Assembly (NCBI RefSeq): GCF_025717065.2
Contig: NZ_JAOVZO020000018.1
Span: 1,116,001-1,180,000 of the forward strand
Direction: 5' to 3'
Length of the DNA stretch: 64,000 nucleotides
Source: Tahibacter soli
GTDB taxonomy: Bacteria; Pseudomonadota; Gammaproteobacteria; Xanthomonadales; Rhodanobacteraceae
Part shown: piece by piece, positions 1-64,000 of the stretch
How the letters are laid out: every line of letters starts with the position of its first letter
How positions within the stretch are numbered: position 1 is the first letter of the stretch
The notes under the pieces: generated by a model
What the model was told of the DNA's origin: nothing
What the model saw: only the letters and a program-made list of their open reading frames with translations
Databases searched by the model: none
Translations under genes and position numbers: made by a program

Positions 1-1042
1 AATACACGGCGGCCAGCAGCGGCGCCGACGCGACGCCGCCGATCTGCGCGAGCGAGGCGATGCCGACGAGATGCAGGTCGAAACGGAACAGCCGCGCGGC
101 GCCGGCCAGCAGCGCAATGTGTACGGCGAGCACGGCGAGGCCGCACACGACGAACAGCGGTGCCGCGGCGATGCCGGCGAAGCTCGACTGCGAACCGAGC
201 ACCGCGACGATGCACGCGAGCAGCGCGCCGCCGAGCGCGTTCGCGCCGGGCAGCCGAGCGAGCGGCGTGTGCGCGACGACGAGGCCCGCGGCCGTCGCCG
301 CGAGCAGCGTCCACGACGTCGGCGTGAGGAATCCGGACGTCGGCAGCCGCGCGGCGAGCGCCTGCGCGCCGACGCCGACGAGGAGGGCCGATCCCAGCCA
401 CGCGAGCACGCTGCCGGCATCGGCGGGTTCGTTCGCGCGCGGCGCGGCGACCGCCGGGGCGGGGCGCGCGTCGGCGCGCGTCCAGCGGTCGAACGCGGTC
501 GCGAGCGGCGCCGAGGCGAACAGGGCGATCACCCACAGCGAATAGCACAGCGCGTCGGCGAGCAGCACCGGCGGCAGCGAGCTGTCGGCGAGGTCGATCG
601 CCTGTTTCACAGCGAGCAGGTTCGCCGAACCGCCGGTCCACGTGCCCGACAGCGCCGCGAGCATCTTCCAGCCGTCGGCGGGCAGCCAAGTGCGGAACGC
701 GAGATAGCACAGCACGATCGCCGCGAGGATGCTCGCCATCGCGCACGCGAACACGGCGATGAGACGCGGGCCGAGCGCGACGATCGCGCGCAGGTCGCAG
801 CCGATCATCAATAGAAAGAGCAGGGCGGGCAGCAGCTGCGCGACGATCGTGCGCTGCGCCGACTGGATCTCGGGCGTCGCCTGCCACAGGCCCGCGACGG
901 CCAGCGCCATGGCCGCGAGATACGTCAGCACGATCGGCGGCAGCACGCCGAACACGCGCCAGCGAAAGCGCTGTTCGAGCGCCGGAAAAACGCCCGCGGC
1001 GAGCAGCATCATCGCGAGATACGGCCAGACCGACTGGATCAT
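1..1042 (-). CDS. DUF819 family membrane protein (3' end outside window)
   Basis: Reading leftward from an ATG at 1042 (preceded by GGGAGCGA), the frame stays open to the window edge, so the C-terminus is missing. The translation is almost wholly hydrophobic, with several membrane segments. It contains a GTWTGGSANLLAVKQA stretch and, near the edge, GIASLAQIGGVASAPLLAAVY, both of which I associate with the DUF819 (YjcL-like) family of inner-membrane proteins. The substrate and function of that family are not established, so transport is only a guess. The gene diverges from the transglutaminase-like gene, and the 155 bases between them can hold both promoters. Long open frames on the opposite strand here are GC-driven shadows. 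Confidence 0.8.
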   Translation of the reverse strand, partial: MIQSVWPYLAMMLLAAGVFPALEQRFRWRVFGVLPPIVLTYLAAMALAVAGLWQATPEIQSAQRTIVAQLLPALLFLLMIGCDLRAIVALGPRLIAVFACAMASILAAIVLCYLAFRTWLPADGWKMLAALSGTWTGGSANLLAVKQAIDLADSSLPPVLLADALCYSLWVIALFASAPLATAFDRWTRADARPAPAVAAPRANEPADAGSVLAWLGSALLVGVGAQALAARLPTSGFLTPTSWTLLAATAAGLVVAHTPLARLPGANALGGALLACIVAVLGSQSSFAGIAAAPLFVVCGLAVLAVHIALLAGAARLFRFDLHLVGIASLAQIGGVASAPLLAAVY

Positions 1043-1131
1043 TCGCTCCCCGTGTGCGATCGCGGGCGTGGCGTTCGCCGGCCCTGTTGCGAATATCTGA
1101 TTCCCTGTAGATGAAAGTCAAGAATAAATTA

Positions 1132-1160
1132 TTGACCGTCCGTTTCGGCCATGTTACACA
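1132..1160 (+). promoter_or_regulatory. Candidate sigma70-type promoter for the transglutaminase gene
   Basis: TTGACC (1132-1137) and TACACA (1155-1160) are separated by exactly 17 bases inside a locally AT-rich stretch (about 1093-1160). The site lies 37 bases upstream of the GTG at 1198. It would be inside the gene if the ATG at 1111 were the start, which supports the later start. Inferred from sequence only. Confidence 0.35.
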
Positions 1161-1197
1161 GCCGGCGGAAGGTCACGATCGCGGGGGCGGCGCAGGC

Positions 1198-2712
1198 GTG
1201 AATACGAAGGCGGGATTGTCCACGAGTGTACTCGCGCTGACGGCGTGGCTGTGCGCGGCGCAGGCCGTCGCGGCGGGCGCCGACATCGTGGCGCTGGTGG
1301 ACGCGGGACAGTTCCGGCGTGCCGAGCGCGAGATCGCGGCAACGCTCGCGTCGACGTCGGCCAAGCCCGACGAGCGTCGCGCCGCGCAGTTCGAACGCGA
1401 ACGCATGCGCCGCATCCGGCTCGACTTCGCGCTGTCGCGCGCCGACCTCGACGCGAAACTCAAGGCGGCGATTCCCGACGCGAGCGCCGACGACGTCGCG
1501 CGCTGGGAAAAATCCGGCGCGCTCGAACGCCTGACGATCGACGGCGAGCCGCGCTATTTCAACAGCGCCGTGGCGAACCTGTTGCGCATCGACCAGGCCG
1601 CCGCCGCGCGCAACCGCGGCAAGCCGCCGTCGGCCGGCGACGGACCGCTGTATCGTCTCGCGCCGTATCACGAGGAAGTGCGCAAGCTCGCGCTTGCGAG
1701 CGGTCGCGCGAACGTCGCGCCGCGGCGCGTGAAGATCGGCTACTCGCTCACCGTCAACGCCGACGCCGTGCCGGCCGGCGAAACCGTGCGCGCGTGGCTG
1801 CCGTTTCCGCGACCGCAGGCCGGACGGCAGGAGGCGATCAGGCTCGTCGCGAGCGAGCCCGCGCGCCACGAGATCGCGCCGGAATCGACGCCGCAGCGCA
1901 CCGTATACCTTGAGAAAACCGCGCAGGCCGGGAAGCCGACGCAGTTCTCGATCGACTACGAACTCGTCGTCTACGCCACCTACAACGCGATCGACGCCGA
2001 CAAGGTGACCGCCGCGCCGTCGACACCGGAACTCGCGCCGCACCTCGGAGAGCGCCCGCCGCATATCGTGTTCACCGACGCGATGCGCGCGTACTCGCGC
2101 AAGATCGTCGGCGACGAGAAGAATCCCTATCGCATCGCGCAGAAACTGTTCGCCGCGGTCGACGCGACGCCCTGGGCGAGCGCGCGCGAATATTCCACGA
2201 TTTCCAATATCGGCGACTACGCGCTGCACGCCGGCCACGCCGACTGCGGGCAGCAGACGCTGCTGCTGATGACGCTGCTGCGCCTGAACGGCATTCCGGC
2301 ACGCTGGCAATCGGGCTGGGAGTTCGACGACAGGGCGTTCGACACGATGCACGACTGGGGCTGGCTGTATCTGGCGCCCTACGGCTGGGTGCCGATGGAT
2401 GTGACGCACGGCAGGCTCGACTCGGCCGATCCCGCGCTCGCGTGGTTCTACCTCGGATCGCTCGACGGCTGGCGCGTCGCGTTCAACGACGACTACGGCC
2501 GCGACTTCGTGCCGCCCAAGCAGCACTTCCGTTCCGAAACCGTCGACCTGCAGCGCGGCGAAGTGGAGTGGAAAGGGGGAAACCTGTACTTCGACCAGTG
2601 GGACTATCGCTTCACCTGGCAGATCCTGCCGGCGGACGGCGCGCCGCCGCAGGCGAGCACGGAGCACGTCTTCGCGCGCCACTACCACGCCGGCGTGACG
2701 CCGGTTCTGTAA
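1198..2712 (+). CDS. Exported transglutaminase-like protein
   Basis: A 504-residue protein if GTG 1198 is used. I chose this start because it is followed at once by a signal peptide (VNTKAGLSTSVLALTAW, then AAQAVAAG), whereas the ATG at 1111 would place 29 unrelated residues before it. The C-terminal half has a transglutaminase/protease core: catalytic Cys350 in HADCGQQT, His385 in MHDWGWLY and Asp401 in PMDVTHG, with the usual tryptophan-rich spacing. The N-terminal half has no domain I recognise. Such domains act as proteases or amide-modifying enzymes; the substrate is unknown. It is presumably periplasmic. It lies directly upstream of a large TonB-dependent receptor in the same direction, so the two may share a role in handling peptides or polymers, but the 189-base hairpin-rich gap argues against simple co-transcription. 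Confidence 0.85.
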   Translation: MNTKAGLSTSVLALTAWLCAAQAVAAGADIVALVDAGQFRRAEREIAATLASTSAKPDERRAAQFERERMRRIRLDFALSRADLDAKLKAAIPDASADDVARWEKSGALERLTIDGEPRYFNSAVANLLRIDQAAAARNRGKPPSAGDGPLYRLAPYHEEVRKLALASGRANVAPRRVKIGYSLTVNADAVPAGETVRAWLPFPRPQAGRQEAIRLVASEPARHEIAPESTPQRTVYLEKTAQAGKPTQFSIDYELVVYATYNAIDADKVTAAPSTPELAPHLGERPPHIVFTDAMRAYSRKIVGDEKNPYRIAQKLFAAVDATPWASAREYSTISNIGDYALHAGHADCGQQTLLLMTLLRLNGIPARWQSGWEFDDRAFDTMHDWGWLYLAPYGWVPMDVTHGRLDSADPALAWFYLGSLDGWRVAFNDDYGRDFVPPKQHFRSETVDLQRGEVEWKGGNLYFDQWDYRFTWQILPADGAPPQASTEHVFARHYHAGVTPVL

Positions 2713-2866
2713 ACAGAAAACCGCGTGCCGGCCACGGCGGCGAAGCGGTTCGAAGAACCGCTCCGGCACAGGGATGTGCCGGCGAGACGTGCACGTAGTG
2801 CGCGGCTCGACAAAGGTGGCGCGGCTTTGCCGCGACCGTTTGTTTGCAAACCGCGGCAGGATGCCC
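2705..2866. repeat. Chain of hairpins between transglutaminase and TonB receptor genes
   Basis: A chain of short inverted repeats fills the gap. TTCTGT/ACAGAA spans the stop codon (2705-2718). A perfect 8-bp stem AGCGGTTC/GAACCGCT with a 3-base loop lies at 2744-2762. A perfect 8-bp stem CCGGCACA/TGTGCCGG with loop GGGA lies at 2763-2782. GTGCAC/GTGCGC lies at 2789-2803, CGCGGC/GCCGCG with loop TTT at 2820-2834, GTTTGCAAAC at 2842-2851, and a GGCA/TGCC hairpin with loop GGA at about 2857-2866. Read on the minus strand, the CACA-TCCC-TGTG hairpin followed by a TTC-loop hairpin repeats the order seen in the larger repeats at 9.1-10.1 kb and 61.7-62.5 kb, so this is probably a diverged relative. 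On the plus strand it would form the 5' leader of the receptor mRNA. Confidence 0.75.
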
Positions 2867-2901
2867 GGTTTTGCACAAATAACTACTTGGGGATAAGGGG
2901 C

Positions 2902-5889
2902 ATGAAGACACTGCGTAAGTCCGCACTGTGCATCGCGATGGGCGTATGCCTGTCGTCGCTCGCGCCGTTCGCGCTCGCCGCGGCGAACGACGGTTCGCTC
3001 GTCGGCCGGCTCGTCGCCGGCGGCGGCGAAGGCGTCGCCGGCGCGCAGGTCACGGTGCGCAACGTCGAAACGGGCCTGACGCGCAGCGTGCGCGCCGGCG
3101 CCGACGGCGAATACCGCTTTCCGTTCCTGCCGATCGGCACGTACGTGCTCGAAGCGACGAAGGACGGCTTCCAGGCGACGAAGGCGAACGACGTGCGCGT
3201 GAGCCTCGGCAACGCGACGAGCGTCAATCTCACGCTCGCCGCGGCGACGACGCTAGAGGCGGTCGAAGTGGTCGGCTCCGCCGCGGCGACCATCGTCGAC
3301 GTCACCTCGACCGAATCGGCGACGAACCTGACGAAGACGGAGCTCGACCGTCTGCCGGTCGAGCGCAGCGCGCAGGCCGTCGCGCTGCTCGCGCCCGGCG
3401 TGACCACCGGTGCTTTCGGCGGGGTGTCGTTCGGCGGTTCGTCGGTGGCCGAGAACACCGTGTACATCAACGGCCTCAACGTCACCGACTTCTACCGGCG
3501 CATCGGCTTCTCGTCGGTGCCGTTCTCGTTCTTCAAGGAATTCCAGGTCAAGACCGGCGGCTACTCCGTCGAGTTCGGCCGCACGACCGGCGGCGTGATC
3601 AACGCGGTGACCAATTCCGGCAGCAACGAATTCAAGTTCGGTTCGGAACTGATCTGGGAACCGAGCTTCCTGCAGACCGACGGCAAGGACAAATACAACC
3701 CCGACGGCAGCAAGGTGAGCTACCAGTACGACGAATACGACCGCACGAATCTCAATGTGTACGCGTCGGGCCCGATCGTGCCCGACAAGCTGTTCTTCTA
3801 CGTGATGTACGAGGCGCGCGACTACAAGGACATCACCGTCACGAACGATGAAGGCCAGCAGTTCCGCGCCAAGAGCCCCGACGATTTCTGGGGCGCGAAA
3901 TTCGACTGGCAGATCACCGACGGACATCTGCTGGAATTCCTCGCGTTCTCGGACAAGAACAGCTCCGTGCGCAACGACTACGTCTTCGACGGCGACACCG
4001 GGCAGCGCGGCGCGTTCAGCAACCGCCGCTACACCGACTCGGGCGGCACGAACTACGCGCTGACGTACACGGGCTACCTGTCCGACACGTTCTCGATGAA
4101 GCTGCTCGCCGGCGGCAACGAGCGCGACCGCGTGCAGAAGAGCCTCAACGACATCGACTGCAGCCGCATCCGCGACCGCCGCTCCGGCGGCGGCGACGTC
4201 GGCTGCACGACGAGCGGCCTGATCGAAGAGGGCAAGGACGACCGCAAGGCGTACCGGCTCGACTTCGAGTGGTCGCTGACCGATCACCTGCTGCGCTTCG
4301 GTCTCGACCGCGAACAGAATACCTCGGACAACGTGAGCTTCTATCCCGGCCCCGACCGGCTGCTGTACGAGATCTTCACGACGTCGCCCGGCGCGACGCT
4401 CGCGAACGGCGGCGTCGTGCCCGCCGGCGTCACCGCGTACGTGCGCGGCCGCCAGCAGGAAGTGTCGGGTACGTTCGAAACCTTGAACACGGCGTACTAC
4501 CTCGAGGACAACTGGTCGATCACGCCGACCGTCACGCTCAATCTCGGCGTGCGCCTGGAAGGCTTCGACAACAAGAACGGCGAGGGCGACACCTACATCA
4601 AGATGGACGACATGCTCGCGCCGCGCATCGGCTTCTCGTGGGACGTCAACGGCGACGGCCGCACGAAGCTGTTCGCGAACGCCGGCCGCTACTTCCTGCC
4701 GGTGTCGAACATCATCAACGTCAAGCAGGCCGGCGCGTTCCTCGACCGCCGCACGTTCTGGGCGTTCAACGGCTTCACGCCGTTCACGTACAACGGCCAG
4801 ACCTACCAGAACATCGTCTTCGGACCGCAGATCGGACCGGTCGACGACTCGCAGGGCGACGGCACCGTCGGCGACCTGCGCGGCGAAGTCGACAAGGACA
4901 TGGACCCGGTCTACCAGGACGAATTCATCCTCGGCTTCCAGTCGATGTTCGACGAGCACTGGGGCTGGGGCGTGCGCGGCATTCACCGCAAACTGCACAA
5001 CGCGATCGACGACATGGAGCTGACGTCGAACGGCATCCTGTGCGACGGCGAGCCCGGCAGCATCGGCTATGTGATGGGCAATCCGGGCCGCGACGTCACC
5101 GTCTACACCGACACGAACTGCGACGGCGTCAACGACGGCTACGTCACGATCGACACGTCGCGCGCGGGCTGGGCGATGTATGACGACGACGGCAATTACA
5201 TCGGCGAGCGCGGCTACACGCAGCCCAAGCGCACGTACAAGGCGTTGGAGTTCACCCTCGACCGCGCGTGGGACGGCAAGTGGTCGGCGAACGCGTCGTA
5301 CACGCTCTCGTACAGCCGCGGCAACGCCGAAGGCCCGGTCAACACCGACACCGGCTTCTCCGACACCGGCCGCACCGAGCATTTCGACGACCCGTACGTC
5401 GATCTCAACGCCGAAGGCCCGCTGCCGAACGATCATCGTCACCAGATCAAGCTGCGCGGCGCGTACGCGCTGAACGACAACTGGCGGCTCGGCGGCACGC
5501 TGACCGCGCTGTCGGGCGCGCCGATCAGCGGCCTGGGCGTCGGCAATCCGTACGACGGCACGAACTACCACAGCTTCTACATCTGCGTGTCGAACTGCAC
5601 GGCCGACAACCCGTCCGAACGCGTGTACCGCCTGTCGCCGCGCGGCTCGTACGGCCGGCTGCCGTGGCGCTACGACGTCGGCGCGAGCCTGACGTACGCA
5701 CGGTCGTTCGGCGAGGCAGACCTGTCGGTGACGCTCGCGGTGTACAACCTGTTCAATTCGACGCGCGTGCTGTCGGTCGACCAGGATCTGCAGACCGACA
5801 TCGGCGACGAGCTGAACCCGACGTTCCGCTACGGCACCGACTATCAGACGCCGCGCTATGCGCAGTTGAAGGTGAAGGTGGATTTTTGA
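2902..5889 (+). CDS. Oar-type TonB-dependent outer-membrane receptor
   Basis: A 995-residue protein from ATG 2902, which has GGGGATAAGGGG upstream and begins with a clear signal peptide (MKTLRKSALCIAMGVCLSSL, then APFALAA). Residues of about 30-115 form a carboxypeptidase-regulatory-like beta-sandwich (GVAGAQVTVRNVETGLTRS ... GEYRFPFLPIGTYVLEATKDG), followed by a plug domain with VYINGLNVTDFY and a long beta-barrel ending in QLKVKVDF, a typical outer-membrane C-terminus. The N-terminal sandwich plus plug and barrel is the layout of Oar/SusC-like receptors. These take up large ligands such as peptides or glycans by TonB energy, but the ligand here is unknown. An upstream in-frame ATG at 2725 lies inside the hairpin region and is unlikely to be used. 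A CTCTCCC hairpin (5903-5928) follows the stop codon. Confidence 0.88.
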   Translation: MKTLRKSALCIAMGVCLSSLAPFALAAANDGSLVGRLVAGGGEGVAGAQVTVRNVETGLTRSVRAGADGEYRFPFLPIGTYVLEATKDGFQATKANDVRVSLGNATSVNLTLAAATTLEAVEVVGSAAATIVDVTSTESATNLTKTELDRLPVERSAQAVALLAPGVTTGAFGGVSFGGSSVAENTVYINGLNVTDFYRRIGFSSVPFSFFKEFQVKTGGYSVEFGRTTGGVINAVTNSGSNEFKFGSELIWEPSFLQTDGKDKYNPDGSKVSYQYDEYDRTNLNVYASGPIVPDKLFFYVMYEARDYKDITVTNDEGQQFRAKSPDDFWGAKFDWQITDGHLLEFLAFSDKNSSVRNDYVFDGDTGQRGAFSNRRYTDSGGTNYALTYTGYLSDTFSMKLLAGGNERDRVQKSLNDIDCSRIRDRRSGGGDVGCTTSGLIEEGKDDRKAYRLDFEWSLTDHLLRFGLDREQNTSDNVSFYPGPDRLLYEIFTTSPGATLANGGVVPAGVTAYVRGRQQEVSGTFETLNTAYYLEDNWSITPTVTLNLGVRLEGFDNKNGEGDTYIKMDDMLAPRIGFSWDVNGDGRTKLFANAGRYFLPVSNIINVKQAGAFLDRRTFWAFNGFTPFTYNGQTYQNIVFGPQIGPVDDSQGDGTVGDLRGEVDKDMDPVYQDEFILGFQSMFDEHWGWGVRGIHRKLHNAIDDMELTSNGILCDGEPGSIGYVMGNPGRDVTVYTDTNCDGVNDGYVTIDTSRAGWAMYDDDGNYIGERGYTQPKRTYKALEFTLDRAWDGKWSANASYTLSYSRGNAEGPVNTDTGFSDTGRTEHFDDPYVDLNAEGPLPNDHRHQIKLRGAYALNDNWRLGGTLTALSGAPISGLGVGNPYDGTNYHSFYICVSNCTADNPSERVYRLSPRGSYGRLPWRYDVGASLTYARSFGEADLSVTLAVYNLFNSTRVLSVDQDLQTDIGDELNPTFRYGTDYQTPRYAQLKVKVDF

Positions 5890-5902
5890 TCCTTCTCCCT
5901 AT

Positions 5903-5928
5903 CTCTCCCGACGGCGTCGGGGGAGAGG
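5903..5928. repeat. CTCTCCC...GGGGAGAG palindromic repeat
   Basis: A short inverted repeat, CTCTCCCGAC with GTCGGGGGAGAG around a GGC loop, lies 13 bases after the TonB receptor stop codon. The same kind of palindrome occurs after the FadL-type gene (42875-43006) and after atuA (57544-57684), so it is a dispersed REP-like unit. Without a T-run it is not a textbook terminator, though it may protect the mRNA 3' end. Confidence 0.65.
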
Positions 5929-6010
5929 GCTCGAGCACGGGTAGGGATCGCGCGCGCTGCTTCGTCTGGACTGCGGAGCGTCAAAGCCGTACCCGCACCG
6001 CGTAGCAACC

Positions 6011-6069
6011 GCCGGTCGAGAATTCTGCGTCCTCCCCTCCTGCTGTCCGCGCAGGTATTCTCGACCGGC
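6011..6069. promoter_or_regulatory. Perfect 13-bp inverted repeat upstream of lysA
   Basis: GCCGGTCGAGAAT (6011-6023) is repeated in exact inverse at 6057-6069, with 33 bases between. The right arm ends 20 bases before the lysA ATG. It could be a binding site for a looping regulator, or a long stem in the leader RNA that sequesters upstream sequence. No lysine-riboswitch architecture is visible in the 200-base gap. Confidence 0.6.
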
Positions 6070-6089
6070 ATTTCTTTGCGTACGGACCG

Positions 6090-7325
6090 ATGCGCTTCGA
6101 CGATGTAGACCTCGCCCAACTGGCCGATCGCCTGCCGACCCCGTTCTACGCGTATTCCGCGTCGGCGATCCGCGAACGCATCGGCGCGCTCGCGGCCGGC
6201 CTCGCCGGTACCGACAGCCTCGTGTGCTACGCCGTCAAGGCGAACAGCAACCGCGCCGTGCTCGCGCTCGTCGCCGACGCCGGCTTCGGCGCCGACATCG
6301 TGTCCGCCGGCGAACTCGAACGCAGTCTCGCCGCGGGCATACCCGCATCGCGCATCGTGTTCTCCGGCGTCGGCAAGACCGCCGACGAGATCGACGCCGC
6401 GCTCGCCGCGCGCGTGTGGAAGTTCAACGTCGAATCGCACGACGAACTGCTGACGCTCGAGGCCGTCGCGCGACGCCGCGGCGAGACCGCGCACGCGGCC
6501 GTGCGCATCAATCCCGACGTCGACGCCGGCACGCACGAGAAGATTTCCACCGGCAAGGCCGAAAACAAGTTCGGCGTGTCGATCGACGAGGCGCGCCGCT
6601 GGTTCGCCGATGCCGCGTCGATGCCGCACGTGCGGCTCGACGGTCTGCACGTGCACATCGGCTCGCAGATCCTGAGCCTCGATCCGTTTCGCCTCGCGCT
6701 CGAACGCGTGCGCGACTTCGCGCGCGAGCTGCAGGACGCCGGCCACGCGCTCGCGAGCATCGACGTCGGCGGTGGCCTGGGCGTGGGCTATCGCGACGAT
6801 CGCGACCGGCCGGTGTCGGCGGGCGACTACGTCGCGCTCGTGCGCGAGGTGCTGCGCGACTTCAACGGTCGCCTCGTGTTCGAGCCGGGGCGCTGGCTCG
6901 TCGCCGACGCCGGCGTGCTGGTCACGCGCGCGATTCGCATCAAGCGCGGCGAGAGCCGCGACTTTCTCGTGCTCGACGCGGCGATGAACGACCTGTTGCG
7001 CCCGTCGCTGTACGGCGCGTGGCACGACATCGTGCCGCTCGTCGACGCGGCGAGAGCACCGGCGCGCTACGACGTGGTCGGACCGGTCTGCGAAACCGGC
7101 GACACGTTCGCGCTCGCGCGCGACATGCCCGAATGCCGTGCCGGCGACGTCGTCGCGATCCGCTCGGCCGGCGCCTACGGCGCGTGCATGGCGTCGACGT
7201 ACAACTCGCGCCCGCTGGTGGCCGAAGTGCTGCTCGACAACGGCCGCTGGGCGATCGTGCGACGGCGCCAGACGATCGCCGAACTCGTCGCCAACGAATG
7301 CCTGCCGGAGTGGCGCGACGCATGA
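6090..7325 (+). CDS. lysA: Diaminopimelate decarboxylase
   Basis: LysA converts meso-diaminopimelate to L-lysine in the cytoplasm, using PLP, as the last step of lysine synthesis. The 411-residue product has the fold-III decarboxylase motifs in order: PLP lysine Lys50 in YAVKANSN, the HVHIGSQI motif, the phosphate-binding glycine loop in DVGGGLGVGY, EPGRW, and the C-terminal active-site segment GPVCETGDTFA followed by AGAYGACMASTYNSRP, which supplies residues across the dimer interface. Length is normal for the family. The start is the first ATG of the frame, 20 bases after a 13-bp inverted repeat. The stop codon overlaps the ATG of the next gene (ATGA), so the two are probably translationally coupled although their functions look unrelated. 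Confidence 0.95.
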   Translation: MRFDDVDLAQLADRLPTPFYAYSASAIRERIGALAAGLAGTDSLVCYAVKANSNRAVLALVADAGFGADIVSAGELERSLAAGIPASRIVFSGVGKTADEIDAALAARVWKFNVESHDELLTLEAVARRRGETAHAAVRINPDVDAGTHEKISTGKAENKFGVSIDEARRWFADAASMPHVRLDGLHVHIGSQILSLDPFRLALERVRDFARELQDAGHALASIDVGGGLGVGYRDDRDRPVSAGDYVALVREVLRDFNGRLVFEPGRWLVADAGVLVTRAIRIKRGESRDFLVLDAAMNDLLRPSLYGAWHDIVPLVDAARAPARYDVVGPVCETGDTFALARDMPECRAGDVVAIRSAGAYGACMASTYNSRPLVAEVLLDNGRWAIVRRRQTIAELVANECLPEWRDA

Positions 7326-8902
7326 GACGCATGGGTCTGATCGCACTGTCGATGCTCGCGACCGCGGCGCACGCCGCGCCGACGCTGGATTCCCTTTTCG
7401 ACGAAACGTTCGCGCGCTACCGCTTGCCGGGCCTCGCGGTCGGCGTCGTCGAGAACGGCAAGGTGGTCTACGCCAGAACCGCCGGCGAAACGCGCGCCGG
7501 CAGCGGCGAGAAGATCGATGCCGACACGCTGTTCAAGATCGCCTCGAACAGCAAGGCGATGACGGCCGCGACGCTCGCGCGGCTGGTCGACGCCGGCAGG
7601 CTTTCGTGGACCGACAAGGTGACGCGGCACCTGCCGACGTTTCGCATGGCCGATCCGTGGGTCACGCGCGAAATTCAGCTGCGCGATCTCCTGATCCACA
7701 ACAGCGGCCTGCGTGCCGGCGCCGGCGACCTGATGCTGTGGCCCGAACCGAACGCGTTCACGCGCGCCGACGTGCTGGCGGGGCTCGCGTATCTCAAACC
7801 CGCGTACAGCTTTCGCTCGCGTTACGACTACGACAACCTTCTGTACATCGTCGCCGGCGAAGTCGGCGCGGCGGCCGGCGGCGCGAGCTACGAAGCGCTC
7901 GTGCGGCGCGAAGTGTTCGAGCCGCTCGGGCTCGCGCGCTGCCGCGTCGGCGAGTTTCGTCGCGACGACGTCGGCAACGTCGCGCAGCCGCATATGCGCA
8001 AGGACGACCGCAACGTCGTGATTCGCGAAGACGGCGCGGTGATTCCCGAAATCGCGTCGGCCGCGGCCGGCGGCATTCGCTGCAGTCTCAACGACATGCT
8101 GACGTGGACGCGCGCGTGGCTCGATCCGGCGACGTCCGATGCGAGGAGCGCCGGTGCAAGCGGCAAGCCGTGGCTGTCGCGCGCGCAGCGCGAGGCGGTG
8201 TGGACCGCGCAGATGCCGATGGGCCTGGGCGCGCGGCAGCGCGCATGGGACAAGGCGCATTACAGCGCCTACGGCTACGGCTGGCGTCTGTCCGACGTCG
8301 ACGGCACGCAGAAGGTGTCGCACACCGGCACGCTCGCGGGCATGTATTCGGTGCTGACCTTGCTGCCGGAAAAGAACGTCGGTTTCGTCGTGCTGATCAA
8401 CGGCGACGGCGGCGAGGCGCGCACCGTGCTCAACCAGGCGCTGGTCAAGCGGTACAGCGCGCCGGACGAAGGTGTCGACATCGCGAAGCTCGCCGACGAG
8501 CTGGCGCGCGATCGCGGGCCGGCGGCGGCGCAGAAACCGACGGAGGGCAAGCGCGAACCGGTCAGGCCGCGCGATGCGCGCGCGTGGACCGGCGTGTACG
8601 AGGATGCGTGGTTCGGCAGCGTGTCGATTTGTCCCGAAGGCCGCAAAGTGATCTTTGCGGCGCAGAAGTCGCCGCGCCTGAAAGGGGCGGTGCTGCGCGT
8701 CGGCGAGCGGCTGCTGGTGGACTGGGACGACGCGAGTGTCGATGCCGAGCCATGGCTCGATTTCACGGCCGCGGACGAAGCGCAGCCGATGACGCTGGCG
8801 TTGTCGCACGTCGATCCGGAAGCGGATTTCAGCTACGACTATCCGGATCTCGCGTTCAAGTGGGTGGGGGCGTGCAAAGCGTCGCGGCGAACGTCGCGCT
8901 GA
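7322..8902 (+). CDS. Exported serine hydrolase of the beta-lactamase class C / DD-peptidase family
   Basis: A 526-residue protein starting at the ATG that overlaps the lysA stop codon. It has an N-terminal signal peptide (MGLIALSMLATAAHAAP). The beta-lactamase fold carries the active-site serine motif S75-N-S-K78, Y170-D-N as the YxN motif, and HTG in place of KTG (SHTGTLAGMYS). A C-terminal region of about 130 residues resembles the lipocalin-like extension seen in many such proteins. Members hydrolyse beta-lactams, D-amino-acid peptides or esters; the HTG triad favours esterase or peptidase activity over true beta-lactamase, but that is inference. Coupling to lysA could suggest a link to peptidoglycan or D-amino-acid turnover. 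Its last 64 bases overlap a small gene on the opposite strand. Confidence 0.85.
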   Translation: MRRMGLIALSMLATAAHAAPTLDSLFDETFARYRLPGLAVGVVENGKVVYARTAGETRAGSGEKIDADTLFKIASNSKAMTAATLARLVDAGRLSWTDKVTRHLPTFRMADPWVTREIQLRDLLIHNSGLRAGAGDLMLWPEPNAFTRADVLAGLAYLKPAYSFRSRYDYDNLLYIVAGEVGAAAGGASYEALVRREVFEPLGLARCRVGEFRRDDVGNVAQPHMRKDDRNVVIREDGAVIPEIASAAAGGIRCSLNDMLTWTRAWLDPATSDARSAGASGKPWLSRAQREAVWTAQMPMGLGARQRAWDKAHYSAYGYGWRLSDVDGTQKVSHTGTLAGMYSVLTLLPEKNVGFVVLINGDGGEARTVLNQALVKRYSAPDEGVDIAKLADELARDRGPAAAQKPTEGKREPVRPRDARAWTGVYEDAWFGSVSICPEGRKVIFAAQKSPRLKGAVLRVGERLLVDWDDASVDAEPWLDFTAADEAQPMTLALSHVDPEADFSYDYPDLAFKWVGACKASRRTSR

Positions 8903-9033
8903 AGCAGACCCGGCGAACCCTCGACGGCCGCGGCGATGCGCTCGTGCGCGCGCATCGCGCGCCAGCCGATCACGAGCCACAGAACGGTGACGGCGACGCC
9001 CCAGAGCACGGCGACGACAGGGAGAAGTGTCAT
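8839..9033 (-). CDS. Putative small single-span membrane protein
   Basis: A 64-residue frame starting at ATG 9033 with AGGA about nine bases upstream. Residues 1-22 form a strong hydrophobic helix (MTLLPVVAVLWGVAVTVLWL), followed by a basic and polar tail beginning GWRAMRAHERIAAAVEG. The family is not recognised. The organisation, one transmembrane helix then a short cytoplasmic tail, is plausible for a real small protein, and the ribosome-binding site fits. It overlaps the 3' end of the convergent serine hydrolase gene by 64 bases, and part of the frame could be a shadow there, so confidence is moderate. Confidence 0.45.
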   Translation of the reverse strand: MTLLPVVAVLWGVAVTVLWLVIGWRAMRAHERIAAAVEGSPGLLQRDVRRDALHAPTHLNARSG

Positions 9034-9138
9034 GTGCGAATCCTGCGGTTGAGTGGTGCCAACCGATGGTTGCATATTCTTCCAGCTGTACGCCAAGCGT
9101 ATGGGGTGGGGTGTCGTTTTATTTTCTTGCTCTTGCTC

Positions 9139-9499
9139 GTCACCCCAGCGGACGCTGGGGTCCAGCTTTTTCTTTGTCGCTTTGTAGTTAACGCTCGGCT
9201 TTGAACAAGGCGTTTCGCTCGCTGCCGCGAGCGAGCAAAGGGGAGTTGCTTGTCCAACTCCCCCTTGCATCCCCCAAGGACACCCCGACGGCCGCGGTCT
9301 CCGGGCATCCATGCCCTCCGACTTCGCGAGCTTGCTCCGGGGTTCGTTGATGGGCCATCCATGGCCCGTCAACGAACTGCGCACATCCTGTGCGCACCCG
9401 CTTCGCGGGCTTTTCCTCCGCAATCTCGCCGCGACCGACGGGGCCCCGGGTAGAGCGGGCGGCTTCCTGCCGCCAGAAGCAACGGCAACGGCAACGGCA
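9139..9499 (+). repeat. Structured multi-hairpin repeat, copy A
   Basis: No gene is seen from 9034 to 10146; the stretch is repeats. Copy A starts with a CCCCAGCG/CGCTGGGG palindrome followed by a T-run (9143-9175). It continues with these hairpins: CGCTCGC/GCGAGCG (9216-9233); GGGGAGTTG/CAACTCCCC, loop CTTGTC (9240-9263); GGGCA/TGCCC (9303-9316); a 17-bp stem with a CC loop (9342-9377); TGCGCACA/TGTGCGCA, loop TCC (9378-9396); CCCGC/GCGGG, loop TTC (9397-9409), followed by CTTTTCC; and GGCGGC/GCCGCC (9458-9474). It ends in three GGCAAC-type hexamers. Copies B, C and D keep most of the hairpin order but change the stem bases in compensating pairs, so structure rather than sequence seems to be selected. 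Confidence 0.85.
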
Positions 9500-9523
9500 A
9501 AAAATGCGGCGATCCTCACGCTC

Positions 9524-9645
9524 GTCATCCCAGCGCAAGCTGGGATCCAGCCGTTGCTTTCGACGCCCCAAAGCTGGATTCCAGCTTGCGCTGGAATGAC
9601 GAGCTACCAACAAAGCCGTCATACCGGCGCAGGCCGGTATCCAGC
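9524..9645. repeat. Cluster of GTCATNCC...GGNATCCAGC REP palindromes
   Basis: Three short palindromic units lie between structured copies A and B: 9524-9551 (plus), 9573-9600 (inverse) and 9618-9645 (plus), each of the form GTCATNCC-stem-CAAG or CAGG-stem-GGNATCCAGC. A degenerate fourth unit is near 9750-9786. The unit at 9618-9645 is identical to one at 62048-62075. They behave like REP/BIME elements: abundant, extragenic and alternating in orientation. Confidence 0.8.
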
Positions 9646-9814
9646 TTTTCGATATCAGCAATCGTCATGTGTTGAGATCCGGATGACGGCCCGCATCCGC
9701 AGTTCACCCTTCGAGCCATTCGCCGCGTGAACGTTCGCTCCGCGTTCCTGCCTGCGCAGTCCGGCCTCTGCCGGAATGACGAGCTAAGGGAGGCGCCGCG
9801 CCTGGGCTTTCCGC

Positions 9815-10110
9815 TGTTGCCTCTGGCGGCAGGAAGCCGCCCGCTTCACCGGGGCCCCGTCGGCCGCGGCGAGATTGCGGAGGAAAGCCCGAAGGGTCGC
9901 GCGCAGGATGCGCGCGAGTTCGTCGTAGGGCCAGGATGGCCCTTCGGCGAACCCCGTAGCGATCTCGCGGAGTCGGAGGGCAGGATGCCCGGAGACCGCG
10001 GCCGTCGGGGTGTCCTTTGGGGATGCAAGGGGAATTTGGACAAGCAAATTCCCCTTGCTCGCTCGCGGCAGCGAGCGAAACGCTTTGTTTAAAGCCAGGC
10101 GAAAGCTACA
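9815..10110 (-). repeat. Structured multi-hairpin repeat, copy B (inverted relative to A)
   Basis: Copy B is related to copy A but in the opposite orientation, so A and B form a head-to-head pair around the REP cluster. In plus-strand order it has GGCGGC/GCCGCC (9825-9841); CGCGCGCA/TGCGCGCG, loop GGA (9898-9916); a long imperfect stem with loop GGA (9918-9952); GGGCA/TGCCC, loop GGA (9978-9990); GGGGAATTTG/CAAATTCCCC, loop GACAAG (10029-10054); and CGCTCGC/GCGAGCG, loop GGCA (10060-10077). Loops match copy A when reverse-complemented, while several stems differ by paired changes. The right end runs toward the tetR-type gene that stops at 10147. Confidence 0.82.
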
Positions 10111-10146
10111 AAGAGACAAAAAAGACCCGAAACAAGAGAACGACCC

Positions 10147-10779
10147 TCACCCCCCAGATCGCCCCGCATCGGCATAAACCGCCGTCCACAGAATGTGCGT
10201 CAGCGCATCGACGAGCGCCTCGACCTGCGCCGCCTTGCGCCCCCGAATCAGCTGATGACAGGCGCGCTCGAACGCCCACGTCACCACGTCGGGCGTCAGC
10301 GCCGGTACGTCGTCGCCGACGACGCCCGCGTCGCGGCGGCGTTTGAGCGCCTTGCGATTGACTTCGACCAGCGCGCGCATCATCGCCTGGAACAATCGCT
10401 CGACTTGCGGATCGTAGGCCGCCGTCTCGACGATCGCCGCCATCACCGCGTAGTGCCGGCGATACAGCCCGACGACCGCCTTGACCGTCGCGCGCAGATC
10501 GTCGCGCGTCGCGGTTTCCGGCGCATCGAGCCGCGCCGCTTCGGTGATTTCCTCTGTCACGCGCTGCATCAGCTTCGCGACCAGTTCGCCCTTGTCGCGA
10601 AAGTGCAGATAGAACGTGCCGCGCGCGATGCCCGCTTCGGCCGCGAGCTGCTCGACGCTCAGCTGCGTGAAGCTCGCGCCTTTGCCGACGAGCCGCTCCA
10701 TCGCGCGCTGCAGGTTTTCTTCGACGCTGCTGCGCCGCGCCTTGCCGCGCGTGCCCGTCGTGCGGGTTACCGATGCCAT
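10147..10779 (-). CDS. TetR-family transcriptional repressor of the Atu-like operon
   Basis: A 210-residue DNA-binding protein with the TetR N-terminal helix-turn-helix near residues 20-70 (QLSVEQLAAEAGIARGTFYL, then HFRDKGEL) and a helical ligand domain behind it. I take the start at ATG 10779 (MASVTRT). The longer frame starting at 10833 would place the start codon inside a 28-bp inverted repeat that looks like the operator. It diverges from the five-gene dehydrogenase/carboxylase operon, as AtuR does from its own operon in Pseudomonas, so it most likely represses that operon and itself and is released by an acyl-CoA or terpenoid effector. The effector is inferred from the neighbours, not from the sequence. 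Confidence 0.88.
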   Translation of the reverse strand: MASVTRTTGTRGKARRSSVEENLQRAMERLVGKGASFTQLSVEQLAAEAGIARGTFYLHFRDKGELVAKLMQRVTEEITEAARLDAPETATRDDLRATVKAVVGLYRRHYAVMAAIVETAAYDPQVERLFQAMMRALVEVNRKALKRRRDAGVVGDDVPALTPDVVTWAFERACHQLIRGRKAAQVEALVDALTHILWTAVYADAGRSGG

Positions 10780-10804
10780 CGCAAACCGCTCCACGCCTCG
10801 ATGT

Positions 10805-10832
10805 TGAACATCATATATTGACACCGTGTTCA
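10805..10832. promoter_or_regulatory. Candidate TetR operator
   Basis: TGAACA (10805-10810) and its exact inverse TGTTCA (10827-10832) are 16 bases apart, around an AT-rich centre, in the 102 bases between the divergent tetR-type gene and the operon start. The centre is at 10818. Size and position suit a site that blocks promoters in both directions. Confidence 0.55.
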
Positions 10833-10881
10833 TCGAAAGGTATCACTGGCGGGCCGGATTTCCGGTGCGCGGATGCATTGC

Positions 10882-11763
10882 ATGTCGACCGGCCAGCGCT
10901 ATCGCTCGGTGTTTCGTCCCGACCTGTTCGTCGACCGCACGATCGTCGTCACCGGCGGCGGTTCGGGCATCGGCCGCTGTACCGCGCACGAGCTCGCGAG
11001 CCTCGGCGCGAGCGTCGTGCTGTGCGGCCGCAACCGCGAAAAACTCGATGCGACCGCCGCCGAAATCGCCGCCGATGGCGGTCGCGCATCGATCCAGGTT
11101 TTCGACATTCGCGACGAGGAAGCCGTTCAGGCCGCGATCGCCGCGATCCTCGCCGAACACGGCGCGATCGACGGGCTCGTCAACAACGCCGGCGGGCAAT
11201 ACCCGATGCCGCTCGAGAACATCGGCAAGAAGGGCTGGGACGCCGTCGTCGCGAACAATCTCACCGGCGGCTTTCTCGTCGCGCGCGAAACGTATACGCA
11301 GTGCATGAAGGCGCGCGGCGGCGCGATCGTCAACATGCTCGCCGACATGTGGCGCGGCATGCCGATGATGGGGCACTCGGGCGCGGCGCGGGCGGGCATG
11401 CTGAGCTTCACCGAAACCGCGGCGATCGAATGGGCCGCTTCCGGCGTGCGCGTCAACGCGGTGGCGCCGGGCTTCGTCGCGTCGTCGGGGCTCGATCACT
11501 ACGACCCGGCGTTCGCCAAGGCCGTGATTCCGCGGCTGTCGCGCGCCGCGCCGCTGCAGCGTCTGGCGGTCGAGGCCGAAGTGTCGGCCGCGATCGTGTT
11601 CCTGCTCAGCGACGCGGCGGCGTTCGTCACCGGCGACTGCATCCGCATCGACGGCGGCACGAGCCTCAATCCGAAGGCGTTTCCCTTGCCGGCGCACGAT
11701 CGCAGCGCGCCGTTCGACGGTTTTCATCGCGCGGTCGTGCCGCGCGTTCTGGAGCAATCATGA
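10882..11763 (+). CDS. Short-chain dehydrogenase/reductase, enoyl-CoA-reductase-like
   Basis: A 293-residue Rossmann-fold SDR from ATG 10882 (GGA eight bases upstream; an in-frame ATG at 10873 is an alternative). The nucleotide-binding loop is TGGGSGIG and NNAGG is present. The usual catalytic YxxxK is replaced by SGAAR (HSGAARAGM), as in the peroxisomal 2,4-dienoyl-CoA and trans-2-enoyl-CoA reductase branch, so an NADPH-linked reduction or dehydrogenation of an unsaturated acyl-CoA is likelier than a simple alcohol dehydrogenase. It is first in the operon. Its stop codon overlaps the next ATG (ATGA). In the Atu pathway it could correspond to AtuG, but I cannot assign orthology from memory. 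Confidence 0.85.
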   Translation: MSTGQRYRSVFRPDLFVDRTIVVTGGGSGIGRCTAHELASLGASVVLCGRNREKLDATAAEIAADGGRASIQVFDIRDEEAVQAAIAAILAEHGAIDGLVNNAGGQYPMPLENIGKKGWDAVVANNLTGGFLVARETYTQCMKARGGAIVNMLADMWRGMPMMGHSGAARAGMLSFTETAAIEWAASGVRVNAVAPGFVASSGLDHYDPAFAKAVIPRLSRAAPLQRLAVEAEVSAAIVFLLSDAAAFVTGDCIRIDGGTSLNPKAFPLPAHDRSAPFDGFHRAVVPRVLEQS

Positions 11764-12620
11764 CGAGTCTCAAAGGCAAGACCCTGTTCGTCAGCGGCGC
11801 CTCGCGCGGCATCGGCCTCGCGATCGCGCTGCGCGCCGCGCGCGACGGCGCGAACGTCGCGGTCGCCGCGAAAACCGCCGAGGCGCATCCCAAGCTGCCC
11901 GGCACGATCTACAGCGCGGCCGAGGAAATCGAGGCGGCCGGCGGTCGCGCGCTGCCGCTCGTCTGCGACATCCGCGACGAGGCGCAGATCGAGGCGGCCG
12001 TCGCGCGCACGGTCGAGGCGTTCGGCGGCATCGACATCTGCATCAACAACGCGAGCGCGATCAATCTCACCGGCACGCTGCAGACCGACGGCAAGCGCTA
12101 CGACCTCATGCACCAGATCAACGCGCGTGGCACGTACTTCGTGTCGAAGTATTGCATTCCACACTTGAAGAATGCCGTAAACCCGCACGTGCTGACGCTG
12201 TCGCCGCCGCTGGATCTTTCGCCGCGCAATTTCGCGCCGCATCCGGCGTATTCGGTCGCGAAGTTCGGCATGAGCCTGTACGCGATGGCGATGGCCGCGG
12301 AGTTCAAGGCCGACGGCATCGCGTTCAACACGCTGTGGCCGCGCACGACGATCGCGACGGCCGCGCTCAAGATGATTCCCGGCGTGCCCGACATCGTCGC
12401 GCGCAGCCGCACGCCGCAGATCATGGCCGATGCGGCGCACGCGATTCTCGTGAAGAACGCGCGCGAGTTCACCGGCAACCAGTGCATGGACGACATCGTG
12501 CTGTTCGAGACCGGCGTCACCGATTTTCGCGGCTACCGCGTCACGCCGGGCGACGATGCGCTGATGCCCGATCTGTTCGTGCCGAAGACGATGCCGCAGC
12601 CCGAAGGCATCCTGGTCTAG
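11760..12620 (+). CDS. atuB: Short-chain dehydrogenase, AtuB/HSDL2-like
   Basis: A 286-residue SDR with the glycine loop SGASRGIG, NNASA and catalytic YSVAK. The characteristic segments AAKTAEAHPKLPGTI and MDDIVLFETGVTDF place it near the hydroxysteroid-dehydrogenase-like-2 branch, to which the citronellol catabolism protein AtuB also belongs as I recall. The expected role is oxidation of an alcohol or hydroxyacyl intermediate with NAD(P). It starts at an ATG overlapping the previous stop codon and ends two bases before the acyl-CoA dehydrogenase ATG, so it is mid-operon and probably translationally coupled. The atuB name rests on operon context and is less certain than the SDR assignment. 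Confidence 0.78.
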   Translation: MTSLKGKTLFVSGASRGIGLAIALRAARDGANVAVAAKTAEAHPKLPGTIYSAAEEIEAAGGRALPLVCDIRDEAQIEAAVARTVEAFGGIDICINNASAINLTGTLQTDGKRYDLMHQINARGTYFVSKYCIPHLKNAVNPHVLTLSPPLDLSPRNFAPHPAYSVAKFGMSLYAMAMAAEFKADGIAFNTLWPRTTIATAALKMIPGVPDIVARSRTPQIMADAAHAILVKNAREFTGNQCMDDIVLFETGVTDFRGYRVTPGDDALMPDLFVPKTMPQPEGILV

Positions 12621-12622
12621 CC

Positions 12623-13801
12623 ATGAGCGCCCTGTTCTCGACGCCCGAACATCACGCGCTGCGCGCAACCGTCGCTCGCTTCGTCGACGAAGCGCTGAAC
12701 CCGCACGTCGACGCGTGGGAGGAGGCCAAGCAGTTTCCCGCGCGCGAGGTGTTCGCCAAGCTCGGTGCGCTGGGCCTTCTCGGCATCACGCGGCCGACGC
12801 AGTACGGCGGCATGGGCCTGGATCATTCCTACGCGATCGCGTTCGCCGAGGAACTCGGCCGCTGCCGCTGCGGCGCCGTGCCGATGGCGATCGGCGTGCA
12901 GTGCGACATGGCGACGCCGGCGCTCGCGCGCTACGGCTCGGAGGAACTGAAGCGCGAATTCCTCGTGCCCGCCATCGCGGGCGAGCAGGTCGCCGCGATC
13001 GGCGTCAGCGAGCCGGGCGCCGGTTCGGACGTCGCGGGCTTGAAGACGTTCGCACGCAAGGACGGCGACGACTACGTCATCCGCGGCACGAAGATGTGGA
13101 TCACCAACGGCATGCAGGCCGACTGGATCTGCCTGCTCGCGAACACGTCCGACGGCGCGCCGCACAAGAACAAGTCGCTGATCGTCGTGCCGATGGACAC
13201 GCCGGGCGTCGTGCGCGCGAAAAAGCTCGACAAGCTCGGCATGTGGAGCTCGGATACGGCGCAGTTGTTCTTCGACGACGTGCGCGTGCCGCAGCGCCAT
13301 CGCATCGGCGCCGAAGGCATGGGCTTCGTCATGCAGATGCAGCAATTTCAGGAGGAGCGCCTGTTCGGCGCGGCCGGCGGCCTGAAGACGATGGAATGGG
13401 TGATCGCCGAGACGATCGCCTACGCGCGCGAACGCCGCGCGTTCGGCACGGCGATCCTCGACAACCAGGTCGTGCATTTTCGCCTCGCGGAACTGGCGAC
13501 CGAGGTCGAGGCGCTGCGCGCGCTGACGTATCGCGCGACCGAGCTGTACGTCGCGAACCGCGACGATCCCGAAGTGGTGAAGCTCGCGTCGATGGCGAAG
13601 CTCAAGGTGGGCCGCCTGCAGCGCGAGGTGAGCGACGCGTGCCTGCAGTACTGGGGCGGCATGGGCTATATGTGGGACAACCCGGTGGCGCGCGCGTACC
13701 GCGATTCGCGGCTGATCTCGATCGGCGCGGGCGCCGACGAGGTGATGCTCGGCATCATCTGCCGCACGCTCGGCATCCTGCCGCAGCGGCAAGCGTCGTG
13801 A
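12623..13801 (+). CDS. atuD: Acyl-CoA dehydrogenase, citronellyl-CoA-dehydrogenase-like
   Basis: A 392-residue FAD flavoenzyme that introduces a 2,3 double bond into an acyl-CoA, passing electrons to ETF. Family motifs are present: GVSEPGAGSDVAG near residue 130, WITNG, the middle beta domain, and the C-terminal helical bundle with LQYWGGMGYMWDNPVARAYR followed by DSRLISIGAGADEVM. It starts two bases after the previous stop codon, and its own TGA overlaps the GTG of the carboxylase beta gene. With two SDRs upstream and a biotin carboxylase downstream, it matches AtuD (citronellyl-CoA to geranoyl-CoA) better than LiuA (isovaleryl-CoA), since liu operons carry a MerR regulator, an enoyl-CoA hydratase and HMG-CoA lyase, none of which is here. 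Confidence 0.85.
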   Translation: MSALFSTPEHHALRATVARFVDEALNPHVDAWEEAKQFPAREVFAKLGALGLLGITRPTQYGGMGLDHSYAIAFAEELGRCRCGAVPMAIGVQCDMATPALARYGSEELKREFLVPAIAGEQVAAIGVSEPGAGSDVAGLKTFARKDGDDYVIRGTKMWITNGMQADWICLLANTSDGAPHKNKSLIVVPMDTPGVVRAKKLDKLGMWSSDTAQLFFDDVRVPQRHRIGAEGMGFVMQMQQFQEERLFGAAGGLKTMEWVIAETIAYARERRAFGTAILDNQVVHFRLAELATEVEALRALTYRATELYVANRDDPEVVKLASMAKLKVGRLQREVSDACLQYWGGMGYMWDNPVARAYRDSRLISIGAGADEVMLGIICRTLGILPQRQAS

Positions 13802-15423
13802 CGCCGCTCGCGTCTCGTGTCGCGACGGCCGGCGTCGAGTACGAACGGCGCCGCGACGGCATGCTCGCCGCGATCGGCGAGTGGCGCGCGGCCGAGCAGC
13901 GCGTGCGCGATGCGGAAAACGAAAAGGCCGAATCGTTCCACCGGCGCGGCCGTCTGCTGCCGCGCGAGCGCGTGAACCTGCTGCTCGACCGCGGCTCGCC
14001 GTTTCTCGAACTGTGCGCGTTGGCGGGTTACCGGCAGCACGACGACAAGGACGGCTCGCAGGCCGGCGGCAATACGATCGCCGGCATCGGCTACGTGGCG
14101 GGCGTGCGTTGCATGGTCAGCGCGTCGAACAGCGCGATCAAGGGCGGCACGATGACGCCGTGGGGCATGCGCAAGACGTTGCGCATCCAACAGATCGCGC
14201 TCGCGCAGAAACTGCCGCTCGTGTGGCTGATCGAGTCGGGCGGCGCGAATCTTTTGTACCAGGCCGAGATGTTCGTCGACGGCGGCCGCGTGTTCGCGAA
14301 CCAGGCGCGCCTGTCGGCGGCCGGCATACCGCAGATCGCCGTCGTGCACGGATCGAGCACGGCCGGCGGCGCGTACCTGCCCGGGCTGTCGGATTACGTC
14401 GTGATGGTGCGCGGCGCCGCGCGCGTGTTCCTCGCCGGCCCGCCGTTGCTCAAGGCCGCGACCGGCGAGAGCGCCGACGACGAGTCGCTCGGCGGGGCGG
14501 CGATGCACGCGGGCGTCGCCGGCACGAGCGAGTTTCTCGCGCAGGACGACGCCGACGCGCTGCGCGTCGCGCGCGAGGTCGTCGCGAGTCTCGACTGGAA
14601 CCGCCGGCGCCCGCCAGAACCGGCGCGCGACGTGCGCGAACCGCTGTACGACGCGGACGAACTCTGCGGCGTCGTGCCGGCCGACTACCGCACGCCGTAC
14701 GACTGTCGCGAGGCGATCGCGCGCATCGTCGACGGTTCGGCGTTCCTCGACGTCAAGGACGACTACGACGCGCAGACGGTATGCGGTCGGGCGGCGATCG
14801 GCGGCATCGCCGTCGGCATCGTCGCGAACAACGGACCGATCACCGTGCGCGGCGCGGCGAAGGCCGCGCAGTTCGTCCAGCAGTGCGATCAATCCGATAC
14901 GCCGCTCGTGTTTCTGATGAACACGACGGGCTACATGGTCGGCACCGAATCGGAGCAGGGCGGCATCGTCAAGCACGGCTCGAAGATGATCCAGGCGGTC
15001 GCGAACGCGCGCGTGCCGCGCATCGCGATCGTCGTCGGCGCGAGTTTCGGCGCCGGCAACTACGGCATGTCCGGGCGCGGGCTCGATCCCGACTTCATTT
15101 TCGCGTGGCCGAACGCGCGCACGGCGGTGATGGGCGGCGAACAGGCTGCGCGCGTTATGGGCATCGTCGCGCGCGAGAAATGGACGCGCGCCGGCACCGA
15201 GCCGAGCGCGGAAGAAGCCGCGCAGCTCGTGGCGATGGAGGCGGGCATCGTCGCGCAGTTCGAGCGCGACTCGCATCCGCTCGCCGGCACGGCGCGACTG
15301 TTCGACGACGGCCTGATCGATCCGCGCGACACGCGGCGCGTGCTCGCGTTCGCGCTGTCGATCTGCCGCGAAGCGCGCGGACGGTCGGTGTCGCCGAACG
15401 CGTTCGGCGTCGCGCGATTCTGA
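13798..15423 (+). CDS. atuC: Acyl-CoA carboxylase beta (carboxyltransferase) subunit, geranoyl/methylcrotonyl-CoA type
   Basis: A 541-residue carboxyltransferase from GTG 13798, whose codon overlaps the acyl-CoA dehydrogenase stop. It transfers CO2 from carboxybiotin to a branched 2-enoyl-CoA. Both crotonase-like halves are present, with oxyanion-hole glycine segments at SSTAGGAYLPG and at GASFGAGNYGMSGRG. The substrate-pocket segment reads MNTTGYMVG rather than the QNITGFMVG that I associate with 3-methylcrotonyl-CoA carboxylase. That supports a different acyl group, such as geranoyl-CoA, but does not prove it. It pairs with the alpha subunit eight bases downstream. Confidence 0.86.
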   Translation: MTPLASRVATAGVEYERRRDGMLAAIGEWRAAEQRVRDAENEKAESFHRRGRLLPRERVNLLLDRGSPFLELCALAGYRQHDDKDGSQAGGNTIAGIGYVAGVRCMVSASNSAIKGGTMTPWGMRKTLRIQQIALAQKLPLVWLIESGGANLLYQAEMFVDGGRVFANQARLSAAGIPQIAVVHGSSTAGGAYLPGLSDYVVMVRGAARVFLAGPPLLKAATGESADDESLGGAAMHAGVAGTSEFLAQDDADALRVAREVVASLDWNRRRPPEPARDVREPLYDADELCGVVPADYRTPYDCREAIARIVDGSAFLDVKDDYDAQTVCGRAAIGGIAVGIVANNGPITVRGAAKAAQFVQQCDQSDTPLVFLMNTTGYMVGTESEQGGIVKHGSKMIQAVANARVPRIAIVVGASFGAGNYGMSGRGLDPDFIFAWPNARTAVMGGEQAARVMGIVAREKWTRAGTEPSAEEAAQLVAMEAGIVAQFERDSHPLAGTARLFDDGLIDPRDTRRVLAFALSICREARGRSVSPNAFGVARF

Positions 15424-15431
15424 GGCGGCGC

Positions 15432-17399
15432 ATGCACATCGGCAAAGTATTGATTGCGAATCGTGGAGAAATCGCCGTGCGCATCGCGCGCACGTGCGCG
15501 CGTCTCGGCGTGCGCACGGTCGCCGTGTATTCCGACGCCGACCGCGACGCGCCGCACGTGCGCGCGGCGGACGCGGCGGTCGCGATAGGGCCGGCACCGG
15601 CCGCGGCGTCGTATCTTTCGATCGGGCGCATCGTCGACGCGGCGCGCGCGAGCGGCGCCGACGCCGTGCATCCGGGCTACGGATTTCTTTCGGAGCGCGC
15701 GGATTTCGCGCAGGCCGTTCTCGATGCCGGGCTCGTCTTCGTCGGCCCCGATCCGGCGGCGATCGCCGCGATGGGCGACAAGGCCGAAGCGAAGCGGCGC
15801 ATGCGCGCGGCCGGCGTTCCGTGCGTGCCGGGCTACGACGGCGACGCGCAGGACGACGCGACGCTGATCCGCGAGGCCGAACGCATCGGCGTGCCGGTGA
15901 TGATCAAGGCGGTCGCCGGCGGCGGCGGACGCGGCATGCGGCTCGTGCACGACGCGGCGCGGCTCTGCGAAGCGCTCGCGTCGGCGCGTGCGGAGGCCGC
16001 GAGCGCGTTCGGCGACGCGCGCCTCCTGCTCGAACGCGCGGTGACCGGCGCGCGGCACGTCGAGATCCAGGTGTTCGGCGACCGGCACGGCAACGTCGTG
16101 CATCTGGGCGAACGCGACTGCTCGGTGCAGCGGCGGCACCAGAAGATCGTCGAGGAAGCGCCGTCGCCGGCGCTCGACGACGCGTTGCGCGCGCGCATGG
16201 GCAATGCGGCGGTCGCGGCGGCGCAGGCGGTCGGATACGTCGGCGCGGGCACGGTCGAATTTCTGCTCGCGCGCGACGGCGCGTTCTATTTCCTGGAAAT
16301 GAATACACGGCTGCAGGTCGAGCATCCGGTGACGGAACGCGTCTACGGCGTCGACCTCGTCGAGTGGCAGCTGCGCGTCGCGCAGGGCGAGCCGCTGCCG
16401 ATGTCGCAGGCCGACGTGCTTGCGCGCCGCGCAGGCCATGCGATCGAGGTGCGGCTGTGCGCCGAGGACGCCGCCGCGGGTTTCCTGCCGCAGACCGGCA
16501 CGGTGCTCGCGTGGTCCGCGCCGGTGGGCGAGGGCGTGCGCGTCGATCACGGCGTGCGCGACGGGCTCGTCGTCGGCGCGCACTACGATTCGATGCTGGC
16601 GAAGGTGATCGCGCACGGCGCGACGCGCGAGGACGCGCGGCGGCGGCTCGCCGCCGCGCTCGAACGCACGGTGCTGCTCGGCATCGCGACGAACCGCGAC
16701 TATCTGCGGCGCATCGTCGAACACGAAGTCTTCGCCGCCGGCGACGCCGATACCGGCTTCATCGAGAACCGTCTGGCGCAGCCGGCGCCGGGCGCGAGCG
16801 CCTCGCATCACGCGCTCGCCGCCGTGGCGCTCGTCGAATGCGATGCGCGTGCGCTGGCCCGCGATGCGGGGTTCGAACCTTCGCTCGCCGGTTGGAACAC
16901 CGTGTCGCGCGTCGTGCTGCAACACGAAGGCGCGACGCGGCCTGCGCAGGTGCGTGCCGAGGGCGCGACGCGGCGCATCGTGCGGTTCGACGACGGTTCG
17001 ACCCACGTCGTCGACGTCCACGATTGCGACGAGGGTCGGTTGCGCTACGGCCACAACGGCGTCGACGCGACCGCGGCGTTCGCGCGCGACGGCGACGCGT
17101 TGTGGATCGATTTCGGCGACCGCTGCGGCGTCTGGCGCGACGTCACCTACGCGCCGGCAACGCGCGCGGACGCCGCGTCCGACGGGCGCATCGCCGCGCC
17201 GATCGACGGGCGCGTCGTGGCGGTGCAGGCGCAGCCGGGCGCCGTCGTGCGCAAGGGCGACGTACTCGTCGTGCTCGAGGCGATGAAGATGGAATTCCGC
17301 ATCGCGTCGCGCGTCGACGGGACGGTCGAATCGGTCGCCTGCGCGGTGGGCATGCAGGTGCGTGCGCGGCAGGAGCTCGCCGTCGTAGCCGCCCTCTAA
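15432..17399 (+). CDS. atuF: Acyl-CoA carboxylase alpha subunit (biotin carboxylase + biotin carrier)
   Basis: A 655-residue subunit that carboxylates its own biotin using ATP and bicarbonate. Order: biotin carboxylase N-domain (MHIGKVLIANRGEIAVRIAR), HPGYGFLSE, ATP-grasp glycine loop KAVAGGGGRGM, EMNTRLQVEHPVTE, the biotin carboxylase C-domain, a linker region of about 100 residues, and a C-terminal biotinyl domain with the target lysine in EAMKMEF. This architecture is shared by methylcrotonyl-, geranoyl- and propionyl-CoA carboxylase alpha subunits. It is last in the operon, after an 8-base gap. Its TAA overlaps the TAG of the convergent GTPase gene within four bases (17396-17399). Confidence 0.9.
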   Translation: MHIGKVLIANRGEIAVRIARTCARLGVRTVAVYSDADRDAPHVRAADAAVAIGPAPAAASYLSIGRIVDAARASGADAVHPGYGFLSERADFAQAVLDAGLVFVGPDPAAIAAMGDKAEAKRRMRAAGVPCVPGYDGDAQDDATLIREAERIGVPVMIKAVAGGGGRGMRLVHDAARLCEALASARAEAASAFGDARLLLERAVTGARHVEIQVFGDRHGNVVHLGERDCSVQRRHQKIVEEAPSPALDDALRARMGNAAVAAAQAVGYVGAGTVEFLLARDGAFYFLEMNTRLQVEHPVTERVYGVDLVEWQLRVAQGEPLPMSQADVLARRAGHAIEVRLCAEDAAAGFLPQTGTVLAWSAPVGEGVRVDHGVRDGLVVGAHYDSMLAKVIAHGATREDARRRLAAALERTVLLGIATNRDYLRRIVEHEVFAAGDADTGFIENRLAQPAPGASASHHALAAVALVECDARALARDAGFEPSLAGWNTVSRVVLQHEGATRPAQVRAEGATRRIVRFDDGSTHVVDVHDCDEGRLRYGHNGVDATAAFARDGDALWIDFGDRCGVWRDVTYAPATRADAASDGRIAAPIDGRVVAVQAQPGAVVRKGDVLVVLEAMKMEFRIASRVDGTVESVACAVGMQVRARQELAVVAAL

Positions 17400-17935
17400 T
17401 CGAGCTGCAGCAACAGCGCGCGGATCAGCTGCGACGTCTGCGCCTTGTCGCGCGCGTCGAACGTGAACACCGGCGCCGTCGCGTTCTGTGCGCGCAGCAC
17501 GCCGCGCACTACGGCGATGTCGAACGACGGATTGTTCTCGGTCTGCGTGACGCCGACGACGACGGGCATCCGGTCGTCGACGTCGCGGATCGCGCGCATC
17601 CAGTGCGCGCATTGGGCCGCAAGATCCGCGTCGGCGCCGTTGAGCACGAGGATCGTGCCGAGCGCGCCGGCGAGCACGATCGGCCGCATGAACTCGAAAT
17701 GTTCCTGCCCGGGCAGGCCGTACAGCATCAGCGTCTCGCTGCCGTCGAGCCGCACCGAGGCGAAGTCGAACGCGACGGTCGTCAGCGTCTTTTCGCCCAT
17801 CGCGCCGGACGTGAGCGGCATCTCGGTGGACACCGGCGGCACGTCGGCGACCGACGCGATGGCCGTGGTCTTGCCGGCGCCCGTGGGCCCCGCGAATACG
17901 AGCTTGGGCGCGTGCGATTCGACGTCTGGAAGCAT
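17396..17935 (-). CDS. Small Ras/MglA-like GTPase of the Roadblock-linked type
   Basis: A 179-residue GTP-binding protein from ATG 17935 (MLPDVESHAPKLVFAGPTG). G1 is GPTGAGKTT (16-24), and a Thr-rich switch I lies at EKTLTTVAFDF (48-58). G3 reads LYGLPGQE (71-78), lacking the usual Asp of DxxG, and the G4 position reads VTQTE instead of NKxD. This pattern is what I know from bacterial conservon (CvnD-like) and MglA-related GTPases encoded beside Roadblock proteins. Two Roadblock genes lie 1.2-2.1 kb away, divergently oriented. Expected role: a nucleotide-dependent switch controlled by the Roadblock proteins. It shares overlapping stop codons with the carboxylase alpha gene. A longer frame to 18004 is unlikely. 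Confidence 0.85.
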   Translation of the reverse strand: MLPDVESHAPKLVFAGPTGAGKTTAIASVADVPPVSTEMPLTSGAMGEKTLTTVAFDFASVRLDGSETLMLYGLPGQEHFEFMRPIVLAGALGTILVLNGADADLAAQCAHWMRAIRDVDDRMPVVVGVTQTENNPSFDIAVVRGVLRAQNATAPVFTFDARDKAQTSQLIRALLLQLD

Positions 17936-18047
17936 GGTAATTGTTGCCTGGTAGAAAAGTATCCCGACTTTGTCCCGCGGGTCAGCCGCGAGGCCCGCGA
18001 TCATGCACCCGGGCGCGGCCCCTGGAAACCGCCTTTAGTCCCTGGTG

Positions 18048-18135
18048 GCCTGTATCAGGCAATTTAGAACCGATCGGCTCGTTCTGGCCGAGCCGGACTT
18101 GCTTCTCGTTCGGCCTGTAGTTTTGACTACAGGCC
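18048..18135. promoter_or_regulatory. Inverted repeats in the GTPase/LuxR divergent intergenic region
   Basis: The gene-free stretch 17936-18312 holds three dyads: GCCTG/CAGGC (18048-18060), CGGCTCG/CGAGCCG (18075-18095) and a perfect 10-bp stem GGCCTGTAGT/ACTACAGGCC with loop TTTG (18112-18135). The last contains CCTGTA...TACAGG, the half-sites of the lux box, but with an 8-base rather than 6-base spacer. The dyads lie between two divergent starts, and no T-run follows them, so regulatory sites are more likely than terminators. Confidence 0.5.
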
Positions 18136-18312
18136 TCACTCCGAAGCCGCGCCCGACACGACCAGCCCTTCGCCACTCTAGTTCCAAATCACCTGTTACG
18201 GGCCACTAGTACGAACGGCGAGCCGGGCGGCCCGGCCGACGTACCGCTGGAACGACGCGCTTCGCGGCGTCATCATTGCGGTGCCGGCGCGCGGGTGCCG
18301 GCGGTCGATCGA

Positions 18313-18996
18313 ATGGGAGCGGGCGTGGTGAAGAACGGCGTTTCGGGCGAAACGGTCGTCGTGCTGGTCGTCGACAGCGAGCTCGTGTCGATGGGCTTCA
18401 TGCAGGCGCTGAGCACGCGCCACAACCTGCACGTCGCGGCCGTCGCGCATGACGCGGCCGACGGCTGGAAAGCCATCGCGTGCGCGTCGCCGGACGTCGT
18501 CATCATCGAAACGGGGCTCGCGCGCGAGGTCAAGGCGCTGGCCGGCGCGCGCGGCTGGCGCGCACGCACGATCCTGCTCGGCCGCAACGCGCACGTCGGC
18601 ATCGAGCCGGCCGCGAGCGTGGACGCGGCCTGCGGCTTCATCAGCTTCAGCGCGCGGCGCCGGCACTACCTGCCGATCGTCGATCGCGTATCGACGTGTG
18701 CCGCGCCGTGCGCATCGGCCGACGCCTGCTGCCGCGACTGCCCGGTGCGCGCCACGCTCGCGCCGCAGCCGCTCGGACTGACCGGCCGCGAATCGGAAGT
18801 GTTCGTGCGCATCGGCTGCGGCTTTCGCGCCGCCGAAATCGCCGCGGAACTCGGCGTCAGCGCCAAAACCGTCGATGCGCATCGCGAAAGCATCAAGCAC
18901 AAGCTCGGCCTGGAATCGGCGCATGCGTTGAACGTCGCGGCGGCCGGCTGGTGTCGCGGCGAGGCGCTCGTGCACGCGCGGCGAGCCGTGACCTAG
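18313..18996 (+). CDS. LuxR/NarL-type regulator with degenerate receiver and cysteine cluster
   Basis: A 227-residue protein from ATG 18313. Residues 14-125 look like a response-regulator receiver (TVVVLVVDSELVSMGFM), but the phosphoacceptor position is Glu66 (PDVVIIETG), and the conserved Thr/Ser and Lys are not seen, so it is probably not phosphorylated normally. A linker then carries five cysteines, C129-x3-C133-x5-C139-C140-x2-C143, which could bind a metal or Fe-S cluster or form disulfides. Residues of about 156-215 are a GerE-type helix-turn-helix (LTGRESEVF ... AAEIAAELGVSAKTVDAH). It is followed by two Roadblock genes and diverges from their GTPase. Start alternatives are GTG 18295 and GTG 18325/18328. 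Confidence 0.8.
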   Translation: MGAGVVKNGVSGETVVVLVVDSELVSMGFMQALSTRHNLHVAAVAHDAADGWKAIACASPDVVIIETGLAREVKALAGARGWRARTILLGRNAHVGIEPAASVDAACGFISFSARRRHYLPIVDRVSTCAAPCASADACCRDCPVRATLAPQPLGLTGRESEVFVRIGCGFRAAEIAAELGVSAKTVDAHRESIKHKLGLESAHALNVAAAGWCRGEALVHARRAVT

Positions 18997-19072
18997 GGAA
19001 TCTCCCTATGCCAATACGCGGGCCGAGCCACTAGGCTTGGGCCGTCGGTGCGCGCGCGATTCCGCCGGAATC
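18994..19072. promoter_or_regulatory. Dyad at LuxR stop codon and two further hairpins before the Roadblock genes
   Basis: TAGGGA/TCCCTA with spacer ATC (18994-19008) overlaps the LuxR-type gene's TAG stop. A second hairpin with loop ACTA (19023-19040) and a perfect GCGATTCC/GGAATCGC stem with loop GCC (19054-19072) follow. The first dyad has the size and symmetry of a site for a LuxR/NarL-type dimer, so the Roadblock genes may have their own regulated promoter in this 179-base gap. Confidence 0.5.
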
Positions 19073-19175
19073 GCAACGCGCGACGTTGGTGTCGTCCCCG
19101 TGATCGCGCCGCCGGCGCGACGGCATTCGTATGCGGCTGCGCGGGCGGCCGGACGCCTCTTCAGGGAGAGGTTGC

Positions 19176-19649
19176 ATGTTGAGCGATGTGAGCCCGGGCT
19201 CGGCTTCGGGAGGAGCGGTCGTGCCCAGCGCAGACGGCGATCTTGCCGGCGCGACGGCGGTACGCGGTTTGCTGGCGCGCCTGCTGGCGACGTCGACGGC
19301 GTTTCGATTCGCGAGTCTGTCTACCGTCGACGGCCGTTCGATCGCGGTCGCGGGACGCGTCGACGACGTCACGACCGCGCGCATCGCCGCGATGACGAGC
19401 GCGCTCCTGGGATTGAGCGAAACCTTCGCGAAAGAAGCCGTGCGCAGCCGCTGCGCGTACACGACGATCACCGCGGACGACGGCGTCGTCGTCGTCGTGC
19501 GCGTGCCGACGCGAGCGCGGCTGCACGCGCTGTCGGTCGCGTCCGACGCGAACGAAAACCTCGCCCTGGTGCTGCGCCGCACGCTCGACGCCGCGCACGC
19601 GCTCGCGCTGCTCGTCGACGCCGATCCGTCCGGCGCCGGCGTCGGCTGA
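19176..19649 (+). CDS. Roadblock/LC7-domain protein (first of two)
   Basis: A 157-residue protein from ATG 19176 with a strong AGGGAGAGG site six bases upstream; an earlier in-frame start at 19131 lacks one. After a low-complexity Gly/Ser/Ala N-terminus of about 25 residues, the sequence follows the Roadblock/LC7 pattern: a helix (AVRGLLARLLATST), two strands (FASLSTVDGRSIAVAGR), a long helix (TTARIAAMTSALLGLSE), then strands (YTTITADDGVVVVVRVP) and a final helix. Such domains dimerise and act on small GTPases as activators or partners, as MglB does on MglA. The likely partner is the divergent GTPase at 17396-17935. Confidence 0.75.
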   Translation: MLSDVSPGSASGGAVVPSADGDLAGATAVRGLLARLLATSTAFRFASLSTVDGRSIAVAGRVDDVTTARIAAMTSALLGLSETFAKEAVRSRCAYTTITADDGVVVVVRVPTRARLHALSVASDANENLALVLRRTLDAAHALALLVDADPSGAGVG

Positions 19650-19704
19650 CGAATCACCCACCCACCGCGACGGATCGTCCGTCGCGACGCTTTGAGGAAC
19701 GACA

Positions 19705-20061
19705 ATGGCAAAGATCAGTCTTGAACCGCTGCGCGCCCTGGACGGCTACATCGCTTCGGCGCTCGTGGACACCGAAAGCGGCATGCTGCTTTCGGGCGAC
19801 GGCACCGCGATCGATCTGGATCTCGCGTCGGCCGGCAATACCGAGGTCATTCGCGCCAAGCGCAAGGTCGCCAGCAGCCTGAAGCTCAACGACACGATCG
19901 AGGACATCCTGATCAGCCTGAGCAAGCAGTACCACCTGCTGCGACCGCTCGAATCGAACCAGAATCTCTTTCTGTACGTCGTGCTCGATCGCGCGAGGTC
20001 GAATCTCGCGCTGGCGCGGCACGAACTGCGCACGTTCGAAAAGTCGGTCGATTTTTCATAA
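19705..20061 (+). CDS. Roadblock/LC7-like small protein (second of two)
   Basis: A 118-residue protein from ATG 19705 with GAGGAA upstream, 55 bases after the first Roadblock gene. Its layout is an N-terminal helix (ISLEPLRALDGYIASALV), a strand pair (TESGMLLSGDG), a central helix (EVIRAKRKVASSLKLND), strands with a conserved-looking KQYHLLRPL and NLFLYVVLDR, and a C-terminal helix. I recall near-identical compact proteins in xanthomonads annotated as Roadblock-like, though no motif here is catalytic. Having two different Roadblock proteins beside one GTPase suggests a heterodimer or two opposing regulators, as in MglB/RomR-type or conservon systems; that is inference. Confidence 0.7.
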   Translation: MAKISLEPLRALDGYIASALVDTESGMLLSGDGTAIDLDLASAGNTEVIRAKRKVASSLKLNDTIEDILISLSKQYHLLRPLESNQNLFLYVVLDRARSNLALARHELRTFEKSVDFS

Positions 20062-20101
20062 GCGGCACACCGGCAGGGCGGCGACGGCCGGAGGGCTTTC
20101 C

Positions 20102-21007
20102 ATGAGAGTCGATGTCCGGTATGCGGCGCTCGACGACCAGGCGGAGCAGCGCGTACGCATCGCCGCGCGCCTTCTCGCCGCGCACGGCAGGCAGGCGCGC
20201 GTCGCCGCGTGGGACGGCACGCGCTGCGACGCCGTGGTCGTCGCGTTCGACGACGGCTACGGGCAGCGCGTGCTGGAAATCGCGCGCCGCCGCGGCGTCG
20301 CCGTCGTCGCGGCCGACGGCTGTGCCGCGCACCTCGCCGCCGCGCTGCAGCAGGCGCTGGTCGCCGCACGCGGCGCCGAGACGCCGGCCGACCGAGTCGA
20401 CGACGGCGTCGCGGCGCGCACGGGTCGGGAGTCGCCGTGCGGTGCCGCGGGACTCGTGTTGCTCGCGGGCGACGCGTATCGCGGCGCCGACGTCGGCGCC
20501 GTCGTCGGCGGGCGTGCGATCGTCCTGAACGGCGCGGCCGGCCGCGTCGCCGGCGACAGCCTGAGCGATCTTCTGGCCGCGCGCGATCACCTCGGCGACG
20601 CGGACTGGCAACTGCGCGCGCTGCCGCCGGGCCGCCGCGGCGCGACGAGCGACGCGGCGATGAGCCTCGACGCGTTCTTCGTGACGGGGGCGTTGCGCGC
20701 GAAGCGCACGCTGCCGGCGTTCGCGGCCGGTACGTACGCCTTGCGCGAGTGGCCCGACCTCGGCACCGCGCCCGAGGCGCTCGCGGGCCTGCGCGTCGCG
20801 CAGCGGCTGATGCGCGCGCCGTCGGCACCGCCGGCGCTGGCCGCGGCCGGTATCGCCGGCGACGAGGTCAACGCGTGCCTGTGGGCGTTTCGCGCCTCGA
20901 ATCTCCTGATCGACGCCGAACCGGCGCCGCCCGCGCCGGCCGCCGAACCCGCGGCGCGACCGCTGCTCGCGCGCATCGCGGCGCGCTTCGGCCTGCTGGC
21001 GCGCTGA
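20102..21007 (+). CDS. Unrecognised protein of the GTPase/Roadblock module
   Basis: A 301-residue protein, unknown to me, from ATG 20102 with GGAGGG eight bases upstream. The N-terminal 95 residues alternate strands and helices (DAVVVAFDDGYGQRVLEI, then RRRGVAVVAADG), like an alpha/beta receiver-type fold without obvious catalytic residues. The middle has AGDAYRGADVGAVVGGR and a segment around DLLAARDHLGDADW. The last 90 residues look like a winged-helix or PATAN-like effector (LREWPDLGTAPEALAGLRVA then QRLM ... EVNACLWAFRASNLL). Position and direction make it the last gene of the Roadblock operon, so it is a candidate effector of the GTPase. It ends 10 bases before a convergent amidohydrolase gene. 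Confidence 0.65.
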   Translation: MRVDVRYAALDDQAEQRVRIAARLLAAHGRQARVAAWDGTRCDAVVVAFDDGYGQRVLEIARRRGVAVVAADGCAAHLAAALQQALVAARGAETPADRVDDGVAARTGRESPCGAAGLVLLAGDAYRGADVGAVVGGRAIVLNGAAGRVAGDSLSDLLAARDHLGDADWQLRALPPGRRGATSDAAMSLDAFFVTGALRAKRTLPAFAAGTYALREWPDLGTAPEALAGLRVAQRLMRAPSAPPALAAAGIAGDEVNACLWAFRASNLLIDAEPAPPAPAAEPAARPLLARIAARFGLLAR

Positions 21008-21017
21008 GCGCGGCCGG

Positions 21018-22352
21018 TCAGCGCGCTGCCGGCCGCTTTTCGATGCGGCCCTGCTTGACCACGACCTGCACGTTCTTGAGCACCGTGATTTCCTTGAGCG
21101 GATCGCCGTCGACCGCGATCAGGTCGGCCCGCTTGCCGACTTCGAGCGTGCCGGTATCGGCGCCGACACCGAGCAGGTCGGCCGCGTTGACGGTCGCCGC
21201 GGCGATCGCCTGCGCGTTCGTCATGCCGTACGCCACCATCAGCTCGAACTCGTCGGCGTTGCGGCCGTGCAGGCTCACGCCGGCGTCGGTGCCGAACGCG
21301 ATCTTCACGCCGGCCTTCACGGCTTTCTCGAGCGCCTTGCCGGTGATGCCGATGCGCCATTCGATCTTTTCGCGCACGGCGCCGACGTAGGCTTCGGGGT
21401 TCTTCGCGAGCCGTTCCTTGTAGCCGTTGACCGTCGACAGCGTCGGCACGTAGTACGCGCCGGTCTTCTTGAACAGCGCGATCGATTCGTCGTCGATCAG
21501 CGTGCCGTGTTCGATCGAATCGGCGCCGGCGCGCAGCGCGACGGCGATGCCGTCGGCGCCGTGCGCGTGTACGGCCACTTTCTTCTTGTAAAGGTGCGCC
21601 GTTTCCACAATGGCGCGCGCCTCGTCGTCGAACATCTGCTGGCCGAGGCCGGCCGCGATGATGCTGTTGACGCCCGCGGTCGTCGCGATCTTGATCACGT
21701 CGACGCCGCGCGCGACCTGCGTGCGCACCGCCTTGCGGCACGCGTCGGCGCCGTCGCAGACGTTGTCGTGCGTGTCGAGCGCCTCGTGCAGGTCGTCGCG
21801 GAAACCGAGGGTCGGGTCCATGTGCCCGGCCGTCGTCGAGATCGCGTTGCCGGCATCGACGATGCGCGGCCCGGGCACCTTGCCGTCGGCGATGGCGTCG
21901 CGCAGCGCGAGCGTCACGCCGTCGGCGTCGCCGAGGTTGCGCACGGTGGTGAAGCCGGCGGCGAGCGTCTTGCGCGCGTTCACGGCCGCCTCGTACGCGA
22001 AGAACGGCGGATTCCTGGCCACGCGCTGCAGCTGGCCTTCGACGCCGGCCTTGTCGCTCGTCAGGTGCACGTGGCTGTCGATGAGGCCCGGCAGCACGAA
22101 GCGCGTCGACAGATCGAGCACCGCGGCGTCGGCCGGCGCGCCGTCGAACGCGCTCGCGCCGACGATGCCGTCCTTCACCGCGACGATCGCGCCGTCGCGC
22201 ACGAGCAGCGTCGTCTTGCCGCGCGGCTTTTCGCCGGGCCGGTCGAGCAGCGTGCCGGCCTGCACGACGAGCCACTCCGGCGGCGGCGCCGCGTGCGCGG
22301 CGGGCGCGACGAGAGCGGCGAGGGCACACGGCAGCGCGGCGAACTTGGGCAT
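21018..22352 (-). CDS. Exported metal-dependent amidohydrolase (imidazolonepropionase/Xaa-Pro dipeptidase-like)
   Basis: A 444-residue amidohydrolase-superfamily enzyme with an N-terminal signal peptide (MPKFAALPCALAALVAPAAH). Metal ligands and catalytic residues appear in order: DSHVHLTS, the carbamylated-lysine position in VIKIATT, VHAHG, EHGTL and GTDAGV. A C-terminal beta-sandwich ends in GKRADLIAVDGDPL. Close relatives hydrolyse dipeptides such as Xaa-Pro or Xaa-Lys/Arg, or acylated amino acids, in the periplasm. The exact substrate cannot be read from sequence. It is a single gene convergent with the Roadblock operon and divergent from the ligase gene at 22465, with 112 bases between. 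Confidence 0.87.
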   Translation of the reverse strand: MPKFAALPCALAALVAPAAHAAPPPEWLVVQAGTLLDRPGEKPRGKTTLLVRDGAIVAVKDGIVGASAFDGAPADAAVLDLSTRFVLPGLIDSHVHLTSDKAGVEGQLQRVARNPPFFAYEAAVNARKTLAAGFTTVRNLGDADGVTLALRDAIADGKVPGPRIVDAGNAISTTAGHMDPTLGFRDDLHEALDTHDNVCDGADACRKAVRTQVARGVDVIKIATTAGVNSIIAAGLGQQMFDDEARAIVETAHLYKKKVAVHAHGADGIAVALRAGADSIEHGTLIDDESIALFKKTGAYYVPTLSTVNGYKERLAKNPEAYVGAVREKIEWRIGITGKALEKAVKAGVKIAFGTDAGVSLHGRNADEFELMVAYGMTNAQAIAAATVNAADLLGVGADTGTLEVGKRADLIAVDGDPLKEITVLKNVQVVVKQGRIEKRPAAR

Positions 22353-22464
22353 GGCGAGGGTCCGGTCGATACGAAAACCCGATCATAGCGAACGCGTCGG
22401 CGCCGCCCCCTGCCGATAGGCACGGTTCATCAACGCGGCGCGCACGCCGGTACACTCGGTCTTC

Positions 22465-23604
22465 ATGGACACGCCGAGTACGGACGGCTACACGTTCGGC
22501 ATCGAGGAAGAATATTTCCTCACCGACCTCGCCACGCGGCAGCCGCCGCCGCGCGTGCGCCGCGGCCTCGTCGACGACTGCCGCGTCCGCCTCGGCGACG
22601 CGGTGACGTACGAGCTCAAGCAGGCGCAGATCGAAGTGGCCACGCCCGTGCTCGACGACGCGTTCGCCGCTCAGGACGTGCTGCGGCATCTGCGCCGGGG
22701 CATCGCCGACGTGGCTCGCGGCAGCGGCCTCGGCATCGTCGCGGCCGGTTCGCACCCGATGGGGTCGTGGCGCGACGTGCGTCCGACGCGCAAGGCGCGC
22801 TATCGGCGCATCATCGAGACGTACCAGATCATCGGCCGCCGCGACCTCTTGTGCGGCCTGCACGTGCACGTCGCGCCGCCGCCGGGCGTCGACCGCGTCG
22901 AACTGATGAACCGGCTGATGCCGCAGCTGCCGCTGTTTCTCGCGCTGTCGACGTCGTCGCCGTTCTGGAGCCGGCGGCACACGGGCCTCCTGAGCTATCG
23001 GCAGGCCGCGTACGACGAATTTCCGCGCAGCGGCACGCCCGACTTCTTCGACGACGAGCGCGACTACGACGCGTTCGTCGAACGCCTGGTCAGGGCCGAC
23101 GCGCTCAGGGACGGCTCCGAGCTGTGGTGGAACATCCGGCCGTCGCGGCGCTACCCGACGCTCGAGCTGCGCATCGCCGACGCGTGCACGCACCTGGAGG
23201 ACACCGTCGCGCTGGCGTCGCTGTTCCGCTGTCTCGTGCGCGCGCACGTGCGCCTGCCGGAACTCGGCCGCGAACGCGGCAACGGCACGCGCCGGCTGAT
23301 CGACGAAAATCGCTGGCGCGCGCAGCGCTACGGCATCGACGCGCAATTCATCGACGAGGCGGGCGGACAGACGCCGGTGCGCGAACGCGTCGGCGAACTG
23401 CGCGCGCTCGTCGAGCCCGACGCCCAGGCGCTCGGCTGCGTCGCCGCGCTCGCGGGCCTCGACGGCATCCTCGCGCGCGGCACCAGCGCACAGGCGCAGC
23501 TCGACCGGTACGAGGCGGAAGTCGGCGCCGGCGCGCACCATCTCGACGCGCTGCGCGCGACGGTCGACTGGCTGCTCGAAACGACGCAGCCCGGGCAGGG
23601 CTGA
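22465..23604 (+). CDS. YbdK-type carboxylate-amine ligase (GCS2 family)
   Basis: A 379-residue member of the glutamate-cysteine ligase 2 family, which makes an amide between a carboxylate (often glutamate gamma-carboxyl) and an amine using ATP. Diagnostic segments are FGIEEEYFL at the N-terminus, AAGSHPMGSW, the metal-binding GLHVHV, ELWWNIRPSRRYPTLELRIAD and a C-terminal helical region. Length is right for the family (E. coli YbdK is 372 residues). The true amine and acid are not known for most members. It is followed after 56 bases by a peptidase-C26-type hydrolase that cleaves gamma-glutamyl amides, so the pair could make and break the same linkage. Confidence 0.88.
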   Translation: MDTPSTDGYTFGIEEEYFLTDLATRQPPPRVRRGLVDDCRVRLGDAVTYELKQAQIEVATPVLDDAFAAQDVLRHLRRGIADVARGSGLGIVAAGSHPMGSWRDVRPTRKARYRRIIETYQIIGRRDLLCGLHVHVAPPPGVDRVELMNRLMPQLPLFLALSTSSPFWSRRHTGLLSYRQAAYDEFPRSGTPDFFDDERDYDAFVERLVRADALRDGSELWWNIRPSRRYPTLELRIADACTHLEDTVALASLFRCLVRAHVRLPELGRERGNGTRRLIDENRWRAQRYGIDAQFIDEAGGQTPVRERVGELRALVEPDAQALGCVAALAGLDGILARGTSAQAQLDRYEAEVGAGAHHLDALRATVDWLLETTQPGQG

Positions 23605-23660
23605 GCTTGGTTAGACTTGTCGAGTCGGGTTTGAAACAGCAGAAGGATCTTGCTTCCCAC

Positions 23661-24455
23661 ATGGCATCGAACGACAACCGCAAGCTCATGATCGGCCTGT
23701 CGCCGCGCCTGTTGCGCCAGGTGCCGAGCGAACTGGGTTTTCGCGGCAAGACGCTGCAATACCTCGAGCAGTCCGTCGCGCACTGGGTGATGGCGCTCGG
23801 CGCGCTCGTCGTCATGGTGCCGACGGTCGAGCGCGAATCGCTGATCCGCCGCGCGTACATCGACATCGCCGACTACGTGGCCGCGCTCGACGGGCTGATC
23901 CTGCAGGGCGGCGCCGACATCGACCCGCGCGCCTACGGCGAGGTGCCGTCGAACACGATCGGGCCGGTCGACGTGATGCGCGACCGCTTCGAACTCGACC
24001 TCCTGCGTGCGTTCATGGCGGCCGGCAAGCCGGTGTTCGGCATCTGCCGCGGCATGCAGCTGATCAACGTCGCCTGCGGCGGCAATCTGCACCAGGATCT
24101 GCGCGCCGACGGCGCGACCGAATACGACCACGTCGACGGCGACAGCTACGATCAGTTCGTGCACCCGCTCGCGCTCGAACCCGACTCGTGGCTCTCGCAG
24201 CGCTACGGCGGCGCGACGGCGGGCGTCGTCAATTCGATTCACCACCAGGGCGTGGAACGGCTCGGCGACGGGCTCGTCGTCGAGGCGCGCGCGCACGACG
24301 GCGTGATCGAAGCGATACGCGGCGCCGGCGAAACGTTCGTGCTCGGCGTGCAGTGGCATCCGGAATTCCACGACGGCTCGGACGAACGTCTGCTGCCGGC
24401 CGATCCGCTGATGCAGGCGTTTCTCGATGCGGCGCAGGTGCGGCGCGAACGCTAG
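23661..24455 (+). CDS. Class I glutamine-amidotransferase-like gamma-glutamyl hydrolase (peptidase C26, PuuD-like)
   Basis: A 264-residue cytoplasmic hydrolase. The start at ATG 23661 (MASNDNRKLMIGLSPR) follows the ligase gene by 56 bases. The family hallmark QGGADIDPRAYGE is present, the nucleophile is the Cys in FGICRGMQ, and the His-Glu pair is in GVQWHPEFHD. PuuD-type enzymes hydrolyse gamma-glutamyl-GABA and related amides. The adjacent YbdK-type ligase suggests a gamma-glutamyl amide intermediate, although no polyamine pathway genes are in view. Confidence 0.87.
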   Translation: MASNDNRKLMIGLSPRLLRQVPSELGFRGKTLQYLEQSVAHWVMALGALVVMVPTVERESLIRRAYIDIADYVAALDGLILQGGADIDPRAYGEVPSNTIGPVDVMRDRFELDLLRAFMAAGKPVFGICRGMQLINVACGGNLHQDLRADGATEYDHVDGDSYDQFVHPLALEPDSWLSQRYGGATAGVVNSIHHQGVERLGDGLVVEARAHDGVIEAIRGAGETFVLGVQWHPEFHDGSDERLLPADPLMQAFLDAAQVRRER

Positions 24456-24556
24456 CGGAAACGACGCCGCGCCGGAGAGTCGCTTCCGGCGCGGCGGATT
24501 CGCGCGATGCGAGTGTTCGCGTCGCGCGTTGAAAACGCGGCGGGGCCGCGCCTCGG

Positions 24557-24799
24557 TCAGTCCGGCAGCTCGATGCCGCGATCGTCGTGCTGGCCGACGA
24601 CGCCGCTTTGCACGAAGCCCTCTTTCTGCGCCCAGGTGATGTACAGGTACTTGCGATTGCCGGGCGACGGATCGCCGTAGTCGATGTCCTTCGCGAAGAA
24701 GGTGCGCTGGCCGCCGGCGTACTGCTCCTGCACCTTGCTGGTGACGTCGTTGGTGCTGTTCCACACGCCGTAGCCGGCGTAGCCGATTGAGAGTGCCAT
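24557..24799 (-). CDS. Small DUF3395-like protein
   Basis: An 80-residue protein from ATG 24799 with GAGGAAA upstream. It has no signal peptide. The pattern YGVWNSTNDVTSKVQ ... YGDPSPGNRKYLYITW resembles the DUF3395 (DnaJC11 C-terminal) theme of DVT-x-VQ followed by DPxPGxxKxLYxxW; I recall that family only loosely, so the link is tentative. Function is unknown. The gene sits alone between convergent and unrelated neighbours, behind the best sigma70-like promoter of the window (24992-25020), with a leader of nearly 190 bases. Confidence 0.7.
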   Translation of the reverse strand: MALSIGYAGYGVWNSTNDVTSKVQEQYAGGQRTFFAKDIDYGDPSPGNRKYLYITWAQKEGFVQSGVVGQHDDRGIELPD

Positions 24800-24991
24800 G
24801 ATCGTTTCCTCGTCGGTGGGCGACGCGCGCCGCGGATCCGGCGCGCGATCCGCGCTCGTTCTCGCGGATCGTTCGCCGGTGTCGCGATACCGGCGGCGTG
24901 CGGATGATTTCCGTACGCGCATCGTTCGACCTTCCGGAAACCTTACGATTCGACCGCGAGCGCGGATCGTGCGTCGCGGCCTCCAATTATT

Positions 24992-25020
24992 CAATAAAGT
25001 TGAAAATGTGAAAATTGACA
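24992..25020 (-). promoter_or_regulatory. AT-rich sigma70-like promoter for the DUF3395-like gene
   Basis: On the minus strand TTGTCA (25020-25015) and TTTATT (24997-24992) are 17 bases apart, inside a markedly AT-rich island (about 24982-25055) that stands out in this GC-rich window. Nothing else resembling a gene lies in 24800-25166. The remainder of that gap is GC-rich, with CGGATC-type inverted fragments near 24835-24875. Confidence 0.5.
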
Positions 25021-25166
25021 AACATGTAGAGGGTGTGAATAAAGAAGTCTTCTTCCGGCGTCGGAGCGCGGATGCGCGTTGTCGGATTGACATCGTTTTC
25101 ACAGACGCGTGAAGGCGGGGTCATCGTTGGCGGCTGCGGCAACGGCCGCCGCGCGATTTCGCGCCG

Positions 25167-26027
25167 TCATCGCCGCCGCGCCGGTTCTCGCAGCTCGACG
25201 ATCAGCTGCGCGAACTCGCGCGCGGCGGGCGTGTCGGCGTCGGCGCCGCGAATCAGCGTGAAATCGACCGGCGCGAGCGCGGGCAGGCCGTAGCGCCCGT
25301 CGACGATCGTCATGCCGGGCTCGACGTCGTCGCGCGTCAGCACGGTGACCGCCAGCCCCGCGAGCACGGCCGCGCGTATGCCCTGCATGCTCGGCGACGT
25401 GAAGACGACGTGCCATGCGACGCCGGTGCCGTCGAGCGCGGCGACGCCGAGGTTGCGGTAGATGCACGGCGACGGAAAGAACGCGAGCGGCAGCGGTCCG
25501 CCGGACGGCGCTTCGAACGTGTCGGCGGCGACCCAGGCGAGTTGCGCGCGTTTGAGCACGGTGCCGCGTACCGCTTTCGGCGGCGAGAGCACGACCGCGA
25601 GGTCGAGTTCGCGCGCGGCGACGAGCGCGCGCAGGTCCAGATGCATGCCGACGCCCACTTCCAGTCGCACCGACGGGTACGCGCGCGCGAAGCGGCACAG
25701 GAGCTGCGGCAGGCGCTCGCCGAGAAAATTCTCCGGCACGCCGAAACGCACGATGCCGGAGACGGGCGACGGCGCGAAACGCCGCGCGAGCGTGTCGAGC
25801 GAGGCGAGCACCTGTTCGGCATGGCGCAGGAATTCGGCGCCGTCGTCGGTGAGCGTCAGCGAACGCGTCGTGCGATGCAGGAGCGGCCGGCCGACCTGCT
25901 CCTCGAGCCGGCGCATCTGGTGGCTGATCGCCGACTGCGTCAGATGCAGGCGCTGCGCGGCGCGCGTGAAGCCGCCGGTCCGTGCGATCGCGACGAAGGC
26001 GCGCAGCAGGGTGGGGTCGAGATCCAT
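25167..26027 (-). CDS. LysR-family transcriptional regulator
   Basis: A 286-residue regulator from ATG 26027 (MDLDPTLLRAFVAIARTGGF; an ATG four codons earlier is possible). The N-terminal winged helix-turn-helix reads TRAAQRLHLTQSAISHQMRR, followed by a linker helix and a periplasmic-binding-protein-like effector domain (VRFGVPENFLGERLPQL). It diverges from a DHA2-type exporter gene, a classic LysR/transporter pair, so it most likely controls that exporter and itself in response to a small molecule. Intergenic direct repeats at 26052-26090 are the probable site. Confidence 0.9.
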   Translation of the reverse strand: MDLDPTLLRAFVAIARTGGFTRAAQRLHLTQSAISHQMRRLEEQVGRPLLHRTTRSLTLTDDGAEFLRHAEQVLASLDTLARRFAPSPVSGIVRFGVPENFLGERLPQLLCRFARAYPSVRLEVGVGMHLDLRALVAARELDLAVVLSPPKAVRGTVLKRAQLAWVAADTFEAPSGGPLPLAFFPSPCIYRNLGVAALDGTGVAWHVVFTSPSMQGIRAAVLAGLAVTVLTRDDVEPGMTIVDGRYGLPALAPVDFTLIRGADADTPAAREFAQLIVELREPARRR

Positions 26028-26051
26028 GGCGGTTCGCAATGATGACGGTCG

Positions 26052-26090
26052 ATCATGGATTCTACGAAATCAATTCATTTCTATCATGGA
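26052..26090. promoter_or_regulatory. Repeats in the LysR/MFS intergenic region
   Basis: ATCATGGA occurs at 26052-26059 and again at 26083-26090, 31 bases (about three helical turns) apart, and GAAAT/ATTTC (26066-26081) forms a dyad between them. The AT-rich setting and position between divergent starts fit LysR activation and recognition sites. Confidence 0.4.
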
Positions 26091-26136
26091 CTGCGCCGGC
26101 CCAGAATCGCCGCCCGTTCGACGAGGAAGTGTCGCG

Positions 26137-27648
26137 ATGTCCCCAGCCTTCACCCGTGCCGACGCGTTCGCGCTCGCCGCCGTCTGTCTTGCCGCGCTGA
26201 TGTTCGGTCTGGAAATCTCCAGCGTGCCGGTGATCCTGCCGACGCTCGAACGCGTGCTGCACGCGGATCTGGCCGACCTGCAGTGGATCATGAACGCGTA
26301 CACGATCGCCTGTACCACGGTGCTGATGGCGACCGGCACGCTCGCCGACCGCTACGGCCGGCGCCGCCTGTTCGTCGGCAGTCTCGTGCTGTTCGGCGTC
26401 ACCTCGCTCGTCTGCGGACTCGCCGCGAGCGTGCCGGTGCTGATTGCCGCGCGGTTCGCGCAGGGCGTCGGCGGCGGCGCGATGCTGATCTGCCTGATCG
26501 CGATCCTGTCGCACCGGTTTCCGGCCGGCGCGGCGCGCGGTCGCGCGTTCGCCGTGTTCGGCGTCGTATTCGGCGCGGGCCTCGGTTTCGGGCCGATCGT
26601 CGGCGGCGCGATCGTCGCGGCGTCGAGCTGGCAGTGGGTATTTCTCGTGCACGCGCCGCTCGCGGCGCTCGCATTGCTGCTCGTCGCCGGCGGTGTCGCC
26701 GAATCGCGCGACCCGCGCGCGTGCGCGCTCGACATCGCCGGCATCGTCACGCTGACGCTGTCGGTGCTGTGCCTCGCGGCGTTCATCACGCAGGGGCCGT
26801 CGCTCGGTTTTTCGAGCGTCCCGTCGCTCGCGCTGGCGCTCGTCGCGATCGTTTCGATGGGGCTTTTTATCGTCGTGGAAAAAAGCGCGCGTGCGCCGAT
26901 GTTCGATTTCTCGGTGTTTCGCGTGCGGGCGTTTTCCGGCGCGATCCTCGGGGCGATCGGCATGAACGTCAGCTTCTGGCCGTTCATGATCTATCTGCCG
27001 ATCTATTTCCACGGCGTGCTCGGCTACGGCGCCGTGACCGCCGGCCTGTCGCTGCTCGCGTACACGCTGCCGACGCTCGTGCTGCCGCCGTTCGCCGAAC
27101 GCCTGTCGGTGCGCTACGGGGTGCGCGTCGTGATACCGGCAGGACTGTTCGCGATCGGCCTCGGCTTCGCGGTGATGCACGTCGGCAGCGGCGGCGCGGC
27201 CTGGATATTGCTCGCCGGCGCCGTGCTGGCCGGCGCGGGCATCGGCATCGCGAACACGCCGGTCACGAACACGGCGACCGGCGCGATCGGCGCCGATCGC
27301 GCCGGCATGGCGTCGGGCATCGACATGAGCGCGCGCCTGATCACGCTCGCGCTGAACATCGCGCTGATGGGGACCGTGCTCGCGGCCGGCGTGCACGCGG
27401 CGTTGCCGGTCGATATCGACGCGGCGCAGCGGCATGCGCTTGCTGCCCGGATCGCCGCCGGCGACCTCGCGGCGCTCGCCGCCGCGATGCCGGCGGCCGA
27501 CGCGCAAGCCGCCGCGCATGCGGCGCTCGCGCGAGGTTTCGGCGCGGTCATGCTGTACGGTGCGTTCGGCGCGTGGGTGCTGTCGGCGCTCTGCGCGATG
27601 ACGTTCGGTGCGCGGCGCCGCGCGCCGTTCGCCGCCTGCGAGCGCTAG
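26137..27648 (+). CDS. DHA2-type major facilitator superfamily exporter
   Basis: A 503-residue inner-membrane protein from ATG 26137, with GAGGAAG upstream and MSPAFTRADAFALAAVCLAA as the N-terminus. About fourteen hydrophobic segments are expected. Motif A is seen as GTLADRYGRRRL after TM2, and the start of motif C as VFGAGLGFGPIVGG near TM5, marking a drug/H+ antiporter. Proton-driven efflux of a drug or metabolite is the expected role. It is controlled presumably by the divergent LysR regulator. Its TAG stop lies within CTAG, shared with the stop of the convergent kinase gene. Confidence 0.9.
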   Translation: MSPAFTRADAFALAAVCLAALMFGLEISSVPVILPTLERVLHADLADLQWIMNAYTIACTTVLMATGTLADRYGRRRLFVGSLVLFGVTSLVCGLAASVPVLIAARFAQGVGGGAMLICLIAILSHRFPAGAARGRAFAVFGVVFGAGLGFGPIVGGAIVAASSWQWVFLVHAPLAALALLLVAGGVAESRDPRACALDIAGIVTLTLSVLCLAAFITQGPSLGFSSVPSLALALVAIVSMGLFIVVEKSARAPMFDFSVFRVRAFSGAILGAIGMNVSFWPFMIYLPIYFHGVLGYGAVTAGLSLLAYTLPTLVLPPFAERLSVRYGVRVVIPAGLFAIGLGFAVMHVGSGGAAWILLAGAVLAGAGIGIANTPVTNTATGAIGADRAGMASGIDMSARLITLALNIALMGTVLAAGVHAALPVDIDAAQRHALAARIAAGDLAALAAAMPAADAQAAAHAALARGFGAVMLYGAFGAWVLSALCAMTFGARRRAPFAACER

Positions 27649-30398
27649 CGGCGACCGGCCGACGGCGCGCCGCCGGCCGGCGGCGCCGACAGCAGCGCCG
27701 CCAGATCCCTGCGCGCCTTCGCGCCGGCCGCGAACTGCGCGCGTATCGGCGCATCGATCTCGCGTGCGAGCGCCTGGGCCTCGTCGCCGCGGCCGGCCGC
27801 GGCGAGCGTCAGCGCGAGATCGAGCTTCGCCAGCAGCGGCGGATTCGCGTTCGCGCCGTAGTAGCGGTCGAACGCGGCGATCGCCTCGCGCAGCCGCCGT
27901 TCCGCCTGCGGGTAGTCGCCGTGCTCGCGCAGCGCCGCGCCTTCGACGCGCGCGAGCAGCGGAAAGTTGATGTGATTCGGCGGCAGCAGCGTGCGGAACG
28001 CCGCCTGCGCGGCGCGTACGTCGTCGAGCGCCTGCGCCGTGTCGCCGCGCGACCGCGCGATTTCGGCGCGGCACATCAGACGGCTCGCGTGCGTCACCCC
28101 TTGCGTATCGCCAAGCGCCGCGTCGACCGCGCTCGCGTCGTCGGCGCGCCCGTCGCGCGCGAGCAGGCACGCGAGCGCCACGCGGCAGTTCGCGCCCGAC
28201 GATTCGTCCGCGTCGTGGCTCGCGGCCGACGCGACGCCTTCGCGCAGCAGCGCCTCGGCTGCGGCATTGTCGCCGTACGTCGCGTGCAGGCCCCCCATGA
28301 AGCACAGCGTGCGCGCCGTCAGCGGCGACGGTTTTGCGCGATCGGCCTCGACGCTCGGCGCGAACTGCGCGATCGCGTCGGCGAGCCGGCCCTGGCGTTC
28401 GAGCGCGCGCGCAATGCCGGCGCGCGCCGAGCGCTGCTGCTGGCTGTCGGGCTCGGTCACCTGCACGTACTGCGCCTGCGCCTCGCGGAACTGCCGCTCG
28501 GCTTCGGCCGGCTTGCCGTCTTCCTGCAGCGCCTGTGCGAGATAGGCGTGCGCGTGGCCGATCAGCGTCGGCCGCCAGACGCTCCGGTCGGCCAGCACGT
28601 TCGCGAGGCTGCGTTCGGCGGCGATGCGCGCGTCGTCGACGCGGCCCAGGCCCGCGTACGCTTCGGCGAGCGCGTTGTACGCCTCGCTCGTGCGGCGCAC
28701 GCGCTCGTCGCCGCGTTCGACGTAGACGAGCGCTTCCTGCGCCGTCGCCAGCGCGAGCGCCGGCCGGTTCAGGCGGCTTTGTATGTGCGACAGGTCGGTC
28801 AGCGCCTTGGCGATGCCGCCTTCCGGCGCGTCGGGCTCGGCCTTTTGTACCGCGACCGATTCCTTCAACGCGAGCTCGGCTTCGGCGTAGCGGCCGAGAT
28901 TGCCGTGCGCGACGCCGAGGATGTACAGCGCATGCGACAGGCGCAGCGTCGGCGCGCGCCGGCGCTCGATCGCGACGGCCTCGGTCGCGGCTTCGACCGT
29001 GCGTTCGAACGCGCCGTAGTCGGTGTAGATGCGCCCGAGCGTCGTCAACAGGCGCGCGCGCTGGAACGGCTCGTCTTCGAGGTGGCCCTGCAGTTGCTCC
29101 CAGGCCGTGTCGATCATCTGGATCGGCGGTATCGGCCGGCGGCCGGCGTCGTCCGGCGTCGCGTTCTCGAAAATCGACACGAGATAGTCGGCGACGCGAT
29201 TGCTGCTCGCCGCTTCGATGCGCGCCTGCGCTTCGGCCGCGCGCGCGCGGTCGCGTTCGAGCGCGAGCTGGCGCACGAACACGAGCGACAGCACGACGAC
29301 GCCGAGCGTCGCCGCGACGCCGTAGCGATGCCGCCGCGCGAACTTGCCGACGCGATAGCGCACGCTGTCGGACGCGGCGAGCACGGGATGCCCGGACAGG
29401 AAACGTTCGATGTCCTCGGCGAGCGCTTCGGCCGACGCGTAGCGCCGCGCGCTTTCCGCATGCGTCGCCTTCGCCACGATCCTGTCGACGTCGCCGCGCA
29501 GGCGCGCGGTGCGCTCGCCGCTCGTATCGTCGCTCACGCGCGAGAGCTTTCCGTCCGGCGTCGGCGCGCGGTCGGTCAGAAGTTCGTACAGGATCACGCC
29601 GAGGCCGTACACGTCGGTCGCCGTGCTGAGCGCTTCGCCGCGTTTCTGCTCGGGGCTCGCGTAGGCCGGCGTCATCCAGGCGCCGGCGGTCTGCGTCGCG
29701 TCGCCGGTGTCGTCGAGCAGTTTGGCGATGCCGAAGTCGAGCAGCACCGGTTCGCCGTCGGCGTTGACGAGCACGTTGCCGGGTTTGAGGTCGCGATGGA
29801 TCACGAGGCGCTGGTGCGCGTAGTGCACGGCGCGGCACAGCTGCTGCACGAGGCGCAGGCGCGCGTCGACCGGCAGCGCGCGCGAGCGGCAGTAGTCGCC
29901 GATGGTGCGGCCGTCGACGTATTCGAGCACGAGATACGGCTGGCCGCCGGTCGTCGTGCCGCCGTCGAGCAGGCGCGCGATGTTCGGATGGCGCAGGTCG
30001 GCCAGGATCTGGCGCTCGCGCCGCAGCCGCTCGCTCGCCGACTGCGTGGGAATGCCGCGCAGCAGTTTCACCGCGACGCGCAGGTCGTATTCGGCGTCGG
30101 TGCGTTCGGCGAGAAACACCGATCCCATGCCGCCGGCGCCGATTTCGCGCACGAGGCGGTACGCGCCGACGCGCATGCCGGCGCCCAGTTCGGGCTGCAG
30201 CGTCAGCGCGGCCGCGCGGCCGAGCTGGTGCACGATGTCGCCCGCCGCGTCGCGGTCGGCCGTCGCGAGCGCGAGCGCCTCGCGGCGCAGGTCGGCGTCG
30301 GGTTCGGTCGACGCGAGCCAGGCGTCCCACGATTCGCGCGGCAGCGCGACGAGCGCGTCGAACAGTTCCTGCAGGCGTTTCCAGCGGGAGTCGGTCAT
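27645..30398 (-). CDS. Hanks-type Ser/Thr protein kinase with transmembrane helix and TPR domain
   Basis: A 917-residue signalling protein if started at ATG 30398 (MTDSRWKRL); ATG 30410 is an alternative. Residues of about 78-335 are the kinase: glycine loop GAGGMGSV (88-94), VAVK Lys111, catalytic HRDLKPGN (201-208), DFG (221-223) and APE-like SPE (248-250). A membrane helix lies near 359-378, followed by some 500 residues of helical TPR-type repeats that would face the periplasm. This kinase-TM-TPR layout is common in xanthomonads and myxobacteria; the ligand and targets are unknown. It overlaps stop codons with the MFS gene. A 1728-codon open frame on the opposite strand is a shadow of this gene. 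Confidence 0.9.
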   Translation of the reverse strand: MTDSRWKRLQELFDALVALPRESWDAWLASTEPDADLRREALALATADRDAAGDIVHQLGRAAALTLQPELGAGMRVGAYRLVREIGAGGMGSVFLAERTDAEYDLRVAVKLLRGIPTQSASERLRRERQILADLRHPNIARLLDGGTTTGGQPYLVLEYVDGRTIGDYCRSRALPVDARLRLVQQLCRAVHYAHQRLVIHRDLKPGNVLVNADGEPVLLDFGIAKLLDDTGDATQTAGAWMTPAYASPEQKRGEALSTATDVYGLGVILYELLTDRAPTPDGKLSRVSDDTSGERTARLRGDVDRIVAKATHAESARRYASAEALAEDIERFLSGHPVLAASDSVRYRVGKFARRHRYGVAATLGVVVLSLVFVRQLALERDRARAAEAQARIEAASSNRVADYLVSIFENATPDDAGRRPIPPIQMIDTAWEQLQGHLEDEPFQRARLLTTLGRIYTDYGAFERTVEAATEAVAIERRRAPTLRLSHALYILGVAHGNLGRYAEAELALKESVAVQKAEPDAPEGGIAKALTDLSHIQSRLNRPALALATAQEALVYVERGDERVRRTSEAYNALAEAYAGLGRVDDARIAAERSLANVLADRSVWRPTLIGHAHAYLAQALQEDGKPAEAERQFREAQAQYVQVTEPDSQQQRSARAGIARALERQGRLADAIAQFAPSVEADRAKPSPLTARTLCFMGGLHATYGDNAAAEALLREGVASAASHDADESSGANCRVALACLLARDGRADDASAVDAALGDTQGVTHASRLMCRAEIARSRGDTAQALDDVRAAQAAFRTLLPPNHINFPLLARVEGAALREHGDYPQAERRLREAIAAFDRYYGANANPPLLAKLDLALTLAAAGRGDEAQALAREIDAPIRAQFAAGAKARRDLAALLSAPPAGGAPSAGRR

Positions 30399-30488
30399 CG
30401 GTCCATGCATGCGCAATCCGACGCGCAGGCTAGCGCGCCGGTTGCGGGTTTGCATAAGCCGTTCGTTACGGTGGCGAGCGATCGGGCG

Positions 30489-31067
30489 CTATCGTTTAAG
30501 CGTCGGCGAGTCGAGGATCGATGCCTGTTCGGTGAACGACTCGAGCGGCAGGATCGTCCGTTCGATGTCGATCAGCGGCCCGAGCTCGTACACGTTGCGG
30601 TAGCCGTAGGTGTACAACGCGATAAATGTCGACAAATTCAGCGACGCGCGCGCCATTTTCGACGGGAACGGATCGGGCGCCCGGGAAAAGTTGTTGTTGC
30701 AATAGATGAGAATTCGCGTCTCGCGATCGGGCAGGCGTGCCGCGAGCGAGTCGATCGCGATGTCCGTGAACGGCAGGTTCACGGCACCGGCGACGTGCAG
30801 CAGGTTGTAGCGGTCCTGGCTGCGCGCATCGAGCACGACCGTGCCGGGCTCCTGCGCCATCGTCAGAAATTCGGCTTCGGTCACGCGGCGTTCGCTGCGG
30901 TGCTGCGCGGCTTCGCGGGCGATCTCGAGATAGCCGGGCATGTCGATCGCGGGATTCGCGAGCGCGTAGCGGCGGTCGTCGGTCGGCGGCGGCGACACGT
31001 CGGACGCCGCGAACGCGGGCGCGGCGAGCGACAGGAGCAGGGCGGAAACCCGTCGAAGATTGCGCAT
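30489..31067 (-). CDS. Exported rhodanese-domain protein
   Basis: A 192-residue protein with a signal peptide (MRNLRRVSALLLSLAAPAFA) and one rhodanese domain. TVVLDARSQDRYNLLHVAGAV is the CH2A-type entry, and the active-site loop is C-N-N-N-F-S-R, with a cysteine in the usual place (YCNNNFSR). Rhodaneses transfer sulfane sulfur or act as sulfur-carrier or redox domains; a periplasmic single-domain form has no assigned role here. It diverges from the OmpR-type response regulator at 31217, and the shared 149 bases contain that regulator's probable binding site, so the gene may be its target. Confidence 0.87.
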   Translation of the reverse strand: MRNLRRVSALLLSLAAPAFAASDVSPPPTDDRRYALANPAIDMPGYLEIAREAAQHRSERRVTEAEFLTMAQEPGTVVLDARSQDRYNLLHVAGAVNLPFTDIAIDSLAARLPDRETRILIYCNNNFSRAPDPFPSKMARASLNLSTFIALYTYGYRNVYELGPLIDIERTILPLESFTEQASILDSPTLKR

Positions 31068-31144
31068 GGCGATGTTCCGGCAAGCGGCGATGCCGCGGTG
31101 ACGTCACGCTATGCCGCCGCCGTCGCGCGGGGCAGGCCGCATCG

Positions 31145-31181
31145 CGTAACGTTTTGCGGTGCGAAGTTACGCAACCGTTAC
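31145..31181. promoter_or_regulatory. Direct and inverted GTTAC repeats upstream of the response-regulator gene
   Basis: GTTAC occurs at 31166-31170 and 31177-31181, exactly 11 bases apart on one helix face, as OmpR/PhoB-type dimers require. CGTAAC (31145-31150) is an inverse half-site 15 bases before the first. A further CGTAAC lies after the sensor gene at 33746-33751, inside a GTCGCG/CGCGAC dyad. Autoregulation and control of the divergent rhodanese gene are likely. Confidence 0.5.
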
Positions 31182-31216
31182 ATGCGCGACGCGGCGGCGG
31201 TTGCTAACCTCGGCGC

Positions 31217-31924
31217 ATGCAGCGCAAGTCACGCATCCTGATCGTCGAAGACGAACGCGCGATCCGCACCGGGCTCGTCGACGTCTTCGTCTACCACGGC
31301 TATGCCGTCGAAGCGGTCGACGACGGCGAGCGCGGCCTCGCGCTGGCGCTCGCCGGCGGCTTCGATCTCGTGCTGCTCGACGTGATGCTGCCGGGCCGCA
31401 GCGGCTTCGAGATCTGCGAGGCGATCCGGGCGCGCGACCGCGAACAGGCGATCATCCTGCTCACCGCGAGAGCCGCCGACGACGACGCGATCCGCGGCCT
31501 CGCGCTCGGCGCCGACGACTACGTGACCAAGCCGTTCTCCGTCGCGCAGCTCGTGCTGCGCGTGCAGGCGGTGCTGCGCCGCAGCGGCGCGTTCGCGCGG
31601 CTCGACGACGCGATCCGCCTCGACGGCGGCGCGGTGATCGACACGCGCAACCTCAGCCTGCGTGACGGCGACGCCGAAGTGCGCTTCACGCGGCGGGAGG
31701 TCGACGTGCTGCAATACCTCGCCGGTCACGGCGAACGGCCGGTGTCGCGCGAGGAACTATTGCACAAGGTGTGGGGCTACGCGCGCGACAGCGGCATCGA
31801 AACCCGCACGGTCGACATCCACATCGCGCGGCTGCGCCGCAAGATCGAGGCCGATCCGAAACAGCCGCGGCGCCTCGTCACCGTGCGCGGCGGCGGCTAT
31901 CGGCTCGTGACCGAATCTTCATGA
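31217..31924 (+). CDS. OmpR-family response regulator
   Basis: A 235-residue two-domain regulator. The receiver has the acidic pair in VEDERAIR, phosphoacceptor Asp55 (LVLLDVMLPG), Thr in LLTARA and Lys in YVTKPFS. The C-terminal winged helix (FTRREVDVLQYLAGH ... TVDIHIARLRRKIE, then VRGGGYRLV) is OmpR-type. It overlaps the sensor kinase ATG by four bases (ATGA) and so is co-translated with it. No sigma54 or other domain is present. Stimulus is unknown. Confidence 0.93.
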   Translation: MQRKSRILIVEDERAIRTGLVDVFVYHGYAVEAVDDGERGLALALAGGFDLVLLDVMLPGRSGFEICEAIRARDREQAIILLTARAADDDAIRGLALGADDYVTKPFSVAQLVLRVQAVLRRSGAFARLDDAIRLDGGAVIDTRNLSLRDGDAEVRFTRREVDVLQYLAGHGERPVSREELLHKVWGYARDSGIETRTVDIHIARLRRKIEADPKQPRRLVTVRGGGYRLVTESS

Positions 31925-33738
31925 CCGGTCGCGCGGCGGACACGGGCTTCACGCGGACGCGCCTGCGCGCCGTCGTCGCCGCGTTGTTCTTCGCGCTCGC
32001 CGTGCCGGTCGTCGTGCTCGTGGCGCAGGCGCAGCGGCAGATGCGCTTCGAGGCGTTCGACACGTACCGCCGCATGGCCGACGAACTCGCGCGGCGCATC
32101 GACGCGTCGCTCGCCCGCGCGATCGACGAAGAGCAGTCGCGCGGCTACGACGACTACGGCTACGCGCTCGGCGGCTTGACGTCGAACGCGACGCGCCTGT
32201 CGCCGCTCGCGCGTTTTCCGGCCGCGTCGGCGCTGCCGGGCGTCGCGGGCTACTACCAGATCGACGCGGACGGCCGGTTCTCGACGCCGTGGCTGCCGGC
32301 CGGCGACGCGGCGGCGTGGGGGCTCGCGGCCGACGACGTGCGCGACCGCGTCGCCGCGCGCGACGGGCTCGTCGACGTGCTCGCCCGTCACGGCCTCGTC
32401 GACGTCGCGCGCACGCCGCTCGCGCAGGCCGCGTTCGACCAGCTCAACACGCCGGCGCAGCAGCAGGCGCTGTCGAACAAGCTCGGTCGCGTCGACGAGC
32501 TGCCGCTCGCGCAGAACTTCCCCGCGCCGGCGACGCCGCAGGCCGCGGTCAAACGCGCCGCGCGTCCGGCGTCGACGACCGGCGGCCTGTTCGACAGCGA
32601 AGTCGATCCGTTCGAGTTCGCGCTGCTCGACGACGACTACGGCGTGCTGTACCGCAAGGCGTGGCGCGACGGCCGCCGCACGATCCAGGGCGCGCTCGTG
32701 CGCCGCGCCGCGTTCGTCGACGCGGCGTTCGCGGCGCCGTTTCTCGACACGGCGCTGGCGCAGGCCGGCGACATGGCGGTCGCGTGGCACGGCGACGTCA
32801 TCCGCGTCGTCGGCGCGAGCGGCGCGTCCGACGCCGCCACGCTCACCGGCGAGCTGCTGCTGCAGACGCGATTGTCCGCGCCGTTCGACGGATTTGGGCT
32901 CGTGTGGAACGTGCGCGAACTGCCGGCCGGGCCCGGCGCGCGCGTCGTCGCCGTCGCGAGCGCATCGACGCTCGCGGTGCTCGTCGTCGCGTGCCTGCTC
33001 TTGTATCGCGCGGGCCTGCGCCAGATCGCGCTGGTGCGGCAGCAGCGCGATTTCGTCGCGGCCGTCAGCCACGAGTTGAAGACGCCGCTGACGTCGGTGC
33101 GCATGTACGCCGAAATCCTGCGCGAAGGCTGGGCGAGCGACGAGAAGAAGCGCGAGTACTACGACTTCATCTGCGACGAAAGCGAACGCCTGTCGCGCCT
33201 CGTCGCGAACGTGCTGGCGCTCGCGCGGCTCGAACGCAGCGAGTTCGCGCTCGAACGCAAGCCGCATCGCGCCGAAACGCTGATCGACCTCGTACGCTCC
33301 AAGGTGCAGCGGCAGATCGACGAGGCCGGTTTCGCGGTGCGCTACGACGTCGATCCGGCGTGCGCCGCGCGCACGGTGAACGTCGACGCCGACGCGTTCG
33401 TGCAGATGTCGATCAACCTCGTCGACAACGCGCTGAAGTTCGCGCGGCACGCGGCGCGGCGCGAGATCGCGATCGGCGTCGCGCCGCACGGCGCCGCTTC
33501 GCTGCGGTTCTTCGTGCGCGACTACGGTCCCGGCGTGGCGCCGTCGCAGCGTCGGCGGATTTTCGAGCTGTTCGCGCGCGGCGACGACGCGCAGGCGCTG
33601 CCGGGCACCGGCATCGGCCTGGCGCTCGTGCAGCGTCTCGCGCGGGCGATGGACGGCGAGGTGGATGTGATCGCACGCGAACCCGGCGCGGAGTTCGGCG
33701 TCACGTTGCCGGCGGCCGACGTCTCATCGGGTGCGTGA
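31921..33738 (+). CDS. Membrane sensor histidine kinase
   Basis: A 605-residue kinase partnered with the overlapping OmpR-type regulator. It has an N-terminal membrane helix (AVVAALFFALAVPVVVLVA), a large predicted periplasmic sensor region of about 310 residues without recognisable domain, and a second helix near VVAVASASTLAVLVVACLLL. The kinase core has the H-box AVSHELKTPLTSVR, the N-box (SINLVDNALKFA), G1 DYGPGV and G2 GTGIGLALVQ. The unusually large, Ala/Arg/Asp-rich sensor domain is probably the specificity determinant. A GTCGCG/CGCGAC dyad (33742-33759) follows the gene. Confidence 0.92.
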   Translation: MTGRAADTGFTRTRLRAVVAALFFALAVPVVVLVAQAQRQMRFEAFDTYRRMADELARRIDASLARAIDEEQSRGYDDYGYALGGLTSNATRLSPLARFPAASALPGVAGYYQIDADGRFSTPWLPAGDAAAWGLAADDVRDRVAARDGLVDVLARHGLVDVARTPLAQAAFDQLNTPAQQQALSNKLGRVDELPLAQNFPAPATPQAAVKRAARPASTTGGLFDSEVDPFEFALLDDDYGVLYRKAWRDGRRTIQGALVRRAAFVDAAFAAPFLDTALAQAGDMAVAWHGDVIRVVGASGASDAATLTGELLLQTRLSAPFDGFGLVWNVRELPAGPGARVVAVASASTLAVLVVACLLLYRAGLRQIALVRQQRDFVAAVSHELKTPLTSVRMYAEILREGWASDEKKREYYDFICDESERLSRLVANVLALARLERSEFALERKPHRAETLIDLVRSKVQRQIDEAGFAVRYDVDPACAARTVNVDADAFVQMSINLVDNALKFARHAARREIAIGVAPHGAASLRFFVRDYGPGVAPSQRRRIFELFARGDDAQALPGTGIGLALVQRLARAMDGEVDVIAREPGAEFGVTLPAADVSSGA

Positions 33739-33816
33739 GAGGTCGCGTAACGTCGCGACACTGACAATCGTCTGCCTCGCCGAACCGGAACTCGTCCACC
33801 CACGGGAGAACGCGCC

Positions 33817-34884
33817 ATGCCGCTGCAGCCGCATCTCGAACGTTGCAGAAAATACCTCGACCGCTGTCGCTTTCATCCGGAGGAAAAACGCATCCTCGCG
33901 ATCGGCGACTCGTGGCTGTCGCTGCCGGGCAACCTGTGGCCCGGCAAGAACGTCGTGGAGCTCCTCAAGGACCGCGAGTGGACCGCCTCGCACGGCGCGC
34001 GGCCGATGAACGTGCTGAGCTTTGCGCATCCCGGCAAGGAGCTCAAGCACATGGCGCGCGACATCGACCTGCACCAGGGCCTGGCGTTCCTGCAGGATCT
34101 CGGCGACCGCCGCCGCATCGAGTATCGCTTCGAGGCCGTCATCGTCACCGGCGGCGGCAACGACATCCTGCCGTTTCCCGATCGCTACATCGGCGGGCCT
34201 CACGGCACCGGGGCGATCCTCGAAGGTCCGCTGTCCGCGGCGATGGACGACATCACCGCGTCGTGGCGCGACCTGCTCAAGCTCGTCGCGCCGTGGGAAT
34301 GTCCGGTCATCGCGCACGGCTACGGCCCGGTGACGCCGACGCGCAAGAGCGGCGACATCATCATTCCGTTCCTGGGCATCGGGCCGTGGGTCGGCAAGTA
34401 CCTGCTCGACGAACTAGGGCTGACCGTCGCGCGCGGCAAGGAACTGATCGGCGCCGTGATCGATCGCCTGAACGCGACGATGGACGCGATCGACGGGCTG
34501 ACGTGGTTCGACGCGCGCGCCGTCGTCGACGCGATCGCGCCGGCCGACTGGCACGACGAAATCCACTTTTTCGAGCCGGGCTGGAAAAAGCTGACCGAGC
34601 GCTGGCTCGAAGCGATCGACGCGGCGATCGGCCGTGCGCCGGTCTCGGCCGTCGCGACCGCGCGCCGCGCGGGACGCCGCAAGGCGGTCGACCTGACGCC
34701 GCAGTTCAAGGCGCTGAGGCCGTTCACGCGCGACGCGGTGAACGAGGCGCTCGCGCGCGACGAAGCCGCGCCGAAACGCGCGGGGAAGCGCGCCGTCGCG
34801 AAGAAGGCCGTCGCGAAGAAAGCCGCCGCGAAGAAGCCTGTCGCGAAGAAGGCCGCGACGAAGAAGGCGAAGCCGCGGCGCTAG
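33817..34884 (+). CDS. SGNH/GDSL hydrolase-like protein with histone-H1-like tail
   Basis: A 355-residue cytoplasmic-looking protein with no signal peptide. The SGNH motifs are visible: nucleophile block AIGDSWLSLPGN, the oxyanion block VTGGGNDILP, and the catalytic Asp-His pair in WHDEIHFFEPG. From about residue 305 onward the chain changes to a Lys/Ala/Arg-rich tail built of VAKKA/AAKKP pentapeptides (about 40 residues), as in AlgP and bacterial H1-like proteins, which bind nucleic acid or polyanions. A lipase/esterase-type domain joined to a polycationic tail is unusual. Possible roles include binding of polyphosphate, DNA or PHB granules; none is shown. An ABC transporter gene follows after 82 bases. 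Confidence 0.8.
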   Translation: MPLQPHLERCRKYLDRCRFHPEEKRILAIGDSWLSLPGNLWPGKNVVELLKDREWTASHGARPMNVLSFAHPGKELKHMARDIDLHQGLAFLQDLGDRRRIEYRFEAVIVTGGGNDILPFPDRYIGGPHGTGAILEGPLSAAMDDITASWRDLLKLVAPWECPVIAHGYGPVTPTRKSGDIIIPFLGIGPWVGKYLLDELGLTVARGKELIGAVIDRLNATMDAIDGLTWFDARAVVDAIAPADWHDEIHFFEPGWKKLTERWLEAIDAAIGRAPVSAVATARRAGRRKAVDLTPQFKALRPFTRDAVNEALARDEAAPKRAGKRAVAKKAVAKKAAAKKPVAKKAATKKAKPRR

Positions 34885-34966
34885 CGGTTCCCGGCATCGA
34901 CCGCGTCGCGTATTCTCGTCCGGGCGCCGCCCGGCGCGGATACGCAATGTGGAATAGGGAACAACG

Positions 34967-36871
<1,905 letters not shown>

Positions 36872-36902
36872 CGCGCCCGGTCGGGCGCGTCAGCGACGGT
36901 GG

Positions 36903-38741
36903 TCAGAACGTCACGCTCCAGCTGTCGATTTTGCCGACGTCCTGGTTCGCGTTGTCGTTCACGCGCAGTTTCCACGTGCCGTTGAGCGCCTCGCTCGAGA
37001 GGTTCAGCGTCACCGTCTTGTTGATGTTGTCGGTGCCGCCGCCGGTGCGGTTGTGGAGGTTGTACAGCGAGCCGTCGGGCGCGACGAGGTCGACTTTCAG
37101 GTCGCCGATATACGTGTGCACGATCGCGATCGACACCTGAGCGTTCGTCGGCGCGTTGCCGGTGCGGCCCGACACCGCGATCGGACTTTCGACCGTCGCG
37201 TTGTCGTTGATCGCGTAGTCGGCGGTATTCGTATACGTCTGTACGCCGCTCGCCGTCACGGTGACGCTGCGGCTCGTCGCGTTCGTCGCGCCGTCGTCGT
37301 CGGTGACGGTGAGCCCGACCGTGTACGTGCCGGCCGCGGCGTAGGTCTTCGCGGGATTCGTCGCGGTCGACGTCGTGCCGTCGCCGAACGTCCATGCGCG
37401 CGAAGCGATCGTGCCGTCGCTGTCGGTCGACGTGTCGGTGAACGTGGCCGTGAGCGCGTTCGTCGCGACCGAGAAGTTCGCGGTCGGCGGCAGGTTCGCC
37501 GGCGGCGTGCCCTTGTTGCAGGTGCCGCTGAACGTGTCGGTGAACGTGCCGCCGGCGCGCGGCACGAAGTCGCCGGTGTAGCCGGTCGCGGTCAGCGTGA
37601 GCTTGAGCACGCCCCAGGTATTGGCGTTGCTCTTTTCGAGCAGCGGATGCGTGCCGGAGAGGCCGTAGAACGCGCGACCGCCGGTGCCGACGAGCACCTG
37701 CCGGATGCCGTCGCTCGCGGCGGCCTGGCTCGGATTCATCTTGCCGTAGCGCTGGTAGTTGTGGTCGTGGCCGACGAGCACGAGATCGGCCTTCGCGGCG
37801 TACAGCGCATCCCAGAACGGCTTGACCTGGCTGTAGCCGGAGTAGTTGCCGCGGCTGACGAGCGGGTGGTGGAAATAGGCCGCCGTGCACGGCTTCGTGT
37901 TCGCCGCGAGATCGGCCTTGAGCCAGTTCACCTGCGTCGTGGCGACGGTGCCGCCGGACATCGTATTGAGCGCGATGAAATGCCAGTCGCCGACGTCCCA
38001 GCTGTAGTAGCCCTTGCTGCGGTCGCCGGCCGGGCCGGTCTGCACGCCCACGCCGTTGAAGTAGTCGAAGTAGCCGCTCGCGTTCGTCGTGTTGTAGTCG
38101 TGATTGCCGGGGCTCGGGCTCGTCAGCGCCTTGAACCGGCCCCACGTCGGCGCGTAGCGGTTGTTGTACTCGGCCAGCGTGCCGTTCGAGTATGCGTTGT
38201 CGCCGGCCGTGAACACGGCGGTAGGGTTGATGTTGACGATGAGATCCGACGTGCCCGCGCACGCGTTGCCGCTCGAATCGCAGATGTCGCCGGCGCCGGC
38301 GACGACGACCGTCGACTCGGCCAGCGGCAGCGTCCCCGCTTCGTAGCCGTCGATCGCATAGCGGCTGTCGCGGTCGCCGAAATACGGATAGATGTCGACG
38401 CAGTCGCCGCGCAGCGCGCGCATGTGGAACGCGCGGTCGTTCCATTGCCGGCCTTCGAACGTGTAGCTGTCGCCTTGCGAACTCGTGACGACGAGCGAAT
38501 CGTAGCCGTCGAGCACGAGTTCCTTGAACCCGAGGCGTATCCACTGCGCGCCGGGTTCGCACACGCGCGTCGGCGGCGCGGCGCGCAGCGGCATGGCGGG
38601 CTCCTCGACGCGTTTGCGCACGGCGGTGTCTTCGGCGAGCTGCACCACGCGTTCCTTCGCCGCCGCGGCTCCGGCCGCGAGCGTCAGCACTGCAACTGCG
38701 ATCGCGCGACGCACGCGCGAACCTTCCGAACGGACCGTCAT
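36903..38741 (-). CDS. Secreted metallophosphoesterase with PKD and P-type C-terminal domains
   Basis: A 612-residue exported protein. I prefer ATG 38741, as AGGGAG lies six bases upstream, whereas ATG 38747 abuts it; a signal peptide follows ([18 protein letters not shown]). The catalytic core has the calcineurin-like signatures GDIC, GDNAY, GNHDY, HHPL and GHDHNYQR, resembling purple-acid-phosphatase-type enzymes. A PKD domain ([20 protein letters not shown] onward, near 420-500) and a proprotein-convertase P-type domain (to the C-terminus, ending DSWSVTF) follow. It probably hydrolyses phosphate esters outside the cytoplasm; the P domain may help secretion or maturation. Confidence 0.9.
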
Positions 38742-39009
38742 CGTCATCTCCCTGGCTAGCGGTGGCTTGCGAAAGAAACTGCAGAACTGCAACGGGCTGC
38801 CGTACGCTCCCTCCCCGGAGCGAGTCGCTTGACGATCCGTCGGCAGCGGCGCGTATCATCGGGATGCCGCGCCGGACGAACCGTGGCCGCTGTCACAAGC
38901 CGGCGGTCCGCGTGCGGGCAAAGCGCGATTCTGTACTTCGATATATTGCCGTTTTTAGACAACGGCGCGCGCTCGGGGCGTGCGCCAATCGAAAGGATCG
39001 ATCCAAACG

Positions 39010-40635
39010 ATGATCAATCGTCAACGCCGTCGGGTACTCGCCGGCATGGCGACGGCTGCCGCTGCGCTGGCCGCCGCCATGGCGTGGCGCCGCCGCGCGC
39101 CCGCGGCGCCGGGCGCGGTCGACGCGTCGCCGGTGCCGCCGCCGCCCGAGCGTTTCGCGCGCGCGCTGCGCGTGCCCGGCCGCGACGGGCTCATGGCCGA
39201 GCTGGCGTTGAACGCACCGCTGACGGTGCATGCGCGCGACGCCGCGTTCGCGATGTTCGACGGCGCGCCGACGCGCGTGTGGCATTACGCCGCGTCGATC
39301 GGCGATCGCGCGCCGGCCAATCCGCTGCTGCGCGCGCGCCGCGGCGACACGCTCGACGTGCGCCTCGTCAACGACCTCGCCGAAGCGACGACGATCCATT
39401 GGCACGGTCTCGCCGTCGACGAGGCGAACGACGGCAGCGGCCTGCACCCGGTCGCACCGGGCGGCGAGGCGCGGTATCGCTACACGATCGACAATCGCGC
39501 GGCGCTGTACTGGTATCACGCGCATCCGCACGGCCGCACCGGCCGGCAGCTGCAGTTCGGCCTCGCCGGACCGCTGCTCGTCGAGGACGACGAGGAACGC
39601 GCGCTGCGTGATCGTCTGGGCCTCGCCTGGGGCGAGCGCGACCTGCCGCTGTTCATCGCCGACAAGCAGGTCGGCGACGACAACGCGATCGTCTACAAGG
39701 ACGGCGCCGACGACTGGATCGGCAACCGCGTGCTGGTGAACTTCACGCCCGAGCCGCATCTGGACGTCGTACCCGGGCTGTACCGCCTGCGCATCGCGAA
39801 CGCGTCGAACGCGCGCATGCTGCGCCTCGCGTTCGCGGCCGGGGACGGTCTGCTGCCGTTTCGTCTGATCGGCACCGACGGCGGCCTGCTCGCGCAGCCG
39901 TGGCTCGTCGACGACGTCTTCGTCGCGCCGGCGCAGCGCGTCGACGTGCTCGTCGACTTCGGCACGCGCGCCGCGGCGTCGGGCGCGGGCGAGCGCGTGC
40001 TGCTGCGCAGCCTCGCGTACGTTGCGATGGAGAACGAGGACGAATCCGGCGCGTTCGCGCGCGATCCGATGGGCGATCATCCGGGCGCCGCCGCGATGGG
40101 CGAGGCGATCGACCTGATGGAATTTCGTATCGGCGGCGCGCGTCCGCCGCGCGTCGACGTGCCCGCGCGGCTGTGCGCGTTGCCGCCGCCCCCGGCCGTC
40201 GACGGCTGGCCGGTGCGCGCGTTCCGTCTGCGCATGGACGCCGAAGGCCGCTGGTTCATCAACGACTGGAACTTCCACGACACCGGGCACGAGCCGGTGT
40301 TCGCGGTGAGGCGCGGCACGCGCGAGGTGTGGGAGATCCGCAACAGCATGACGAGCATGCCGCATCCGATCCATCTGCACGGTTTCGCGTTCCGCGTCGT
40401 GTCGCGCAGCATCAGCCCGCCGGACGTGCGCGCGCGCAGCGTCGATGCGAACGGGCTCGGGCCGCAGGATCTCGGCGTCGGCGACACCGTGGCGGTCTGG
40501 CCCGGCGAAATCGTGCGCATCGCGCTCGACTTCTCGCAGCCGTTCGCCGGCACGCAGCGCTACATGTTGCATTGTCACAATCTGGAGCACGAGGACATGG
40601 GAATGATGCTGACGTTCGCGGTGGTCGACGCATGA
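39010..40635 (+). CDS. Tat-exported multicopper oxidase
   Basis: A 541-residue laccase-type copper enzyme. The N-terminus carries a twin-arginine signal (NRQRRRVLAGMATAAAA) after ATG 39010. Copper ligands appear in four clusters: HWHGL (type 2/3), YWYHAHPHG, HPIHLHGF and the C-terminal HCHNLEHEDMGM, which includes the type 1 Cys-His pair and methionine. Such enzymes oxidise Cu(I), phenols or metals in the periplasm; copper tolerance is one common role. It overlaps the FKBP lipoprotein gene by four bases (ATGA), so the two are coupled. The 268 bases upstream, divergent from the phosphoesterase gene, hold an AT-rich segment near 38935-38965. Confidence 0.9.
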   Translation: MINRQRRRVLAGMATAAAALAAAMAWRRRAPAAPGAVDASPVPPPPERFARALRVPGRDGLMAELALNAPLTVHARDAAFAMFDGAPTRVWHYAASIGDRAPANPLLRARRGDTLDVRLVNDLAEATTIHWHGLAVDEANDGSGLHPVAPGGEARYRYTIDNRAALYWYHAHPHGRTGRQLQFGLAGPLLVEDDEERALRDRLGLAWGERDLPLFIADKQVGDDNAIVYKDGADDWIGNRVLVNFTPEPHLDVVPGLYRLRIANASNARMLRLAFAAGDGLLPFRLIGTDGGLLAQPWLVDDVFVAPAQRVDVLVDFGTRAAASGAGERVLLRSLAYVAMENEDESGAFARDPMGDHPGAAAMGEAIDLMEFRIGGARPPRVDVPARLCALPPPPAVDGWPVRAFRLRMDAEGRWFINDWNFHDTGHEPVFAVRRGTREVWEIRNSMTSMPHPIHLHGFAFRVVSRSISPPDVRARSVDANGLGPQDLGVGDTVAVWPGEIVRIALDFSQPFAGTQRYMLHCHNLEHEDMGMMLTFAVVDA

Positions 40636-41348
40636 GTGCGCGCGGCCTGGTCGTCGCCGTCGCGGCGCTGCTCGCGGCGGGATGCGGTTCGCGGGACGGC
40701 AAGGCCGTGCCGGGCGCGCCGATCGCGCTCGACACCGATCGCGCGAAAGAGAGCTACGTGGTTGGGCTCGACATCGGCCGGTCGCTCGGCTCGGTCGGCG
40801 ACGACGTCGACATCGAGGTGGTGATCGCGGCGGTGCGCACGGTGCACGCGCGCGGCAAGCCGCTGCTCGACGACGCGCAGGCCGACGCCGTGCGCACGGC
40901 GCTGACGCGCCGCCTGCGCGATCGGCGCGCGGCGGCGCAGACCGCGCTCGCGGCGAAGAACCGCGGCGAGAGCCAGGCGTTCTTCGCGCGCAACGCGAAC
41001 GCGCCGGGCGTCGTCGCGACGGCGTCGGGCCTGCAGTACCAGGTGCTGCGGCAAGGGCAGGGCGCGTCGCCGAACGGCGACGACACGGTGCGCGTGAATT
41101 ACGTCGGCGCGCGGCTCGACGGCGCCGAATTCGAAAGCACGTATGCGACGGATCATCCGGCCGAGTTCGCGCTCGGCAAGGTGATGCCGGGGCTGCGCGA
41201 AGCGCTGTCGCACATGGCGGTCGGCGGCAGGCACCGCGTCTGGATACCCGCGGCGCTCGCCTACGGCGACCGCGGCGTGCCGGGTCAGATCGAGCCGGAC
41301 GCGGCGCTCGTGTACGACATCGAGCTGCTGGAGATCGCGCAGCCCTGA
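40632..41348 (+). CDS. Lipoprotein FKBP-type peptidyl-prolyl isomerase
   Basis: A 238-residue protein starting at the ATG overlapping the oxidase stop codon. An N-terminal lipobox (ALLAAGCGSRDG) predicts lipid attachment after the signal peptide. Residues of about 30-110 are the FkpA/Mip-type dimerisation helices, and the C-terminal 110 residues form an FKBP domain (SGLQYQVLRQGQGASP, VNYVGARLDG, MPGLREALSHMAVG, IPAALAYGDRGVPG, LVYDIELLEI). It should fold or maintain periplasmic proteins; coupling to the multicopper oxidase suggests that enzyme as a client. Confidence 0.9.
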   Translation: MSARGLVVAVAALLAAGCGSRDGKAVPGAPIALDTDRAKESYVVGLDIGRSLGSVGDDVDIEVVIAAVRTVHARGKPLLDDAQADAVRTALTRRLRDRRAAAQTALAAKNRGESQAFFARNANAPGVVATASGLQYQVLRQGQGASPNGDDTVRVNYVGARLDGAEFESTYATDHPAEFALGKVMPGLREALSHMAVGGRHRVWIPAALAYGDRGVPGQIEPDAALVYDIELLEIAQP

Positions 41349-41514
41349 GTCGGCAGTCGCAGTGCACGCTCGGACTCGCGGCGGGGTGTCGTCCACGTGC
41401 GCGATATCGTGTGTATCTCGCATGAACGAGCGTTTGAAAACGCGGTGACCGATTGGCGCCGAAGGACTAGCATTCCGTTCAAGGGGGAGTCATGGACCGA
41501 AGGAGTGTTCCCCC

Positions 41515-42861
41515 GTGCCAAGCAACAAAGTAAAAACGTATCGTAGTATCGCCGCACGTACGCTCGCCGCCGCCGTCGTCGCCGCGCTTGCCGCCACGTC
41601 GCACGATGCCGCCGCGAGCGCGTTTCAGCTCAAGGAAAACAGCGTCAAGGGACTCGGTCGCGCGTTCGCCGGTTCCGGTGCCGCGCCCGACGACGCCGCC
41701 GTCGTCGTCAACAATCCCGCCGCGATGAGCGAAGTCGACCGCGCGCTGTTCCAGGCCGACGTCACCGCGATCCAGTTCAGCACCGAGTTCAGCGGCGGCG
41801 GCACCGACGCGGCCGGCCGCCCGCTCACCGGCGGCGACGGCGGCAACGGCGGCGTGACCAAGCCCGTGCCGGCGCTGTACTACATCACGCCGGTGGCCGA
41901 CCGCTGGCGCCTCGGCCTCGCGATCACCGCGCCGTTCGGCTTCGAGACCGAATACGACGCGGGCTGGGTCGGCCGCTACAGCGCGTACAAGTCGATGTTC
42001 CAGACCGTCGACCTGACGCTGTCGGCCTCGTTCGCCGCGACCGACTCGCTGTCGATCGGCGCGAGCGTCGTCGCGCAGCATACGAAGGCCGAACTGACGC
42101 AGGCGATCGACTTCGGCGCGATTCTCGCGGGCGCCGGCGCGCCCGTGCTGCCGCAGTCGCTCGACGGCCGCGGTCGCGTCGAAGGCGACGACTGGGGCTA
42201 CGGCTGGGGCGTCGGCATCCTGTGGAAGCCGACCGACGCCGACCGCTTCGGCCTCAACTTCCATTCGCAGGTGGTGCACAAGCTCTCCGGCACCGGTTCG
42301 TTCCAGGTGCCGGCCGCGGTCAGCGCGATCAATCCGGCGCTCGGCAGCACGGTGTTTTCGACGACGCCGGGCGTCGCGGGCTTCACCACGCCGGCGAACG
42401 CGACGGCGAGCTGGTGGCATACGCTCAACGATCGCGTGAGTTTCGGCGCCGACGTGGGCTATACGCGCTGGTCGACGTTCAAGAACCTCGTCGTCGACTA
42501 CGCCAATCCGGCGCAGCCCAACACGGTCGAACATTTCGACTGGGAAGACACGTGGTTCGGTTCGATCGGCATGGAATACCGCCTCGACACCGCGTGGACG
42601 TTGCGCGGCGGCCTCGCGGTCGACGGTTCGCCGACGCAGCTCGAAACGCGCTCGCCGCGCGTGCCGGACGGCACGCGGCGCTGGGTGTCGGTCGGCGTCG
42701 GCTACACCGCGAGCGAAAACACGGCGATCGACTTCGGCTATGCGCACCTGTTCGTCAACGACGCGAACGTCGCGACGGCGACGGCGACCGGCAATCGCCT
42801 GGCCGGCACGTTCGACAACAGCGGCAACTTGCTCGGCGTGTCGGCGCAGTTCAAGTTCTGA
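41515..42861 (+). CDS. FadL/OmpP1/TodX-type outer-membrane channel
   Basis: A 448-residue outer-membrane protein from GTG 41515, with AGGAG nine bases upstream and a cleavable signal peptide (AARTLAAAVVAALAATSHDA, cut near AAASA). The hallmark N-terminal FadL segment is present: SAFQLKENSVKGLGRAFAGS followed by NNPAAM. A 14-stranded barrel ends with the terminal phenylalanine of QFKF. FadL-type channels pass long-chain fatty acids or aromatic hydrocarbons. A 13-codon frame starting at ATG 41492 overlaps the start and may couple or tune translation. A strong GC hairpin follows at 42875-42905. Confidence 0.88.
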   Translation: MPSNKVKTYRSIAARTLAAAVVAALAATSHDAAASAFQLKENSVKGLGRAFAGSGAAPDDAAVVVNNPAAMSEVDRALFQADVTAIQFSTEFSGGGTDAAGRPLTGGDGGNGGVTKPVPALYYITPVADRWRLGLAITAPFGFETEYDAGWVGRYSAYKSMFQTVDLTLSASFAATDSLSIGASVVAQHTKAELTQAIDFGAILAGAGAPVLPQSLDGRGRVEGDDWGYGWGVGILWKPTDADRFGLNFHSQVVHKLSGTGSFQVPAAVSAINPALGSTVFSTTPGVAGFTTPANATASWWHTLNDRVSFGADVGYTRWSTFKNLVVDYANPAQPNTVEHFDWEDTWFGSIGMEYRLDTAWTLRGGLAVDGSPTQLETRSPRVPDGTRRWVSVGVGYTASENTAIDFGYAHLFVNDANVATATATGNRLAGTFDNSGNLLGVSAQFKF

Positions 42862-42874
42862 CGATGCTTGAAAA

Positions 42875-43006
42875 CCCTCTCCCCCGACCGTGTCGGGGGA
42901 GAGGGTAGGGTGAGGGGGCGACGCCGGACTCTGCGTCGCGCTCGACGAAGTGCGACGCGTTTCCCCTCACCCCGGCCCTCCCCCCAAGCGAGCTAGGGGG
43001 AGAGGG
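42875..43006. repeat. Composite CCCTCTCCCC repeat pair after the FadL-type gene
   Basis: Two palindromes flank a conserved spacer. The first is a perfect 14-bp stem CCCTCTCCCCCGAC with its inverse, loop CGT (42875-42905). The second is CCCTCCCCCC...GGGGGAGAGGG around AAGCGAGCTA (42976-43006). The spacer carries CTCGACGAAGTGCGACGCG. The same composite lies at 57544-57684 after atuA. The first palindrome may serve as a terminator for the gene before it. Confidence 0.8.
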
Positions 43007-43047
43007 AGTGCGGCGTCGCACGAACGGTTACTTTTCAACGCCCGACC

Positions 43048-44124
43048 TCACACAGGCATGCAACTCTCGCGCACCACAAGCTCGACCGCCGCGATCGTAC
43101 GCTGCGGTTCCGGCGCCGTGCCCTCGACGCGCGCGAGCACGAGTTGCGCGGCCTGCCGGCCGCGTGCGCGCGGATCGGCTGCGATCGTCGTCAGCGGCGG
43201 CGCGGCGAGTATCGCCTCGGGAATGTCGTCGAAGCCGGTGACCGCGAAGTCGCGACCGGGATGCCGGCCGCGCCGCACGAGGCCGAGCATGAGGCCGAGC
43301 GCGACCGCGTCGTTGTAGCAGACCGCCGCGGTGGGCGCGGGTTCGCGCGCGAACAACAGGCCGGTGCGCGCGGCGGCGTCCATGCGTGTCGGCGCCGATT
43401 CGATCAGCCAGTCGTCGTCGACGGCGATGCCGACGTTGCGCAGCGCGTCGGCGTAGCCGGCGCGGCGTTCGCGGCACGAGCTCGAGTCGGCATGGCCGCC
43501 GAAGAACGCGATGCGCCGATGGCCGAGCGCGAGCAGGTGCTCGGTCGCCAGGTGCGCGCCGCGGCGATTGTCGAGGCCGAGAAAATCCCAGGGCGAGCCG
43601 GCGAGTTCGCGGTTGAACACGAGCACCGGCGTGCGCGGTCCGACGGCGCGCGCGAGCGCCGCGGCGTCGCTGCCTTCGGCCGGCGACAGGATGATCGCGG
43701 CCGGATCGTGCTCGATCAGCGAGCCGACCACCGCGAGCTGGCGCTCGGGCGATTCGCCCGTGCTGCCGAGCAGCGTCACGTAGCCGGCCGCGGCGAGCGC
43801 CTCGTCGACGCCGGCGGCGAACTCGGCGAAGAACGGGTTCGACAGGTCGTTGACGACGAGCGCGACGCTCGACGACACGCGCCGGCGCAGGTTCGCCGCC
43901 GCGCGGTTGTAGACGTAGCCGAGCCGCGCCATCTCCGCTTCGACGCGCGCGCGCGTGTCGACGTGCACGAGCGGACTGCCGCGCAGCACGAGCGAAACGG
44001 TCGCGCGCGAGACGCCGGCGGCGCGCGCGACGTCGTTGAGCGTCAGGCGGCCGGTGGAATTCTTGCGTAAGTTCAAAAGTAAAGTCCCGATGGCTGCGCG
44101 CCGCGCCCGATCGCGGCGGCGCAC
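43048..44124 (-). CDS. LacI-family transcriptional regulator
   Basis: A 358-residue regulator. The frame's first start is GTG 44124; a TTG at 44076 (LNLRKNSTGRLTL) is equally possible, giving 342 residues, so the N-terminus is unsettled. The LacI helix-turn-helix reads TLNDVARAAGVSRATVSLVL with the hinge at AAANLRRR, followed by a periplasmic-binding-like sugar domain (VALVVNDLSNPFFAEFAAGV ... VTGFDDIPEA). It diverges from the GH92 mannosidase gene. A LacI-type operator is visible 21 bases before that gene, so sugar-responsive repression of the mannosidase is likely. Confidence 0.9.
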   Translation of the reverse strand: MRRRDRARRAAIGTLLLNLRKNSTGRLTLNDVARAAGVSRATVSLVLRGSPLVHVDTRARVEAEMARLGYVYNRAAANLRRRVSSSVALVVNDLSNPFFAEFAAGVDEALAAAGYVTLLGSTGESPERQLAVVGSLIEHDPAAIILSPAEGSDAAALARAVGPRTPVLVFNRELAGSPWDFLGLDNRRGAHLATEHLLALGHRRIAFFGGHADSSSCRERRAGYADALRNVGIAVDDDWLIESAPTRMDAAARTGLLFAREPAPTAAVCYNDAVALGLMLGLVRRGRHPGRDFAVTGFDDIPEAILAAPPLTTIAADPRARGRQAAQLVLARVEGTAPEPQRTIAAVELVVRESCMPV

Positions 44125-44179
44125 GATGTTAGCGCAATGCGAAGGAAAACCGATGGGGCTTGCGGCGTTCGCGCCGGCG

Positions 44180-44197
44180 ATTTATAACGATCTAAAT
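44180..44197. promoter_or_regulatory. LacI-type operator upstream of the GH92 gene
   Basis: An 18-bp dyad has 5-base arms ATTTA and TAAAT around TAA-CG-ATC. LacI-family operators characteristically centre on CG, and this is the only AT-rich palindrome in the gap. It ends 20 bases before the GH92 ATG at 44218, in the promoter/leader position expected of a repressor site. Confidence 0.65.
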
Positions 44198-44217
44198 TCG
44201 TCGTAGCGAGTACGCAC

Positions 44218-46587
44218 ATGATCGCAGGCACTTTCCGCGCCGCGTCGCCGCGCGCGTTTTTCGGTTTCGTCGCCGGCTGCGCGCTGGCGTCGGTCGCCGG
44301 CGCGGTGGCGGCCGTCACGCCGGCGGAGCGCGGCGAGGCCGCGGTCGCGGCCGTCGATCCTTTCATCGGCACGGGCGGCGAGGGGCATACGTTTCCCGGC
44401 GCGGTCGTGCCGTTCGGCATGGTGCAGCTGTCGCCCGACACGCAGTTGAAAACCCGCAAGGAAGGCTACGGCTGGGCCGCCGGCTACCGTTACGACGATC
44501 GCACGATCTTCGGTTTTTCACATACGCATTTTTCCGGGACGGGGCACTCCGACCTCGGCGATTTCCTCGTCATGCCGACGACCGGCGACGTCAGGCTCGA
44601 ACCGGGCGACGCGGCCGTGCCGGGCAGCGGCTATCACTCGCGCTTCGATCACGCTACCGAGCAGGCGCAGCCGGGCTACTACGCGGTGACGCTCGACGAC
44701 TACGGCGTGCGCGCCGAACTCACGGCGAGCGCGCGCGTCGGCTGGCATCGCTACGCGTTTCCCGAGGGCAAGCCCGCGCACGTGACGCTCGATCTGCGGC
44801 CGAGCATGTACGACTATCCCGGCAAGGTGTCGTGGGCGCGACTGCGCGTGCGCGCGGACGGCACGATCACCGGCATGCGCGAAACGCGCGGCTGGGCGCC
44901 GGGCCGGCAGTTGTACTTCGCGCTGCGATTCTCGCAGCCGCTCGCCGGCCACGCGCTGCACAACACCGAGAAAGACGTGCCGTACAAGGGTTTCGCGCCG
45001 CCGGCCGCGAACGCGCCGGAACTGCGCGCGCAGATCGAAGGCCGCCAGCTCGTCGGCGTGTTCGACTTCGCGTCGAAGGGCGCGCCGCTCGTCGCGAAGC
45101 TCGCGATATCGCCGGTGGACGAGGATGGCGCGATCGCCAACCTCGACCGCGAGGCGCCGGGCTGGGATTTCGACGCGGTGCGCACGGCCGCGCGCGCGCA
45201 GTGGGCGCAGGCGCTCGGCGTGTTCGAAGTCGCGGCGCCCGACGCCACGCGCAAGGCGTTCTTCACCGCGCTGTACCACACGATGATGGGGCCGAGCCTG
45301 TTCATGGACGCCGACGGCCGCTACCGCGGCCCGGACAACGCCGTGCACGCGGCCGACGGTTTTACGAACTATTCCACGTTTTCACTGTGGGACACGTACC
45401 GCGCGCTGCACCCGCTCCTGACGCTGATCCAGCCGCCGCAGCGCACGAACGACTTCGTGCGCTCGCTGCTCGCGGCGCGCCGCCACAGCGCCTACGGCAT
45501 CCTGCCGGTGTGGGCGTTCCACGGCCTGGAAACGTGGTGCATGATCGGCTACCACGCGGTGCCGGTGATCGCCGACGCGTACATGAAGGGCATCCGCGAC
45601 TACCCGCTCGACGAGGCGCTGGCCGCGATGGTCGCGAGCGCGACGTACGCGCCGTACGGCGGTCTCGAAAGCTATATGAAGCTCGGCTACGTCGCGATCG
45701 ACCGCGAAGGCGAGGCGGCGTCCAAGACGCTCGAATACGCGTTCGACGACTGGACGATCGCGCAGGTCGCCCGCGACATGGGCAAGCGCGACGTCGCCAG
45801 GCGGTTCGACGAGCGCGCCGGCAACTGGCGCCACGCGTTCGACGCGAAGACGGGCTTCATGCGCGCGCGCAAGTCCGACGGCAGGTTCCGCGAACCGTTC
45901 GACCCGACCGCGAGCGGCTACGGCACCGACTACACCGAGGGCAACGCGTGGCAATACTCGTGGTACGTGCCGCACGACGTGCATGGCCTGATCAAGGCGC
46001 TCGGCGGCGACGGCAAGCTCGTGGCGAAGCTCGACGCGGTGTTCGACGCGAAGGTCGACCCGAAACTGTTCGAACACATGGAAGACATCACCGGCCTCAT
46101 CGGCTGGTACGCGCACGGCAACGAGCCGAGCCACCACGTGGCGTACCTGTACGACTACGCCGGCCAGCCGTGGCGCACGCAGGAGCGGCTCAAGCAGATC
46201 GTCGACAGCCAGTATCACGCGCGGCCCGACGGGCTCGCCGGCAACGACGATCTCGGCCAGATGTCGGCGTGGTACGCGTTCACGACGCTCGGCTTCTATC
46301 CGGTCGCGCCGGCGAGCAACGAATACGCGATCGGCCGGCCGTTCGTCGAGCGCGCGACCTTGCACCTGCCGAACGGCAAGACGTTCACGGTGCGCGCATC
46401 GCCGCTCGACGACGCGCATCCCTACGTCGGATCGGTGACGTTGAACGGCAAGCCGCTGGCGACCAGCGCGCTGCGCCACGAGGACATCGTCGCCGGCGGC
46501 GAACTCGCGTTCACGATGCAAGCGCAGCCGAACAAGGCGTGGGCGACGTCGCGCGACGCGCGGCCAGGGCGCCGGATCGGGCTGTGA
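44218..46587 (+). CDS. GH92 family alpha-mannosidase, exported
   Basis: A 789-residue glycoside hydrolase with an N-terminal export signal (FFGFVAGCALASVAGAVAAV). Family 92 landmarks are present: VDPFIGTGGEGHTFPGAVVP and PFGMVQLSPDT at the start of the N-domain, GFSHTHFSGTG, the catalytic-domain segments YTEGNAWQYSWYVPHD and DDLGQMSAWYAFTTLGFYPV, and a C-terminal sandwich. GH92 enzymes are Ca-dependent exo-alpha-mannosidases, usually alpha-1,2, that trim N-glycans or mannans. It probably acts in the periplasm or at the outer membrane, under control of the divergent LacI regulator. No transport gene follows within the operon. Confidence 0.92.
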   Translation: MIAGTFRAASPRAFFGFVAGCALASVAGAVAAVTPAERGEAAVAAVDPFIGTGGEGHTFPGAVVPFGMVQLSPDTQLKTRKEGYGWAAGYRYDDRTIFGFSHTHFSGTGHSDLGDFLVMPTTGDVRLEPGDAAVPGSGYHSRFDHATEQAQPGYYAVTLDDYGVRAELTASARVGWHRYAFPEGKPAHVTLDLRPSMYDYPGKVSWARLRVRADGTITGMRETRGWAPGRQLYFALRFSQPLAGHALHNTEKDVPYKGFAPPAANAPELRAQIEGRQLVGVFDFASKGAPLVAKLAISPVDEDGAIANLDREAPGWDFDAVRTAARAQWAQALGVFEVAAPDATRKAFFTALYHTMMGPSLFMDADGRYRGPDNAVHAADGFTNYSTFSLWDTYRALHPLLTLIQPPQRTNDFVRSLLAARRHSAYGILPVWAFHGLETWCMIGYHAVPVIADAYMKGIRDYPLDEALAAMVASATYAPYGGLESYMKLGYVAIDREGEAASKTLEYAFDDWTIAQVARDMGKRDVARRFDERAGNWRHAFDAKTGFMRARKSDGRFREPFDPTASGYGTDYTEGNAWQYSWYVPHDVHGLIKALGGDGKLVAKLDAVFDAKVDPKLFEHMEDITGLIGWYAHGNEPSHHVAYLYDYAGQPWRTQERLKQIVDSQYHARPDGLAGNDDLGQMSAWYAFTTLGFYPVAPASNEYAIGRPFVERATLHLPNGKTFTVRASPLDDAHPYVGSVTLNGKPLATSALRHEDIVAGGELAFTMQAQPNKAWATSRDARPGRRIGL

Positions 46588-47114
46588 CCCTCGCGGCGGA
46601 CTCTGCGCTGACGAACCGGAACGGGTCGTCGCCCGGCTTGATGCCTGACGCAAGTTATATTTTTCCATTTTAGTATCCGGCGCGCTGCCGCCTTGCGCGC
46701 CCGGTGTCGCGCGCGCGAAAAGATATAAATGGAATATGCATGAGATCGGCGGGCGCGGAGCGGCGCCGAAAAGAAAGCCGCCTGGGTAGGGCAGGCGGCT
46801 TGTAAGCCGGCCGACCGACGTTGGAGGACGGGGGCGGGCGGCGCGCAGATTACGCGGCGCGTGTTGCAGTTCGACGACGGCCGCGCGACAGGCGCGTGAG
46901 GCCGCGCGGCGTACGCGCCGCTGCGTCCGGCGGCGGACCGCAACAACGCCGCGCGATTTGTGGCGGTCGCATGACGGCCGATTTCGAGTCGTCGCAAAGG
47001 TCTCGGCGGGTACGCAAAGTGTCCGCGTCGTGCGGCGGTCGCCCGACTGCAATAATTCGGTAACCCCACGGCAATACGCTTCGCGCGATTTTTGTCTGCC
47101 CAAGGGGCCACGCA
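46588..47114. other. 527-base gap with leftward terminator and possible ncRNA
   Basis: No protein gene is supported. The left third is AT-rich, with ATATTTTTCCATTTTA near 46658-46674 and its rough inverse AAATGGAATAT near 46727-46738. A strong hairpin at 46776-46800 has its T-run on the left side, so it would end leftward transcripts. The flanking genes are both rightward. The right part, up to the porin start, is GC-rich with CCGGCC/GGCCGG elements. Confidence 0.5.
46768..46800 (-). terminator. Intrinsic terminator on the minus strand
   Basis: AGCCGCCTG (46776-46784) and CAGGCGGCT (46792-46800) form a perfect 9-bp stem with a 7-base loop. On the minus strand it is followed by TTTCTTTT. On the plus strand no T-run follows. 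It is not downstream of any minus-strand gene I can support, which is why it is noted as odd. Confidence 0.7.
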
Positions 47115-48290
47115 ATGAAAACGCAGGTACGCAGCATCCTTGCTCTCGCCGTCGCGGCGGCCATCGCGCCGGCGGCGCACGCCGAGATCGCGATCGACGT
47201 CATCAACGGCAGCGAAATCAGCCTCGAAGGGCTGATGCAGGCTGACGGCAACTGGTATCACAACGACCGCGCCGACCTGAACGCCGCGAGCCCGCCGGGC
47301 CGCGACGGCGCCGACACCGAATTCGACATGCGCCGCTCGGAAGTGATCCTGAAGGGCAAGGGCGGCCGCTTCGACTGGACGCTCGGCTTCGACGGCAAGG
47401 CCAACAAGTGGCTCGACGCGAACATCAAGTGGAAGCTCGGCACGAACTACGTGATGGCCGGCCAGTACAAGCAGCCGAACAGCCTGGAAGAGCTGACCAG
47501 CACGCGCCACAACGATTTCATCTCCAAGGCGATGGTGACGAACCTGTTCGGCGTCGCGCGCCGCACCGGCGTCGCCTACGGCGACGACAAGACCAACTGG
47601 GGCTACAACATCAGCTACTTCGGCCGCGAGCTGACCCGCAATCTCGCGCAGGGTCCGGGTTTCGGCGGTCGCGTGTACTGGGCGCCGGTGCTGCAGCCGG
47701 GCAACGTGTTCCACCTCGGTCTTTCCGCGGTCGACTTCGACGCCGACCAGGTCGGCGCGCCGGACAGCTCGCGCCTGCGCGTGCGTCCCGACGCCGACCT
47801 CGCCACGACGCGCCTCATCGACACCGGCAACATCGCGAACGCCGACCGTCAGCGCACCTTCGGCGTCGAAGCGGCGTGGATCGGCGGACCGTTCAAGGTG
47901 CAGAGCGAATACATGCGCTCGCGCGTGAGCCGCACCACGAGCGCGCCGGACTTCACCGGCGACAGCTGGTACGTCTACGGCGTGTGGAACCTGACCGGCG
48001 AAACCTGGGGCTACAAGGCCGGCCTGCCGACGACGAACCTGCCGGACGAACCGTCGTCGGGCATGTGGCAGCTCGGCGTGCGCTACGACGCGACCGATCT
48101 CAACGACGGCGTGATCAAGGGCGGCGAAGAAAAGAACGTGACGCTCGGCGTGAACTGGTACTACCGCTCGAACTTCAAGTTCATGCTGAACTACGTGAAG
48201 ATCAACAGCGACAAGTACCTCGCGAGCGCCGGCCGCGAAGTCAGCGACGATCCGAGCATCGTCGAGGCGCGCGCGCAGTTCTACTGGTAA
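47115..48290 (+). CDS. OprO/OprP-type porin
   Basis: A 391-residue outer-membrane protein from ATG 47115 with AAGGGG upstream and a signal peptide (SILALAVAAAIAPAAHA). Features of phosphate-selective-porin-like proteins: FDMRRSEVILKGKGGRFDW, GQYKQPNSLEELTSTRHNDF, ISYFGRELTRNL, and repeated amphipathic strands to a terminal Trp (ARAQFYW). OprP-family trimers pass phosphate, polyphosphate or other anions. I looked for a Pho box and found none, so regulation by phosphate is unsupported. A strong terminator follows at 48315. Confidence 0.88.
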   Translation: MKTQVRSILALAVAAAIAPAAHAEIAIDVINGSEISLEGLMQADGNWYHNDRADLNAASPPGRDGADTEFDMRRSEVILKGKGGRFDWTLGFDGKANKWLDANIKWKLGTNYVMAGQYKQPNSLEELTSTRHNDFISKAMVTNLFGVARRTGVAYGDDKTNWGYNISYFGRELTRNLAQGPGFGGRVYWAPVLQPGNVFHLGLSAVDFDADQVGAPDSSRLRVRPDADLATTRLIDTGNIANADRQRTFGVEAAWIGGPFKVQSEYMRSRVSRTTSAPDFTGDSWYVYGVWNLTGETWGYKAGLPTTNLPDEPSSGMWQLGVRYDATDLNDGVIKGGEEKNVTLGVNWYYRSNFKFMLNYVKINSDKYLASAGREVSDDPSIVEARAQFYW

Positions 48291-48314
48291 GCGACGGACG
48301 CAGGGACTGCGACC

Positions 48315-48341
48315 AAAAGGCCGGGGCGACCCGGCCTTTTT
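48315..48341 (+). terminator. Intrinsic terminator of the porin gene
   Basis: AAAAGGCCGGG (48315-48325) pairs perfectly with CCCGGCCTTTT (48330-48340) across a GCGA loop, followed by a T and, on the other strand, an equal run. It is 25 bases past the porin stop and is bidirectional by symmetry. Confidence 0.9.
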
Positions 48342-48450
48342 CATGAGACCTGAAGCCGGGGCCGATCCCGATTTTTCCGGGGTCGCAGGAATCGGAGTGC
48401 CGTGCGAGCCCGCCCGCGCGATGCTGGCGCCGTCTTCAACGGAGCCGATC

Positions 48451-49341
48451 ATGCATACCGATATCCGACACGCGCCCGGCGAATACGTCGACGTCAACGG
48501 CACGCGCCTGTGGGTCGAGCGCGAAGGCGCCGGCGATCCGCTGGTGCTGCTCGCCGGCGGCCCGGCGAATTCGCACGTGACGTTTCATCCGGTCTTCTCG
48601 CAACTCGCCGATGCCTGCGAGGTCGTCTACTACGACTATCGCGGTCGCGGACGCAGCGACAAGCCCGACGATCCGCGCGCGATCACGTTCGACGGCGACG
48701 TCGCCGATCTCGAAGGCCTGCGCCGCGCGCTCGGCTTCGAACGCATGCACCTGTACGGATTCTCGTACGGCGGGCTCGTCGCGCAGGCCTACGCGCTCGC
48801 GCATCCCGGGCGCGTGTCGCGGCTCGTGCTCGCCAATACGCTGTACAGCGCGTCGATGTGGCAGGCCAATCACGACAACATCAACGCCGAACTCCAACGC
48901 CAGTTTCCCGAAGTGTGGGAGCGCATTCTCGCGCTGCGGGCGCAGGGGCATCGCTCGTCGAGTCCCGACATGCAGGCGCTGTTCGCCGTGCACGGGCCGC
49001 TGACGCGCTGGTACGACGCGAGCCGCGCCGCGACGCTGCCGACCGAGCCCGGGTCGCCGGACAAGACGCTGTACTTCGCGTTCGTCGGCGACGACATCGA
49101 TTTCGAACCCGGCGGCGAAGTGGCGAAACTGCCGGATTTCCGGCCGCGCCTGGCGGAGCTTGCGATGCCCGTGCTGATTCTCGCCGGCCGCTACGATCGC
49201 GCGCTGTATCCGAAGCTGCAGCTCGATTTCAAACGATACTGCCCGCAGGCGCGCTTCGTGATGCTCGAAAAGAGCGGCACGTTCGGCCACTTCGAGGAGC
49301 CCGAAACGGTGATGCCGCTGTTGCGCGAGTTTCTCGCGTAG
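48451..49341 (+). CDS. Alpha/beta-fold hydrolase (proline-iminopeptidase-like)
   Basis: A 296-residue hydrolase from ATG 48451 (MHTDIRHAPGEYVDVNGTRL, with CGGAG upstream); an in-frame ATG at 48343 is unlikely. It has the oxyanion segment LAGGPANSH, nucleophile elbow GFSYGG, acid Asp in AGRYDRALYP and catalytic His in FGHFEEPE. There is no signal peptide. Substrates in this family range from peptides to esters and epoxides, so the specificity is open. It is flanked by the terminator after the porin and, 58 bases later, by the RegB/RegA genes. Confidence 0.85.
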   Translation: MHTDIRHAPGEYVDVNGTRLWVEREGAGDPLVLLAGGPANSHVTFHPVFSQLADACEVVYYDYRGRGRSDKPDDPRAITFDGDVADLEGLRRALGFERMHLYGFSYGGLVAQAYALAHPGRVSRLVLANTLYSASMWQANHDNINAELQRQFPEVWERILALRAQGHRSSSPDMQALFAVHGPLTRWYDASRAATLPTEPGSPDKTLYFAFVGDDIDFEPGGEVAKLPDFRPRLAELAMPVLILAGRYDRALYPKLQLDFKRYCPQARFVMLEKSGTFGHFEEPETVMPLLREFLA

Positions 49342-49399
49342 CGGCGCTGCGACCGCGCGTCGCACGACGCCGGCGCCGCGTCGTGAGTAAAGTAGCGCC

Positions 49400-50638
49400 A
49401 TGACCGACCTTTCTTCAGGCCTGTTGCGCACGCTCGCGGTGCTGCGCTGGTGGGCCGTCGCCGGCCAGGCGCTGACGGTGGCGCTCGTCGTGCACGCTTG
49501 GGGCCTGCCGCTCGCCGCCGCGCCCTTGTGGGGCGGCATCGCCGCGCTCGCGGCGTTCAATGCGTGGGCGTCGTACCGCGCGGCGACGAGCGTCGCGGCG
49601 AGCCATGGCGAAGTGCTCGCGCACGTCGCGGTCGACGTCGTCGTGCTCGCCTGGATGATCGGCTGGAGCGGCGGCGCGATGAATCCGTTCGCCTCGCTGT
49701 TTCTGCTGCCGATCGCGTTCGCCGCGGTCGCGCTGCCGCCGCGCCGGGTCGGCGCGACCGTCGCGCTGTGCGGGGCCGGCTACGCGCTGTCGGCCGCGTT
49801 CGGCGTGCCGCTGCCGCACGCGCACGGCCTGCTCGGCGATTCGCTCGACCTGCACCTGTGGGGCATGGCCGTGACGTTCGTGCTGTCGGCCGCGGTCGTG
49901 GTGTACTTTTTGACGCGCCTCGCCGCCGCGCTGCGGCAGCGCGAGCGCGAGCTGGCGCGCCTGCGCGAGCAGTTCGCGCGCAACGAGGGCATCGTCGCGC
50001 TCGCGACGCACGCGGCGTCGGTGGCGCACGAGCTGAACACGCCGCTCGGCAGCCTCACGCTGATGCTCGAGGACCAGCTCGCCGACGCGCCGCCCGGCAG
50101 CGCGCAGCGCGACGACGTGCTGCTGATGGCAACGCTCGTCAACGCGTGCCGCGACCGCGTGCGCGAGCTGGCGGCGCCGGCGGACCTCGCGACCGACGCG
50201 CGTCCGCTGGCCGAGCGGCTCGACACGATCGTCGAGCGCTGGCGGCTGCTGCGGCCGGCCGTGCGGCTCAATCGCAGCGGCGTCGTCGCCGACGGCGCGG
50301 TCGAACTCGACGCGGGTTTCGGCCACCTCCTGCAGGCGCTGCTCAACAACGCCGCGGACGCGAGCGCGAGCGCGGCGTCGATGCAGGTCGACCTGCACCT
50401 GGAAAGCGCCGGCTCGCAGCTCACCGGCGCGGTGCGCGACTACGGGCCGGGCTTCGAGACGGCCGAACCGCTCCTGCCCGGCACGCTGTTTCGCACGACC
50501 AAGCCCGACGGCCTCGGCGTCGGTCTAGCGCTGTCGCACGCGACGATCGAACGCCTGGGCGGCGAGCTGTCGATGGAGGCGGCCGACGGCGGCGGCGTCG
50601 TCGTGCGTTTTCGCCTGCCGCTGAAGGAAGACGCATGA
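49400..50638 (+). CDS. regB: RegB/PrrB/ActS-type redox sensor histidine kinase
   Basis: A 412-residue membrane kinase with six hydrophobic segments (residues of about 13-175). The RegB ubiquinone-site motif GGAMNPF is at 91-97, inside GWSGGAMNPFASLFLLP. The H-box has His210 in AHELNTPLG, and a cysteine lies at 250 (LVNACRDRVREL), 40 residues later. In Rhodobacter RegB the His225/Cys265 pair has the same spacing, and that cysteine is the redox switch. The ATP domain (LLNNAADASA, DYGPGF, GLGVGLALSHATIERLGG) closes the chain. It senses quinone pool or redox state. It overlaps the regA-type gene (ATGA). Confidence 0.93.
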   Translation: MTDLSSGLLRTLAVLRWWAVAGQALTVALVVHAWGLPLAAAPLWGGIAALAAFNAWASYRAATSVAASHGEVLAHVAVDVVVLAWMIGWSGGAMNPFASLFLLPIAFAAVALPPRRVGATVALCGAGYALSAAFGVPLPHAHGLLGDSLDLHLWGMAVTFVLSAAVVVYFLTRLAAALRQRERELARLREQFARNEGIVALATHAASVAHELNTPLGSLTLMLEDQLADAPPGSAQRDDVLLMATLVNACRDRVRELAAPADLATDARPLAERLDTIVERWRLLRPAVRLNRSGVVADGAVELDAGFGHLLQALLNNAADASASAASMQVDLHLESAGSQLTGAVRDYGPGFETAEPLLPGTLFRTTKPDGLGVGLALSHATIERLGGELSMEAADGGGVVVRFRLPLKEDA

Positions 50639-51174
50639 ACGGACTTTTGATCGACGACGACGAGGTCTACGCGCGCGTGCTCCAGCGATCGCTCGAGCGG
50701 CGCGGCCTCGCGCTGCGCGTGGCGCACAACGCGCACGACGCGCTCGACCTCGCGCAGGCGTCGCCGCCGGATTTCGCGTTGGTCGATCTGAAGCTCGGCG
50801 GCGAATCGGGCCTGAACCTGATCGCGCCGCTGCGCGCGCTGCGCGCCGACATGCGCATCATCCTCGTGACCGGCTACGCGAGCGTCGCGACCGCGGTCGA
50901 GGCGATCAAGCGCGGCGCCGACAACTACCTGCCGAAACCGGTCACCGCGGCGGCGCTGCTGCGCGCGCTGCATGACGAGGCCCCGCTCGAGGAAGCCGAG
51001 ACGATGACGCCGCTCTCCCGCCTGGAATGGGAGCACATCCAGCAGGCGATGCAGGCGTGCGACGGCAACGTGTCGGCCGCCGCGCGCCTGCTCGGCATGC
51101 ATCGCCGCTCGCTGCAGCGCAAGCTCGCCAAGCGCCCGGGGCCCGAGCGCCGGCTCGGCGAAGCCGACGCCTGA
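50635..51174 (+). CDS. regA: RegA/PrrA/ActR-type response regulator
   Basis: A 179-residue regulator. The receiver has an acidic pocket at LIDDDEVY, phosphoacceptor Asp51 (FALVDLKLGGESG), Thr in LVTGYAS and Lys in YLPKPV. A proline-poor linker leads to a Fis-type helix-turn-helix at the C-terminus (EWEHIQQAMQACDGNVSAAA, then RLLGMHRRSLQRKL). This short receiver + Fis layout, with no sigma54 domain, is the RegA family pattern. It is co-translated with the sensor through ATGA. Expected targets are respiratory and redox-related genes, none of which is in the window. Confidence 0.93.
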   Translation: MNGLLIDDDEVYARVLQRSLERRGLALRVAHNAHDALDLAQASPPDFALVDLKLGGESGLNLIAPLRALRADMRIILVTGYASVATAVEAIKRGADNYLPKPVTAAALLRALHDEAPLEEAETMTPLSRLEWEHIQQAMQACDGNVSAAARLLGMHRRSLQRKLAKRPGPERRLGEADA

Positions 51175-51186
51175 CCCCGGCGGTTC

Positions 51187-53592
51187 TCAGCGATCCGCGA
51201 GCGGCGGCAGCGCGGTCGGTTTCGGATCGAACCAGCCCGTGAAATGCGCGACGAACGCGTCGAGGCACGCGGTGTCGTCGGCGTCGGATTTCAGGCACCG
51301 GATCTGCCCGCTGCGCGTGGCGGCGTCCCACGCCTCTTTGAACTGCGCCTGGCCGCGCGCCTCGGCGAGCAGCAGCGCGTCGAGCGCGGGCTTGGTCATC
51401 GAGATGCCGTAGTCGGTCGCGGCGACTTCGGATTCCGACAGCGCCGCGCCGCGCGGCGTTTCCTCGATGAACTCGGCGATGCCGTAGCGCACGTGCAGCA
51501 CGTAGCCCTGCGCGCCGAAACCCTGATTGCCTTCGACCGGAAACCAGAAGCCGAACGTCTTGTCGATCGCCTGCTTCGCCGTGATCTCGGCGCGCAGCCG
51601 CATCGTCAGCGAGTTGACCCAGCTGCCGGCCGGCAGCGCGCCGATCACGCCCGGCGCGACGAGGCCGCCCTTGATGTCGCTCGGCAGCGGCAGTCCCTGC
51701 AGTTCGTGCGCGGCGGTAATGTAGAAATTGCGCCAATTGGGATTGAGTTCCGGTTCGGCGAGGCCGAGGAACGCGCGCGCCTTGAGTGCTTGCGCGGTCT
51801 TGAGCGCCGGCGACGACGGCGCCGCGTCGGGCGCCGACGGATCGGCGTACGCGCGCACGACGATCGTCGCGAGTTCGGCGGCCCATTCGTACTGCGCGAC
51901 CGATTCGGCTTCCTTGCCGGCGGCCTTGAGCGCGTCGGCTTCGGCGAGCGCGTCGGCCGACGCGCGGTTGACCGCCGCGTCGCCGCAGATCATCGCGCCG
52001 TTCGCACCCTTGTCCGGCACGCACATCAGCGCGAGCGTCTTCTGTGCGAGCCGCTTCGGCGGCGTCGGCCGCAGCGCGACCGGATCGGCCTGGTACCAGC
52101 CGACCGAACCGACGTAGATCTCGCGCACCGCCTGCACGACCGAACCGTAGAACGGGCGCAGGTAGTCGCGCGGATTGACGCAGTCCTGCTTCGGCGGCAC
52201 CGCCTGGTGCGGCGGCACGACCGGCGTCGCGCCTTCGGGACAGCGGTTCGCGCGCACCTTCGCGTTCTTGATCGGGCGCACCTCGTCGAGATTGCCCATG
52301 AGGTAGTCGTGCTGGCCGGCGGTGAGATAGATGTCTTCGACGAGCGGCGCCAGCTCGTTCATCGTGTAACCCTTGTTCATCCAGCGGATCGTCTGGTCGT
52401 GCGTGAACTGGATGGCGTCGCGGAAGTTCTTGAGCAGGCGCTGGATGTTCGCCGCCTCGCACAGCGGCGGGCCGTGGCTCGGCAGCATGCACCACGCGTC
52501 GAACTGCCGCAGCCGGTCGACGCTCCGGAACCAGTTCGTCGGATCGCGATACGCGGTACCGCGCAGGCTGTAGAGATTCGGAAACGACGGACCCTGGATC
52601 ACCTCGGCCGACTGCAACAGGCCGGGACCGCTCCAGTCGTCGTCGGCCGGCGGATCGCCCTTGCGGTTGCGCCGGTCGGGCAGGAACACCGCGAGTTCGT
52701 CGTTCGTTTCGCTCGGCACGTAGACGAGCTGCATCTGCACGCCGGCCGCGATCACCTTGAGTTCGTCGCTGAAGGTGCGCGAGGGCATGCGGTAGCTGCC
52801 GTTGACGAGCACCTTCTTGCCGTCGACCTCGATCACCGCGCCTTTCTCGGCCGGTCCGATGCCGCTGTTGACGTGGTTGCGCGGAATGAAGCTGCCGTAC
52901 ATGTACGACGAACGCGCGTCGATGATCGTGCCGGTGACGAGCGCGGTCGTGCCGACGCCGTCGTTGATCTTCGCCTGGCCGATCACGGCGACGCAGTCGC
53001 GCGCGTCGGTCGCCGTGTCGAACAGCGTGTCGGCGCCGGCGACGTTCGGATCGGCGACGGGGCAGGGCGGCCGGTCGGCCGCGCCGAGCCAGCCCCAGAC
53101 GCCGAACGTGTGGTCGATGTGGTTGTGCGTGTAGATCACCGCGCGCAGCGGCAATCGACATGCCGCGGGCACCGGCTGGCCGAATTCGTACGCGGGGCAG
53201 CGCGGCAGCACGCCCTGTTCGCGAAACGCGCGGACCGTGCGGTGCGTGACCTCGGGATTGCCGAGCGTGTCGATCACGATCAGCTCGCGATTGCCATTCG
53301 CGTCGCGGTTCGGGCCTTTGATCAGAATCGTGTTCGCAAGGTCGAATCCGACCGCGCTGTACACCTCGTAGCGCAGGTCGGCGGGGTAGCGCGGCAGCGG
53401 GTAGTGCTCTTTGGCCAGATCGTAGATTTTCGCCGGCGAGAACCAGTTGGAGTGCTGCGCCAGCAGCGTGTTGGCCGGCACGATGCCGACGTCGGGCGCG
53501 GGGCGCGGCTTGTCCGACGGTGCGGCGAACGCGGGCGGGCCGGCGGCAAAAACGCCGATGAGCAGGGCGGCAAGACGGAGTCGAAGGCGCAT
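51187..53592 (-). CDS. Exported alkylsulfatase-like metallo-beta-lactamase-fold hydrolase
   Basis: An 801-residue protein from ATG 53592 with a signal peptide (MRLRLRLAALLIGVFAAGPP). The metallo-beta-lactamase motif reads THNHIDHTFG (HxHxDH), with further ligands expected in the following 200 residues (for example HDYLMGNLDE region and PSHGPP). Long central helices and a C-terminal SCP2-like domain fit the SDS-hydrolase/alkylsulfatase family, such as SdsA1, but the chain is longer by about 130 residues and includes insertions rich in Pro, Arg and Asp. Probably cleaves alkyl sulfate or related esters in the periplasm. It is convergent with regA, 12 bases apart. Confidence 0.85.
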   Translation of the reverse strand: MRLRLRLAALLIGVFAAGPPAFAAPSDKPRPAPDVGIVPANTLLAQHSNWFSPAKIYDLAKEHYPLPRYPADLRYEVYSAVGFDLANTILIKGPNRDANGNRELIVIDTLGNPEVTHRTVRAFREQGVLPRCPAYEFGQPVPAACRLPLRAVIYTHNHIDHTFGVWGWLGAADRPPCPVADPNVAGADTLFDTATDARDCVAVIGQAKINDGVGTTALVTGTIIDARSSYMYGSFIPRNHVNSGIGPAEKGAVIEVDGKKVLVNGSYRMPSRTFSDELKVIAAGVQMQLVYVPSETNDELAVFLPDRRNRKGDPPADDDWSGPGLLQSAEVIQGPSFPNLYSLRGTAYRDPTNWFRSVDRLRQFDAWCMLPSHGPPLCEAANIQRLLKNFRDAIQFTHDQTIRWMNKGYTMNELAPLVEDIYLTAGQHDYLMGNLDEVRPIKNAKVRANRCPEGATPVVPPHQAVPPKQDCVNPRDYLRPFYGSVVQAVREIYVGSVGWYQADPVALRPTPPKRLAQKTLALMCVPDKGANGAMICGDAAVNRASADALAEADALKAAGKEAESVAQYEWAAELATIVVRAYADPSAPDAAPSSPALKTAQALKARAFLGLAEPELNPNWRNFYITAAHELQGLPLPSDIKGGLVAPGVIGALPAGSWVNSLTMRLRAEITAKQAIDKTFGFWFPVEGNQGFGAQGYVLHVRYGIAEFIEETPRGAALSESEVAATDYGISMTKPALDALLLAEARGQAQFKEAWDAATRSGQIRCLKSDADDTACLDAFVAHFTGWFDPKPTALPPLADR

Positions 53593-53673
53593 CGGAACCT
53601 CGGCGCGACAGGGCGGGAGCCCGCACGATAGGAGCGCTTCGGGTAAATGTCTACAAAGATCATTGGTCGCGAA

Positions 53674-53717
53674 AATAAAAAAACGGCGGCCGGAAAACAC
53701 GATCGTTCCGGCCGCCG
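53674..53717 (-). terminator. Intrinsic terminator of the GNAT gene
   Basis: A 12-bp perfect stem, CGGCGGCCGGAA (53684-53695) with TTCCGGCCGCCG (53706-53717), is followed on the minus strand by TTTTTTTATTTTCG. It lies 45 bases beyond the GNAT stop codon, in the 169-base gap before the hydrolase gene, which therefore needs its own promoter. Confidence 0.9.
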
Positions 53718-53761
53718 GTTTGCGCTTGCTTTCGATTCGGGGCTCGCGTCGCCGCCGGACC

Positions 53762-54520
53762 TTACGCCGTCTGCGTCGCCGCGACGCGACCCTTGAGGAT
53801 GAATCCGCAGCGCCGCATGCCGGCCTTGAGGAGCGACGCGTATGAGGCCTTGTTGTGGATGTTGCAGCGCGCGGCCGGCACGCGGCCGGCGAGATAGCAC
53901 TGCTTTTTGACTTCCTGCAGCAGATAGCTGCCGAGGCCGCCGCCGCGCGCGTCGGGATCGACCTCCGTGTGCAGGTCGGCGAACGGTTCGTTGTAGTGCG
54001 TGGCGAAGCCGCCGGTCGCGATGACCTTGCCCCGGCGTTCGAGCACGTAGTCGCCGACCGGTTCACCGTGGTGTTCGAACACGGCGTCGCCGTCGCGGCG
54101 CCGGCGGAACGCGACGCCGGGATGGGCGAGGTCGGTCGCCGCGTCGTCCTCGAACAGCATCACCTGCGCGTTGATGTCGTGCGCGAACTCGTACAGCATC
54201 GAGGCGAGCAGCGGTTCGTTGCTCTGGCATTCGACATGCGCGGGCTGCGCGGTTTCCAGAAGCTCGAGAAACAGCGGCGCCATCGCGCGGCGCCAGCCCG
54301 GCAGCACGTAGAACTCGAATACGGTGTCGCGCGCGGCTGCCTCGCCGCCGTTGATCGAGCCGTAGCCGACCTCGGCGCCGTCGCAGCGCAGCAACCAGGT
54401 GTCGCTGTGCCCTCGTTCGTGCCAGGCGTGATAACGGATCTGGCAATTGGTTTCTTGCAGAAACTGCCGGCGCAATGAAGCAATCGCCTCGATGCCGGCT
54501 TTGACGGCCGTGATTTTCAT
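53762..54520 (-). CDS. GNAT-family acetyltransferase
   Basis: A 252-residue protein from ATG 54520 (MKITAVKAGIEAIASLRRQF; an earlier in-frame ATG at 54655 adds unsupported residues). The C-terminal GNAT core has the acetyl-CoA pyrophosphate loop VDPDARGGGLGSYLLQEVKK and a following helix with NKASYASLLKAGM. The N-terminal half (ETNCQIRYHAWHERGHSDTW) resembles a second, divergent GNAT-like domain, giving a tandem architecture. Substrate unknown. It is a single gene, with its own terminator and an AT-rich upstream region (54640-54735) that should hold its promoter. Confidence 0.83.
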   Translation of the reverse strand: MKITAVKAGIEAIASLRRQFLQETNCQIRYHAWHERGHSDTWLLRCDGAEVGYGSINGGEAAARDTVFEFYVLPGWRRAMAPLFLELLETAQPAHVECQSNEPLLASMLYEFAHDINAQVMLFEDDAATDLAHPGVAFRRRRDGDAVFEHHGEPVGDYVLERRGKVIATGGFATHYNEPFADLHTEVDPDARGGGLGSYLLQEVKKQCYLAGRVPAARCNIHNKASYASLLKAGMRRCGFILKGRVAATQTA

Positions 54521-54759
54521 GCTTGAGCCTGGACGATTGGCGGACCCCTCCCCCCATCGCACTGCTGTGCGACAGCGCCAGTTACCGAAAGCGCCGCCGT
54601 AGCGACGCTCCGGATATCGCCGACTGTTCCGCGTTTGGTCGTCCGCGGCAAGCATAAAAGCTTTGTCAATTCGTGAACAATTGAAACTCCGTGCGCTTGT
54701 GCAGGGACAATGTGTTGACTATGTGAAATTCCCGGTGCAACCGACCGGTTGGCTCGTGC

Positions 54760-55533
54760 TCAGAACCGAATGCGCGCGATGGTCTTCGTCACCGTGACGC
54801 CGTCGATCGTGTAGCGCAGTTGCGCCCGGCCCGCGGCGCCGTCGGTGCGTTTGAACACGATTTGCGCGTCGCCGACGATATTGGCCGAGCCGCTACCGGT
54901 GTCATACGGCTGCGCCGACCACGGCGAACCGCTGCTCGCGACGACTTTGCCCTGCCACGTCGTCGCATCGACCCAGCCGCCGCCCTGCAGCGTGTACCAG
55001 CGCGGCTGCCGGCTCGCATCGAACACGTACAGGGCGCCGAACAGCGCGCCGCCGAACGCCGACTGCTGCAGCGACAGGCCCCAGCCGCTCTCCGCGGGCG
55101 TCCACCACAGGCCCGAATAGTCGGCAACCGGGTGCGGCGTCGGCGGGTACTGCATCGTATGAACCAGCGGCTGCACGTCGAACGTCACTCGCTCGCCCGG
55201 TGTCGTCTCGGGTTTGCGCACGACTTCGACCGTGTAGCTGCCGGCCGGAAACGCGCCGAGCTGGATCTCGTACGGCTCCTCCGGCGGGTTCGGCGCGCAG
55301 ATTGCGGCGATCTGGCGGCCGATCTCGACGCGGATCGTGCCGCCGGACGCGGTCACGGTCGTCGTCAGCGGATCGAACTCGCACGCCGAAAACGCGGTGA
55401 CGAGGTGCACGCGCTCGAACGGTGCCGGCGACGCCGGTTCGACGCTCGCGGCAAACGCGGGCGCGGCGGCCAGCGACGCGGCAATCGCGACGAGTGTGTT
55501 CCTGGATTTGGCGACAATGGACGAACGCGGCAT
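54760..55533 (-). CDS. Secreted protein with 'GLWW-PAESGWG' domain
   Basis: A 257-residue exported protein from ATG 55533 with GAGGAA upstream and a signal peptide (TLVAIAASLAAAPAFA). The first half resembles an Ig-like fold (FERVHLVTAFSACEFDPLTT). The second half starts with DYSGLWWTPAESGWGLSLQQ, a motif I know from many secreted proteins of Xanthomonadales and Burkholderiales, in which a strand-rich domain follows (YVFDASRQPRWYTLQGGGWV). No enzyme motif is visible, and function is not established. It is monocistronic; the gap to the GNAT gene is 239 bases. Confidence 0.75.
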   Translation of the reverse strand: MPRSSIVAKSRNTLVAIAASLAAAPAFAASVEPASPAPFERVHLVTAFSACEFDPLTTTVTASGGTIRVEIGRQIAAICAPNPPEEPYEIQLGAFPAGSYTVEVVRKPETTPGERVTFDVQPLVHTMQYPPTPHPVADYSGLWWTPAESGWGLSLQQSAFGGALFGALYVFDASRQPRWYTLQGGGWVDATTWQGKVVASSGSPWSAQPYDTGSGSANIVGDAQIVFKRTDGAAGRAQLRYTIDGVTVTKTIARIRF

Positions 55534-55724
55534 GACGGCTTCCTCGTGACGTATGGATCGGTGCACCCTCGCATCCAGCGACGGTACGGCAAGCCGCGGC
55601 GTCGCAGCCGTTCGTCGGATCGCATTCGGCGCTTCCGGTTTTCGCAGAATTTGCGCGCTCGCCCGCCGCGAGCGCGCCGCACCGACCGGCTACACTCGCG
55701 GTTGGTTCGACGAAAGAGCGCGAC

Positions 55725-57512
55725 ATGAACGACGGAAAGATCGTCCGCATCGGCGGCGCATCGGGATTCTGGGGCGACAGCGCCGTGGCGGCGCCGCAGC
55801 TCGTGCGGTCGGGCCGGATCGACTATCTCGTGTTCGACTATCTCGCCGAAACGACGATGGCGATCCTCGCCGGCGCGCGCGCCAAGGCGCCCGAACTCGG
55901 CTACGCGACCGACTTCGTCGACGTGGCGATGCGCGCGGTGCTCGCCGACGTCGTCGCGCGGGGCATCAAGGTCGTCAGCAACGCCGGCGGCGTCCATCCG
56001 CGTGCGTGCGCGGCGGCGCTCGCGGCGCTCGCGCGCGAGCTGGGCGTCGAGGTGCGTGTCGCGGTGGTCGAAGGCGACGACGTGTCCGCGCAACTGCCGG
56101 CGCTGCGCGCGGCCGGCCGCCGCGACCTGTTCAGCGGCGAGGCGTTGCCCGAACGCGTGCTCAGCGCGAATGCGTATCTCGGCGCGCTGCCGATCGCGCG
56201 CGCGCTGTCGGCCGGCGCCGACGTGGTGATCACCGGCCGCTGCGTCGACAGCGCGGTGACGCTCGGCCCGCTGATCCACGAATTCGGCTGGAATCTCGAC
56301 GACTACGACCGCCTCGCGGGCGGCAGTCTCGCCGGCCACATCATCGAATGCGGCTGCCAGGCGACGGGCGGGCTGTTCACCGACTGGGAAAGCGTGCCCG
56401 ACTGGCCGGCGATCGGCTATCCGATCGTCGAATGCGCCGCCGACGGCAGCTTCGTCGTGACCAAGCCGCCGGGCACCGGCGGCCTGATCGCGCGCGCGGC
56501 GGTCGCCGAACAGCTCGTGTACGAGATCGGAGATCCCGGCGCCTACGTGCTGCCCGACGTCGTCTGCGATTTTCGCGACGTGCGCATCGACGCGATCGAC
56601 GCCGACCGCGTGCGTGTGAGCGGCGCGCGCGGCTTGCCGCCGCCGCCGACGTACAAGGTGTCGGCCACCGCGCCGGACGGCTGGCGCTGCGCAGGCACGC
56701 TCGTCGTGATCGGCATCGACGCGGCCGCCAAGGCGCGCCGCACCGGCGAGGCGATCCTCGCGCGCGTCCGCGCGCTCTTCGCGCAGGCCGGCATCGACGA
56801 TTTCCGCGCGACGCATATCGAAGTGCTCGGCGCGGAGGCGATGTACGGGGCGAACGCGCGCGGCGCGTCGCGCGAGGTGATGCTGCGCGTCGTCGCCGAC
56901 CACGCGCGCCGCGACGCGCTCGAACGCTTCGCGCGTGAGATCGCTCCGGCCGTGACGTCGTGGGCGCCGGGCACGACGAGCCCGGCCGGCGGGCGGCCGT
57001 CGGTGACGCCCGTGATCCGGCAGTTCGCGTTCGCGCTGGAAAAGAACGCGGTCGTGCCGTCGTTCGAATTCGACGGCGAACGCAACGGCGTGGCGGTGCC
57101 GCCGGGCGGCGAGCGCGGCGTCGCGCGCCCGCTCGCGAGCGAGCCTCCGGCGTTCGACGACGCCGGCGAGGCGACGGTCGAGGTGCCGCTGGTCAGGCTC
57201 GCCTGGGCGCGCAGCGGCGACAAAGGGGATTTGTCCAATATCGGCGTGATCGCGCGCCGATCCGAATGGATGGGCCTGATCTGGCGCGAAGTGACGCCGG
57301 CGAAGGTCAAGGCGTATTTCGCGCACCTCGTGCGCGGCGACGTCGAGCGCTGGTATCTGCCGGGCATCGCCGCGATGAATCTCGTGCTGCACGGCGCGCT
57401 CGACGGCGGCGGCCCGGCGTCGCATCGCATGGACCCGCTCGGCAAGGCGATGGGGCAGATGCTGCTGGATATGCCGGTGGCGGTGCCGAGGTCGATCGCC
57501 GACGCTTTGTAG
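55725..57512 (+). CDS. atuA: AtuA/DUF1446 family protein
   Basis: A 595-residue protein of the acyclic terpene utilisation AtuA family (DUF1446). The signature N-terminus reads VRIGGASGFWGDSAVAAPQL, followed by LVFDYLAETTMAILAGARAK, VVSNAGGVHPRACAAALAAL, ITGRCVDSAVTLGPL and HIIECGCQATGG. The C-terminal 110 residues form the small family extension (VRLAWARSGDKGDLSNIGVI). AtuA's enzymatic role is not established; in Pseudomonas atuA heads the atu operon. Here it is alone, 38 kb from the atuBDCF-like genes, and is followed by a composite repeat. Function in the same pathway is plausible but unproven. Confidence 0.9.
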   Translation: MNDGKIVRIGGASGFWGDSAVAAPQLVRSGRIDYLVFDYLAETTMAILAGARAKAPELGYATDFVDVAMRAVLADVVARGIKVVSNAGGVHPRACAAALAALARELGVEVRVAVVEGDDVSAQLPALRAAGRRDLFSGEALPERVLSANAYLGALPIARALSAGADVVITGRCVDSAVTLGPLIHEFGWNLDDYDRLAGGSLAGHIIECGCQATGGLFTDWESVPDWPAIGYPIVECAADGSFVVTKPPGTGGLIARAAVAEQLVYEIGDPGAYVLPDVVCDFRDVRIDAIDADRVRVSGARGLPPPPTYKVSATAPDGWRCAGTLVVIGIDAAAKARRTGEAILARVRALFAQAGIDDFRATHIEVLGAEAMYGANARGASREVMLRVVADHARRDALERFAREIAPAVTSWAPGTTSPAGGRPSVTPVIRQFAFALEKNAVVPSFEFDGERNGVAVPPGGERGVARPLASEPPAFDDAGEATVEVPLVRLAWARSGDKGDLSNIGVIARRSEWMGLIWREVTPAKVKAYFAHLVRGDVERWYLPGIAAMNLVLHGALDGGGPASHRMDPLGKAMGQMLLDMPVAVPRSIADAL

Positions 57513-57543
57513 GCGGAGCAGGCCGCGCCATTGAAAATCGGAC

Positions 57544-57684
57544 TCCCTCTCCTCCGCGCTTGCGCGGGGAGAGGGGCGGGGAGAGGGGGCGGCGCTTGGC
57601 TCTGCCTCGCTCTCGACGAAGTGCGACGCGTCGCCCCCTCACCCCAGCCCTCTCCCCCAAGCGAGCTTGGGGGAGAGGGAGCGA
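57544..57684. repeat. Composite CCCTCTCC repeat pair after atuA
   Basis: A second copy of the composite at 42875-43006. A CCCTCTCC...GGAGAGGGG palindrome is followed by the spacer CTCGACGAAGTGCGACGCG and CCCCTCACCCC, then CCCTCTCCCCC...GGGGGAGAGGG around AAGCGAGCTT. It occupies most of the 311-base gap between atuA and the phospholipase gene. The spacer is nearly unchanged between copies, while the first palindrome is not. Confidence 0.8.
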
Positions 57685-57823
57685 CATCGCCGCGAGTGAA
57701 ACAATGAGACGCGTTTCAACACTGCAACGCAACTCGCGACTGCGCTAAACGACACGGTCACAATCGCCGCCTACCGTGCGCGCCTTCCGACGTCCGTTCG
57801 AGACGTCGACAAGGACCGTACGC

Positions 57824-59938
57824 ATGACCGCCACTTCCCGTCGCGACTTTCTGCGCGCGCTGGCCGCTACCGCCGGCGCCGCCGGCGTCGGCAGCATCCT
57901 GCCCGGCGTCATCCGCGACGCGCTCGCGGTGCCCGCCGCGCGCGTCACCGGCACGATCGCCGACGTCGAGCACGTCGTCATCCTGATGCAGGAAAACCGC
58001 TCGTTCGATCACTACTTCGGCACGCTGCGCGGCGTTCGCGGCTTCGACGATCCGCGTCCGATCGCGCTGCCGGGCGGTGCCAGCGTGTGGCAGCAGCCCA
58101 AAGCGTCGTCGGGCTACGTCATGCCGTTCCGGCTCGATACCGAATCGACCGGCGCGCAGTGCATGCACGACATCGACCACAGCTGGAAGGGCACGCACGA
58201 CCGCTGGCGCGGCTTCGACCGCTGGGTGCGCGAGAAGGGCGCGATGTGCATGGGGCACTTCACGCGCCGCGACCTCGAGTTCTATTACGCGCTCGCCGAC
58301 GCGTTCACCGTGTGCGACGCGTATTTCTGCTCCGTGCACGGGCCGACGAACCCGAACCGCATGCATTTGTTCACCGGCACGAGCGGCCTGGGCGTGTACC
58401 GTTCCGGCAACTTCTGCGTCAACAACGTCGACGACGGCAACTGGACCGGCGACGCGTCGCGCGACAACCCGGCGTTCGACGCGTTCGACTGGACGACCTA
58501 CGCCGAGCGCCTGCAGAACGCCGGCGTGAACTGGCGCGTGTACCAGGAGTACGACAACTACGGCGACAACTCGCTCGCGTACTACCGCGCGTTCCGCGGC
58601 CTCGATCCGGCATCGCCGCTGTACCGGCGCGCGCGCGCGATCGTGCCGGGTTCGACGCAGGCGAACGCGTACACCGCGCGCGGCGAGCATCTCGTCGCCG
58701 AGTTCGCGCGCGACGTCGCGAACGGTACTTTGCCGCAGGTGTCGTGGATCGTGCCGTCGTACATCATGTCCGAGCACCCCGAAGCCGCGCCGTCGTACGG
58801 CGAGGCGCTGTCGGCGCAGCTGCTCGCCGCGCTCGCGGCGAATCCGGCGGTGTGGTCCAAGACGGTGTTCATCATCACCTACGACGAGAACGGCGGCTTC
58901 TTCGACCACATCCCGTCGCACGTGCCGCCGCTGACGTCGGCGCTCGGCCGCTCGACGGTCGCGACGAACACCGAGAACTACGGCGGCGTGCCGGTGGGTC
59001 TCGGCATCCGCGTGCCGACGCTCGTCGTGTCGCCGTGGAGCAAGGGCGGCTTCGTCAACTCGCAGGTGTTCGATCACACCTCGGTGCTGCGCTTCCTCGA
59101 AGCGCGTTTCGGCGTCGCCGAACCGAACATCGGCGCGTGGCGCCGCGCGGTGACGGGCGACCTGACGAGCTGCTTCGACTTCGCCGCGCCCGACGGCGCG
59201 TGGCCGATCCTGCCCGACACGAGCCAGTACATCGCGAACACCGATCTGTCGTGCCAGCTCGGCGCACCGACCGCGCCGGCCGAGCCCGCGCTGCCGACGC
59301 AGGAAGCCGGTCTGCGTCCGGCGCGGGCGCTGCCGTACGAGATCACCGTCAACGGCCGCGTGGACGCCGCGACCGGGCGCTACTGGCTCGATTTCGTCAA
59401 CGACGGCGCGGCCGGCATCGGCCTCAACGTCTACGCGGCGAACCGCACCGACGGACCGTGGTACTACACGCTGGAAACCGCGACGGAGCTGTCGGACTAC
59501 TGGAGCGCGCGCAGCGTCACGAGCGGCGTCTACGATCTGGCCGTGCACGGGCCGAACGGTTTTCTGCGCGAGTTCGGGGGCAGCGTCGAGGCGACCGCGA
59601 ATCCCGAAGTCGTCGCGCTGTACGACACGATCGCGAACGCGCTCGTGCTGCGCCTGACGAACACCGGCAGCGCCGCGTGCGACGTGACGCTCGCCGCGAA
59701 CCGCTATTCGAGCGCGCCGCCGCGGACGTTTGCGCTCGCCGCGGGCGGCAGCGCCGACGCGTTCGTCGACCTGTCGGCCTCGGGCCGCTGGTACGACCTC
59801 ACGCTGACGTCGAACGCCGACGCGCAATGGCGCCGCCGGCTCGCGGGCCACATGGAAAACGGCGCGGCGAGCATCAGCGACCCGGCGATCGGCACGCGCA
59901 GCGACCGGTTGTTCGTCGACAGCTTCGAGGCCGCATGA
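57824..59938 (+). CDS. Tat-exported phosphocholine-type phospholipase C
   Basis: A 704-residue enzyme from ATG 57824. The N-terminus is a twin-arginine signal (TSRRDFLRALAATAGAAG). The phosphoesterase family (AcpA/PLC) signatures are ILMQENRSFDHYFGTLRGV, HGPTNPNRMHLFTG, FIITYDENGGFFDHI and SPWSKGGFV. Two C-terminal beta-sandwich domains (DUF756-type) follow, and the chain ends in DRLFVDSFEAA. These enzymes split phosphatidylcholine or sphingomyelin outside the cell. The next gene starts 20 bases later and encodes a nuclease/phosphatase-fold protein with a similar C-terminal end. Confidence 0.9.
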   Translation: MTATSRRDFLRALAATAGAAGVGSILPGVIRDALAVPAARVTGTIADVEHVVILMQENRSFDHYFGTLRGVRGFDDPRPIALPGGASVWQQPKASSGYVMPFRLDTESTGAQCMHDIDHSWKGTHDRWRGFDRWVREKGAMCMGHFTRRDLEFYYALADAFTVCDAYFCSVHGPTNPNRMHLFTGTSGLGVYRSGNFCVNNVDDGNWTGDASRDNPAFDAFDWTTYAERLQNAGVNWRVYQEYDNYGDNSLAYYRAFRGLDPASPLYRRARAIVPGSTQANAYTARGEHLVAEFARDVANGTLPQVSWIVPSYIMSEHPEAAPSYGEALSAQLLAALAANPAVWSKTVFIITYDENGGFFDHIPSHVPPLTSALGRSTVATNTENYGGVPVGLGIRVPTLVVSPWSKGGFVNSQVFDHTSVLRFLEARFGVAEPNIGAWRRAVTGDLTSCFDFAAPDGAWPILPDTSQYIANTDLSCQLGAPTAPAEPALPTQEAGLRPARALPYEITVNGRVDAATGRYWLDFVNDGAAGIGLNVYAANRTDGPWYYTLETATELSDYWSARSVTSGVYDLAVHGPNGFLREFGGSVEATANPEVVALYDTIANALVLRLTNTGSAACDVTLAANRYSSAPPRTFALAAGGSADAFVDLSASGRWYDLTLTSNADAQWRRRLAGHMENGAASISDPAIGTRSDRLFVDSFEAA

Positions 59939-59958
59939 GCTTTGTCAAGGATTGCACG

Positions 59959-61530
59959 ATGAAACTTCTCTGCTTTTTCGCGGCGCTCGGCTGCGCCGCC
60001 GCCGCGAACGCCGGCACGCTGTCGCTCGACCGCGGCAGCTACGAGATCGGCGACACGATCACCGCGACTTACACGACCGACCAGCCGGGCGATCTGAACT
60101 GGCTCGGCGTCTACCGCCAGCCCGGCAACGGACCGGTGAACGGCGTCTACGTCGGACCGTCGATCGTCTGGACGTACGCGCCGACGGCGAGCGGCACGAA
60201 AACGCTCGCGACATCGACGCTGACGCCGGGCCGTCACGTCATGTATTTCCTGCTCAACGACGGCTACGTCTCGACCGCGACGCCGGTCGAGTTCGACGTG
60301 GTGCCGCGGCAGACCGATACGAGCCTCGCGTTTCTTGCCGGCGCGATCGCCGAACGCAACGCGCGCGTCGGCGACGCCTACGCCGGCAGCGTGCGCGGTG
60401 CGGCGCGCGCGCCGGCCGCGGCGACGCTGACGTACGCGAAAAACGGCGGACCCGCGTGGCTCGCGGTCGCCGCGAACGGCGACCTGTCGGGCACGCCGGG
60501 CGAGGCCGACATCGGCGACAACGCGTTCGCGCTGACGGTGTCCGACGGCACCGGCGCGAGCGCGTCGGCATCGCTCGCGATCCGGGTGCGCGCGGCCGGC
60601 GAGCCGGTCGTCGACACGTTGCGCGTCATGAGCTTCAACGCGTGGCAGGGCGGCAGCCGCGTCGACGCAGCGCGCGACAAGCAGCGCCGCATCGTGTTCG
60701 CGCAGAACGCCGACGTCGTCGGCATCCAGGAAGATGCGGGCACCGCGCAGGCGCTCGCGACCGCGCTCGGCTGGTCGCATCGCACGCTCGGCGGTCTCGC
60801 GATTCTCAGCCGCTATCCGATCGTCGGCGAGGCGCGCGCCGACTTCGGCGGCGGGCCGATCGCGCTCGGCGTGCGCGTGCGCGTCGCCGAGGCGCCGCCG
60901 CAGGAAATCGTCGTCTGGACGACGCAGCTCGCGTACAGCCCCTACGGCCCGTACGACGCGTGCTTCGGCGGCTACCAGGCGGCCGATCTCGTGCGGCGCG
61001 AAAACGAATCCGGCCGTGTCGCGGCGATCGACGCGACGCTCGCGGCGATGCAGCCGCAGATCGCCGACCGCGCGCTGACCGACGTCGTGCTGACCGGCGA
61101 CTTCAACGCGCCGTCGCACCTCGACTGGACGGAAGCGACGAGCGCGCAGCACTGCAATGCCGGCGCGGTGGCGTGGCCGGCGACGCGCGCGGTCGAGAAT
61201 GCGGGGCTCGCCGACACGTACCGCGCGGTGCATCCGGATGCGGCGGCGCAGGCGGGCAATACGTGGTCGCCGATCTATCCGCAGCACGGCGGCGCGAGCG
61301 GCAAGGACGAGCCGCAGGATCGCATCGACTATGTGTTCCACGCCGGCGACGACTGGCGCGCGGCGGCATCAGAAAGCGTCGTGATCGGCACGCCGGCGGC
61401 GTATCCGAACGTGGCGGCCAACGTGTGGCCGAGCGATCACGCGGCGGTGGTGACGACGTTCGACTATGTCGCGACGGGGGATGCGGTGTTCGTCGATGGA
61501 TTCGAGGATGTGGCGCGGCTGGAAGAATAG
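59959..61530 (+). CDS. Secreted endonuclease/exonuclease/phosphatase-family protein
   Basis: A 523-residue protein from ATG 59959 (AAGGA seven bases before it; ATG 59935 overlaps the phospholipase stop as an alternative) with a signal peptide (LLCFFAALGCAAAANAG). An Ig-like domain of about 100 residues (SLDRGSYEIGDTITATYTTD) and a putative cadherin-like domain (residues of about 120-200) precede the catalytic EEP domain: RVMSFNAWQGG, VVGIQEDAG, LTGDFNAPSHLDW and WPSDHAAVV. It likely cleaves phosphodiesters or phosphate esters outside the cytoplasm. The tail GDAVFVDGFEDVARLEE matches the phospholipase's tail. It is in an operon with that gene. Confidence 0.88.
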   Translation: MKLLCFFAALGCAAAANAGTLSLDRGSYEIGDTITATYTTDQPGDLNWLGVYRQPGNGPVNGVYVGPSIVWTYAPTASGTKTLATSTLTPGRHVMYFLLNDGYVSTATPVEFDVVPRQTDTSLAFLAGAIAERNARVGDAYAGSVRGAARAPAAATLTYAKNGGPAWLAVAANGDLSGTPGEADIGDNAFALTVSDGTGASASASLAIRVRAAGEPVVDTLRVMSFNAWQGGSRVDAARDKQRRIVFAQNADVVGIQEDAGTAQALATALGWSHRTLGGLAILSRYPIVGEARADFGGGPIALGVRVRVAEAPPQEIVVWTTQLAYSPYGPYDACFGGYQAADLVRRENESGRVAAIDATLAAMQPQIADRALTDVVLTGDFNAPSHLDWTEATSAQHCNAGAVAWPATRAVENAGLADTYRAVHPDAAAQAGNTWSPIYPQHGGASGKDEPQDRIDYVFHAGDDWRAAASESVVIGTPAAYPNVAANVWPSDHAAVVTTFDYVATGDAVFVDGFEDVARLEE

Positions 61531-61676
61531 CGGCTGCGGTCGGTTCGCTGCGTTCGTCGGCGGCGTTCGCGTGCACCGTATCATGCCGCCGTTCGTAGGG
61601 TTGTCGCTTCGGCGGAGGCTGGGGGCCAGTTTTTGATGTTGTTGTTGACGTTGACGGTCGCTTCGTCGTTGTTGTT

Positions 61677-62002
61677 TGGCTTTCGACAAAGCGTTTCGCC
61701 CGCCTGCCGGCGGGCGAGTCACTTTCTTCGACTGGCCGAAGAAAGTAACCAAAGAAGGCCACCCCAACTGCCGCGCCCCTCCGGGCATCCTGCCCTGCGG
61801 GGACCGCAAGCGCCCGGCGGGGTCCGCCGATGGTCCATCCTGGACCGCGGCGGACGACGCACATCCGTGTGCGTCCCCTGTCGGGCCTGATCACCGGGCA
61901 CTTGCTCGCGGCAGATGGGGCCCCGGGGAAAGCGGGCGGCTTCCTGCCGCCAGAAGCAACGGCAACAGCAACAGCAACAGCAACGGCAACGGCAACGGCA
62001 AC
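61677..62002 (+). repeat. Structured multi-hairpin repeat, copy D
   Basis: No gene is seen from 61531 to 62981. Copy D has the same orientation as copy A but is more diverged. Its hairpins are GGGCA/TGCCC, loop TCC (61783-61795); GTCCGCCG ... CGGCGGAC with an inner GGTCCA/TGGACC and loop TCC (61822-61855); GACGCACA/TGTGCGTC, loop TCCG (61856-61875); and GGCGGC/GCCGCC (61935-61951). It ends in eight hexamers. The first part (61680-61770) also contains CCCGCCTGCCGGCGGG and GAAAGTAACC, not shared with copy A. Confidence 0.75.
61955..62002 (+). repeat. (A/G)GCAAC hexanucleotide array
   Basis: Eight consecutive hexamers: AGCAAC, GGCAAC, three AGCAAC, then three GGCAAC. The matching end of copy A has three such units (9478-9495), and copy C has three in inverse (62160-62178). 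Copy number thus differs between copies of the same repeat. Confidence 0.9.
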
Positions 62003-62047
62003 AAGAGCGGCGACGTTGGAGGCTGCGGCTTCGCTGTTTCTTCGCTT

Positions 62048-62134
62048 GTCATACCGGCGCAGGCCGGTATCCAGCTTCTAGGCTCGGTTTTCGCCGACAC
62101 CGAAAAGCTGGATACCGGCCTTCGCCGGTATGAC
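62048..62134. repeat. Inverted pair of REP palindromes
   Basis: The unit 62048-62075 (GTCATACC ... ATCCAGC) is base-for-base identical to that at 9618-9645. A related unit lies in inverse at 62107-62134, 31 bases away. They sit between copies D and C, as the REP cluster at 9.5 kb sits between A and B. Confidence 0.85.
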
Positions 62135-62159
62135 GGCGTTGTAGAAATGCCGCGCTTTG

Positions 62160-62443
62160 GCCGTTGCAGTTGCCGTTGCTTCTGGCGGCAGGAAGCCGCC
62201 CGCTCTACCCGGGGCCCCGTCGGTCGCGGCGAGATTGCGGAGGAAAAGCCCGCGCAGCGGGTGCGCGCAGGGATGCGCGCAGTTCGTTGACGGGCCATGG
62301 ATGGCCCATCAACGAACCCCGGAGCGATCTCGCGGAGTTTGCGGGCATGGATGCCCGCAAACCGCGGCCGTCGGGGTGCCCTTGGAGGGTGCAGGGAGGG
62401 GTTGGGCAAGCAACCTCTCCTTGCTCGCTCGCGGCAGCGAGCG
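62160..62443 (-). repeat. Structured multi-hairpin repeat, copy C (inverted relative to D)
   Basis: In plus-strand order it has GGCGGC/GCCGCC (62184-62200); CCCGC/GCGGG (62249-62261); TGCGCGCA/TGCGCGCA, loop GGGA (62262-62281); a 36-base hairpin (62282-62317) identical in reverse complement to that at 9342-9377; an 11-bp stem TTTGCGGGCAT with its inverse, loop GG (62338-62361); GGAGGGGTTG/CAACCTCTCC, loop GGCAAG (62395-62420); and CGCTCGC/GCGAGCG (62426-62443). It runs straight into the 104-bp tandem array. Confidence 0.85.
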
Positions 62444-62940
62444 AAACGCTTTGTTCAACGCCAAGCAAAAGCTACAAAGCGACAAGAAAAAGCTGGACCC
62501 CAGCGTTCGCTGGGGTGACGAGCCAAGAGGGCGGGCGGCAGCGAGCGAAACGCTTTGTCCAAAGTCGGGCAAAAACTACAAAGAGACAGTCAAAAGCTGG
62601 ACCCCAGCGTTCGCTGGGGTGACGAGCCAAGAGGGCGGGCGGCAGCGAGCGAAACGCTTTGTCCAAAGCCAGGCAAAAACTACAAAGCGACAGTCAAAAG
62701 CTGGACCCCAGCGTTCGCTGGGGTGACGAGCCAAGAGGGCGGGCGGCAGCGAGCGAAACGCTTTGTCCAAAGCCGGGCAAAAACTACAAAGCAACAGTCA
62801 AAAGCTGTACCCCGGCGTTCGCTGGGGTGACGAGCCAAGAGGGCGGGCGGCAGCGAGCGAAACGCTTTGTTCAAAGCCAAGCAAAAGCTACAAGGCGACA
62901 ATCAAAGGCTGGATCCCAGCTTTCGCCGGGATGACCAGCC
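62431..62940. repeat. 104-bp tandem repeat array, just under five copies
   Basis: The unit begins GCGGCAGCGAGCGAAACGCT, continues through AAAGCTACAAAG and GACA, and includes a CCCCAGCG/CGCTGGGG palindrome. Unit starts repeat at exact 104-base steps (for example the AGCTG before the palindrome at 62491, 62595, 62699, 62803 and 62907). Units differ by a few substitutions, the last most. A single unit-like segment is at the end of copy B (10067-10110) and, in inverse, at the start of copy A. As 104 is not a multiple of three, the open frames running through it are not coding. Confidence 0.92.
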
Positions 62941-62981
62941 AAAAGACCGCGAGCCAGGAGCGCGAAGCGCCACCAGGAGAG

Positions 62982-63764
62982 TTACTGCATATTCCACCCA
63001 TGACTGACGATCAACGACTGCCCCGTGAGCGCATTGCTCTGGAACCCCGCGAACAGCAGCGCGACTTCCGCGACGTCGGCCACGGTGGTGAACTCGCCGT
63101 CGACGGTTTCCTTGAGCATCACCTTCTTGATCACGTCGGCTTCCGACAGCCCCAGCGCCTGCGCCTGTTCCGGAATCTGCTTGTCGACGAGCGGCGTGCG
63201 CACGAAGCCCGGACAGATCACGTTCGCGCGGATGCCGTGCGGGCCGCCTTCCTTCGCCACCGTCTTGGCGAGGCCGATCAGCCCGTGCTTCGCCGTGACG
63301 TACGGCGCCTTGAGCACCGACGCTTCTTTCGAGTGCACCGATCCCATATAGATGATGCTGCCGCCGTTGCCGGCCTTCTTCATCTGTTTGATGCACGCGC
63401 GCGTCGTCAGGAATGCGCCGTCGAGATGGATCGCGAGCAGCTTCTTCCACTCGGCGTAGGTGAAGTCTTCCACCGGATGCACGATCTGGATGCCGGCGTT
63501 GGAGACGAGAATGTCGACCGTGCCGAACGCCTGCACGGTCGCGGCGACGGAGACGTCGACCTGCACTTCGTCCGTCACGTCGACCGCGACGCCGATCGCC
63601 TGGCCGCCGGCATGGCGGATTTCCGCGGCGGCGGCCTCGGCCGCGTCGATGTTGAGATCGGCGATCGCGATCTTCGCGCCCTCGCGCGCATAGCGCAGCG
63701 CGATGGCCTTGCCGATGCCGCTCGCGGCGCCGGTGACATAAGCGACTTTGTCTCGAAGTTGCAT
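62982..63764 (-). CDS. bdhA: 3-hydroxybutyrate dehydrogenase
   Basis: A 260-residue SDR that interconverts 3-hydroxybutyrate and acetoacetate with NAD in the cytoplasm, in PHB or ketone-body turnover. Motifs: TGAASGIG near the N-terminus, SNAGIQ, the catalytic Ser in MGSVHS and YVTAK. The segment IQIVHPVEDFTYAEWKKLLA and the C-terminus ALTGQSLIVSHGWNMQ are close to known BdhA proteins. Length is typical. AGGAAAG is upstream of the ATG. It follows the patatin-like gene by 25 bases in the same direction, likely as an operon. Confidence 0.92.
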   Translation of the reverse strand: MQLRDKVAYVTGAASGIGKAIALRYAREGAKIAIADLNIDAAEAAAAEIRHAGGQAIGVAVDVTDEVQVDVSVAATVQAFGTVDILVSNAGIQIVHPVEDFTYAEWKKLLAIHLDGAFLTTRACIKQMKKAGNGGSIIYMGSVHSKEASVLKAPYVTAKHGLIGLAKTVAKEGGPHGIRANVICPGFVRTPLVDKQIPEQAQALGLSEADVIKKVMLKETVDGEFTTVADVAEVALLFAGFQSNALTGQSLIVSHGWNMQ

Positions 63765-63789
63765 GGGGATCTTTCCTGTCTGGGAGGTG

Positions 63790-64000
63790 TCAGGGCTTGC
63801 GCGTCAGGTCGTACTGCGTGACGCCGTCGTCGAGTCCGCTCGACTTGAGCCACTCGGGGTGGTTGATCGTGTCGCACATGTCGCGCCTGCCGGCGTCCCA
63901 GTGCTCGCGCACCGACGTGCGCGAAAATTCGTAGTCCTTCGATTCGAGCTCGTAGGGCTTGTGCCGGTAGATCAGCTGCACGATGTCGACCGGCGCGCTC
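63790..64000 (-). CDS. Patatin-like phospholipase with DUF3734 C-terminus (5' part outside window)
   Basis: Only the last 70 codons are in the window. The frame runs in from the edge with SAPVDIVQLIYRHKPYELES, then KDYEFSRTSVREHWDAG and GVTQYDLTRKP. This is what I recall of the C-terminal DUF3734 region of bacterial patatin-like phospholipases. These are often next to bdhA and may act on PHB granules or membrane lipid. No catalytic residue is visible because the patatin domain lies outside. The apparent GTG start at 63981 is inside the gene. Confidence 0.75.
   Translation of the reverse strand, partial: SAPVDIVQLIYRHKPYELESKDYEFSRTSVREHWDAGRRDMCDTINHPEWLKSSGLDDGVTQYDLTRKP

Follow-up and report, generated by a model that had tools for sequence, protein, structure and literature searches.

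The window, the 64,000-nucleotide stretch of Tahibacter soli DNA analysed here, carries four copies of an intergenic element of about 310 nt, the fold of which is supported as being under selection while the loops of its hairpins are held constant. With moderate confidence, we interpret this element as a dispersed putative CsrA-binding RNA that is accompanied by REP-like palindromes, usually occurs as inverted pairs and favours the gaps between convergent genes. Judged by sequence comparison, it is a distant and highly multiplied relative of TwoAYGGAY, a catalogued RNA motif with a predicted function. Our finding is partly new: the multiplied branch of about 310 nt is not known to have been described, whereas binding of CsrA by the TwoAYGGAY motif had already been predicted in print.

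Copies of the element in the window

Copies A and B are housed in the gap at 8903-10146, which is bordered on the left by a PF00144 beta-lactamase family gene (7331-8902, + strand) and on the right by a TetR gene (10147-10779, - strand). Copy A extends over 9165-9492 (core 9276-9446) with its GGA strand on the - strand, and scores 142.2 bits with our covariance model R1, the seed of which includes A-type sequences. Copy B has its GGA strand on the + strand at 9805-10135 (core 9852-10017) and scores 156.4 bits. The two copies are mutually inverted, 5' end towards 5' end, and the arms at 9170-9310 and 9983-10123 are 89% complementary. A second inverted pair, at 61.7-62.5 kb, consists of copy D, a divergent subtype at approximately 61690-61990 (- strand; core 61755-61923; 115.7 bits), and copy C, at approximately 62160-62500 (+ strand; core 62212-62383; 140.9 bits). 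The preliminary description had assigned four copies to positions 9139-10110; all four exist, but C and D lie beyond that interval.

Read on its GGA strand, copy A presents H1 (9458-9474) as GGCGG-CAGGAAG-CCGCC, H2 (9378-9396) as TGCGCACAGGATGTGCGCA, H3 (9342-9377) with an ATGGAT loop, H4 (9303-9316) as GGGCATGGATGCCC, H5 (9237-9266) with the loop TTGGACAAG, and H6 (9216-9236), which is devoid of GGA. The equivalent hairpins of copy B are H1 (9825-9841), H2 (9898-9916; CGCGCGCAGGATGCGCGCG), H3 (9918-9952; AGGAT loop), H4 (9978-9990; GGGCAGGATGCCC), H5 (10027-10056; again with the TTGGACAAG loop) and H6 (10057-10077; also without GGA). Hairpins were located in copies C and D as well. All the stems quoted in the preliminary description were found in the sequence: TGCGCACA/TGTGCGCA in copy A, at the very coordinates of H2 (9378-9396), CGCGCGCA/TGCGCGCG in H2 of copy B, TGCGCGCA/TGCGCGCA in copy C (62262-62281) and GACGCACA/TGTGCGTC in copy D (61856-61875). 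The second hairpin that it quoted was likewise located, at 9240-9263 in A, 10029-10054 in B and 62395-62420 in C.

Pattern matching also placed a REP-like palindrome against the 3' end of copy A (9138-9165) and others between A and B, at 9523-9550, 9574-9601 (inverted) and 9617-9644. Directly after copy C, at 62526-62939, we observed a tandem array of units of about 104 bp, each made of an element 3' end plus a REP-like palindrome, with partial BLAST matches in the genome.

Support for selection on the fold

From 30 fetched loci of the window's genome we sampled 39 copies, or 38 if loci L002 and L003 are one and the same, and these divide into an A-like group of 31 and a divergent group of 8. 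A profile search of the fetched loci yielded 127 near-full cores; cores spanning fewer than 150 profile positions were excluded from this set and from the tree-null and strand tests. Alignment A1 comprises 43 cores, namely 42 of 57 representatives plus one truncated row from locus L001, the other 15 representatives having been omitted by hand for long inserts, short length or low score.

RNAalifold predicted 50 pairs on A1, 41 of them with compensatory change, and the H2 helix is among those that covary. The covariation score of the 43 cores was 0.625 vs 0.175 after shuffling, none of 500 shuffles scored as high, and a slid-partner control stayed at or below 0.094. Under a purpose-made null that keeps the tree (substitutions re-dealt along a FastTree tree, distinct from R-scape; 42 sequences, with the truncated row left out), 23 of 49 structure pairs reached E<=0.05, and all 23 significant pairs lay inside the structure. 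In a sample of the order, model R1 matched 39 of 151 genomes, representing 24 of 64 genera; in a sample of the class, it matched 34 of 321, from 30 of 243 genera. The window's own genome is counted in both samples. As 8 to 18 candidates were scored per genome in these multi-genome searches, the copy numbers derived from them are lower bounds. The earlier proposal that paired stem changes around constant loops reflect selection for a fold is thus borne out by the 43-core alignment and by the matches elsewhere: covariation is significant in the larger alignment, and the copies are spread over many genomes.

Hairpin tips resemble CsrA sites

On the GGA strand, the tips of the hairpins read CA(N)GGA(N)G. 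The CsrA-binding motif is described as ANGGA, with the GGA placed within hairpin loops (PMC9788540, PMC4333381). In the A1 alignment, GGA is present at H3 in 43 of 43 rows across 32 different stem arms, at H2 in 38 of 43 rows across 29 arms, and at H4 in 32 of 42 rows across 10 arms; it is absent from H4 in 10 of 42 rows and from H2 in 5 of 43. The C-G pair closing the loop is nearly invariant (39/43 in H2, 42/43 in H3) and the next pair outward is variable. H1 was found in all 39 own copies. The H5 loop is TTGGACAAG in 15 of these 39 and conforms to TTGG(A/G)CAAG in 31. A strict AYGGAY loop occurs in a minority: H2 of A1 has ATGGAT in 10 of 43 rows and ACGGAT in 3, next to AGGGAT in 14. Further references for the CsrA site are the SELEX consensus and the CsrB repeat.

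Class-level relatives retain A(N)GGA in 36 of 37 H2 and 37 of 38 H3 hairpins, and the hairpin just before H2/H3 has GGA in only 2 of 37 (low-scoring hits omitted from these counts). Several A(N)GGA-loop hairpins, a trait of Csr/Rsm-type RNAs, are present in own, related and class-level copies. The window's genome codes for a normal CsrA: it has one csrA, near-identical to solved CsrA proteins across residues 1-51. Among 70 element-bearing genomes, csrA was found in 64, and in 63 of the 64 of good quality, the one good-quality genome in which no csrA was found being G182. In the 5' flank of many own copies, the first hairpin is preceded by GTTGCC/GTTGCT-type hexamers in runs of varying length.

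Relationship to TwoAYGGAY

TwoAYGGAY (RF01731; clan CL00106, Csr/Rsm) has, like the element, two neighbouring A-N-GGA-tipped hairpins within a closed stem. The element differs in its extra GGA-type hairpins H1, H4 and H5 and in its occurrence in about 50 places, with inverted pairs and REP-like palindromes. The sources given for TwoAYGGAY are human gut, gamma-Proteobacteria and Clostridiales (PMC2864571), tandem G-A pairs in the stem are described as one of its features, and sequestration of CsrA has been proposed for it as a prediction (PMC4333381).

No Rfam family matched anywhere in the window at gathering thresholds, that of RF01731 being 43 bits. At E<=1, RF01731 has 34 matches in the window's genome, all below the cut-off (the best reaching 40.6 of 43 bits), and copies A (29.9 bits) and C (32.6 bits) are the only two of the window's four in this list. 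Comparison of the match tables put 33 of the 34 in BLAST places of the element, on its GGA strand. Above the cut-off, RF01731 gave 4 matches in 3 of 20 class-level loci scanned (L236, L238 and L241), where R1 matches overlap them on the same strand, and was detected in 10 of 70 R1-positive genomes; where both models matched an element, the strand agreed in 12 of 12 cases among the matches listed. These shared relatives connect the two families. On this sequence evidence, the window element is a branch related to TwoAYGGAY, and its below-cut-off copies are not classed as members of RF01731. The preliminary description knew of no described family with this layout. That holds for the window's genome, where no copy passes the RF01731 threshold, but not for the distant relatives that do. 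The repeat family itself is not named in the titles and abstract openings of the literature searched.

A stricter RF01731 search, with filters that miss weak matches (1 in the window's genome vs 34 at E<=1), matched 1 of 21 genomes of the window's family, and this was the window's own. RF01731 therefore misses a large related clade.

Folding strand and spread of the copies

The preliminary description considered strand polarity ambiguous, with wobble pairs favouring different strands in different hairpins. Our data lean toward the strand with GGA loops, TCC being on the opposite strand. The GGA strand gives the more stable fold in 38 of the 39 own copies and, among relatives, in 75 of 88, and G-U pairs far outnumber A-C pairs in the own-copy alignments (236 to 6 and 69 to 9, weak outer pairs counted). 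As to the wobble pairs of the hairpins themselves, the earlier caution was justified: the A1 hairpin stems have 9 G-U among 1208 standard pairs and 5 A-C, and those of class-level relatives have 8 G-U and 4 A-C. By comparison, RNase P of related genomes has 177 G-U among 2615 standard pairs and 14 A-C (27 of 30 loci, 3 short ones omitted). The G-U to A-C ratio is therefore near 2 in the element hairpins vs 13 in RNase P, and the scarcity of wobble pairs is compatible with a process at the DNA level by which the stems are kept perfect.

Such a process is central to an alternative that we regard as unlikely, although it is the strongest of those considered: the element would be a large REP/BIME-like mobile repeat spreading through single-stranded DNA hairpins, a transposase or some other protein that binds DNA would read its GGA/TCC loops, and its stems would stay perfect since DNA in hairpin form would itself be the substrate of repair or copying. 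The copy number is in line with this alternative. The match table lists 125 BLAST places for the window's genome (6.65 Mb in 23 contigs), and 50 of these span the core. REP-like palindromes adjoin many copies, and adjacent copies are arranged 5'-to-5' in 29 of 31 cases, the remaining 2 being tandem (low-scoring hits omitted). In more distant genomes, 32 of 35 adjacent cases among the matches listed are inverted (24 5'-to-5' and 8 3'-to-3'), and 3 are tandem. Presence is also patchy: 4 of 7 congeners, scored in part, have a BLAST match to the element, and genomes G004 and G007 have TetR orthologues without it, next to genes that differ from those of the window. REPs are short palindromes. Like REP/BIME sequences, the element is dispersed, intergenic and palindromic, and REP/BIME sequences often lie between convergent genes; the element differs from them as a multibranch fold of about 310 nt for which no linked transposase locus was found.

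Against a purely DNA-level repeat stand the more stable folding of the GGA strand, the G-U excess in the own-copy alignments, and the placement of CsrA-site tips in several hairpins per element and not in the neighbouring hairpin. Moreover, the palindrome pattern was found in none of the fetched stretches around the 7 Y1_Tnp hits of the window's genome, some of which are below cut-off, and plasmid and phage collections held no match to the element. Given these negative results, we infer the spread of the copies from their number and patchiness. In a separate observation, one copy with its flank is common to the first part of contig C23 and the last part of contig C15 (loci L002 and L003), and it was therefore probably the repeat that interrupted the assembly at this point.

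Gene context and possible transcription from the opposite strand

With gene calls from a simple gene finder and low-scoring hits omitted, overlap with a predicted gene exceeded 50 bases in 0 of 39 own and 0 of 85 relative copies, and the element is thus intergenic. Own gaps were convergent in 15 of 25 cases vs 9 of 44 gaps in the window (p=0.0015; low-scoring hits omitted). Moreover, the gene on the 3' side lies on the opposite strand, pointing its 3' end at the element, in 29 of 34 own copies, and its read-through would consequently carry the UCC strand. At 8890-10170, a scan for promoters of the sigma-70 type found none, and 6 terminator-like sites were present vs 1.4 expected, several of them inside REP-like palindromes.

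These features would suit an element read on the UCC strand at the 3' end of the adjacent gene, acting as a bidirectional terminator or mRNA stabiliser between convergent genes, or giving UCC-loop RNAs that pair with GGA-type ribosome-binding sites. We hold this to be improbable: the UCC strand gives the less stable fold, RF01731 matches in class-level relatives lie on the GGA strand, relatives show a weaker excess of convergent gaps (14 of 34, p=0.08), and their 3'-side gene is on the same strand in 15 of 42 copies. The three readings, that is, a CsrA-binding RNA, a mobile DNA hairpin and a 3'-end element of the UCC strand, can overlap. Long open frames do cross the GC-rich copies, but a repeated protein-coding sequence is rejected as very improbable because whole-copy open frames vary between copies (25, 17 and 12 of 39 in the three GGA-strand frames), core lengths fall into all three modulo-3 classes (18/12/8 among 38 measured), no Pfam match was obtained for four ORFs across the region, and change is compensatory pair by pair.

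Proposed function

In the CsrA-binding reading that we prefer, the GGA strand would act as a dispersed structured RNA in which up to five hairpins project from a closed multibranch scaffold, with tips of the form C-A(N)GGA(N)-G or near to it, as in a CsrA/RsmA-type site. Were a copy transcribed, it would capture CsrA dimers and titrate them in the manner of CsrB or RsmZ; alternatively, it may recruit CsrA to the transcript in which it sits. The copies, accompanied by REP-like palindromes, would have multiplied as intergenic units, for the most part in inverted pairs and with a preference, in the window's genome, for gaps between convergent genes.

Several facts count against this reading. For the known CsrA sponges and Csr RNAs, a genome usually has a single gene or a small number of genes, and some 50 copies are far above that number. 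CsrB/RsmZ/RsmY/RsmW-type RNAs share with the element several GGA-loop hairpins per RNA and a CsrA in the same genome, but they have few genes, unlike the many dispersed copies described here, for which no sigma-70-like promoter was found. The expected read-through of the UCC strand, the few wobbles, the losses of GGA in H4 and H2, the variable H5 loop, the lack of a detected csrA in G182 and the scores of the window copies below the RF01731 cut-off also weigh against it.

A further comparison is with RsmU of Xanthomonas campestris, a species of the same order as the window's genome. RsmU is described as an RsmA-binding RNA that originates from a 3' UTR and has four GGA motifs (PMC7694677). Compared by these descriptions, its four GGA motifs recall the GGA hairpins of the element; it is the processed product of one gene's 3' UTR, unlike the dispersed element.

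If the CsrA-binding reading is true, about 50 copies with up to five sites each would titrate CsrA from many places; alternatively, a mobile repeat would be exploiting CsrA. Either way, the element offers a concrete lead on TwoAYGGAY, the function of which stands in the literature, as far as the cited descriptions go, as a prediction only. It is conceivable, albeit rather doubtful, that a mobile repeat family carries host CsrA sites: through its mirror-paired units and their REP-like palindromes, dozens of CsrA decoys would be seeded across Gammaproteobacterial chromosomes, and copy number itself would tune a global regulator.

Other RNA matches and a smaller hairpin element

Several other RNA families were considered and set aside. 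RsmZ (RF00166) was not found in the window's genome and could not serve as a control set, since 1 of 274 class genomes had a match over the cut-off. RsmW gave two below-cut-off matches over copies A and B (39.8 of 52 bits), and was not among the matches of a larger scan holding the same copies, including locus L001. Matches to miRNA families at 9518-9648 are below their cut-offs and fall on REP-like palindromes, and those to rnk_pseudo and isrG are likewise below cut-off.

Some copies lie near other structured RNAs. In the window's genome, the element of locus L004 (C19:1641-2127) lies some 100 bases away from the gene for RNase P RNA (C19:2225-2604), and in G007 an element at C45:34901-35088 is within 150 bases of the same gene (C45:35237-35600). 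A 6S RNA match (91.8 bits) in G007, at L033:1027-1210, is about 290 bases from an element, and a guanidine-II riboswitch match (37.2 bits) in G011, at L037:674-723, falls in the stretch around one. Finally, the 21-letter string CGGAGGGCAGGATGCCCGGAG is shared by a different hairpin element of smaller size. This element occurs in several Gammaproteobacteria (L063, L087, L097, L103, L115, L124, L126, L146 and other loci), within or next to tRNA genes and the ends of genes. In L146 it overlaps a match to RtT RNA (RF00391) over the cut-off, and the corresponding matches in L097 and L087 are weaker.
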